Shown here: positions 1 through 64,000 of the stretch, one piece after another
Layout of the letters: each line of letters starts with the position of its first letter
How positions within the stretch are numbered: position 1 is the first letter of the stretch
Assembly (NCBI RefSeq): GCF_019059575.1
Contig: NW_024881615.1
Span: 930,001 to 994,000 of the forward strand
Length of the DNA stretch: 64,000 nt
Reading direction: 5' to 3'
Source of the DNA: Amphibalanus amphitrite
Taxonomy: Eukaryota; Arthropoda; Thecostraca; Balanomorpha; Balanidae
Program-made: the position numbers and the translations under genes
Notes under the pieces: model-generated
Told to the model about the DNA's origin: nothing
Database searches by the model: none
Seen by the model: only the letters and a program-made list of their open reading frames with translations

Positions 1-1315
1 GACCAGCCAGTAAGTACCTAGTCCTACTAAGTTATATGTCAACGTACTCCATCAGTCATCCATGGCAGCAAGTGGATGTACCAACCATAAGCTAAGGGTC
101 GGAAGCCGCATAGCACATCTATAAAACACTTAAATTGAAATGCAATTACACCAACACCAAATAAAAAAGTCAAAATCTTTCTCACCTATCCTCCACATCC
201 CCACACAGTTCCACATGCTTCCAGTACCTCACCAGTACCTATACATGTTTACAAAATTTGCCCATTTTCATTCATTTCGCTGATTATGTTCAGAACGAGC
301 AGCTTTTGTACATACAAATTTCTATCATCCTGTCGGATTCGTTAAAGGATTTCTCAAAAGCCGCAAATATAGCTTACGAACATACAAGTAACACTATCAT
401 TGAAACAACAGCGCATTTTATGTCGCAACCGGTCGATACATGTGATTGGTGGTGGTGGCCGGCGTCTGTTATTGTATTATTTTACGCATTTTCGTAAAAA
501 TAGTCCATTCTAAGCGTTGTCAGGCCCTTGGTTTGGCCTAGGACATTGCAGGGGGGGGGGGTATTGCAGATTGCTCCTCAAGGCTCAAACAGTGAATTGG
601 AATGCCTACCGAGTCCACTTCAACTTCCTCCGCAGTTAGCTTATTTTGAAAATTAATATTTGCTCATTTCTATTTGCTCTAATGAATATTGTTTTGAATG
701 AACTTATTTTTGCACATATTTAGTTTTTTCTTATGAAGCCTTGGTTCTTATTATAAAATAAGATTGGCGCTGGCTGCAAGTTTAATTTCTGTCTTCTGAA
801 TCTCTGGACTCTGGTTAGTGCTACCAACAGAAAAATTGCCGAATGCGGACTGGACTGCTATTTTTTATTTCTAGGATTCGCCGTCAACTTCAACTTATCT
901 CATGAAAAAATGACCAGCAGTGCAAAAAATATCAGTAAGCCTGGCTGATATCTATTAACATCAGTGTACTTTTTGCTTGGATGGCAAAATTCTGGGACAG
1001 CTTTAGGGGGAAAATCCCAGCAGCTTGCAGTTTTGCTGTTGGTAATACTAGGCTGTGCTAGCCTCTGAGCTGATTTGCAACTAAAAAGAGGGTGAAAGAT
1101 TCATATACATTGGGCATGCATTAGGTCCTATAGTCTAGAATGCCTGATATTATTAATGAGTTGTTTTATTTGGCTCTATTTATGTGTTGAATTGCTGGCT
1201 CATTTTTAGGTTTTGTATTGGTTAAGTATTGTGATTTCCTCAGGTGCTTCATTGATAATCAGAATAATTCAATTTATTTTGTGATGACCATTCACTGATC
1301 TCTTTATTTTTTCAG
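1..1315. other. AT-rich non-coding DNA upstream of INTS14
   Basis: No coding exon, RNA gene or clear repeat is visible. A poly-G run lies near 550. The stretch ends in a polypyrimidine tract and CAG acceptor at 1313-1315, so at least its right part is probably an intron in the 5' UTR of INTS14. Confidence 0.5.
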
Positions 1316-1366
1316 GGCTGAAGAAAACCACTCATTCTAGAAATCTGTGAGCAGCTGACAGCAGTA

Positions 1367-4300
1367 ATGCCAACTGTTCTGGCACTGGATGTGTCGCTCT
1401 CTATGAGCCGACCTGTGTTCCAGCAGGACCGCTCAGAAGAACCTCCCACTGTCCGCCAGCTGGCCATTAAGGGCATTCATGCGCTGCTTAACCACATTCA
1501 CCACAACTGCAAGCTAGAATTTGCTGCTTTGGTAAGGTCACTGTAATATGCTTACAGCATTTAATGTTTTTGTTTTGTGTATTCTAGAAGCATTCATCAT
1601 CATCTTCTTGATGCAATATTGTTTTTTTTCTTTGTGTATGTACATTGGTGTCGATTGAATTACTCTATTTTCACAGGCGGTGTACAGTTCTATGTACGAG
1701 ATTCTCGGTTCATTTACACGCGACTTTGACCAGCTGAAGAGCCGCCTCGCCTCGCTGGCCGAGTATGACAAGTCGTGTGTGGAGACTGCGCTGCTCGGCG
1801 TCAAGGCGGTCGTAGCCGAGGAGTGGGGCAGCGGCACCGCCTGTCAGGTGAGGTTTCTTGTGTCGTGAGGTGCGTTAGATGATCGGTGTGAGATGTCAGA
1901 TTCAGTTAGCGTTAAAAGCGATCGGGGTCACGGCTTTTCTAGTTGCTCTTAATTGTTATGGGGTGACGGCGTTAAGTGACGACGCGCTTTGACATTAGAC
2001 ATGTTAATTAATGTACGCATCTTGTTTCGTCTTTTGGTAACTTATAAAATTGGATTGTTAATTATCGAGTACGTCTTTTTTGCACACCACCGTCTGTTCG
2101 TCGTGGATATTCTGGTTAACCATTATCAGGGACCAGGGTGTCCGTTAAGACGACTGACATTTCTCCATGGCATCTTTCCGGTGACCGTCACCATCACGTC
2201 CACCAGGTGATCATAATCAGCGACGGCAGTCTGGGCGTGGGCGACTCGTCGCTGCGCCAGCTGGTGGCCGGCAGCCGGCTGCACCTGCCCTTCTTGTTCC
2301 CCTGCCGGCTGGACGTGGTGCTGCTCGGCGAGCGGGCGGAGCTGGAGCGGCGCGGCGCGCCGGCCGCCTTCCAGCGGCTGGTGGAGCTCAGCGGCGGCGA
2401 GGGCGCCGTGCACACGCCCGAGCCGCCGCTCTCCGCCAAGGTGCGTACGCTTGATCACTGATCAGTGACCACCTTCATCGCCAAGTTAGATATGTACAGC
2501 TGTACACACCGATCACTGAACAGCTCTCTTTGCCATGGTGGATGTTACCTAGCGGCGTGTGTTTCTTATGATTAGAATTTCCACGATAGTAACTGTTACC
2601 TACAGTGAAATTTCCTGCTCTGTTGACAGTGATAGTATAATGATGATGTTTTTTATGATACACGTCTGCAGAAAGTGATGATGTCGTATGCGTTACAGTC
2701 GACGCTGGCGCTGTTCCGTCGTCTGGCAGAGACCAACTACGCTCCGTTCAGCGGTGTACTCCACTGTGGCGGACTGTCCTCGCGAGTCACACTCTGTCCT
2801 CCGCCACAGGTGAGCAGGGTTGAGACTGGACGGCTGGGGAGCTGTACCACATGTAGGGATGGAGAGGGTTCAGTCATCACACTACTGATGATGATAAATT
2901 GTGGAGGCTAGACGTCTTTCTCCGTCGCTGATTATACGGCTGTTATATATAATTATACAGCTATTATACGATGTTATACGTTATACGCTGATTATACAGC
3001 GATTATACGGCTGATTATGTAAGCGATGTATGTCACCCTGACGACGAGCGAAACCACCGAATTCCGTTCCGTAACAGTGAGCCCCTTTTTGTTGCTCATG
3101 CTTACGCACACTGCAATGTGGCCGGTGGTCTTTACCTAAGTTACCGTGGCGATCAACGTATCCCAGGGTCATCTGATCACGCCACCTTTCCCTGACAGAC
3201 GTACAACCGGACGCGTGACTTTGAGGCTGTGAAGAGGACAGTGTCCCCGGAGCTGCGTATCTGCGGGTTCCTCTCTGTGGCTGACGTTGCCAGTCCTCCG
3301 GCCTTCTCCCGGCACCTGGTGCTCCCAGCGCCGTCAGGTGAGCCGCAGAACATTTATCGACATTATCTCGGAAAGGGCGGTCCGTACGGTGCAGCTTCCT
3401 CCGTAAGAGCATTAGTCGTGTGTCGTTTGAAACAACTTGAAACGATGGAAGGATGGTAGTTTAATATGCTTCTTAAAGAGCAATTGCAAGTGGTTTATTA
3501 TTAGAATATCGTCACGGTGTATGTTACGACCGATTTCGTTTTAAAAGTATTATATATTTTTTTGCGCTCACGGTCATCTTCTGCATTGTTTTGTAGCATT
3601 TATGTATTTATATCGTGTCTTGCCTATTACTCTGCTGTATGATACTAGCGGTTGGCTAGCGTTTGTTTATTACGGTGTATTTTTTATCACGTTTTCATGA
3701 TGCCTTTCATCCTTTTCTGCAGAATCTGGAGATGCTCCGGGCGAGCCGTGCTCAGAGGAAGACGAGAACGCGCGCACCGCCTGCTTCTGCGTCCTTTTAC
3801 ATGGCGGACTGAAGGTGAGTATAAGTGCCGGCCGCCGATCCCGTCAGATCAGCAGAAACTCTGTTAGCAGGCTGATATTTATGTGTTAACCGTGCAGTGT
3901 CAATTGCCGTCCCCCGATACGCTGCCCGCTGTCAGCGCTTCTTCCCAGTGAGCTATTGGTGACTGATGCTCTGATGAGGACATATTTATAGCCCTGGTTT
4001 ATAGCTGATCACGTTATTTACCGGCAGAGGGAGAACGCTGCGGCGCTGGTGAACGTCGGGGAGGACTGGTACGGTATCGTTTACTCGTGGGCTGATAACA
4101 AGAAAAAGGCTAACCTCATGCTTTCATTGTTTGAACCAGGTGAGACATCAACCACATGATATATGAATGCAGTTTGAGGATAAGTTGATTTGAATGTCAA
4201 TACTACCGTAATAAATGCCTTCAGCATCGTTGGTCCATTATCTGAATTTGCGACCGTCAAAAGCGCTGTGGTTTGCATGAAGTGTCCCTCTCACAAGTTG

Positions 4301-5038
4301 CCTGACTCACCCTTCCCTGATACTGCCCCTGCCTCAGGCACGAACGTGCTTCCCTGGCTGGGCGACTTCACGAACCTGGGGCCCGCGGTGCCGGGCGCGC
4401 CGTCGCCGTTCCCGATCAAGGTGTCCCGTAAGCGCAGCTACCAGCAGACGTGCGTCACGTGGACGCGCCAGTCCGGCCTGCACTCGGACGTACAGAAGGT
4501 TCTCCGGCACGCCCGAAAACTGCCCGACAAGACGCAGAACTTCTACAAGGTGGGTGGGAGTTTGGGTGGCCAGCGGGGATAACTAGATGGCGTTAAGTCT
4601 GCGTTTAGAGCCGAGTACGAAACATCTGGCCAAGGGGGGGGGGAGTATATGGCACTCATGTGAGACTTTCGTGCGGGCTAGCGCTCCCTTTATAACCGCA
4701 GGTTGTTTGAAATAGACATATCTGTTTGAAACATTTGCAAGTGATGGATCATTGCTGGTGGCCTCTCCTGCCGCCCACCTAACCTTTCCCTCGGCCGCCC
4801 GTCCCCGCTGCAGGAGCTGAACCGCCTGCGGAGCGCGGCGCTCTCGTTCGGCTTCTACCAGGTACTGGAGAGCGTGGCCGTAATCCTGGAGCGTGAGTGT
4901 ACCCTCCTACCGGGCAACGCGCACCCGGACTGTGCGCTGCAGCTGACCCACGCGGCCACGGCACTGCGCCACCCCGAGCACCGGCAGCCGGGCAAACCGA
5001 TCCAGCCGCTCAGCACGCGGTTCCAGCAGGGCAGCTGA
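1367..5038 (+). CDS. INTS14: Integrator complex subunit 14 (VWA-domain protein), complete
   Basis: Subunit of the nuclear Integrator complex, which cleaves snRNA and other Pol II transcripts; INTS14 works in a module with INTS10 and INTS13 (family knowledge). Nine coding exons keep phase throughout: 1367-1531, 1677-1847, 2207-2440, 2672-2809, 3199-3337, 3723-3814, 4028-4139, 4338-4549, 4814-5038, giving 495 residues against about 518 in human. The N-terminus starts MPTVLALDVSLSMSRP, a VWA fold with the DxSxS metal site at Asp8-Ser10-Ser12. Other family landmarks seen are SPPAFSRHLVLP in exon 5, ANLMLSLFEPG across exons 7-8, SGLHSDVQKVLRHARKLP in exon 8 and ECTLLPGNAHPD in exon 9. The first ATG follows an acceptor at 1313-1315, so a 5' UTR intron is likely. 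No frameshift or stop is present. Confidence 0.95.
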
Positions 5039-5329
5039 GTAGGGTGACGTGGCCGGGGCGCTGCGAACTCGGTCAGTGGGGGTGCTGTGGCTGGGTGAGG
5101 GCAGTGAGGCTGTCTGGAGGTGTCGCTGTGTGCGGAGGGTGGATTACCATGGCGCTGTGGTCATCATGAGTGTTTGTTTTGTCGTGAGTGTGGGTGAGTT
5201 GTACTTGTATGTGGCGACGCGGTGTTTAGTACGTGGTTTCATAATTCATATATCATCACTTTGGTGGTGTATTACGAGCAAAGTGTTTTTTTTTTTTTAG
5301 CTCATCCCGCATTTTCACACATTAATTGC

Positions 5330-5335
5330 AATAAA
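5330..5335 (+). promoter_or_regulatory. Poly(A) signal AATAAA for INTS14
   Basis: A canonical AATAAA hexamer lies about 290 nt after the INTS14 stop, in an AT-rich 3' UTR. It is the first canonical hexamer noticed downstream of the stop. Confidence 0.6.
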
Positions 5336-5719
5336 CATTTTGTGCTACCTTCTGGTACAATTAAAACGAGAAAGGCTGAGTTGTAAATAGTGTTCAGTTA
5401 ACTCTTATTTTTAAACCCCCAGACCATGATTTAGAGTTTGACAACACTAAGTTTTATTTCAAGTCAGCATGGACAGAAGTACAGGGAAGCGGATGCAAAT
5501 TTCCCGTCAGTTTCCGCGCAAACAGACGAAAATTCGAACTAATTCACAAGAGGACCTGCAGCTAGCTGGAAAGAAAAAATGTTTGCCAAGTATCTGTTAA
5601 GAACAAATGATATCGGACACATCAGAATAGAGCATGACTTCGGGCACTCATTCTTAGAGGACACTTGATCCCTCGTTCTTGACGGTGCATTTGTGGTGCT
5701 ATCTTCCCGTGCCATTCAC

Positions 5720-5896
5720 CGCCCGCTCATGGTCGCGCTTCTCCTTCAGCTTGTTGAAGTACTCGAGGGCGAAGTCCAGTAGATCAGGTGGCTGGTGGAG
5801 CAGCACGTTGAGTGTGAACTCGAGTAGAATTTCGCGGAGCTGCGGCGGCGCCGCCTGCAGCTCCAGCCCCATTCGGTCTGTACTGCTGCTGCTCAT
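5720..5896 (-). CDS. First coding exon of cAMP-dependent protein kinase type II regulatory subunit (D/D domain)
   Basis: The exon encodes 59 residues beginning MSSSSTDRMGLEL and ending at a GTGAAT donor (phase 0). Residues 16-52 match the RIIa dimerization/docking domain, including LREILLEFTLNVLL and QPPDLLDFALEYFNKL. In PKA RII this helical hairpin dimerises the regulatory subunit and binds AKAP anchors. If the donor is ignored the frame stops seven codons later, so a tiny stand-alone RIIa protein is the alternative. The cyclic-nucleotide-binding exons are not found to the left in this window, so they must lie beyond position 1. INTS14, on the opposite strand, would then sit in the first intron. 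Confidence 0.72.
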
Positions 5897-5899
5897 ACT

Positions 5900-6575
5900 G
5901 GTCCTGGAACGTAGAGGCCGCCGTCGGCGTTTGGATCAGTCAGTTGCACCAGTGGGAATTAAACTGCTTCACTCTCAGCGTAAAAATGCAAATGGCTTCA
6001 CCATCAGCGTTATATTACTGGGAACGGCTGGTGCCCTTTGCGCTCTAAAAGCACAAAATACCGAAAGTACCTTCTAGGTAAATGCAAAGTTTTTAAGAGT
6101 ATTCTCTGGGCAAATTTGAGGCAATCGCTGGTCACTGATGCTGCTCGAGCAAAACTTATTTTGAAGTGAAAGCAGCTTGCTTTACTTACCTTGAAGTGAT
6201 GTGGAGAAAGCCAGTATGGATTTTACCTAGCAACTGATTTACAAGTAATACAGGAGCAATCTGATTTTTGCTTTAATTTTATGAAGCAACGTGTAATTTA
6301 GAAAAGTTCACATGTTACCATCAACCCTTTTGATAAAATTATCGACAAATAAAAATGCGCAAAGCTCCTCAAACGTCTTCCCTCTTGTGGTCCCTTTCTA
6401 GATCGCGTGCTTTTTACTTCTTCTATCCTCCGCAATAGCATTACTGCTACGCTTTATGCTACAATTTTACAAATGCCTTTTCAGTTTCAAGATCGCCTAT
6501 GTCTACTTCTTTGGCTCAACTGCATAAAACAAAGGTTTTCGAATGAAATGAGGCATTGCGATGATGACACATATA
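5900..6575. other. Intergenic DNA between PKA exon and the Ig-domain gene
   Basis: No supported gene. The right part is the presumed 3' flank of the minus-strand Lachesin/DIP-like gene. Confidence 0.4.
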
Positions 6576-6581
6576 TTTATT
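6576..6581 (-). promoter_or_regulatory. Poly(A) signal for the Lachesin/DIP-like gene
   Basis: TTTATT on + reads AATAAA on -, about 300 nt downstream of the stop at 6883. Confidence 0.4.
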
Positions 6582-6882
6582 CCAGAAAACATGTGATACG
6601 TATTGTCTCATTAAGCCCGCTTCGTTGTCCTATCAATAGAAGTGTTCCTCAGTATTGTATCTGATTGATGATCAGCACATGATGATTCATGTATAATTAA
6701 CAACCATCCCATCGCGCACATCCCTAGCACCTCGCCAGCCACTCTCCTTTTCGGTACATCATCCACCTTCTTACGACGAATCTTGCGTAACGCCGAACCT
6801 CCCTGTGAGTGATATGCTCCCCATATTATTTAGTAGCCTTCTCCATATGACACAAATACGACCTCTCGCTCTAGTGAGACAG

Positions 6883-16313
<9,431 letters not shown>

Positions 16314-17612
16314 GGCCGGCGGCGGCCGCGCGGGGCCGCATCTCCTGCCGGCCGGCCGCGAGCGGAGCACGGCCCGGCGGTGCGCGGGGGCGGAGCGAGT
16401 GACGGGGACGCTGCGCGCACACACGGGGAGTGGAGGGGGAACAGGGACTGGGGTCTGCGTGACTGCAGACACACCTCAGCCACCGGTGCTTACCTGGTAT
16501 GACTCCAATAACCAATTAACTGAAAATAGCATTGCCTTTGAAATGTGTACTTATTTTTCCTATCAAACGTTCAAATGTACATAGTGGCAGATTCTCGATT
16601 TAATGACGAAGATTTGTATTTTACAGAAGTTAAATACTTTGGAAATTACTTTCATGTTCTTGTGGCGATATCGATTATTTGGGAACAGCGTTGATTTTAC
16701 GTAAAACTGTGCTCCAAATAAATATTAATTCATCTGGACATGGTCTGTGTAACTTTTACACATAGGTTTATTGCACTTCTCATATGGAACGGGAAAGGTC
16801 TGCAAAATATGAGTTTTAACTTTCAATTAAGTCTATATGTAGATTTGTGCTGGGGATTAAAGACAACCAAATGCAACATTGATTTGAATAAGTTTCATGT
16901 ACTGCCCGTTTACCTTTCCATGTCTTTTAACTCTCGCCCGTATTGGTGTTTTGCCAGCCTCGAACGTATAGGGGAGACCCGGGAGGTATAGGCCGGTTTT
17001 GTGAAGAGGCAATTTTCCAGTGGACAGCGGCTAGACCCGTTTTTTCACTCTCGGTGTACGTGAAATTGCCTTTCGCCTGCAAAGTGTGCCTGATATTAGG
17101 CATCTGGGATCAGCTATCTTGTCTCGAGATAACTTTCAATAAATCATGCGCTTTTTCGATCCATCAAAATACACCGGGAGGTATGGGCCATGGCCCGGGA
17201 GGTAGGGGCCGGTGCTATATTTCATATTCTTTTCTCGACATTGAGAAAAATACCCGTAGCTGGGATCTACCTTGATCTCTCTTGGAACCCAGGAACCGCA
17301 TAAGCGGCCAACAGCTTACTTCATGGAGGTTAAGTGGGCAATGGGCACACATGTATTTTGGTAAACCCAATCATGCTCCATAAAATAAGATAACTAATGT
17401 TTTTTCTCTTCGAATGAAATTTATAGTTAAATTTTCGACCTTGCGCGACAAAAATAAGTTATTGAAGAGGAAATTCAACGAAAGCATCTTCTTATTGATT
17501 TAGGATCACCGGAGGTGGGTGGCCCGAACTACCCGGTTGGGACGCCAGAATGTGCGTGGCATCTCAGCTCATAATCTTGCAAGAAAGCTTCAAATTGTCT
17601 ATCCAGTCTTAA

Positions 17613-19549
17613 CCCTCGCCGGCCGAGGGGAGGGGGGGGGGGCGGGTGCCGCCCCCCATAGTTTTTTTTCGCGATAGCTCCGAACACGCTGGCGATAGAG
17701 AGCTGAACTTGGCATACCTGACCTTTGATTCAAGCCGGATCATTTAACCCTATTAGTAGCAGGGGGGGGGTTGTTTTCATCCACCCCTCAGGTTTTTCGG
17801 GAATATCTCCGAAACCGCTGAAGCTACGATGCTGAAATTTTCTGACCTTTCCTAAAACTAAATTGGGCACATTCCCTGAAAATTTCAAGTTCATAACTTT
17901 ACCAGGGGCGGCTCCAGAGCACTGGGAATTGGGGGTCCTATTCGTGAAGCGAATTTGGGCGAAGATCACGATGCTGATGTATTATAACTGTATGCACCAG
18001 TTTTACGAATAGTGAATGAAAGGTATCATGTGATAACATATACAAAGTTATTGTGCATCCTCTTTTGACACGTTTTTGCTATAATAGGCGGATCCAGGCG
18101 CCCAAAAAGGGGGGTTGTGTTTTACCTCCCAACATAGGTGCCCTGACACCGCCTATGCATGACCAATACAATTGTAGTCGTTCTCTCATAAGAAAATTGT
18201 AACATAACAAGACCATTACCACCCTTTTTAGAAACAGTACCAACAAAAACCTTATTAACTATACTTTTTGTGTACCCCCAATCTCAATGATCTGTATCCG
18301 CCTAGGATTTTTGAAAATGCATATTTTTAGGATCCATGTGAATTCCTGGTTCATTCTCTATCGATCGGCAAAAGTTGCGTTAAGATTGGTTCAGAAACCT
18401 GGCCGTGATAAACAGTCTAAAAAGGATCTGCAATTTGCCCGTTTTTACCCCCCCCCCCCCCTCTACCCCCTATTTACATTTTTTAATTTTTATTTTTTTA
18501 GAAATGTAGATCACGTTGAGCAAAATCGAATGCCGTTTGAATTTTGAAAATCGGCCCTTTAGATCTCGAGATATCAGGGGGAAGGGGTCGTAAACAGCCC
18601 CCCTTCCACTAATAGGGGTAGCCAGGAGCCTGTCACTAATAGGGTTAACACCAACCGCATTTTCGGGTCAGGTCAGGTCACTGACCTATGACGTCATAAG
18701 TGAACCTCTGCACGGTCTTCAGATATCGCAACTTCGCAACGCCCTCACTGCCAGAGGAGCTTTCACAGGGAAATGAAACTTTCAGGATCTAATATCCATT
18801 ATGAGTCTTACAACTTTTATATCTCGGATTTTTCCTAAAGGTCATATGAGGTCAGGTCATTTTCGTGACCTCACCATTATAAGTCAATGGGGAAAAATGA
18901 AAACTGCTCTTTTGGCGCCGGGAACGATCTCCAACTACCTCAAGCACACAGAATCGTGATTTGGTGCACTCCTTGCAAGGTAAGATGCGTCACTTTTGCA
19001 ATGTTGACCTTGCGTGACGTCATTTATGACGTCATTAGGGTAATATCAGTTTTTCGTCAATAACTCCCGATCAAAATTGAGCTAGCGAGTCGGGAAAGCC
19101 GCCAATGGACTCAGGAGGACCTCTCGAATCGAATGATATGCGACATGACCTACTTCGACCAATTTCGTGACCTGGGGATGCTGACCTGACCGTGACCTGA
19201 GGTCAACACCCTAAGGTGACCTCACCCAAATAAAAAGCATATCATTCGACGCGCCTAAGCGAGGCGAGCACGGTGCTGCCGAAATCGTGACTCTGCGGCC
19301 GTTTTTTTGCGAAGTTATTCACCGAAAACGGAACCGTACCTTGGGGCACCTGACCTGACCTCAGAGGTCACCGGTTGAACTAGGACCTTAAAATCGGGTA
19401 TCAATCTCTGCGTCTCGTAACGGCGCACACGCTTGTTTTTTTCCGCGACGCGCTAGCTCCACCAGGGGCGAAACGGCGAGAGGGGGGTCGTACCCGCCCC
19501 CTCCCCCTCGGCCGGCGCGTATGTAGAAAACCAATATGTCCGGCGAGGG
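17613..19549. mobile_element. TTAA-flanked element, AGGTCA-rich, nested
   Basis: Inverted ends CCCTCGCCGG (17613) and CCGGCGAGGG (to 19549) are each bordered by TTAA, the target duplication of piggyBac-type transposons. It has a poly-G/poly-C stretch near both ends and a dense run of TGACCTGACC/AGGTCA motifs in the interior. No transposase reading frame is visible, so it is non-autonomous. Confidence 0.75.
17748..18644. mobile_element. TTAA-flanked MITE, innermost of the nest
   Basis: CCCTATTAGT at 17748 and ACTAATAGGG ending at 18644 are perfect inverted ends, each bordered by TTAA (17744-17747, 18645-18648). Length is 897 bp. It carries poly-G and poly-C runs next to the ends and no transposase. 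Confidence 0.8.
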
Positions 19550-19845
19550 TTAATTTGCATGCTTTAAACTTTATGTTTGCGATGGTCTGACATCATAAAG
19601 CAAGCCTGGCTCAAATTTACCACGAGTTTTCTGTATGTTCCCTATTTAACTCGAAGAGGACAAAAACGTTTATCACCGCTCATTGCCAAAGAAGAATGAG
19701 CAGGATTTTAGAAATCACGTGGCTTGTATAACGGAATGGCTGCTACCAGTTTACGTGGTCAAATGTGTAAAAATGCGCAACACTTCTTCAAAACTGCGAT
19801 GGCCCATACCTCCCGGGGGCCCATACCTCCCGGGTCTCCCATATA

Positions 19846-22120
19846 GGGGAACGTACAGCCTCGGCCCTCGAACGTAACCGGGCGGCAAGAGTTGGACCCC
19901 CTTTGCCGTTTGGCCCCCGATCGAGCTAGAGCTTAGCACAATTACGAGCATGTTGTTGCCCGCGACGAGAGGAAGCCGGTGATGCCCAATTTTAAGGTCC
20001 TAGGTCACTGGTTGACCTGTCAGGTCAGGTCAATGACCCAAAAGTCGGGAAAATTGGGACCTGTTAGAACATCGTAAAATGAGTTTGCTAATGTTTTTTT
20101 TCTGGGTGCTGATCATGAATTTCATGTTAGTTTTAATCACAGATGATGTCTTCATGCATTTAGTCCAGGTCATATCAGGTCAGGTCAGTTCAGGTCAACT
20201 TACTCCACCTGGTCGGATAAGGTGGCTATTTGCACTCTCACGGAAACGCCTGGCAACTGCGAAACGAATGCAGCTAAGCTGCTGCGCTTCCGGTTTCAGC
20301 TGCGCAACTATTCAGGCTTCTTTGATTGTGGTTCTCGATGTAGCATCCACTAAAGCTAAGCATGCCCGACCATTCTTTTTCCTACCCGAGCTGCAAACCG
20401 TTCACTCGACCGCTCGAACTAAACGTGTATGTGGTAGCATCGTCATATGAACAGGAACTGCAACGCCGGACCACATCGCCAGTATGCTGGCAGCGGAACA
20501 TGATTTCTGTAAGTGCGCTCACAAAAGAATACAAGTGTTCCTGCTAGCCTCCATAACATTAAACATGCTGATTAAAAAAGGAATTACCTATGCCCTGAAT
20601 ATAATAAGAAAATATAACGAACGAGATAAAGTGTAGGTACGACAAATAAACAAAGAGTGAATACTGAATCAATAGACGTTGCAATGTTAGCAGTGAACTA
20701 AGGCGAATTGCCGACTTATTCCGACGATGGAGACTAAACGAGACAGCTCATATCCGTTGTGGGGTTAGAAAAACATAAAACGGGACATAAAACAGTCACT
20801 ATGGTGAATGTAAATGAACAGGCAACAGCACGGTCCGTGTCAAAAGATGTCGGATTCCTTTGGGGATTAGGGGAAAGCTGGGAGATGTTTAAGCGCGAAA
20901 GCAGACAAGAGAGTCCGCAAATAAATCAGCCGGCTGAAGGTGGAAGATCAGACAGCGGGCAACCACTAATGTTCTGAGTTGTATAGGACAGTGGACACTG
21001 GACGGCCACCTTTGTCCGAGCTGCCCAGTCCGGAGCAGATGGTTCGGTATCGCCGCGCCCGGGGCAGACACCAATCGATCACTCGCACCACATTATAGGC
21101 TATTGAGCAGGGCGGGCGGCGCCGGCCGTGGCAGCGCATACCACGCGCCGCGCACGAGGGCCCTTCCGCCCCGGCCGGTTGGTCCTCCCGGTCGGGAGTT
21201 ATGCATAGAGCCAACTTCGCCCGGTTAATGATGGCCACCCGCGACCGACGAGGGTCAGCCGGCCGCTAAACAATAACAGCGCGGCGCCCCACCTCCACTC
21301 AGGTGGCTACCGAGGCTGGCACATTGAACACCAAGTTCATCTGCCGCTGTGAATGGGTCTGACACAACTACACTCTAAATTAAAAACCAATTTTCGGTGG
21401 TTTCACTAGCACCGATTGGCAGCAAAAACTACGAAATAGAACATGGCTAGAGACAGGCAATCAAGGTGAGGGACGAATTTGGTAACTTGTTTCAATTCCA
21501 TCTCATAGCTTTCAACAACTCAAACGATGTAGGTAGGCGCATCATACTGCACACCTACTTATCATTTGCACCTTTTGTATTCATATTCACTGACGTGATA
21601 TGCGTGATGTCCATATTGCAGAGCAGAGCAGATGCATTCGCTCTGCCTTGGTAGCTTCAAGGCGATTCACAAATTGCTGCAAATCTGCCTCGCACCTCCG
21701 GCCCACTCTGCCGCTGTCCGACGAATTAGCCCACAAAATTAATGTTTCAACTTATTTGATTAATTCGCCGGCGATGCGGCTGTAAATCCGGCGCGAGGAT
21801 TGGCGGGGCCCCGGAGCGGTCTCAGGTGCCGCTATTGGTTTACTGTTAGCTGGTGATGAATAGGCCACTAACATCGCCCGCAGCGGCTGTCTCGTCCGTC
21901 GTCGCCCGCTTCAGAGTACAAATGTTGGAAAATGAAAACGACAGAGGAAAGGCAAAACCAAATGTACGGCGGTTTAATCCGCCTCCATGCTGAAACAAAA
22001 TCCGTTTTACTTTTGATGCTGAAAACGCTATACCAAAATTAAACGGCTTTAACACTAGATAAATCAAAATAAATCACTTCATCTTTCATCACTCATCAGT
22101 GCTGATCAACGGCTCCGACG
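19846..22120. other. Intergenic DNA
   Basis: A cluster of GGTCAGGTCA motifs lies at about 20010-20040 and 20165-20200, and a CpG-rich patch at about 20990-21270. No gene can be supported. Confidence 0.4.
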
Positions 22121-22159
22121 CCCCCTATTTAGGCGAATAGGATCTCTTTTCACCTTGTC

Positions 22160-24776
22160 ATGTCTCTCTTGCTCGGTTGCATATATCGAAGTCCCTCATC
22201 CTCTGCTGAAGACAACATGCATGATATAGATTCATTATTCAAGTTGGCTACCAGCTCACACTTCTCTCATGTGGTAATAACAGGGGACTTCAACCTCCCC
22301 CAGATCAACTGGAGAACGGGCCTTTCCTTGGCTCCCCCCTCACACTGCTCTCATTCTTTTATTGACCTGATCCATGACTCCTTCTTATACCAGCACGTTG
22401 ACAGGCCTACAAGGTGTCGAGTTGGTGAAACGCCGAACACCCTGGACCTCATCATGTCTACAGAAGAAGGGATGGTCAAGAACCTTGAGTACTTACCTGG
22501 TCTGGGGTCTAGTGACCACATCATTCTTCAATTCCAACTGGCCTGCTACTCGCCTCATGCTGAATCATCAGAACCACGCTACAACCTCAATAAGGGAGAC
22601 TACGAACGGCTGAATCGGTTGATCTCTCAGGTTAATTGGATGCAATGTGATACTATGGATGTTGAAGGCATGTACAGATTCATCAAGGTCAAGTTATCTG
22701 AACTCTCACAAGCCTGCATTCCTCTAGCCAAACCGAAGCAGCATAACAAAAACATATATATTAACCGAGAGGCCATGAAGCTGAAGAAACAAAAAAGAAC
22801 ATTGTGGCTGAAGTACAGGCTCACCAGAGACCCACTGGACTACGTGCGATTTACACGCAAGCGAAACAGACTGCGTACGCTAACCAGGAACCTACGGGCG
22901 ACCTTTGAGAGGCGTCTGGTGGCAGACATGAGGACAAACGTGAAGGGCTTCTGGCGCTACACAGGATCTCGACTTCACACAAAGATGCGAGTGGAGGACC
23001 TGCAAGCAGAAGATGGATCCATGGTTCGTGGGAGCCATGACAAGGCCAACCTACTGAACCACTATTTCCACAGCATCTTCACATCTGAAGACCCGGCCCT
23101 GCCAACACCACCACCTGCCTTCACGGGTCCCTCGCTAGACACCATAGACGTTAGCCCAAGGGCGGTCAGAGACAAGCTGCTGAAGCTCAAACCCGACAGC
23201 TCCCCAGGACCAGATGGATTGCACCCAAGGATACTGCGTGAGACGGCGACCATTATGGCTGAACACTGGGCACAGCTCTTCCGCCACTCCCTGGCCAGTG
23301 CTACACTACCCACCGACTGGTGCAAGGACGACATAGTCCCCATCTTCAAGAAGGGTCCTAAGCACTACCCGGCCAACTACAGACCCGTAACACTGACTGC
23401 TGTTCCTTGCAAAGTTTTCGAAACCATTGATCCGTGACCAGATGATGGAGTACCTGACCTCTACTGAGCAGCTAAGCAGTAAGCAGCATGGGTTCAGACG
23501 GAAGAAGTCCTGTGTCACTCAACTTCTTGAGACCCTGGACGATTGGACTCGCGATCTCGACGAAGGTAAACCTGTCGACGCCCTGTACCTCGATTTTAGC
23601 AAGGCTTTTAACTCGGTGCCCCACCAGCGACTACTGCTCAAGCTACACTCGTACGGCATCAAGGGCCAACTCCTGGAATGGCTGAGGGCCTTTCTGATTG
23701 ATCGGCAGCAGCGCGTAACCGTCAATGGTACGAAATGAGAGTGGGTATCTGTCACCAGTGGAGTGCCTCAGGGAACCGTGTTGGGGCCCCTCTTGTTCCT
23801 GGTGTACATAAATGACTTACCTGACCACGTGTCGTCGACCATCAAGATGTTTGCCGACGACGCGAAGATGTACAGAAGTGTTAGCCAGGTTTCAGACGCC
23901 CAAACACTCCAGAGAGACCTGGATGCACTCATTGAGTGGTCGGATCGTTGGCAACTCCCCTTCAATCGCGCTAAATGCGTTTCCCTGCACTTGGGTCGCC
24001 AAGACGACAGGCAGGGGTATCACATGGGAGGCACCGAGCTCGTACAAGTTTTGGTGGAGAAGGATCTGGGGGTGCAGATGGACCACCAGCTGAAATTCCG
24101 AGAGCAAGCGGCGGCCGCCATCTCCAAGGCTTCCCACATCCTAGCAGTCATTCGGCGATCCTTCTGCGTCATCGACGAAACCACGTTGCCACTGCTCTTC
24201 CGGACAATGGTCCGCCCCCATCTGGAGTATGCCAACGCGGTCTGGGGGCCATTCAACAGAGCGGACCAGAAGCGGATTGAAAGGGTCCAAAGGAGAGCCA
24301 CAAAGCTCGTCGCCAGCATCCGCGAACTCCCCTACGAGGCGAGGCTCCAGACACTCTGCCGTCTCTCTACTACCGTCGTCGCCGCGGCGATATGATAACG
24401 GTCTACCAAGTGCTCCACGGGGGAGTTGACGTTGACGCGTCCAAGTTCTTTACGCGAGCAGCGACGTCCCGGACCCGTGGACACACATGGAAGCTTTCCA
24501 AGTCCAGGACCAACTCCAGAGTCAGACGAAACGCGTTCAGCGTGAGAGTCGTGAACGACTGGAATTCGCTGCCATCGACTGTTGTTGATGCGCCTTCAGT
24601 CGACTCATTCAAGGCCAGGCTCGACAGTCACTGGGCACGCTTCATGCACATGACTCACCCATACGACTGAAACATAACACAATACAGACAAACAGCTCGA
24701 CAAGACCGGATCCCTGAGGCCAAGTGGCCTTTCTAAATTCCGCGATTTATAAGTATAAGTATAAGTATAAGTATGT
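22160..24776 (+). pseudogene. CR1/Jockey-like LINE, 5'-truncated and broken
   Basis: A non-LTR retrotransposon ORF2 remnant. The endonuclease tail includes YRSPSSS, GDFNLPQINW and SSDHI near 22180-22520. The reverse transcriptase has SPGPDGLHPRIL, DFSKAFNSVPHQ, SGVPQGTVLGPLLFLVYIND and the catalytic FADD near 23850. It is broken by a frame change near 23425, a TGA at 23736-23738 where relatives have an open codon, and a second frame change near 24385 within a CG-rich run. The 5' end is cut inside the endonuclease. The 3' end is an (ATAAGT)n tail at about 24749-24773, typical of CR1-group elements that end in microsatellites. I have not restored the reading frame. Confidence 0.88.
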
Positions 24777-26972
24777 CTACATTTTGTCTCCCCTGCCTCC
24801 CCGGTGGAGCGGCGCGGCGCGGCCCTCATCTGGTCTCCGCGGCAGTATACGCTCCGTGGGCGCTGTTTAGCCGACCCGCTGATTCGCCGGGTGGAGATCG
24901 GCGGCCCGCATGGTGGTTAGCAGGGCGCTGGGAGCGGCGCGATCGGTCGTCACCAGCCATCGGCTCATCAGTGGACGACTGTTTGTCACCGCCGCGGATC
25001 GGGCCGGTGGCAGTCTGATCCGTCCGGTATATACGGGAGAATGGCAGCCGGTGCAATGTGCTGAAAGCCTATAGCGGTGTCGGTTCGGGACGGCGGTAGA
25101 TTGCTAACTGTTTAAAGCAAAAACGGCGTGTTTTTTGGGTTAGTAAATATATAGACGCTTTTGGATGAACCTGAAAGGAGCAACTTTATCTTGTTTTAGA
25201 TTACAGTTCGCCTGAATGCAACTTAGAACTAGTGCGATTGATAGGCAGTAGCTGCAAACCGGCCATCTCTACAAATCACCACACGTTATAATAACATCGT
25301 TAAAGTAAACAAAAATATACCTTAACATCGCGTCCAAATCGGCCGCCCTCGGCCCGGGTCTCAGAGCGCTGTCTCCTACAGGAAATCTGCGGTCGTCTCC
25401 TCTGTCGCCGCTTCTGGCGTCCCTGGGTATCGATAAACGGCCCATTCCGACAGATCTCATTCGATTTGGCCCCTATTTACAGCTGTCTGCGGACAATCGA
25501 CGCTGGACCGCGGTGACCGGGGCTGCGTGTGGGAGGGAGCGGGGGTACTGCCTGTGCCTGTAGCCGGGTAATCGGCGGTCGCAGTCAGCAGTGAGTGAGA
25601 TAAAAAGAGCAGAATATAATTTCGACTATGGATGGTTGGTGATAGCGTGCACGAGATATTTACTGCAGGCACAGGCTCCAGAAGAGGCGCTGGCTGATGG
25701 CTCTAGCAGTGAGACACCCAACGAGTACCGGCCATGGGAGAAGGCGGTAGACGGCATCCGACCAGGGCATACTGCCGACGTCCCTATTGGCAGCGGCGGA
25801 GACAAATTGTGCTCACGGCGCCGTCCCATTACTGGACGCTGTCTCGCACTGATCGCCGCTATCCGCTCAGCGTTAGCTATTACCCCGCTGTAAAGGTGTG
25901 TCTCGGTGCTTCCGCTCACACCTCCGCCGTCATGGTTATCGCAGGAATGTGCTGATAAATGTCAGTGAAACACGACAGGAATAGCAATGGAGAGTATTAG
26001 TAATGACTCAGTTCGGATTCCCTTAGTTCGGATACATTCTACATACGGGGCTATTGGTATTCGAGTCTGTTGACATTTGCTGAGTTTAATGTCGCATTCG
26101 GTAAACATTCAAGACTGCGTTTACATTTTACGTGCCCCTGTAGTAATATTATCTCAGTTAGTTTGTTGAAAAAGTGCAGAATAGACACGGCTGTGGCAGG
26201 CACCAGCTGCAAGGACCGCTGGAGCAACACACAGGGCAATAAAAGCCAGCACGCAGCTGATCGTCGTGCTTCCATCAGCGCTTTTATGTACTTTGGGGAG
26301 GGGGAGGGAGCCTATTTAGCAAGTGCGTAGGATGTTTGTAAGTTGCATGAAGCAACTGCAGTGGTTGTAAGTACTTATGGTCCTGTTCTGAAAAGTAAAA
26401 AATTAATAATCGCACTCGGCACTCATGCCTTTTATTTTATACTGTATGCATAAAATAAGACGTATGACAAAAAAACGTCTAGCCCTTCTGCATGGCCCAA
26501 TTATAACGGGAACTTTTCCTCTCTTTTTTTTGAAGTGTGGGGAACTGAGCGTCTCGGATCGTGTGGGGAAGCCGAAGGGGAGGTCACGTGACCAATGGAG
26601 GTGGGGATCACGGGCCGCTCTCCCCCGGGAGTCTGCACGGATTTCTGCGCGGCACTACCGTTTATCACGGGGGATAACACCGTGGATAGGAAAGCCGACA
26701 ACAGAAAAAGGCAGCGACCACGCAGGAAAACAGCAAGAAAACACCAGATGAAAACACCAGGAATACACATTATTGAAACTCATATTTAGTGAATATATTC
26801 TATGAAATTTTGTTATTCAAATTCTACCTATTCCATTTTTTTTATTTTCGAAGTGAACATAGTGTTATGACAGATGAATATCAGTAAAATAAAAGATTAG
26901 CAGCCCTTGCACATAAGCGATGCAGTCAGTCAGTGTATTAGCCCAATGGAAGGGTACAAAAATAGCTGCATG
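24777..26972. other. Intergenic DNA with CpG-rich patches
   Basis: CpG-rich stretches at about 24790-25060 and 25330-25560. No supported gene or repeat. Confidence 0.35.
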
Positions 26973-26974
26973 TA

Positions 26975-27969
26975 CAGGGTGTCCCAAAAATAATGTCACA
27001 CCTTTCCAGCGTCAATTTCATGAAAATAACAAACATGAGAGGCGCGCTTTTCTTACATATGCATCCCACCTTCTCCCTGATGCGGGCAAGCATACGGTCC
27101 GGGACAACAGACATCAACATGTCTAGCTTCTGTGGACTGATCTTGGACCAGACAGATCGAACGTTCCTGGTCAGCGTTCGTTCAGGTTATCCTGGCGCCG
27201 TTTTGCTCGCCTCTTACAGGACGATCGCCCAAAGATTTTCTATCGGCGACAGGTCGGGGCTATTCACCGGCCATTTGTCCTTCTCCCAGAATGCTGGGAA
27301 GTTCGATCTGTACCAGTCCTTCGTCGTTCTAGCTCGATGAGCAGGGGCGCCGACTTGTTGAAAGATGGCCCTGGACATGTTCAGCAGAAGTTTTTGGCTG
27401 GAAACGTGGCTTGTTGGGCTTCAGCTTTAGAGACATCCTCCGGTACCGATGGATTATCAATTTGAAGACTGGATGACTGTTGGCAATCAGCCTCCTTGCC
27501 AGTTTTCTTGTGGATAAGCCCGTCTTTAGCTCCGCACTTCGAGATGACGATCTGCGCTATACCCGGCTGGCGGAAGTCTTCCTGCCGCGACCTAGCTTGT
27601 TCCCAGGCGTCTATCCGCTTCCGTCGCGTGATAACCAGCGCCAAATCGTGCGACAACTCATGCCCAGTACCTCGGCGACCTGGCCGTGGGTCACACCACC
27701 GGCAACCATGCCGACTGCCCCGCTGCGGGACGAGTTACTCTGCAGTTTCGCCATCCTGGACACATGATCCGTGCGCGCTGGGTACTGCCCCGGAAATGAC
27801 CTCCGAACACCCCTTGACCGGTCAGGGTCATAAAAATTCGAAGGTTACTTGACTAGAATGTAGCCTATATGGTCTGGGAGCCAGTGCCGGTGAAATTATA
27901 ATGATATTGCGCAGTAGAAGGCAAAACAAAGGTTGTGGGAGGGTGTGACATTAATTTTGGGACACCCTG
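26975..27969 (-). mobile_element. Tc1/mariner-type element, decayed
   Basis: Ends CAGGGTGTCCCAAAAATAAT (26975) and its inverse (ending 27969) are each bordered by TA, the Tc1/mariner target site. On - a transposase start at 27754 reads MAKLQSNSSRSG with a helix-turn-helix (THGQVAEVLGMSCRTIWRWL), then a stop. The catalytic C-terminal part is recognisable near 27230-27365 as APAHRARTTKDWYRSNFP and NSPDLSPIENLW. The usual Asp before GAPAH is Val, and the middle of the gene is largely missing. At 995 bp it is shorter than a full element and cannot encode an active enzyme. Confidence 0.85.
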
Positions 27970-28206
27970 TAGGACGGTACATGCTTCATAGATCGACTTA
28001 TATTACCTACCTACTTGAAGCCTTATCAGAAAATTGCATAGATATTTACTGATGACGTGAAAAAGCCCACGCTCGAAATTATAATATCAGGTGTAAATCA
28101 ATCAATGTTTTAGTTAAGCTGCCTTTTTGTGCCTCTTCTCTTTATTTTTGTTGAACGTTCATTATGATATACCTATGTGACTAGATAAGAGATATAGTAC
28201 CATCTA

Positions 28207-28397
28207 AATATAAAGGTAAGTACCTACTGCATTACAGAAAGCCTTCGCAAACGCGTTTCGAACATATTTCGTCAGTGCTAGCTTTCCACAATGCAAAATC
28301 AAAATTTTGATTTTGCATTATGGAAAGCTAGCACTGACGAAGATATATTCGAAACGCGTTTGCGAAGGCTTTCGGTAATACAATACCTTTATATATA
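28207..28397. repeat. Long inverted repeat (hairpin), about 190 bp
   Basis: The centre is the palindrome AAAATTTT at 28301-28308. Arms of about 70 nt match almost perfectly (AGCCTTCGCAAACGCGTTTC on the left, inverse on the right). The match resumes outside a 10-12 nt interruption with TATAAAGGTA. No coding content; probably a foldback MITE. Confidence 0.85.
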
Positions 28398-28559
28398 AAT
28401 AGTTTTATTTATCTATCTCTTTATTTTATAGGCTTCACTAGCCATTTACACATGTCATCGATTGTATGTAAGCCAGCTGTACCCTCTGAGCGCACCCTCC
28501 ATCCGGCAACTCTCACCGCTGGGACCTTGTTATCAGCCGGGTGTCCATGCAGATCACAA

Positions 28560-29040
28560 TGTCATTCTATATCTCTCTCGGATGGGGAGGCGGCGACGGC
28601 CGGGACCATTACACTCCCATAAAGCCAGTCTTTTGCTCGGCTCCCCGGCAAAAACGGCGGTGTTTGTGGCCGGGCGCCGGGCCGGCCGGTGCGCCGCCGC
28701 CCGCCGCCGCCCGCTCTGGAGACCCGTCGTTGGCGACACTGGAGCGCCGCGCCGAGCCGCCGCGGCGCCGGTTTGTATGCAGCGGGCGCGGCGCCGCGTG
28801 TCGACTTGTTTACAGGATTGGTCGCCAGGGGGCGATACCCATCGGCGAGCAGTCGACACGGACCGGCGTATTTCAGCGGCACCTGCAGTTGGGCCGGCGT
28901 GCACGGCTCGGTATGTGCGGCGGCGGCCGGCCGGTGGTCGACCCCGGTCGCCGGCCGACTGCTGATGTCGCCACCGACCCTGGGCGGTGGACCGGCCTCG
29001 GGTCACCGGGTCAGCACTGACCGTCCGCGGAGACCACACT
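28560..29040. other. CpG-rich island, no supported gene
   Basis: Very GC-rich; all frames on both strands tend to stay open because stops are rare. No domain or splice context is seen. It could be a promoter-type island. Confidence 0.35.
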
Positions 29041-29310
29041 CACCAGACTATACCGGTGGATACGGCGAGTCATCGGACCATACTCTTCCAGGTCACTGAG
29101 CTACACCGGTAGACATGGCAGGTCACCGGATTATTCGACTGATACGACAGGTCACCGAATCATGCTGCAAGTCATCGAGCTAATCCCGGTTTACACGGCA
29201 GGCCACCGGACTACATATAGGCACAGAATGGCACCACAGGTCAACCGACTGACACGGCAGGTCAGCGGACTATACAGATTGACACGGCAGGTCATAGGGG
29301 CTATACGACT
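29040..29310 (+). repeat. Degenerate tandem repeat with CGGCAGGTCACCGGACTA core
   Basis: At least six diverged units of about 30-40 bp with the pattern ACACGGCAGGTCA, then CGGACTA. Confidence 0.6.
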
Positions 29311-29469
29311 ATGCTTGTTTCATATGTTTCACTACGACTATATTTCATATCAATACTGAAACATACATAGTCATTTTATCCTCCGATCTGTTCGTACTGA
29401 TTTTACTCATGTCGATTTTCGGCGCTGTGAGGAACTCTCGCTAGTTACCGTGCCCTCGGCTGGCGCAGT

Positions 29470-29697
29470 GCTCGGCCGACCGACTTTTGACAGTTGACCT
29501 CAGTTTGACCTCGACCTTGACCTCAAACTTTAAATTAAGTACTTACATGTTTGTAGTTGTTCGTGATGAGATCTTTCGATTGGCGTTCGAATTTTCCAAA
29601 TCCGACCATTAGTTCGGGAGATAACAGGGGGGGGGGGGGTAAAATTTACCCCCCCCCAGCCCCGCGCGTTCGGCTGGAGACCCCAGCCCCGCGCGGG
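29470..29697. mobile_element. Fragment (right end) of the TTAA/AGGTCA repeat family
   Basis: TTGACCTC motifs at 29494-29526, then a poly-G/poly-C pair and a GC-rich end CCCCGCGCGGG bordered by TTAA at 29698-29701. Same architecture as 17613-19549; the left end was not found. Confidence 0.5.
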
Positions 29698-30520
29698 TTA
29701 ATTGCCCGCTTCCCGTCGCCACAGCGGGAACGGCGACTGAACTCGGCTGTCGCGCCAGCGGCGGCGGGGAGATACGTTTACCGAAAGCCGAGAACGGCTG
29801 TCACAGCTAGTCAGCGCACCCGGTCCGGGCCGTTCCGAGCCGGCGGTCGAGAGGGAGGTAAAAACCAACTGGGGATAGAGCAGCGACGACGAGGCCGACA
29901 CGGACCTCCGAGTACGATACAGGTGTATACGAGTAGAGGCCGCACGCACGGATCTATCAGACAATAGTATAGTGAACACTAACCGTTTGGCTCCATTTAC
30001 TCTTTGTGACACGCATGTACTGTATAACAAATTATATGCAACTAATGCGCAATAACTTTTGAATGACGTATATGAAACAGCCAAATGAAACCAGGATCAT
30101 ATTGCACGAATGCTGACCTAGAAACCTATTGAACATAGATCCAGCTCATCTATTTTATTGAGAGATCGACTTGGGATTGAATATGGAATCATGTCCCGGT
30201 CATTGTTGTCAAGAGATCCAGATGTCAAATGAAATCACGCACCCAGACATGATTTCAATCGAGACCAAATGTGATTTTTATTATTTTGAATGTTTCTGCT
30301 TTAGAGCCTCCAAATGATCACAGATTACAATTTGGTCACTGCTGTATGGTTAAAACTGGCATGAACTGACCTGGAATGATGGTTTACGTGGGCAGTGCTG
30401 GAGATCATACCTATACCTATCATTGTTCTTGGTTTATCGCCAGAACTTTCATCCTATGAGATCATAGATCCCTTACCTTTTCATGTAGGACGCAATGGGA
30501 TCATGGACACTAGCCTGCTG

Positions 30521-30567
30521 GCACGGAATATATAGTCTACAACTGTCGTAGACTATATATTCCGTGC
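30521..30567. repeat. Perfect 20-bp-arm hairpin with TGCTG flanks
   Basis: Arms 30521-30540 (GCACGGAATATATAGTCTAC) and 30548-30567 are perfect inverses around a 7-nt loop. The unit is bordered by TGCTG on both sides (30516-30520, 30568-30572). Confidence 0.9.
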
Positions 30568-30908
30568 TGCTGGTCTGTCGTAAGATTATAAGGCATTCCA
30601 ATATTATCACATATTAAAGCTAGATTGACACTTGCACGACTTTTGGGCGGGCATTGCCACGAACTGTGCCGTGGCAATCCGTGACTTTCTGGTGGCCTGC
30701 ACGATGACTTCACGTACCGGTCACGCATAGATTACGAATGCACTCCCAACACTACCTGCATTGATAAGATGTATTTACGCGCAACAAGTTTCGGGAGACC
30801 CGTAAAACAACTGAAGCCAGTGCATCGTCCGGCATTTAGCTACAATTGTCGGCTAATCTTGTAGCTAGCGTGTCACTGTCTATTGCGTGTGCCATTTCGA
30901 AGCTACTC

Positions 30909-32525
30909 TTATTTATTTATTTATTTATTTCACATTACAGACATATCCGTGGAAACACGGCTATTCTATGTCCAAGTCGTTGTGCATATACAAATCGAAT
31001 GGGATATGACAACAGTCACCGCAATCATTCACACATTCACCCTCATCACGTGTGCTAACTAGGACAGCTAAGTGGCTCGCTCGCGGTCAAACAAATGCTC
31101 CCTCAGTGCCGGCTTGAATCGAGCCTGACTGAGAGCGCGCAGGTCCGCCGGCAGCTCGTTGTACCCTGACACCGCAGAGTACAGAAAACGGCGACGTCCG
31201 GACTCTGACCTGACAGTGGGGGTCACAAGCATGTCATTGTACCTGGTATCCCGCCCGTGTACACTCTGCCGGGTGACTAGACAGGTGGCGAACTGCTGCG
31301 GCTCTGACGTGGCCAGCATTTTGTTCACCAGCACGATGGATTGGTACCTGAACAAGCTCTCGGTGTTAAGCCAGCCGAGTTCGTTGATAACATCGCTCAC
31401 CCGATCATACTTCCTACGGCCTGAGACGACTCGTGCAGCAAACCTAACCAGCTTTTGAAGTCGTTTGCGCTGGGTTACATTGCTGGCACCGTAAACGGAC
31501 AGACAGTACCTAATAATCGACAAGACGAGCCCCTGCACCAACGTTACCATGACTGTCGCTGGGAGACTGTGTCTACTGTGACTCAGGCCACACAAGGTGC
31601 CGGTGCACCGCCGCACCACGTCACTGGTATGCGTCACAAACGACATGTCATTGTCAAACCATACTCCCAGGTTCATGACAGTGTCAGAGCTGTTGATGGT
31701 GGAGCCGCAGAAGTTGATGGTAATGGGAGGCAGACGACGAGTCATCTCCGGCGTGCCGAGGACGATCAGCTGAGTTTTGGCAGCGTTTAACTTGAGGCCG
31801 TTCTTGCCATACCAGTTCGACAGAACTGATAGACTGCCTTCCAGAGACCGTTTCAGCTGAACAATGTCTCTCGGCTGTCCGGAAACGTACAGTTGGACGT
31901 CGTCCGCGTAGGCGATGATGCCGGTGGAGTTGTCGGTGTAGAGCGGCAGGTCATTAGCATACACATTGTGCAACAATGGCCCGAGCGATGAACCCTGGTA
32001 GGTACCGATAGGGTTTAGTAGCGGCTGTGAGAGCGTGTGAGCACGAGACGGTCCGGTAGAGTGAAGCTGCACACGCTGATAATGATTGGCAAGGTAACTC
32101 CGGAACCAGCGGGTATCTACACCGTAGAGCTCGAGCTTACGCAGAAGCGAGCTGTGTGGGATGCAGTCGAAGCAGCGCGAGCAGTCCAACAGATAGAGAA
32201 CGGTGACTTCACGCTGGTCCATGCTCCGGAAAACATGATCGGTCAGGGTGAGTAGAGCAGTGTCCGTGGAGTGGTTGGTTCTGAAGCCGTGCTGGTTTGG
32301 AGAAAACAGGTGATGAGAAGAGAAATAGGAATAAAGCTGTTCAGAGACGACGCGCTCGGTGATTTTACCAATAGTGGTGAGAATGGAGATAGGCCGGTAG
32401 CTGCTAAAGTCGTCGGATTTTGATGCCTTGGGAATAGGATGGACCAGCGTAAGTTTCCACGAGTCAGGTACAGTATGTGAAGCCAGGCTAGTTGACAATA
32501 TCGGACGATAAAAAGAAAAGTGCAA
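30909..32525 (-). mobile_element. Non-LTR retrotransposon fragment with open reverse transcriptase frame
   Basis: On -, 32525 to 31068 is an uninterrupted 485-codon frame. Landmarks are DDFSSYRPISIL, NQHGFRTNHSTDTALL, DCSRCFDCIPHSSLL, IAYADDVQLYVSG (catalytic YADD) and the thumb/C-terminal region NAAKTQLIVLG. The usual PQG motif is TYQGSSLGPLL, a divergent form. The endonuclease half is missing, so it is 5'-truncated. The 3' end is an (ATAA)n tail at about 30909-30930. An open frame suggests a younger insertion than the LINE at 22-24 kb. Confidence 0.87.
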
Positions 32526-32561
32526 TTATTTTTCCCTTATACGCTGATTAACAGTGTTCGG

Positions 32562-32581
32562 TCAATTCTGGGACACCCTGT
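32562..32581. mobile_element. Solo Tc1/mariner end
   Basis: TTCTGGGACACCCTGTA matches the terminal inverted repeat of the Tc1-type element at 26975-27969. No partner end is visible nearby; the LINE next to it may have replaced the rest. Confidence 0.6.
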
Positions 32582-33484
32582 AGGTTCTGTTAGAAGTTAT
32601 TACCAAAAAGCTTTCGATGATCGTTGCTGATCTCACTACCTAGTAAAAGCTTCAATACACATTACAAGTACCTATATACCTACATGGTTGAAATTTACAA
32701 CTGCCCAATCCCAACCGTATTGAATATCTATACCACCGAAGCACGGGCCGGTAGGCATCAGCCTTTTCGCGACGGCAAGATATTGTCCCTAGATGGCATT
32801 AGTAGTAAACGCCTGAAAGTATACTGTACCGCACAGCTTGAAATGCTCATTTCGTTGGAAGAACGATTACATGAATGATAAGTGAGGTAAGAAATTTGTT
32901 CTAATTTTCGTTGTATGGCAATGGGTTCAGTAATGTATTAATATAGAAGAAAGTAGTAATAACGCTTCCCAATGAGTTTCTTTTTTATAAGTATGTTTAT
33001 TGCAGCTATTTAGTGGACAAGAGAAAATGAATGACGCTTTGGCGACATTTATGGTCTGTGTCTGTGCGGGCCGCGGGCACGCGGGGCCGAGTACTGATTG
33101 TTTTGTTTTTGTTCTAGTGTGGTCACGGACACGGCCTTGGTGTATGTAATTAAATATTTAATACCCTTACTTAGCTCAAGATCTTATTTAATTGATGTAA
33201 CGGAGGACAAAGCTTCTTTTTAAGCAACTGTGGTATGGGTCAAAAAAGCTGCTTAAAGGGAATAGTTCACTTTCACGAAATTCGTTTTTTTTTGCAATGG
33301 ATTTATGATTTTTGTGCTCAGAATGATCAGCAAAGGAAATAGAACCTTTTTATATGAAAGCGATTATTTTGTATGTTTCAATATAGGAATAACTCTTTAG
33401 TTTTATAAGAGGGAAATGAACCCTCAGGCTTAGGGATTAGGGAACCCTGCAAGGCAAGCATTCCTCAGTAAGGCACCTTTTGCA

Positions 33485-34414
33485 TACCATAAACCGGGGT
33501 GACAGTGATACCCGGGGTGACTTTGATCATAGACCAATTTCGGGCCTCAAATGAGCATTTAGCTGCTGTGAACTGTATTTGCTATGCCAATGATTAAATA
33601 AAGCAATGAAGCATTATAGCAGACACTTTGGGCCCCAGTTAGAATAATCATGTTGATGTCACAGCTTGTTTTTTTGTTATCATTGTCATGAAGTATAAAT
33701 TCGCTAGCATCTCCAGCAATAATAATGGTAAAGATGAGAAAGAACCAGATAAAGAAAGATAAAGGAAAGGCTTCGATACTGATGATGGAGGATGAGCATT
33801 GAGCTGCTCTACTCAGTGGTAATTGGAGCGTCAATGGGAAGTGAAAAAGACAATCGACTGGGAGGGGCATGAGCAGTGTGGCAAGCAGTCCCACAGCCAC
33901 CAGCAGACAAAGTGTGATGTAGAACAGGTAGCCTGTGGCTTAGGACATCTGTGACTGCTACTTAATCTTGAAGTCAGAGGTTAAAGTAGCCAATTTTGCT
34001 ACTTATAGCTCAGTAATGTGAGTTTAGACCCAGAGCATGCAACTTTATTTTAATACCTCAATGATTCATAGTTTTGCTGTAAAATGTTTGAGTTTATGTC
34101 AAGCAAAGCCTTTGCTTTTATTTAAAACATGTAAGTTTATCACACAAACCCCTTCTGAGGGCTCCTATGGCACATATAAGGTGATTTTAATGTAGTGATC
34201 ATAGTCACCCCGACCTCTGGGTGAGAATGATCATTTTTTTTTGTTAAAAAATAAAATATTTATGATAAATTTCAAGACATTTATTGTACTCAGTTAGATA
34301 GAGAATTGTCCAATTGGTATGATGAAACAGTTTCCAGAGTGAAATCTCAAGTGATATAGGATATATTGTACCATACTGGTCAAAAGTGATACAAAGTCAC
34401 CCCGGTTTACGGTA
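33485..34414. mobile_element. TA-flanked MITE with CCGGGGTGAC ends
   Basis: The left end TACCATAAACCGGGGTGAC and the inverted right end (reverse complement TACCGTAAACCGGGGTGAC) span 930 bp. A TA duplication is consistent. Sub-terminal CACCCCG/CGGGGTGA repeats occur at both sides. No transposase. Confidence 0.8.
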
Positions 34415-34562
34415 CTCCAAATGCTGCCATAGAGCCAGGATTGTGTGATTGGAGGGTAGAGGGCAGGGTCAACGCAACAACCTTTGCCTTGGGGGGGGGG
34501 GGGGCTCTGTCCTTGTGAATCCTTCCATTCAAAATGTTTCAACTAAATTTAAAAAAAAACTT

Positions 34563-35420
34563 CATAAATTGGTGTCCCAGTCTGGTAATGGTAATCAGGC
34601 ACCAATGGAGCTACAGCACTGAGGAAAGTGCACTTGATAGCTCTTCGAAAGGTCTCTGAGAGTGATAATTGTTTTCTGATTTAACCTAAGGTCAATGGTT
34701 TAGCCCCCAGAGGGCAACAACTTACAAAACTTGATGTGTTTGCAAAAGAAGTATTTGTGTGATAACTTTTGACTCCAAGCTCGTGTTATGCTGATTTTGC
34801 CAACATCATGTTTTTCTTGTTGAGTTGAGTTGACTGAACCATAAGTTAACCTGAAAAGATCTTCTTAAAAATTTGACCTCAGTTCAAGGTCACAGAAAAG
34901 GTCATGTTGCATTTCATTTGATTTGTGTTGTTGAACTGAAAACATTCATGGTGTTTTCTCTAGGTATTCTAGCATGTTTCTATATAAAGTTATTGTAAAA
35001 AAACTGTTGGAGATTTTTCATGATCTGAGATAACCTCATGGGGGCATAAAACGGCCCACAGGTGCAATTTTCTGGTTCAATGTGTCATGTTCACCTGTGT
35101 CCCACTCCCAATGTTTGAAGGTGTTTTCAAACAAAAGAACAGTATTTCAATTTTTCCCATTGAGTTATAATGGGGAGGTCGCAAAATTGGCCTGACCTTG
35201 GGTCACTGATATCATAATTCTGAGATATTCAAATTGTTGGTACTGTTTCTCTCATGCATTAGCTTGAGCACAGATAACAGTAGTACTACTGTTATCTGTG
35301 GCTTGAGTTTCATACTTCTGGGATGTATGCTGTAGAAGTTGCTGAATTGACTTGGTGACCTGGCCTTATGTGACCTGGGGTCAAATTTTTACACACAATG
35401 CGAAATTGATGTACCATAAT
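34563..35420. mobile_element. Copy of the AGGTCA-rich repeat family
   Basis: Collinear with 47760-49560: shared blocks include ACCTAAGGTCAATGG, TTTGACCTCAGTTCAAGGTC, GGTCATGTTGCAT and CCCATTGAGTTATAATGG. This copy lacks the TA-flanked insertion present at 48289-49186 and has its own small palindrome (35269-35300). Confidence 0.7.
35269..35300. repeat. Perfect 32-bp palindrome with GCTTGAG flanks
   Basis: CACAGATAACAGTAGT (35269-35284) is followed at once by its exact inverse (35285-35300). GCTTGAG stands on both sides (35262-35268, 35301-35307) as a 7-bp direct repeat. Confidence 0.92.
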
Positions 35421-35741
35421 TAATAGGGCATGGACTGTATCAAGTTATGCTGCACTTCGCGCCACGCTTTTCTTTATACTTGCAAAAAAAAAAAAAACTG
35501 AGGTGTGGCCAAAACGCGGCAAAGAATATATGCTTTGGCATTTGTTGGGTATGTACTTTTCATCCTTTATTTTGCAGTTTAATCTTTCTGCTTCTTTTTT
35601 TTTTTTTGGTTGGATACTAATAATACCATTCTTGCTAACACTGTGGATGCTCAGACTCTAAAGCTCTAATGGACTCGCAACTAGTGGTGACAAAACATTT
35701 TATCTTACCACAGGGCGCAGAGTCTGGCCTGAGGTCAGAGT

Positions 35742-38471
35742 ATGAGCTCTGTACGAGGCAGTCCGGCGGCCCGGCCGTCCCAGCCTCAAGTGCAAACATT
35801 CGACTTTGGCCCATGGACGCTGACTGTTTCCAAGTCGCACATCCTGGAGTCCACATGTCGTCAGCCAGAGGTGTGCGAGGCGATTGAAGGCGGCACGAGC
35901 CACTCCCTCTGCTCAGTTTGCAGGTTAGTAATTACTGAATAGTTACTGAGTGGATGGTTCATTGGTTCACCCTGGGGATGCTTTGTGAGATACTGTGCTT
36001 TTATTATTCATTTCACATGAGTTAACAGCAGGATTTTGGCATGAGTGACTTGTAAGACGGTCATCGTTAATGTCGTTCCCCGTAATATCATTACTGCTTT
36101 CGTCAATCACGGCTCACCGCCTTGTGACATCACTGTCTTCGGTCAGGACGTACCATTACTACGGTCAGGTATGACCATTACTGCTTTTGTCAATCTCACT
36201 GCTGAGTGACATTGCGGTCTTTGGTCAGGTACGGCCGGCAGTTGTCGCTGCCTGGCCTGCCGGAGATGTGTTTCCCAGAGAACACGCTGCGGATACAGCA
36301 CACAGCCGGCTACGGTCTCGAGTTCAACGCTCTGGACGCGCTCAAACGGGTTAACGACCACGAGGACCTCATCAAGGTGGCCTGCGCAAATGAGTGGAAG
36401 AGTTCACGGTATGCATGATATCGATGTGACATTGTCATTGAATCGACAACTTAAGCGTTGTCTGTGCCATACAATAGCGTGCCTGTTTGATGTCTTTTTG
36501 TTATTTTACGTGGCTTTCATACTCAAGGCGTTTCATTTTTAAACACCGACCGATTTAACGGCCGCACGCATACGTAGCCGTCCACTGTATCGTTTCCGTT
36601 ATGCACCCACTCACGGCCTCTGTGTGGTGTCGGCAGCGGTGACGTGCCGCACATCAACTCGGTGTCTCGTCCGTTCGACTGGACGTTCACCACCGACTAC
36701 CGCGGCACGCTGCTCGGCCACCAGAAGCTGGCGCCGCAGCCGACCGACGACCGCATCGACATGGAGAAGCTGAAGCAAAAGGAGAAGATCATGTTCTACG
36801 AGGACATCCTGCTCTTCGAGGACGAGCTGGCCGATCACGGCTGCGCCATATGCAATGTCAAAGTGGTAAGATAGTTTGAGGTGAACGGGTGCCAGGATTC
36901 GTCTTCCCGTTGATTCACTTCGAATCATGCTAGTCTGTGTATCGCCCTAAATGCCACTGACCTAAGAAGGTTGAATTGCTGGTCGATTTTGACTAGGCCT
37001 CTCATTCGATTGAACTCTTATAGGTTCCTTGCAGACGATTGTCATCCGCAAAAAAAATCACATTTGGTAGCTGAGTATAACTTGACATGAACTCGATTTT
37101 CACAATCAGATAATTCTATTGCATGTATTCTTAATGCTTTACTAGTATAAAAGCCACCATAGGCAAATGGCCCACTTATGGGTGCCATGGCTGTGTAGTG
37201 ATAGTGGTGGTGAGTGTGAAGTGAAGGCCACCAGCTGGCCGTCCCGTACGTCGATATCGGCTGCCGGGGGTCACTGTAGACTTAAATCTGTCGATCCCCA
37301 CCGCCACCTACGCTCTCACACCCCGTCACCCGACTGACGTCTGGCGCGCCCCGACAGCGAGTGATGCCGCGCAGTTTCTTCCTGCTGCTGCGGTTCTACC
37401 TGCGCGTGGACGGTGTGCTGGTGCGCGTCAACGACACGCGACTGTACCACGAGGCCGACCAGGCCTACATGCTCCGAGAGTACACCAGCCGCCAGAGTCT
37501 GGCCAGCGACCTCAAGGTCAGTCGCAGGGACGGGCGAACGATAGACGGTTCAGTGTTGTTTTATGAATTTTCATTATCAACGTCTCGCCAGCATTTTATC
37601 TTGCTGATAATTTTCCAACGTAAATGTGGTTAAGTATTATTCACATCACATTATGCTGTATGTGTGGCGATGGGTGTTGTCATTGTGCAAAGCTACCGTT
37701 TCTTTGCACTGTGTAATTATTTTCCTTTCCAATGGCTCCAGAAGATTCGTTACCCTTTCCAATGATTCCCACCGCTCCCTCGCAATAAGCATCGCACCAA
37801 TTGATCTCCATAAAGGCATCGACCGGATTCACCGTACTGGTGGTGACAGATAACTGAATCAGCCGGTGTGGTCTAATGATCGTAATGGAAATTTCGTTCG
37901 CTTTGTTCCAGCTCGTCAGATATTCCAACTCTCATAGCTAAACCGTGATTTAAGGATTTCTCTATTAATCGAACGCTGGTTCGTGTTTCCAATCTAAGCG
38001 TTGTATGGCGAAATTAAGTAAGACAGCCGAATAACCCCAAATCTTTATTGAATAATACAATGCATTTGGATAACCGATCACACGCGAAAACCACATTTAG
38101 AAGAGCGTACGCTACATAAAATTTTAGCATCTTTGGTGTAGTTACAAGGCACAAGAGCAATCGCACTCACATCACCTAACGTGATTTTTGACCATGCTGA
38201 TGCATTGATACTCTCCTGAGTTGACTTCTTCCATCATCCGGCTTCCGCACCATCTTGCCTCCAAACCTTTGGACGGTGCGGGTCGCGGGGTTCGCATTGA
38301 GCCTGTAAGAGCCGTCCTGCCGAGCGCATGTTCCGAGGGGACAGATAGGTGAGGCCATTCGTGCCCCGACAGGTGCCGCTGGCCGTCATGAACAATCCCA
38401 ACGAAATCTGGATGCATTTGCCCGTCACCGACTCTTGCTACGAGAAGCTGCGGTTTCCGGGCGCCACCTAG
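35742..38471 (+). CDS. TIPRL: TIP41-like protein (TIPRL), complete
   Basis: Regulator that binds PP2A-type phosphatase catalytic subunits (family knowledge; TIP41 in yeast TOR signalling). Five exons keep phase: 35742-35923, 36229-36408, 36637-36865, 37358-37516, 38373-38471; 282 residues against 272 in human. Landmarks in order are [118 protein letters not shown] and the C-terminal [11 protein letters not shown]. An in-frame TGA sits four codons before the chosen ATG. It converges on the short modular gene on -. No lesion is seen. Confidence 0.95.
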
Positions 38472-38695
38472 GCGGGCGTTTGGGTCTCTGCCGACCGCTG
38501 CGTGAGGTGAAGCGCCGCCGCGACATCCGTCGGAGGGTTCCGTCCTGCACGAGGCACCAGTCAACAGAGCGGGCGGCCGCGCACCGATCCCGCTTAGACA
38601 CGAAGACAGACCTCGGCAGCGGCGACCCAACGGCATTCGTCATTCACCTTGATCGGAGCCACATTGCTCATTGTTACGTGATTCGCTGCTTACAT

Positions 38696-38701
38696 AATAA
38701 A
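38696..38701 (+). promoter_or_regulatory. Poly(A) signal AATAAA for TIPRL
   Basis: AATAAA about 225 nt after the TIPRL stop. It lies about 145 nt beyond the end of the opposing gene's coding region, so the two 3' UTRs probably overlap. Confidence 0.55.
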
Positions 38702-38844
38702 TGTCACACGATTGCTTTCATAATGCTACCCTTTGGAGTTTTCGCCCTTCATATAACAAACATGATAAGTCCCCAAACCAAGAGACAGCCCAATTTATAT
38801 CACAAGGCCACACACAGAAAAACTCCGTCACTGCAGACTAGAGC

Positions 38845-40294
38845 TCAGAGCAGGTTAATGAACTGCCTGGCCACCATGTTCAGGTCGTAGACGACCTGGA
38901 AAAGAGTCGTGTCGCCGCGGCTTTCGCCGAGCGCCAGCAGGTCCGACTCGAGTTTGCGGATCTGGCCGTAGGATGGCTCTGGCAGCGCCGGCCGGCGGCT
39001 GTGAGACACCCCCAGCACCGTCTCTAGCTGCCGCCTCAGGTACGCCGCCTTCTCGCCCAGACCCATAGCCGATTCTGCAAAGACGAAACACGGCATTCGA
39101 AGCCAGTCAGTTTGGAAAAAGTTTCGCTCTAAGGACTCTAATGAAGATGCGGTCCTCGCATTCCAATGAGCACAACGTAGAATGGTGTGCAAAAAAACTT
39201 ACATATTTCATGAGAGTGACGAATGGAATTTCAAACACGAACTGAGGTTGCGGAAAAAATATTGTTTGCGTATTTTGCACACTCACAACAGTGTAGTAGC
39301 TTAGGGTTGCCCGAAGTCTGAGTTTGCTATTAGCGGAAATTGGCAATATGATTTAACCTTTTTTTTAGTCTGCCCGAAAGGATGCACACAGGAAGCAGAG
39401 TGTCCTCAACACAGCAGGCTCCGTTCGCCTCTCCTGCTGCTAATAGGTCGCGTAGTCTCACCGGCGGGCAGGACCGGCACGCCGATGTCGCGGAGCAGGT
39501 TGAACACGTCGTCCACGATGGCCACCAGGCCGTCGGTGACTGACACGCGGCCGTGCTCGATGTCCTCGATGTGCTGCTGTATGGTGGCCAGGTCGTCCTC
39601 CAGGCGCGCCACCGTGTACGGGTCAAGGCCGTATTGCGGTCCGTACACCTCCAGCGCGCCGTCCAGGGTGGCGAGCAGGGCCTCCAGCGCCGCGTCCAGC
39701 GCCGTCGGCGTCTCAGACGCTGCAGACAGGGCGGCCATGTGTCAGACGGACACGGGATGGAGGCATCCAAATGTTGGGGAAGAAACTGGAGGTTTTAAAT
39801 GGGTCCTTCCACCACCAAACTTATTTTATTAAGTACCTAGGTCCTTCCACTAAGTAATATTTATTCCACTGCCACCAAACCCAATTACTTGATTGATAAA
39901 ATACAAGACCCTCTACCATAAATATTGATGAGGATTTTAATAAACAGTAAGTAAAAAATGGCCCAAACATGAAAGTAAAAACGTTACGGGCTACGGCTAA
40001 TAATTGTTGCGCGCTGTCGACGGCCGACGCCCTGTCACGTACTGGGAAACTGCGGATCGATGCCGAAGTCGCCGAGCAGCTTCATGACGTCTCGGACGAT
40101 GCGCTCTGCGCCCGTCTGCGCCTCAATGTCGCGGTGCTCGATCCCTTCGATGGTCGCTATCAGCTCGTGCATGTCCAGCTGGGCCTGGAGAATCTGCGCC
40201 GGCGTCATCCCGGCCTCCGGTCCCAGGGCGACAACCAGCGCGTCAAAAACCTCCTCCAGCCGCCGCAGCAGGTCGTCCAGCGACTCCGCCGAGT
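38845..40294 (-). CDS. Short modular helical-repeat gene, 3' part (two modules plus terminal exon)
   Basis: Function unknown. Three phase-compatible exons: 40043-40294 (84-residue module, ...LDDLLRRLEEVFDAL... and ending DFGIDPQFP), 39462-39719 (86-residue module, SETPTALDAALEALLATL, DIEHGRVSVTDGLVAIVDDV), and the terminal exon 38845-39074 (77 codons with stop; a degenerate module with YGQIRKLESDLLALGE and ending ARQFINLL). All introns are phase 1. The modules are homologous to those of the giant gene at 49.9-63.4 kb but much more diverged. No first exon or signal peptide was found to the right of 40294, so the 5' end is missing from the model. It could be a separate paralogue or an alternative 3' end of the giant gene. 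Confidence 0.72.
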
Positions 40295-41116
40295 CTGCAA
40301 AACAATAGTTGACAATAAGTGGAGGCGTTGAACCATGCATTGGTTGGAGATTGGGTGCATGCTTCCAGTGATTGTCAAGATCAAAGAGGCATTTAGGTAC
40401 TGCCACAAAAATGAACAATGACAGGTATTTGTGCTCAATGAAAAGAACTGGTTCATGGTTGGAGGTTGCCTAAAGGTCAACTATTTCTCAGCATTGCCAT
40501 TTTTAGTAGCTATCTTGATTAGTAGCTCCTGCACAGTGCTCAAGCTGTATTGCTGACATGTGAGAAACTGAAAACTTTTTTTGTGGTATTAAAGTGCTCA
40601 AGTTAGCATGTTTGGGCATTGTGATCCTTGCCTCACTTGATCACCATGTTCGTTAGGTTCCCACCATAACTACAACTGCTATATCCTCAACTGCTCTGAT
40701 TGTTTGAATGTGTGGGGTGATGTAGGTTGTGGAAAAAGTAATTCCTTATAGTCACCAAATGCTCCCCTCCTCCCCCATTTCAGCTGAAGCTGAGGTAACT
40801 TGGGCCACATTTGACACACTTGTTAGATTTAGATTCATTCTGTATGCATTTCCACACCAATTTTATCTCTAATCCCCCCCCCTGAGAATTCCGCAAAGAA
40901 GTTACCTGTAAATATGCTCATTTTGGATCATGGGCCTCGTACATGACATGTAACAAGCTGGTATCAGGGAGTTTTCATTATTTCAACTCATTAAGTTCGG
41001 GGAATTTTTAACCCCACTTTGCACACATACTGTACCTGACACTTCCATGACTTCTTGACCAGTTTCCTGAGAAAAATATGTTTGTGTTTTGAGGATTATT
41101 ACATGCAAATGTGATG
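40295..41116. other. AT-rich intron or intergenic DNA
   Basis: Nothing recognisable. Confidence 0.4.
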
Positions 41117-41120
41117 TTAA

Positions 41121-43923
41121 AGGGACCCTCCCACCTTCAAAAAAGTTAATGAATTGGCATAAAAGTGATGTAGCGTGAATCACAAAGAGCGAAAATGAAC
41201 ATCTACCAAATTTTACCGGAAAATATTCACCCGTTTTCGAGATATAAGACTTTTATTTTTGTTTACTTTTTGGGAAATCCGCTGTTTCTATGACGTCACA
41301 TAAAGGTTTTCTTTACGTCGGCATTTGGAAGCAATAGTTTGGTATCAAAGTGCGACAAATATTGCGCGAATGATGCGTTTATCTTATCAAGGGATGGCCA
41401 ATAAAGGATTCCAGGACAATTCATATGGCATTTCTTCGTATCGCAATTCTTCGTCTGCAAATCTTCGTCAGGGCATTTATTCGTACCTATCGCATTACTT
41501 TGTCTCGCACCAGGGTATATGAAAATCGGCTCACATTTCTTCTTCAACGCAAATATATGCAAGAGTAAGCATTGAGGGACAAATAAATGCATTCATTCAT
41601 TCATTCGTCGTTCATGCACCGACGAAGATTTGTAGACCAAGACGAAGAAATGCGGACGAAAAATTGTGCTACGAAGAAATGTCATGCGAGGATTCGTTCG
41701 GGTACCATGACATTTATGTGATTTCAAAGTCAAGGTTCACAGGCTCACAGCTGATCTGCTAAATCAAGCCAAGAATCCAAACTATAAAAAACTATAAATA
41801 TTTGTTTGTCTGTCACAGAGGTCTCAAGCAATATAAGGTTGACATATGTTGAATCAAAAATCTACTGCCACAACTCACATCTCCTGCCTTAGTTTATCAT
41901 TGTTGTTTTAACTTGCTTTCAAGAGAAACAGAAGCCAGTATCTGATATCACTTCAGATGATTGTTTCAAGATCTGAGTTCAAATGGAAATAAAAGCAAGA
42001 TCAAGATGAAACAGGGATTATTGCTGTTAAAGTAGTTTGGCCATGATACAACAAGCACATAAATCATTAGCCAAATCAAATACTGGTTGGTTTGTCAAGA
42101 TGTTTGTTGTCTGTCGTCTGTCGAGCTGCTATGAACACTGAACGCTCTCACTCTTACTTTAAAGAGAGTAGTTTAAGTTGAATGGTAGTGAGCTGTAATT
42201 AGACAAAGCAGCTATTCAGTGCTCACATCAAGCCAGGCTAGGAAATGGCATCAACTGTGGTGGGAGGAAGCAGGTTCGGCAGCCCTATGTTGTAAACTTC
42301 TGTTATGTCTTGTGTTTGATCAACTGATGTTTTCTGCTCTGTTTTGTGCAGTGATAGTAGCAGGCAACTGCATGCTTGTCAAATTATGTGAATAAACGAA
42401 TTCATAACATTGCATTTTTCTCTCCATGCAAGGAACAAGTAAGATGTTGTAGAAAATGTAATAGAGGGCTGCATTGCTGATTTTGCACTTTATCAGAGCT
42501 TTATTTAGAATTGCTTTCCTGAAAGCTACACACAGGCCACAGTGCTGAAATTCACAATGTCATAGCTTTTGGCAGAAAAAAGAAAAGACTTACCTAGGTA
42601 AAATTGGCTGAAAGTATGGCAGAGCAGGTCTTGATGCGTATGCCCATACGTGTGCTTGCCGAAGCCGAACTGACTGCAACACACTAACTCTGACCCACCA
42701 TGGTGACTGGCATATCCTGAACTTTCACCACTCTAAACAAGACAACTTTCAGCCCTCAGCATTATATTAAAACACTGTACAAAACACTCAAAATTTGTTT
42801 CAGTGCCATCCACGGACAACATCAGTCGCCATTCACCAGGCCAGTAAAAACAGAATAGATAATAGCTTCAAACCCATGTAGTCAGAGTTACTAGGTCTGC
42901 ACCTCAAAACAAAATCCAGGTGACATTCACCACGCCAGTAAAAAACAGGTACTTAGGTAACGTAACAGCTTCAAATCTGGTAACATGTTGGTCGGACTTT
43001 ACACTACCATATTTACATGGAATAATATGATACCAAACAATAGTGCAACCATTATGGACAACAAAAGTGTATGATAAAATTAATTTAGAATACTCTGGCA
43101 GCATGATTTACGAGCACAGGCAGGTGTTACCTACCAGCCTTCTCAATGCTCGTAAAACCAACATTGTAGTCTTGATTTTACCTTACATGATAACACACTT
43201 GGCTGCAATGGCACATTTAATTTAATACTGTGAAAGGACCAGTTATAACCACTTCACAAGCACAATTGCACCTCATGCCGACATCCTTTTCCAAAGACAG
43301 TCAGCAGCGTCTTTCGTCAAAACTGGAAGATAAATCCCCTTATAACTGTTAACATCAAAAATATTTCTTCATGGTGTGACTGTGATCTCCATATGGAAAC
43401 CTTGCAGGAAAAGAATTAATGTCAATTGTCAGCTCTTCAAATTTCTTTGGACTTTAACTTGCAGTACCATATCCAGTTTGCTTTGATATTTTGTTTTTTA
43501 TTCCATGTTGAAGTTGAACACCAAGCTCCAGATATAGCAGGCAGCTTGATCATCTTCGGCCTTGGTATAATATCAGTCCAAGTTCCAGTGGTGGGTATCT
43601 TCTAATATTCAAATTAAAATGAAAAGCAATAGGCTCTCTCAGCGCCGACGACGGATTTCACGTTGATAAGAAAGGGAGCTCAAGGTCAGCAAAACTCGGG
43701 TTCAAGGAATGGCGGGCGTTGAAATGACTGCTGACGTCATCCAAAAACCGCTAATGGTTAAGAGATAGGGACTAAGCTGGTCCCACCCTGCAAGTAAAGG
43801 GAAGAAATTTCTTGAACACCATAAAGCTGCGGGGGTTGCGACCAGGATAAATGGTGGTTTCTGAGCCTGGCCGCAAACTTGGCTATCTCAACTCAAAACT
43901 AATGTTAAGGTGGGATGGTCCCT
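41121..43923. mobile_element. TTAA-flanked element with AGGGACC ends
   Basis: AGGGACCCTCCCACCTT at 41121 and its inverse ending 43923 are bordered by TTAA on both sides (41117-41120, 43924-43927). At 2.8 kb it has no transposase frame that I can see. A smaller TIR element (41407-41695) is nested inside. A second copy of the left end is at 49673. Confidence 0.75.
41407..41695. mobile_element. Nested MITE with CTTCGTC-rich inverted ends
   Basis: About 50-bp imperfect inverted repeats built from repeated TTCTTCGT motifs (ATGGCATTTCTTCGTATCGC left; inverse right), with an ATTC tetranucleotide run near 41590-41607. Confidence 0.65.
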
Positions 43924-43927
43924 TTAA

Positions 43928-45640
43928 TGGCTTCAGGTGTGTTAATTTTCCCTTATGAAGATTGCACAGACACATCAAAATATGCACTAGGCTTTCCTCA
44001 ATACTTCTTTCATATTTTCGGGGCAGAACACACTTTGCTTCATGACGGTTGATGGCATATACAAGGGAATGAACGTTACTGGAAAATATCTTGCTTGAGA
44101 TCAGTTCAGAGTTTTTGTGTTCCATCTCAGTCTTGATCTTCACTCTTCAGATAAAATTCCTAATACTTCATGCCAATGTAACCCTATCACACAACAGCTT
44201 TGATCAGCTTATAATACTGAACTGAACATTTGTTAGAAATTGTTATTTTAGGAGAGTATCTAAGATAAGCTATTGAAAACAATGAACAATTTCAAGAGGC
44301 GTGTTTTTAGATTATCGACGGATATCAATATTGCCGCAGTGCGCTGTGCATTGTTCAGTGGCGCTGTCACTGAACTCTATCATGGATGAAGTATACCTGG
44401 ATAGGACACTCCCTATTCCCCAACACTAGCGCCGGCGACCAAGCGGCCGCCCTGGTGGCGGAGCTCCGAAACATCGGCGGCGAGTGCGCCGGCGGCCGCC
44501 GCACCGGCTTGCGTGCTAAAAACGCGGTATTGGAGGGCGAAATTAGCGAACTTTAAGCTCATAAGACACGATTTCAGAGACTTCACACATATTTTAAGTT
44601 CTTTCTTATAATTATTATGGTTCCATTTAGTCACTATCACATACGGGATCATTACCTGATGGCTGATGCCCATAAACTGAGCCGGTATTCTTGACTTGCC
44701 GATGCAATTTATCATCAAATATCATCGTTTCTCGGCAGTCAAACAAGTTCCTATTGATGATTTAATACAAATATCAACTTATTTTCATGTTATCGCATAA
44801 AACTTCACTTTATTCTAACATTGGCTCTTCGGCTGTAATCACGAACCCTCACTTGTCAGCAGAATTTAAGCAACTTCTTAAATCAAAACTGGGAAAATAA
44901 TACTTTCATGACATTCCTCAATTCCTGTTCTACCAGGTTCACAAAAATTTTCATCAAAATCGGCTACAGGTAAGTAATAAACGACAAAAGTATACAAAAA
45001 GACACGCTCCGCCCATAGCCCGTAATGCTAAAATGGCGCCAGCGCCCTCGCCGTCGGGAAATCCGCCGCCGCCGCCGGGTGGTCGGAAAATCGGCGGAGT
45101 GTCCCATCCAGGAATACCTAATCCATGACTCTATAATGGGCGCTGTGCTATGTTTACATTGCGGCAGGATTGTCCCAAGCGCGCCGATTATTTATGAACA
45201 CCGCTACTAAATTTTCCGTTATGTCGTATAACACTAAATGTTATCTCATTATCTACGAAGCTCTGCCCAAGTTGCTTCAAACATTAGCATAATTGAATTC
45301 TCTCTTTTATTATCTGTTTTGTTTTTTGTTTTTGGCGCAGCCATGCACCCACACATATGCATTGTATGTATAAGCGTTTCGGTACGCGTGCAAAGATGTA
45401 GACTTTTGTATGAACTATGAGTGATCGTTGCGGAGTGAGTGTTTGAGTGATAGGTAGGCTTCAGTCCCATCCGTTTCTAGACTTTGCATCGGCTTTGATG
45501 ACGACGAATGCATCGGATGCGCGTGTTCGGGGAAAACCGATGCATTAGGCCTCTTGAAATCTCAGTAGTATCATGGCCCATGGGTGTCGTTTTGTACCAG
45601 CTTGGTAGGGCCCGAGCCCTACCAATAATCCCAGAATTTC
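43928..45640. other. Intergenic DNA with small GC-rich patches
   Basis: GC-rich patches at about 44425-44520 and 45000-45110. Short open frames there have no recognisable domain. Confidence 0.3.
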
Positions 45641-45713
45641 AACATAAACCCGCGCCCCAGTGGTGGTCTCAGCCAACTTCGCCCTAGTGGGGGGGGGGCA
45701 TATGTTACCACCC

Positions 45714-47676
45714 CACTGGCGGATCCAGGCTTGCGTTTTGGGGGGGGGGCTAACTCATGCGGAGCCAAACCTAGGGTACCCCCAAATCCTGTTTTCTCAT
45801 CTGATTTAGGCCACTTATTTTTCGTCACAGCTCTGACACTATTAATTTTTTTAACTAAAAAGAAAAATATATAAATGGTAGTCCACCCGACCCATGCCTT
45901 TATATTACTTTGTGAACACTTACCATTGCTTTTGTCGACCAGTTAACCCGCTTCGAGTCAGTTCTTGGGTCCCTTTGCGGGCCGGGAGGTGGTAAAACAC
46001 CCCCAGTCTAACTCGGCTCCTGGGCCACGCACTGATTGAACTATGTTTCATTATCGTTTGGGGGAGGGGCAAACGGGCCACTTTAGGCCTCTGGGAAAGG
46101 GGCATGGCCCTAAATGCCCCCTCCCTGGATCCGCCAGTGTAAGACACCATTGGAGCTGCAGTTGGGTACCTCAGACGTCAGGGTACGCCCTCAGATGTAT
46201 AGGACTTGCGTGGAGACCTCTTATGCTGTAGTGGACTGAAAGGACCCAAAGGAGCCCGTCTAGGGCTCCCGGAGAATGGAGATAGACGTGGGCCCTCAGG
46301 AGCCCGCCAGAGCCCCCAATGAGGGATAAGTGAGGGATACCAAGTGCCTGCAATTGCATATTGCATAAGCCATAACGCCTTTACAAATCAATATATTATG
46401 TATCAGTGGCAGATACAAGGGGGGCCACATGGGTCATGACCCCCCTTGGTGCCCGGGGGCACCACCGGCCAAGCAGGGGCACCACCGGCCTAGCAGGAGC
46501 ACCACCAGCCCGCCAGGGGCACCACAGGCCTAGCAAGGGCACCACGGGCCTGTGACGGGTGGGTCCCACAGGCTTGTCAGGGACACCCCAGGTCTGTCAG
46601 GGACACCAGAGACCTGCCAGGGGCACCACCGGCCTCGCAGGGGCACCATGGGCCTGTTAGGGGCACCAGAGGCCTAGCAGGGGTACCACAGGCCTTACAG
46701 GGGCACCACCGGCCTTGCAGGGGCACCAGAGGCCTAGCAGGGGCACCACAGTCCTGTCAGGGCCCAGGGGCACCAGGGGCCTAGCAGGGGCACCACAGGC
46801 CTGCCAGGGGCACCACCGGTCTAGCCTTTACAAATCAATATATTATGTATCAGTGGCAGATCCAAGGGGGGCCACATGGGTCATGACCCCCCTTGGTGCC
46901 CGGGTGGTGCCTGTCAGGGGCACCACCGGCCTAGCAGGGGCACCACCAGCCCGCCAGGGGCACCACAGGCCTAGCAAGGGCACCACGGGCCTGTGAGGGG
47001 CCCACAGGCTTGTCAGGGGCACCCCAGGTCTGTCAGGGACACCAGAGACCTGCCAGGGGCACCACCGGCCTCGCAGGGGCACCGTGGTCCTGCCAGGGGC
47101 CCTGCCGGCCTCGCAGGCATCACGGCATCACGCAGGGGCACCTTGGGCCTGTCGGGGACATCACGGGCCTGTTGGGGGCGCTTTAGGCTTGTCAGGGGCA
47201 CCGCAGTCCTGTCAGGTCCCAGGGGCATCAGCAGCCTAGCAGGGGCACCCTAGGCCCGCCAGAGCCACCACAGGCCTGCCAGGGTCCAGGGGCACCACAG
47301 GCCTAGCAAGGGCACCATGGACCTGTCAGGGGCACCTCAGGCTCCCGTGCCCCCCCCCCCCCCCTGGATCGGCCAGTGATGCCACACCACGCGAAACACC
47401 GCCAACTACCAGCTGCCGCGCCATAAACACGTGCCAACAACAGTCTTTTTTTAAGGTCGACTCCTCTCGCGCAACTTTTGACTGACCCTCACTGCTACCA
47501 TATTGCTTCCATATTATGCTGTGGAAAGCTTTACTTCACCAAGTGGCTAAAAACCTCCATCAAGGTATATTTTCTTAGCATTTTTTTCGGACGTTTTGGG
47601 GAGGGGGGCAAACCGGCCACTTTACGCCTTTGGGGGGGGGGGCATGGCCCCCGTGGCCCCCCTGGATCCGCCAGTG
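45714..47676. mobile_element. hAT-type element with perfect 8-bp target duplication
   Basis: CACTGGCGGATCCAGG at 45714 and CCTGGATCCGCCAGTG ending 47676 are perfect 16-bp inverted ends. TACCACCC stands directly outside both (45706-45713, 47677-47684); 8-bp duplications are typical of hAT. Extra copies of the same ends lie inside (46125-46140, 46405, 46850, 47378), so related copies are nested or internally duplicated. No transposase. Confidence 0.82.
46440..47345 (+). repeat. 20-bp minisatellite inside the hAT-type element
   Basis: About 40 imperfect units of GGGGCACCACCGGCCTAGCA. A direct duplication is also present: the sequence from 46381 (ATCAATATATTATGTATCAG) recurs at about 46827. The array gives open frames that look like Gly/Thr/His/Arg-rich protein, an artefact. 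Confidence 0.9.
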
Positions 47677-48288
47677 TACCACCCACCTCTAACTCAAAAA
47701 CTAAGAGGGCTAGAAAGTCGCGGTAAAAAGCAGTCGATAGCTCTCAATGCGTACGTTTGAAAGTATTTCGGTCATTTTTTTTCATCCTAGAGCAATATTG
47801 GGGTCACTGGAGGTCATCAAATTTCAAAATTTGCCAAATGTCATTATATTTCTCAGAAACATGGATTTATCTCAGGAACTGTGATAGCTAGAAAAACGCA
47901 TGGAAAAGCAATCGATAATTTTTGAACTCTTCTTTTGATAAGTTCATAATCAAAATTGACCTTAGGTCAACGATTTAGCCTCCAGAGAGCAAAAACTCCA
48001 AAAATAGCTGTTTTTACGAAAGGTGTTTTTTGACAATAAGTTTTGACTAAAAAAGCCACGACATTTCTATTGCCAGAATCGTTTTCCTCTCGTCGAATGA
48101 ACTATAATTTGACCTTGAAAGGTCAACTTGAAAATTTGACCTCAGTTCAAGGTCATGACCTGACCGCAAAAGGTCGTGTTGCATATCATTCCATCCGCAT
48201 CGTCGAGCCGAACACATCTAAGGCGTTTTCATCGCTCTAGCATGCCTCTATCAGAAGTTATTAGCGAAAAACTGCTAGATACTAGGTA

Positions 48289-49186
48289 GGGATGACGGGG
48301 GAACACCGACCCCCTTAACCTTTTAGGGTCTATTCGCGTAATTTTTGGCCAAATGATCAATCTTTCAGTTTCATTGGATTGTTGCATCATTTTTACATGC
48401 ATATCAACCAATTGTTTTCTTGTAGTGTCGTTCATAATTGCATTATTCCACATTTAGTAAATGTCTACATTTTTCGGGGTAACACCGACCGTTGGTTAAC
48501 ACTGCCCGAGCTCAGCAGGCAACGAAATTTGCAGATTGCTAGACTATTAAGTTGTACTTCTTCTTATCGTAAATGTCCAGGCGTTTTAGTATATTTATAA
48601 AATACAATGGAAACGATTTTAATGTATCCCTGGTACGATATAGTACTCATTTATATGACTAGACGACTTTAAGTCCCAAATTTTTTTTTTTTCATTATCC
48701 TCTAAAAGTAAAACATAGCAACAACGTTCTTTCTTTATTTGAAATGCGCCACTCCTGGGTTAGGTGTCACAATGTGCTATTAAATACCTAATTTCCCAAG
48801 ATAGGCGGTGTTACCCAAGTGTCTGCATTTTCTAAAAATCCTTCAATATGGCAGCACGACAAAAATTCCGCTCGAGCAGGAGCACGTAATGCTTGGATGA
48901 GTCCTAATTATGGCAAAAATACTACTTCAGGACTAATGTCTGTGAAATAAGATCAGTTTTCTTCTGCTTATTATGCTAGAAAAGGTATAAAACGTATTTA
49001 CGAAACATAAAATTAGGAATTTCTCGCAAAGCCCCTAAACCAATGTGGTGCACTGCCCATACCTGCACTTCTGTTGTCGTCTCGTCACGCTACCAGAAGA
49101 CAGTCATCTGTCGCCCTAGACCTTTTTATATTTCTAATATCGGGGTGAGCGGTGTTCCCCAAATGGCGGTGTTCCCCATCTTCCCC
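48289..49186. mobile_element. TA-flanked MITE with AACACCG sub-ends
   Basis: GGGATGACGGGGGAACACCG on the left and the inverse of GGGGAAGATGGGGAACACCG on the right, each bordered by TA. The related repeat at 34.6-35.4 kb lacks this segment, which supports insertion. Confidence 0.72.
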
Positions 49187-49672
49187 TATTCGTGACCTGA
49201 GATGACCTCGGGGACTTAACGAGGGGTCACAGGTGCCATTTTCCGGTTCAGTGTGTCAATTTTACCTGCATCCCGATGTTTGAGAGTGTCTAGAATGGCG
49301 TTCGTGCAAAACAGATGCTTTCAATTTTCTCCCATTGACTTATAATGGCGAGGCCGCAAAATTGACCTGACCTTTGGTCACCCATATCGAAATTCCGAGA
49401 TATACCTACGTTTTATAGATACTGTTACTCTTATCAAACGCTGGAAGTTTCAAGGTAATCGTTCAGTCCGTGTAGCTATGACGAGCATTCTGATTTTTTC
49501 TGAGGTGAGGTCACTTGGCGTGACCTGGTAACCTGACCTGAAGCGACCTGGGTCTGACATTTTCACAACATGTGCGGAAAAGATGCACTAACAGGTGTGC
49601 CACGCCGCCGTTTTTGAGATATCTGCGAAAACCGCAGGGGGGATGTTCAAACCCCGTCCCGGCGCGGATTAA

Positions 49673-49732
49673 AGGGACCCTCCCACCTTCAAAAAAGTTA
49701 ATGAATTGGCGTGAAAGTGATGTCGCTCGGTT
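49673..49732. mobile_element. End fragment of the AGGGACC/TTAA element
   Basis: About 60 bp nearly identical to the left end at 41121, starting directly at the TTAA (49669-49672) that also closes the AGGTCA family copy. Confidence 0.65.
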
Positions 49733-49890
49733 CAGAAAGACACCCCGGACCCCGGTCCGACGTCCAACCAATCTCTCGAACATCATTCAAACACTAAATA
49801 CCAAGAATCGTCACAGCTGTATTTATATCTAGTTCCGACTCAGTACAGTAGGTACAATCAGTGTTGAACAGAGCGCTCTGCTAGTGACGC

Positions 49891-52363
49891 TCACGCGCGC
49901 ACGGGCACTACGACGGCGAGCTGGTGGAACACGGCTCCCAGGTGATGCAGGTCGGCGCGGACGGTGGCGCGGGCGGCCAGCGGCAGGGAGGCCACCAGGC
50001 CCGTCAGCGGCCGCCGCAGCTCGGCCAGCCGGGCGACCAGGCTCAGGTGTGCTGCGGCACAGACACCCAGAGGTTGGCGGCAGGGCGCGGCAAGCGTCAC
50101 ACGGTCTCAGTAAGGCACAGCTTGATCATCCTGCACCTCCTCTTTGATGGTGGAATTTTGGTGGGAAATGCTTCGTCCATGTCTTGGATAACACTTTAGG
50201 CAGGGTTTTGATGGACTTCAATTTTTAAGACCAAGATGCTGAAGAATTCTTTGGGTAGTTACTCCATATTCATTTTGCAATCACTGCCTGCCTTTTTTCA
50301 CCGTTTTGGCACGACAGTTTTAACAATGTTAAATATTTTCACGTGAATGATAAAAGGAAGCTTTAATTCTCCCTACAAATGCATTATGCAAACCATAGGT
50401 TCATTTGATGTGTCAAATATCACCCTAATCTATATTCTTTTTGAAAGGTCCTAATTTCTAAAATAGTTCAGTGGCTCGTGTGCCCATGAAATACCGGAAC
50501 TGTCCATGAACCTCCTTGGTCTCGATTGGAGCCCTTCGTTGTGTTTCGAGTTTCTTTACCTCATATCACTTCTCGGCTCCAGAAATTTTCATAATTGAGC
50601 CTTGCTAGGCAAGCATGTCCGTTTCACTCACCATGCCGTTTATCCCGTTTACCCACTCCAATACTCACCGGCTTCAGGGCTGAGCACGGGCAGACCGAAG
50701 TCCTTGAGGATGTTGAAGATATCCACGATGATTTTCTCGAGGCCGCTGTCAATGTCGATGTGTCCGTGCTCGATGGCCTCGATGTCCTTGATGAGTGTGT
50801 CGATGTCGGCCTCGGCCTGCTGGACCTGGGCGTCGGTCAGGCCAAGGATGGGTCCCAGGGTGTTCAGCAGAGTGTTCAGCATGCTCTCCAGCTGCGCCAG
50901 CAGACCGTCCAGGTCGGTCGGCGTGTCGTCGGCTGCGAACACACAAAATCGGTAAACCTCACGTCGGTGCAAGAATATAAAGAGAAATGGAACCAGTTTC
51001 GAGAAGCTCGCATTCAATCATTCGAATTGCGTCGCTTCTGCTTCTGTAGTGTCATATCGGACCAGCGCTTACTGGGGAGAGTATCGTCGATGCCGAGGGC
51101 CTTGAGGATCTCGATGAGGTCGATGACGATGTCCTCCACGCCGGTGGACACGTCCACGGTGCCGTGCTCCAGCGCCTCCACGTCGGCCACGAACTTGTCG
51201 AAGTTGGTGACCACGCCGGCGATCTGTTCGTCAGTGAGTCCGAACAGCGGCCCGAGCACGGGCAGGTACTGGTCCACGATAGCCTGCAGCTCCTCCAGCA
51301 GCTGGTCCAGCGTTGACGGCGTGTCCGCTGTGAACAGCCGGAGAGGAACGTGGGGTTCGTGCGCCTCCGGACCACTGAACGCAAGGCGTTCTTAACCTTT
51401 TCGTAACTTAGTTATGTGATTAAATTATTTGCCAATGACATTATGTACCGTTGTAATTCATGGGAGGCGTCAATTGTCAGGCACTACTATTTTATCCCAG
51501 CATCCCTGGACCATGGGTCCTAACGGCAGCATTAATTCGTTAGCGAACTGCGAACCCCATTGGACTGAGCTGCAAATGTGTGTGCGCTTGCACGTACTGG
51601 TGAGTCCGCCCTTGCGCTGGCTGGTGGGCACTCCGAAGTCGCCGAGAATGACCAGCAGATCGGTGAGGATGTTCTCCAGACCGCGGTCGACATCGATGCG
51701 ACCGTCGCCCAGATCGCGGATGTCGTTGATAAGAGTATGGATGTCGGCCTCGACCTGCTTCGTCGCGTCGTAGTCGAGACCGATGAAGGGCCCCACGATG
51801 TCGAGCACGGCGTTCAGTCCGTTCTCGAGCCAGAACAGCACCTCGTCGAGGGTGGTCGGCACGTCCGTGGCTGGCGAACCAGGTGACATTGTCGACATCC
51901 ATGCGTCACGTTTGCGCTACATATATGTTAAGAACACTAGCAAAGCGCTAAAAATGATAATTTAATGAATACAGCGTAGTTTTCTTAGGAATTAGAAGTG
52001 GTTGAAGGTAATTTCCCAGCATATTTCACGTTGATTATTTAGCCAACGTCGTCTTTGAAGATAATTTTACTTGTTAACATGCCACTAAACGACCGGTTAT
52101 GTGGAACTCACAGGGGAGGGTGACGTCGACGCCGAACGCCTCCAGAACGCGCAGAATGTCAATGCAGATATCGATGACACCAGTGGCGATCTCGATGGTG
52201 CCGTGCTCCATGCCCTTAACGTCAGCGACGAACTTGTCGAAGTTCTCGATGATGGCCTGCGACTGGGCCCAAGTGAGATCCGTCGCGATGGCAATGATGG
52301 GCAGGTAAGTGTCCACGATGTGCTGCAGCTCGTCCAGAAGCATGTCGATGATCGTTGGAATCG
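49891..52363 (-). CDS. Giant gene block 3: diverged modules 19-22 and terminal exon
   Basis: Exons B 52112-52363 (252 nt), A 51598-51870 (273), B 51073-51327 (255), A 50669-50932 (264), terminal 49891-50051. These keep the alternation but have diverged: module 19 has TDLTWAQSQAIIENFDKFVA, module 20 has GLDYDATKQVEADIHTLIND, module 22 ends FGLPVLSPEA. The terminal exon codes 53 residues (VARLAELRRPLTGLVASLPL... ending VVVPVRA), Arg/Ala-rich and unlike the acidic modules. Only here do lengths drift, so the array tail seems to escape homogenisation. Confidence 0.83.
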
Positions 52364-55300
52364 CTGAAATCAAACAAAAATGTTGGCTTATCGGCAAAGT
52401 TCGGTACCTATACATGATGGGGGCGATTTATATCAATAGTATCATTGATCCCGACTTTATCTGTTTTTGATAAGTAGTTTATCTGTTCTTCTCCAAGGCA
52501 ATCATAATTGTATTTTGCTTTTCTACTTTTATGTGCCTTACCCTTACGTAGAACTATAGGTAGACGCATCAGAATTTGAAGTATACAATTATAGTTTGAC
52601 AGTTCAACTTCAATACTCTTCTGAAGACGTGGAATACGTCTTGACACTAACCATCATCACATACTAATATACATACTTGTGGCCTCCACCTCGGATTTCC
52701 TCTCGGACTGGACGCCGAAGTCGTGAAGGATCTTGACGATGTCGGCGAGCACCTTCTCCAGGCCGCCGTCGACGTCAGTCTCTCCGTGCTCGATGGCCTC
52801 GATGTCGAGGATGAGCGTGTCGATGTCAGCCTCGATCTGCTGAATCTGCTCATCGGTCAGGCCCAGCAGCGGTCCGAGGGTGTCGAGCAGAGCGTCCAGG
52901 GCAGCCTCGAGCTCCTTTAGCAGGGCGTCAAACTCGGTCGGAGTCTCGTCGGCTGAAGACAGAGAACAAGAGTCAGGGTCCACCATTGATTGAATTTTAG
53001 TAGCAAACGGAAAGATGTTCGTACTTTGTGAACTCTTTGCGCAGTCGTATTCGTTTTTGAATGACTTACTGGGCGCGGTCCAATCGATGCCGAGGGCTTT
53101 GAGGATCTCGATGATGTCGGTGATCATGGCCTCGAGTCCGTCGGTGACGTCCACCTGTCCGTGCTCGAGAGCCTCGGTGTCGGCGACAAACTTGTCGACG
53201 TTCTGGACGACGCCCTGGATCTGTTCGTCGGTGAGACCGAGCACCGGTCCGATGATGGGCAGGTAGGTGTCGACGAGAGCCTGGATCTCCTCCAGCAGCA
53301 CGTCGATCACAGACTTGGGCGCTGGGGGCGGTGAAAATTGACGTCACACATGGATCAGTGTTCCAAAACAGTGTGGCGAATGTAAAACGCTGAACGCTGC
53401 GTTGTCATGTTCTCTTTCACGAAACTATTTGTAGGAGCATTTAATTGGAGCTTGTATTCTTCTCACAGCTCTAGAATCGATTTGAATTGTTACGGCTGTA
53501 ACCGTTGTCACTCATCGAAGAGCGGTTGGCCACTCATATTCTCCTTTGCTTTTTGAAGTTTACATGCTGGATATATAGATTGTTGTGATGAAAGGGTGCA
53601 ACATCTTGAAATCTTACCCTCACAAATGCTTTTTAACAAGGTTTTTGCATTGTCCTCAGCTCTTATTTACTGTGCTTAATCGTACGACAATTAAGACGAC
53701 ATATTTTGTTGGGTTTCTTACATACCAAAAGCTACGGCATGACTTTCTTTTTAGAACTATGAACTTACTGGTGACTTCAACCTCGGATTTCCTCTCGGAC
53801 TGGACGCCGAAGTCGTGAAGGATCTTGACGATGTCGGCGAGCACCTTCTCCAGGCCGCCATCGACGTCAATCTCTCCGTGCTCGATGGCCTCGATGTCGA
53901 GGATGAGCGTGTCGATGTCAGCCTCGATCTGCTGAATCTGCTCATCGGTCAGGCCCAGCAGCGGTCCGAGGGTGTCGAGCAGAGCGTCCAGGGCAGCCTC
54001 GAGCTCCTTCAGCAGGGCGTCAAACTCGGTCGGAGTCTCGTCGGCTGAAGACAGAGAACAAGAGTTAGGTTCCACCAATGGTTGATTTATGGTAGCAAAA
54101 GGAAAGATGTTCGTACTTTGTGAACACTTTCGCGCAGTCGTATTCATTTTTAGATAACTTACTGGGCGCGGTCCAGTCGATGCCGAGGGCCTTGAGGATC
54201 TCAATGATGTCGGTGATCATGGCCTCGAGTCCGTCGGTGACGTCCACCTGTCCGTGCTCGAGAGCCTCGGTGTCGGCGACAAACTTGTCGACGTTCTGGA
54301 CGACGCCCTGGATCTGTTCGTCGGTAAGACCGAGCACCGGTCCGATGATGGGCAGGTAGGTGTCGACGAGAGCCTGGATCTCCTCCAGCAGCACGTCGAT
54401 CACAGATTTGGGCGCTGTGGGCGGTGCAAATTGACGTCACGCATGTGCCATGCAGTAAAGTTTGAGGACTATAAGTGCTGAATCTTTGATTGTTATTTCT
54501 ATTTGTCGGCGGGTGTTTTTCTTGCTAACTATACTCGGAAGCATTTACAGGTTATATTCTTCTTAAAAATCGGTCGGTAACTGGTAATAATTGAACTAAG
54601 CAGTTACCAACTCCTCTTGCTATCAAGGAACGGTTTACCAGAACGTGTTCACGTTTTTCTAGTTTCTTTTCTAGTCAGGCATGGATTGATGCGTCAAACC
54701 GTTCAATGCCATGCAATCTTGCACTTAGAACACACTTTGGATAAGTGCTATGCAAATGCCTTATTCTCTTCACTCAGAAAACACTTTGCGAACATTTTTG
54801 AATAAGGACTCAATTGAGTGCTGAAACAAGCCTCAAATGTGTGATTTTAAAAACGGTTTCAGTAAGACTTCCTTTTAGGGCTCATGTACTTTCAGCCCGA
54901 ATACTGGATTCAAGTGAGACCGAAATTGGGGATCGGGCTGAAAACTGGTTTCATAGTGAGACTAATTTTAAAAGCTTGACACCGATAATGGGTACTGACT
55001 GAGATCTGTTTCTGCGATTAATGGTTTTGCTCAGAAAGTATTCTCAAAATGTGTGGTCTGTTTTTAATAGGGGACATTAGCCCGAAAACTGGTCTCTGAG
55101 ACCGAAAATGGAGAAACTGTTTTCCCAGTGTTCTTTTGTTTAAGGCGTATGCTAAATCATAAAGCTATCGAATCGCATTATCAGTTGACAGCTTGGTTGA
55201 CAGTTTGGGCTGCTAAAGACCAAGAGACGTTACAATTTATTCGAAGCAATGAACTTACTGGTGACTTCAACCTCGGATTTCCTCTCGGACTGGACGCCGA

Positions 55301-58300
55301 AGTCGTGAAGGATCTTGACGATGTCGGCGAGCACCTTCTCCAGGCCGCCGTCGACGTCAATCTCTCCGTGCTCGATGGCCTCGATGTCGAGGATGAGCGT
55401 GTCGATGTCAGCCTCGATCTGCTGAATCTGCTCATCGGTCAGGCCCAGCAGCGGTCCGAGGGTGTCGAGCAGAGCGTCCAGGGCAGCCTCGAGCTCCTTC
55501 AGCAGGGCGTCAAACTCGGTCGGAGTCTCGTCGGCTGAAGACAGAGAACAAGAGTCAGGGTCCATCATAATTGAATTACAAAGGTTAGTGAAAGGAAAGA
55601 CCTTTCTCACTTTTTGAACATTTTCGCGCGGTCGTATTCGTTTTTGAATGACTTACTGGGCGCGGTCCAGTCGATGCCGAGGGCCTTGAGGATCTCGATG
55701 ATGTCGGTGATCATAGCCTCGAGTCCGTCGGTGACGTCCACCTGTCCGTGCTCGAGAGCCTCGGTGTCGGCGACAAACTTGTCGACGTTCTGGACGACGC
55801 CCTGGATCTGTTCGTCGGTGAGACCGAGCACCGGTCCGATGATGGGCAGGTAGGTGTCGACGAGAGCCTGGATCTCCTCCAGCAGCACGTCGATCACAGA
55901 CTTCGGCGCTGGGGGCGGCACAAATTAACGTCAACCATGGATCAATGTTCCAAAACAGTATGGCGAATGTAAAACGCTGAACGACTCGTTGTCCTGTTCT
56001 CTTTCACTAAACTATTTGTGGGAGCATTTAACTAGAGTCTGCATTCTTCTCACAGCTCTAGAATCGATTTAAATTGTTACGGCTGTAACCGTTGTCACTC
56101 ACTCGGAGAACGGCTTGGCCACTCATGTTCTCTTTTGCTTTCTTTTTTGAAGTTTACATACTGGATATAGATTATTGTGCTGAAACGGTTCAACACCTTG
56201 AAATCTTACGCTCACAAATGTTTTTCAACCAGGCTTGTTCATCGTCCTCAGCTCTTTTTATTGTGCTTAATCGTATGACAATTAAGACGACATATTTTGT
56301 TGGATATCTTACATACCAAAAGCTGCGGCATGTCTTTCTTTTAAAAACTATGGACTTACTGGTGACTTCAACTTCGGATTTCCTCTCGGACTGGACGCCG
56401 AAGTCGTGAAGGATCTTGACGATGTCGGCGAGCACCTTCTCCAGGCCGCCGTCGACGTCAATCTCTCCGTGCTCGATGGCCTCGATGTCGAGGATGAGCG
56501 TGTCGATGTCAGCCTCGATCTGCTGAATCTGCTCATCGGTCAGGCCCAGCAGCGGTCCGAGGGTGTCGAGCAGAGCGTCCAGGGCAGCCTCGAGCTCCTT
56601 CAGCAGGGCGTCAAACTCGGTCGGAGTCTCGTCGGCTGAAGACAGAGAACAAGAGTGAGGTTCAACCAATGATTGAATTATGGTAGCAAACGAAAAGATG
56701 CCCGTATGTGGACGCCTTCGCGCGGTCATATTCGTTTTTAAATGACTTACTGGGCGCGGTCCAGTCGATGCCGAGGGCCTTGAGGATCTCGATGATGTCG
56801 GTGATCATGGCCTCGAGTCCGTCGGTGACGTCCACCTGTCCGTGCTCGAGAGCCTCGGTGTCGGCGACAAACTTGTCGACGTTCTGGACGACGCCCTGGA
56901 TCTGTTCGTCGGTAAGACCGAGCACCGGTCCGATGATGGGCAGGTAGGTGTCGACGAGAGCCTGGATCTCCTCCAGCAGCACGTCGATCACAGACTTGGG
57001 CGCTGGGGGCGGTGAAAATTGACGTCACGCATGTGCCATGCAGTAACGTTTGAGGACTATAAGTGCTGAATCTTTGGTTGTTATTTCTATTTGTCGGCGG
57101 GTGGGTGTTTCTCTTGCTAACTCTACTAGGAAGCATTTACAGGTTATATTCTTCTTAAAAATCGGTCGGTAACTAGTAAGAATTGAACTAAGCAGTTACC
57201 AACTCCTTTCGCTATCGAGGAACGGATTAACAGAACGTGTTTGCGTTTTTTTTTTTTAGTTTCTTTTCTAGTCAGGCATGGATTGATGTGTCAAACCGTT
57301 CAATGCCATGCAATCCTGCACTTAGAACACACTTTGGATAAGTGCTATGCAAATGCCTCATTCTCTTCTTTTGTTTAAGGTGTATGCTAAATCATAAAGC
57401 TATCGAATCACATTATCAGTTGACAGCTTGGTTGAAAGTTTGGGCTGCTAAAGACCAAGAGATGTCACAATTTATTCGTTGCAATGAACTTACTGGTGAC
57501 TTCAACCTCGGATTTCCTCTCGGACTGGACGCCGAAGTCGTGAAGGATCTTGACGATGTCGGCGAGCACCTTCTCTAAGCCGCCGTCGACGTCAATCTCT
57601 CCGTGCTCGATGGCCTCGATGTCGAGGATGAGCGTGTCGATGTCAGCCTCGATCTGCTGAATCTGCTCATCGGTCAGGCCCAGCAGCGGTCCGAGGGTGT
57701 CGAGCAGAGCGTCCAGGGCAGCCTCGAGCTCCTTCAGCAGGGCGTCAAACTCGGTCGGAGTCTCGTCGGCTGAAGACAGAGAACAAGAGTGAGGTTCCAC
57801 CAATGATTGAATTATGGTAGCAAACGAAAGGATGCCCGTATGTGGACGCCTTCGCGCGGTCATATTCGTTTTTAAATGACTTACTGGGCGCGGTCCAGTC
57901 GATGCCGAGGGCCTTGAGGATCTCGATAATGTCGGTAATCATGGCCTCGAGTCCGTCGGTGACGTCCACCTGTCCGTGCTCGAGAGCCTCGGTGTCGGCG
58001 ACAAACTTGTCGACGTTCTGGACGACGCCCTGGATCTGTTCGTCGGTGAGACCGAGCACCGGTCCGATGATGGGCAGGTAGGTGTCGACGAGAGCCTGGA
58101 TCTCCTCCAGCAGCACGTCGATCACAGACTTGGGCGCTGTGGAAAAACAATTGGGCATAAGAGTCTCGGTATCTGCTCTGTGTGAGAACATTCAGCTTGA
58201 CTTTCCACAGACAATGGAAAATTCATCTGTGTTTCTCTGCCCATGAGCTATGTTTTCAATGATTTTGATTGATACGTAACAAGTAAAAAGTTCTTCGCTA

Positions 58301-61300
58301 TGCATATGCCAGTGTCTTGTCTAGTTATATATATATTTAGCCTCTATTACTTATATGCCTTTTCCACGAATCTGTATTGAGCAGTCGACTATCGTGTAAC
58401 ACGGGCCGTGACATAGCCTCTTTCACATGGAGTTTTACTCTGTTATCATTAGATCAATACTCACTGGTGGCCTCCACATCGAGGCTCCTCGTTGAGTGGA
58501 CTCCGAAGTCGTGGAGGATCTTGATGAGGTCCATGATGATGGCCTCCAGGCCTCCGTCGAGGTCAATCTCTCCGTGCTCCACGGCCTCGAGGTCTTTGAT
58601 GAGCTGGTCGATGTCGGCCTCGATGATTTGAACCTGTTCATCGGTCAGGCCCAGCAGCGGTCCGAGGGTGTCGAGCAGGGCGTCCAGGGCTGCCTCCAGA
58701 TCAGCCAGGAGGCCGTCGAATGGCGTCGGGGTCTCGTCGGCTGTAAAATGGATAATTTGGTTGCTTTTGTTGTGCTTACAGTTTTTGTATGCCGTGCCCT
58801 AGGAGAGCTGCCAATGGTTGATTGTTATGTATGAATGCATTGTTAGCCAGATTTACATGATTTTGCGCTACTCTGCTTTATTTTCTTATCGGAAATTCTG
58901 TGCATTAACAGTTTGATTTACATTGTCTCCTTTCAGCTCCAATGTTTTGCTAGATGATCTGATGGATACCTACCTACCAATGTCATGATGACCCGTAGGA
59001 TTGCCTTGCTACAGATCGATGTTTATCTGCCAAGGTCTGCTTAGATGGGCAAGGGTTCAATATAATAATGGCATAGTATGCGCCTTATTCTACATCGCTT
59101 ATTACCCAGTTTTCAGATTCACATCGTGATTACACATGCGCACGTAGTGTACATCGATGTAGTACTATGATGTACATCGATGATGTACACAATGTAGTGT
59201 ATATCGTGATTCTCCCTTTGTGTTGTTGAAATAAAGCTACAAACTGCAATATTTCCCACCACATACCGGAAACGAGCTAGCGTTTCTTTAATGTTACGTT
59301 AGTTCCGTGATGTAATCAGGCTTGTTCTTTTGATCCGATCTGATTGAAATCCGTGTCTGCGTAACGGCGGGAGACGGAGCGTTTCGTACCTTACCTACCT
59401 TGAATCTCGGAGGTTCGCTGGATGAACTGTGTGCTAGATCAATATTGTCACTGCAAAACAGCAACATCCATAAGATACATTGCACCAACACTTACTGGGC
59501 GCAGTCCAGTCGATTCCCAGAATCCTGAGGATCTCGAGGATGTCGGTGATCATGGCGGCCAGTCCGTCGGTGACGTCCACCTGTCCGTGCTCCAGAGCCT
59601 CGGTGTCGGCGACAAACTTGTCGACCTGCCTGGTGATCTTGATGGCTTCCAGCTCAGTGAGGCCGAAGAGAGGTCCGAGGAGGGGCAGCCACAGGTCGAT
59701 GAGCGCTTGGAACTCCTCCAGCAGCACGTCCAGAGTAGATTTGGGGGCTACGGAAACGGCAGGAAGCCTTGAGAATTTTAGTGATCTGGTTAAATACGAT
59801 AGTTAGATGTCATAGGTATTGTTGTTTCATAAGCTGACTGATGTTGCCTGAACAGCTGCTGGTGAAATTCGTTCGAGTAGCGAAACAATGTTTCAGATAT
59901 TTTTAAGCTACATGCATCTACGAACGCAATGTTGTCATAGGGATAAGGTTTACAACGTTCGCGGATTCTTTTCAAGATAACGAATGTAGTGAAGTCTTCT
60001 AGCTGCACTGTTATTGACTCACTGGTGGCCTCCACTTGGGGGCTCCTCGTTGAGTGGACTCCGAAGTCGTGGAGGATCTTGATGAGGTCCATGATGATGG
60101 CCTCCAGGCCTCCGTCGACGTCAATCTCTCCGTGCTCCACGGCCTCGAGGTCCTTGATGAGCTGGTCGATGTCGGCCTCGATGATTTGAACCTGCTCATC
60201 GGTCAGGCCCAGCAGCGGTCCGAGGGTGTCGAGCAGGGCGTCCAGGGCTGCCTCCAGATCAGCCAGCAGGCCGTCGAACGGCGTCGGGGTCTCGTCGGCT
60301 GTAAAATGGATAACTGAACGCTTGTATCGAAGTCTAGTACGTTTTGCGTGAAAGATGCTTGAGTGTTGAGTAAGATATACATAATCCAATGCTACACTTA
60401 CGTTGGTTTCATTTCGCTGCGTAGGCGTTCCAGAGCAGTTTTGTGTAGAGCAGCTGTATTGGGATGGGAAACCCTACATACCAGGGTCTCGAAGAATCCC
60501 CTTTCGCTTAGCCCGATCTTCACGATTCCAAAGTGTCCCATATGCGTCTCTGCGGACCCTGAACTAGAAGCGCTACGCACTTCTAGTTCTCGTCAAAATT
60601 GGTTGCTAGAAATTGCCTTACATCATCACTTACTGGGCGCAGTCCAGTCGATTCCCAGGATCCTGAGGATCTCGAGGATGTCGTTGATCATGGCGGCCAG
60701 TCCATCGGTGACGTCCACCTGTCCGTGCTCGAGAGCCTCGGTGTCGGCGACAAACTTGTCGACCTGCCTGGTGATCTTGATGGCTTCCAGCTCAGTGAGG
60801 CCGAAGAGAGGTCCGATGAGGGGCAGCCACAGGTCGATAAGCGCTTGGAACTCCTCCAGCAGCACGTCCAGGGTAGATTTGGGGGCTACGGAAACGGCAG
60901 GAAGCCTTGAATCGTCCGATACTGTCATGTTTGACCATGTAACTGATGTCAAAAATTGTTATTTCCTTTTTATGAAAGAACAATCAACAAGTAGTGGTCC
61001 TTGAAATGAATTTAGATCGGGAAGCGATTAAGATGTTCTCACCATTTTGTGCGTTATTTAGTTGAAATGCTGTAAGTTTTGACAAAGGAACTAAGATACT
61101 CGTTGAATCTTGTTCAAGCATCTAGAAGGGTTGAATATTTTATTTAGTGACGGTATCGACTCACTGGTGGCCTCCACGTCGAGTTTGTTCGGCGAGTAGA
61201 CGCCGAAGTCGTGCAGGATCTTGATGAGGTCCTGAAGGATCAGCTCCAGGCCGCTGTCGACGTCGATCTCTCCGTGCTCAATGGATTCGAAGTCCTTGAT

Positions 61301-63371
61301 GAGGGCGTCGATATCTCCCTCGATGGTCTTGATTTGTTCGGCGGTGAGTCCCAGGAGCGGTCCGAGAATGTCCAGGAAGGCGTTGAGGGCGGCCTCCAGC
61401 TCCGCCAGCAGCGCGTCGAACTCGGTCGGGGTCTCGTCCGCTGGAGGGATTGTAGGAGACGGTGAAGCACTGTCATCATCGCGAACCTAGGGAGTTGCTT
61501 GGAACACTTACCTGCCAGTGCTGAACACCCAGTGTCGCGGATGTATGCTTCTAGGTATGCTGATAATTAGCAGACCCCGGAAAGTGTTGCTTGTTTTGTA
61601 ACGCTCAGTGCATCCCGCTTGTAAAAGGTATCCTTTTGTCATCAATCTCCAGTAACAATAGGCATCTGTTGTATAACCACACTTTTTGTGATGGTCCTCT
61701 ACTCTTATACGCATCGACATTAATTGAAATGATTGAAATACTGTTTCCTTTGTTGCTTCTTGATGACTAGTATTGAAGGATTTGGCATCATGTCACCTTA
61801 CCTGTGAAGGCCTAAGCCCTAATAAGTAAGTTACCTGTATTGTTATCAGGAGTAAAGCATTTCTCGTTGAAGATGCCACTTACTGGGCGCAGTCCAGTCG
61901 ATTCCCAGAATCCTGAGTATCTCGAGGATGTCGGTGATCATTGCGGCCAGTCCGTCGGTGACGTCCACTTGTCCGTGCTCGAGAGCCTCGGTGTCGGCGA
62001 CAAACTTGTCGACCTGCCTGGTGATCTTGATGGCTTCCAGCTCAGTGAGGCCGAAGAGAGGTCCGATGAGGGGCAGCCACAGGTCGATAAGCGCTTGGAA
62101 CTCCTCCAGCAGCACGTCCGGAGTAGATTTGGGGGCTACGGAAACGGCAGGAAGCCTTGAATGTTTTAGTGATCTGGTTAAATACGATAATTACATGACA
62201 TATTGTTGCTTCATAAGCTGACTGATGTTGCCTGAACAGCTGCTGGTGAATTTCGTTCGAGTAGCGAAACAATGTTTCAGATATTTTTAAGCTACATGCA
62301 TCTACGAACGCAATGTTGTCATAGGGATAAGGTTTACAACATTCGCGGATTCTTTTCAAGATAACGAATGTAGTGAAGTCTTCTAGCTTGCACTGTTATT
62401 GACTCACTGGTGGCCTCCACTTCGAGGCTCCTCGTTGAGTGGACTCCGAAGTCGTGGAGGATCTTGATGAGGTCCATGATGATGGCCTCAAGGCCTCCGT
62501 CGAGGTCAATCTCTCCGTGCTCCACGGCCTCGAGGTCCTTGATGAGCTGGTCGATGTCGGCCTCGATGATTTGAACCTGCTCATCGGTCAGGCCCAGCAG
62601 CGGTCCGAGGGTGTCCAGGAAGGCGTTGAGGGCGGCCTCCAGCTCCGCCAGCAGCGCGTCGAACTCGGTCGGGGTCTCGTCCGCTGGAGGGATTGTAGGA
62701 GACGGTGAAGCACTGTCATCATCGCGAACCTAGGGATTTGCTTGGAACACTTACCTGCCAGTGCTGAACACCCAGTGTCGCGGATGTGTGCTTCTAGGTA
62801 TGCTGATAATTAGCAGACCCCGGAAAGTGTTGCCTGTTTTGTAACGCTCAGTGCATCCCGCTTGTAAAAGGTATCCTTTTGTCATCAATCTCCAGTAACG
62901 ATAGGCATCTGTTGTATAACCACACTTTTTGTGATGGTCCTCTACTCTTATACGCATCGGCACTAATTGAAATTATTGAAATACTGTTTCCTTTGTTGCT
63001 TCTTGATGACTATTATCGAAGGAGTTGGCATCATGTCTCCTTACCTGTGAGGACTAATAAGTAAGTTGGTCTGTATTGTTATCAGGAGTAAGGCATTTCT
63101 CGTTGAAGATGCCACTTACTGGGGGCAGTCCAGTCGATTCCCAGGATCCTGAGGATCTCGAGGATGTCGGTGATCATGGCGGCCAGTCCGTCGGTGACGT
63201 CCACCTGTCCGTGCTCGAGAGCCTCGGTGTCGGCGACAAACTTGTCCACCTGCCTGGTGATCTTGATGGCTTCCAGCTCAGTGAGGCCGAAGAGAGGTCC
63301 GAGGAGGGGCAGCCACAGGTCGATGAGCGCTTGGAACTCCTCCAGCAGCACGTCCAGAGTAGATTTAGGGG
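49891..63371 (-). CDS. Giant modular helical-repeat protein, 5' end beyond window (22 modules plus terminal exon)
   Basis: I do not recognise this family. In the window, 23 exons give one continuous phase-consistent frame of 1985 residues to a TGA at 49891. Each of 22 exons is exactly one module, and type B (84 residues) and type A (92 residues) alternate strictly. Type B core: VLLEEIQALVDTYLPIIGPV, GLTDEQIQGVVQNVDKFVAD, ALEHGQVDVTDGLEAMITDI. Type A core: TPTEFDALLKELEAALDALL, GLTDEQIQQIEADIDTLI, AIEHGEIDVDGGLEKVLADI. The modules look like three amphipathic acidic helices with almost no Cys or Trp, so a secreted or structural coiled protein is possible but not shown. Every intron is phase 1. 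The open 5' end means signal peptide, total length and promoter are unseen. Exon coordinates are in the three block entries. Confidence 0.85.
52677..58136 (-). CDS. Giant gene block 2: modules 9-18 (subfamily 1, homogenised)
   Basis: Exons B 57885-58136, A 57494-57769, B 56751-57002, A 56360-56635, B 55657-55908, A 55259-55534, B 54163-54414, A 53769-54044, B 53070-53321, A 52677-52952. Proteins of the five B exons, and of the five A exons, are almost identical. B-to-A introns are short (115-122 nt). A-to-B introns fall into two alternating sequence types, so the repeating genomic unit is a four-exon block. Confidence 0.87.
54771..55130. mobile_element. 360-bp insertion in one intron of the giant gene
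   Basis: Present in the intron between 54414 and 55259, absent from the duplicate intron at 57003-57493. Ends CACTCAGAAAAC and (inverted) CACTGGGAAAAC look like short terminal inverted repeats. Confidence 0.7.
58465..63371 (-). CDS. Giant gene block 1: modules 1-8 (subfamily 2)
   Basis: Exons B 63120-63371, A 62408-62683, B 61884-62135, A 61165-61440, B 60634-60885, A 60023-60298, B 59496-59747, A 58465-58740. All B exons are 252 nt and all A exons 276 nt. B modules read LLEEFQALIDLWLPL and GLTELEAIKITRQVDKFVAD; A modules read LIKDLEAVEHGEID and end HDFGVHSTR, except 61165-61440 which ends HDFGVYSPNKLDVEAT. A-to-B introns are a near-constant 272-279 nt; B-to-A introns vary from 335 to 755 nt. 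Exon 62408-62683 is a chimera. Confidence 0.85.
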
Positions 63372-63544
63372 CTGAAAGTTATTCAGTTTTCGTGAATTAC
63401 AGTATTACGTCTTATTCCTTAAAAATACAATGGATGTTTTCTTACATGTATGCACTTGAATTGCGCTGCTTTTCAAGACAATTGACGGATGACCCACAAA
63501 CACTTCTTGTTCTAATCGATAGAGATAATCCATTCCTTAATTAA

Positions 63545-64000
63545 CCCGGCAGTTGCTGGGGTATTTCGCCACCCACCGTTTGCTGGGGGGGGGGGGGGCG
63601 TTAAACGCCCCCCGCCGATAACTCGAGAACCAATAGGCGCAGCGAAACGCACGAGGCGGCAAACGAAAGAGGGCGACAAGACGCTTCAGATGAGTACTTT
63701 TAAGTTGAATTTTGAGGTCACAGGTCGGGTCAAAGTCAGGTCAAACACCTGAAATCGGGCTTTCAGTAGCATGGACTTCAGGGCTTCGCAATGGGCGCCT
63801 CTCGTCATAAACTCTGTCAAAACGGTGCACAATCCATCATATAAGGCCTACAAGAGTGTTACCTCCATGTAGGGGTCAGTCAAGCATAGGTCAGGGTCAA
63901 GGTCAGGTCAACCGGGTAGGCACATATCCCCGAAAATCAAAACTGATATTCGCAGCCTGTGACACATGTTTTATGGGTAATTTGGAGCGTAGAACACGAT
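63545..64000. mobile_element. TTAA/AGGTCA family copy, left part
   Basis: TTAA at 63541-63544, then CCCGGCAGTTGCTGGGG, a poly-G/poly-C pair near 63575-63615, then GAGGTCACAGGTCGGGTCAA-type motifs running off the window. It lies in what should be an intron of the giant gene. Confidence 0.65.

Follow-up and report, generated by a model that had tools for sequence, protein, structure and literature searches.

The window, i.e. the whole stretch of 64,000 nucleotides of the Amphibalanus amphitrite genome that was analysed, carries on its minus strand an array of 22 module exons running from 63371 to 50669, in which 11 A and 11 B exons alternate strictly. The array is closed by a short last exon leading to a TGA stop at 49891, and more module-like exons were located downstream of it, as listed below.

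63120..63371, minus strand: module exon A of pair 2, 84 aa, phase 1-1, AG/GT borders
62408..62683, minus strand: module exon B of pair 2, 92 aa
61884..62135, minus strand: module exon A of pair 3
61165..61440, minus strand: module exon B of pair 3
60634..60885, minus strand: module exon A of pair 4
60023..60298, minus strand: module exon B of pair 4
59496..59747, minus strand: module exon A of pair 5
58465..58740, minus strand: module exon B of pair 5
57885..58136, minus strand: module exon A of pair 6
57494..57769, minus strand: module exon B of pair 6
56751..57002, minus strand: module exon A of pair 7
56360..56635, minus strand: module exon B of pair 7
55657..55908, minus strand: module exon A of pair 8
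55259..55534, minus strand: module exon B of pair 8
54163..54414, minus strand: module exon A of pair 9
53769..54044, minus strand: module exon B of pair 9
53070..53321, minus strand: module exon A of pair 10
52677..52952, minus strand: module exon B of pair 10
52112..52363, minus strand: module exon A of pair 11, divergent, with the sole Cys
51598..51870, minus strand: module exon B of pair 11, divergent
51073..51327, minus strand: module exon A of pair 12, divergent
50669..50932, minus strand: module exon B of pair 12, divergent, the module folded with AlphaFold2
49891..50051, minus strand: C-terminal cap exon, a degenerate half module in appearance, TGA stop
40043..40294, minus strand: extra downstream module exon
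39462..39719, minus strand: extra downstream B-like module exon
38845..39074, minus strand: terminal module-like exon with a stop, downstream of the extra modules

Each module of 84-92 residues is encoded by one exon. In the window, the A exons are 252 nt long in 10 of 11 cases and 255 nt in the remaining one, and the B exons are 276 nt long in 9 of 11 cases and 273 or 264 nt in the other two. Every module exon is in phase 1-1, with AG before it and GT after it, and the summed exon lengths match 1985 residues within rounding in a single open frame. An earlier sequence-only reading of this DNA had described at least 22 modules, encoded by consecutive exons in strict A-B alternation and in one frame of 1985 residues that ran off the window. 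All of these exons were located on the minus strand as described, the lengths agreed, and the frame was found to continue to the right of the window, where one further A-B pair brings the model to 24 modules. The extension to the right, which that reading had proposed for finding the start and signal peptide, also yielded exons for a degenerate N-cap and for a helix, as well as a first exon that resembles a signal peptide; a TATA-like box precedes the ATG by 55 bases.

The full gene model, built from the window and the right flank, contains 28 exons and 24 modules; its predicted product has about 2,300 residues and a pI of about 4. The frame is open across 27 joined exons, the internal ones all being in phase 1-1, and the helix exon is the 28th; splicing of these exons is predicted from the sequence. 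The N- and C-caps align as degenerate modules. Inspection by eye of the 390 bases past the stop codon revealed no AATAAA. A profile HMM trained on the giant gene's 24 modules plus its N-cap gave 24 domain matches at E ≤ 1e-3 in the window, a count that arises by construction because the HMM was trained on these same modules, and none in the reversed window or in one shuffled window. Two of the 24 matches, at 40469 and 39741, are modules outside the training set. The extra exons at 40-39 kb may belong to a truncated paralogue or supply the giant gene with an alternative 3' end.

The number of modules differed between the two haplotypes of the assembly, with 24 (12 A-B pairs) on contig C118 and 22 (11 pairs) on contig C418, where the frame is open over all 22. 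Both contigs share the gene plan, and each of their 46 modules has an open frame flanked by AG and GT. Elsewhere in the genome, a compact paralogue of 332 aa with one A and one B module has the same exon plan as the giant gene; the first coding exon is 64 nt and the helix exon 117 nt in both, and the hydrophobic start and the caps are similar. Since there is one A-B unit in the compact paralogue and 12 or 11 in the giant, the length appears to shift by gain or loss of A-B exon pairs.

Over 18 kb of the upstream flank, the two contigs share 99.7-99.8% identity, which falls to 95-96% directly before the array and to 90-98% in pieces of the array. The allelic differences in 11 exon pairs were 21 synonymous vs 7 nonsynonymous (pN/pS 0.11), with an allelic identity of 98.9% in exons and 97.0% in eight introns. 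A decaying locus or an assembly artefact would fit this jump in identity between flank and array, and tandem arrays may be misassembled; however, the agreement of the gene plan on two contigs, the open frames of all modules, the low pN/pS and the repetition of the plan in the compact gene argue against it, and we regard it as very improbable.

Among recent module copies, dN/dS was 0-0.08 for type-1 A, 0-0.10 for type-2 A and 0.10-0.26 for type-1 B modules. It was 0.31-0.51 between older module types and 0.37-0.72 between compact and giant modules, indicating weaker constraint. Judged from the allelic differences and the recent copies, the module sequence is under purifying selection. A haemolymph, reproductive or immune protein, whose module number would vary by conflict or neutral drift, could account for the 24 vs 22 modules and for the homogenised repeats, but purifying selection on the modules with no sign of diversifying change makes this improbable.

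The modules had been described as acidic, which was borne out by a pI of 4.05 for the giant protein (residues 18-2261). Its 474 acidic and 106 basic residues are set on an aliphatic core, with Asp+Glu at 21%, L+I+V at 33.5%, a GRAVY of +0.24 and a share of A/I/L/V of 37-45% in the 12 modules tabulated. The modules had also been said to lack Cys, which does not hold strictly, as there is one Cys across the 24 modules, in the module at 52363-52112. No N-glycosylation sequon was found in the giant protein sequence, and silk-like low-complexity sequence is absent from the modules. A single module (pair 12 B) was predicted by AlphaFold2 to be a three-helix bundle (mean pLDDT 89.3), which is consistent with the helical module proposed earlier, and the model of an A-B pair was poor (pLDDT 53.5). 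Secretion, which the earlier reading had put forward tentatively together with a lineage-specific origin and a structural or lipid-binding role, is supported by the hydropathy of the first exons of both paralogues, which are hydrophobic and resemble a signal peptide.

No consistent relative of the module was found in Pfam (23 module and cap sequences scanned, 20 families at E ≤ 1), in NCBIfam, in the PDB by sequence or by fold (Foldseek, best E 1.4), or in prokaryote genomes by a pattern scan. Matches to TALE among the PDB sequences rest on a 27-residue stretch without a significant domain. Spectrin-type three-helix repeats, which have a period of about 106 residues, gave no Pfam match, and the period here is 84-92 residues. 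The module matches no family in the searched libraries, the best reading is a lineage-specific protein, and the sequence-only reading had likewise been unable to place it.

Two functional alternatives were weighed against this background. The first is an acidic matrix protein for Ca2+ or mineral in the shell, base plate or cuticle, in which the conserved E-H-G-x-x-D-V loop of the modules and the Asp/Glu residues would bind seawater Ca2+. The acidic composition favors this, as do the mineralised plates of barnacles and the residues D47 and D68, which are invariant, and D42, E52 and D57, which are at least 90% conserved, across the 24 modules. However, no EF-hand family was among the Pfam matches, the PDB profile matches to troponin C were at chance level (E 0.17-0.73 among the matches listed), and the hydrophobic content exceeds that of typical acidic mineral proteins; we consider this role rather unlikely.

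The second is a carrier of lipid or another hydrophobic ligand, comparable to the Bla g 1-type allergens of cockroaches or the polyprotein allergens of nematodes. Its amphipathic helical modules would take up lipid either one by one or in A-B duplexes, with cutting between the pairs as a possible prior step, and additional copies would raise the capacity. Predicted secretion, the helical and hydrophobic composition and the two-module architecture of Bla g 1 speak for it, and RK or KK recurs in the tails of 7 of 12 B modules as a possible cleavage site. On the other side, no R-x-K/R-R site was found between modules, only two KK/RR/KR sites occur in 2261 residues (a count that leaves out RK), a dibasic pair is lacking in 5 of 12 B tails, and no allergen family, including the Bla g 1 type, was among the 20 Pfam families matched by the 23 sequences at E ≤ 1. 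A carrier is a possible reading, albeit on the unlikely side.

The explanation we favor, tentatively and at a little under even chances, is a very large secreted modular barnacle protein that is lineage-specific, polyanionic, and structural or adhesive. Each exon would encode one three-helix bundle, and an A and a B bundle would form a two-module unit. The two ends of an up-down-up bundle lie on opposite faces, so that a string or rod of beads is a possible shape of the chain. Secreted in bulk, it might form an extracellular structural or adhesive polymer, analogous to helical-repeat silks, to which many weak, near-identical modules would lend length, multivalency and charge. In the barnacle, the basic leucine-rich proteins of the cement may have in it an acidic partner. 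Counted against this explanation were the basic pI of the known leucine-rich cement proteins, the absence of silk-like low-complexity sequence, the lack of AATAAA in the 390 bases inspected, the poor model of the A-B pair, the weaker constraint between older module types, and the RK/KK tails, which would allow cutting into pairs.

A more far-reaching proposal, which we hold to be unlikely, is that the protein represents a new class of structural proteins in animals. It would be a silk-like or adhesive polymer, entirely helical, strongly acidic and nearly free of Cys, built from duplexes of three-helix bundles. It would have evolved in barnacles as exon pairs were gained and lost, with a length that differs between two haplotypes of one assembly, and could be the acidic partner of basic bulk cement proteins. 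If expressed as modelled, the gene would yield a repeat protein that is secreted, has about 2,300 residues and falls into no named family of the libraries searched. The compact paralogue is a natural minimal version that can be produced and tested, and with 1 pair there and 12 and 11 in the giant haplotypes the locus is a clear case of change in exon-pair number. If found in cement or cuticle, the protein would be a polyanionic, helical constituent of a material in which the leucine-rich proteins are basic.

Among known systems, aciniform and tubuliform spidroins are secreted giant proteins with many near-identical helical-bundle repeats and little or no Cys, which the predicted barnacle protein would resemble. 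A spidroin repeat has about 200 residues and five helices, whereas the barnacle module has 84-92 residues, three predicted helices and an exon of its own, and is very acidic. Spidroins have non-repetitive terminal domains, in contrast to caps that align as degenerate modules, although the helical repeats and the signal-peptide-like start fit. No spidroin family was found in Pfam scans of the N-terminal region and of the 23 module and cap sequences, and the Foldseek matches included 9lie, a spidroin repeat (E 5.2), and 6r9d, the N-terminal domain of a spidroin (E 5.8), both at chance level. Bla g 1-type insect allergens are likewise secreted and helical with two alternating units; they differ in that no Pfam match was obtained and that the barnacle module has three predicted helices. 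Their fold was absent from the fold matches listed, which does not speak against them. Nematode polyprotein allergens are cut at basic sites between units; here, the module borders have no R-x-K/R-R site, and 7 of 12 B tails carry RK or KK.

Closer to the animal itself, known leucine-rich cement proteins have a pI of 10.0-11.0 (PMC5099703), and CP100k has a pI of 9.4-9.7 in calcareous-based species (PMC8561864). M. rosa cp20k is an acidic cement protein with a pI of 4.95 (PMC3661472). This earlier example of an acidic protein in cement was counted against the explanation favored here, and the presence of Cp20k-like sequences in the same genome, which point to a barnacle, was counted for it. 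CP52 and CP100 share with the giant an aliphatic, leucine-rich composition and restriction to barnacles, but their pI of 9.4-11.0 (PMC8561864, PMC5099703) contrasts with 4.05 for the giant. CP52 of M. volcano also has internal repeats, which are of 113-129 residues with a Cys in each (PMC7230167), vs 84-92 residues and one Cys in 24 modules here. The CP34 family of barnacle cement proteins, with 193-826 aa in A. amphitrite and a 3230-aa relative in Pollicipes (PMC8371367), is similar in that its lengths vary widely and one relative is a giant, a likeness drawn from the published lengths.

The module exons of the giant gene were located in the window from stop-to-stop open reading frames and a motif scan. 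Twenty-two modules were found on the minus strand, from 63371 to 50669, and each is preceded by AG and followed by GT, with the border always one base into a codon. The exons of the A version are 252 nt long in 10 of 11 cases and otherwise 255 nt, and those of the alternating B version are 276 nt in nine of 11 cases and 273 or 264 nt in the others. Joining the 22 exons produced a single open frame, which bore out the exon coordinates, the strict A-B alternation and the count of 1985 residues in the sequence-only reading; its claim that Cys is absent did not hold, since one Cys is present. A profile HMM built from the N-cap (a degenerate module-like exon preceding the array) and the 24 modules of the complete gene identified 24 domains within the window (cut-off E≤1e-3), of which 22 were its own training modules and the other two lay at about 40 kb. 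The same HMM gave no domain hits at this cut-off in the reversed window or in one shuffled window.

Extension of the contig to the right, which the sequence-only reading had suggested for finding the gene start, revealed a first coding exon with a hydrophobic start.

Exons flanking the 22 modules of the giant gene (window-style coordinates; values above 64000 lie to the right of the window)
67357-67294, minus strand, first coding exon, hydrophobic start MRLIAVAFLAVLVSSA...
66609-66493, minus strand, helix exon (117 nt)
66043-65807, minus strand, N-cap exon
65236-64985, minus strand, A module exon
64867-64592, minus strand, B module exon
50051-49891, minus strand, last exon, terminates in TGA

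Without the helix exon, the 27 joined exons encode 2261 residues, and its inclusion brings the product to about 2300 residues. All internal exons are phase 1-1, and therefore gain or loss of an exon would leave the reading frame intact. A TATATA box was observed 55 bases upstream of the ATG, and AATAAA was not found by eye in the 390 bases 3' of the stop. This predicted gene model draws on the sequence, on both haplotypes, on a paralogue and on signs of selection.

Residues 18-2261 have a pI of 4.05 and a GRAVY of +0.24. The 2261-residue chain contains 15.7% Leu, 11.4% Asp, 10.0% Ile and 9.6% Glu, with 474 acidic and 106 basic residues, and the protein may bind calcium or mineral. No N-glycosylation sequon was found in this chain. 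Two dibasic sites were counted, leaving out RK, and by eye RK or KK was present in the tails of 7 of the 12 B modules; the protein may be processed into A-B pairs.

Searching the assembly (807.55 Mb, 2644 contigs) with one A-B pair gave at least 64 matches, all counts being lower bounds. Among the 64 listed, 46 belong to the giant gene, both haplotypes together, four to a compact paralogue with one A and one B module (C418:148.7-150.9 kb and C1867), and four to two further, downstream modules (window about 40 kb and C418). The other 10, on C163 and C281, are low-complexity antisense readings. On both of these contigs a frame stays open for over 3300 residues and contains Thr-Glu-Glu-Pro repeats (EEPLKVTEEP; extracted stretches L057 1-9999 and L058 3-9998); the pair may represent the two haplotypes of a single giant low-complexity protein.

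The coding exons of the compact gene (64, 117, 240, 252, 264 and 62 nt) encode 332 residues with a pI of 4.47 and no Cys, and AATAAA follows the stop. All six exons match on C1867, gap-free and at 97-100%. A midpoint-rooted tree was built from 50 modules and carries no support values; its deepest split separates A from B. The compact A was nested within the giant-gene A modules, adjoining type 2. The compact B sits among the B modules, as does one downstream module, and the second downstream module was likewise on the B side. Since the tree parts A from B first and the compact A and B are each nested, the A-B duplex is, by this topology, older than the split of the compact and giant genes. The compact gene would be either the ancestral form or a shortened giant, and the nesting allows contraction. 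Over a 135-nt stretch of the N-cap (L009 2736-3065, minus strand, versus L023 6540-6720, plus strand), only 8 sites separate the two genes, far less divergence than their modules show, and this points to recent gene conversion of the N-cap between them. Neither a signal-peptide exon nor an N-cap exon was found for the downstream modules in either haplotype. The giant gene may use them as alternative 3' exons, for which their phase is suitable, or they may represent a paralogue that has been truncated.

The copy of the giant gene on C418, a contig of the other haplotype, comprises 22 modules; leaving aside the helix exon, itself 99.1% identical, it encodes 2085 residues. As C118, the contig whose positions 930001-994000 form the window, carries 24 modules, the arrays differ by one A-B pair. 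Identity between the contigs is 99.7-99.8% across two blocks of upstream flank, 14.6 and 3.8 kb long (window-style 68797-87244), and it drops to 95-96% in the 4 kb just before the array (64470-67986). Array pieces are 90-98% identical, some of them pairing non-corresponding copies. A 3.1-kb stretch of C118 (48787-45656) is nearly missing from C418 and holds degenerate 20-base G+C-rich tandem arrays (46456-47342).

Eleven exons aligned one-to-one showed 21 synonymous and 7 nonsynonymous allelic differences (pN/pS 0.11), with 98.9% identity in exons and 97.0% in eight introns, gaps not counted. Recent module copies, each set against one reference copy, showed 3-5 synonymous and 0-1 nonsynonymous changes for type-1 A, 5-8 and 0-2 for type-2 A, and 4-9 and 2-8 for type-1 B (dN/dS up to 0.26). 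The dN/dS was 0.31-0.51 among older module types and 0.37-0.72 between compact and giant modules. Judged from these substitutions, the recent-copy and allelic values show purifying selection on the modules, and the older values show weaker constraint or a change of role.

The secreted-looking start, the TATA-like box near the ATG, the extreme length and the homogenised modules fit a predicted bulk extracellular protein. The modules gave no consistent family match in the libraries searched, in agreement with the sequence-only reading, which could place them in no family, and only three loci were found in the genome; both points fit the same prediction. The protein may also carry lipid.

Several other features were observed in the window and flank. 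Two retroelement fragments lie at 22133-24395 (plus strand; endonuclease-reverse transcriptase match at 22133-23434, E 3e-14) and 31068-32525 (minus strand; reverse transcriptase match at 31071-32525, E 2.5e-31). The dinucleotide AG is perfectly repeated 230 times at 9921-10380; by eye, this array adjoins immunoglobulin-like sequence on the minus strand, and an I-set match at 6883-7338 was slightly under the cut-off. Upstream of the giant gene, a divergently transcribed gene starts at about 6250-6454 of L009 (plus strand), EQHDYVAVFWCE; this start appeared signal-peptide-like and thioredoxin-like by eye, and its 50 residues alone had no Pfam support.

Among barnacle cement proteins, the leucine-rich ones are described as basic (PMC5099703, PMC8561864) and the CP52 repeats as Cys-bearing and longer than the giant-protein modules (PMC7230167), and on these descriptions the giant protein was therefore rejected as a leucine-rich cement protein. 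Acidity alone is not new for a cement protein, because Megabalanus rosa cp20k, with repeated Cys motifs as its hallmark, is already described as acidic, with a pI of 4.95 (PMC3661472). According to PMC8371367, no CP20 homologue was found in Pollicipes pollicipes, and the CP34 family has a giant relative, of 3230 residues, in Pollicipes. The first point agrees with an acorn barnacle as the present source.

A stretch of M. rosa cp20k matched six places in the assembly. Three matches fall within 28 kb of C198 (E 4.8e-4, 0.0024 and 0.081; identity 45-51%), the fourth, on C210 (E 0.081), is in an open frame with Cys-x-Cys and an HPCYH pattern, and the remaining two are weaker (E 3.0 and 7.3). At the best locus, no such protein was found among ATG-started ORFs. 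The cp20k-like, Cys-rich sequences at C198:10939-38703 and C210:801544 (L060-L063) are candidate barnacle cement protein genes, and they suggest that the source animal is a barnacle.

Helical-repeat spidroins are giant structural proteins of repeated helical domains, and it is to these that the giant protein, though not a member, would come nearest in functional likeness.
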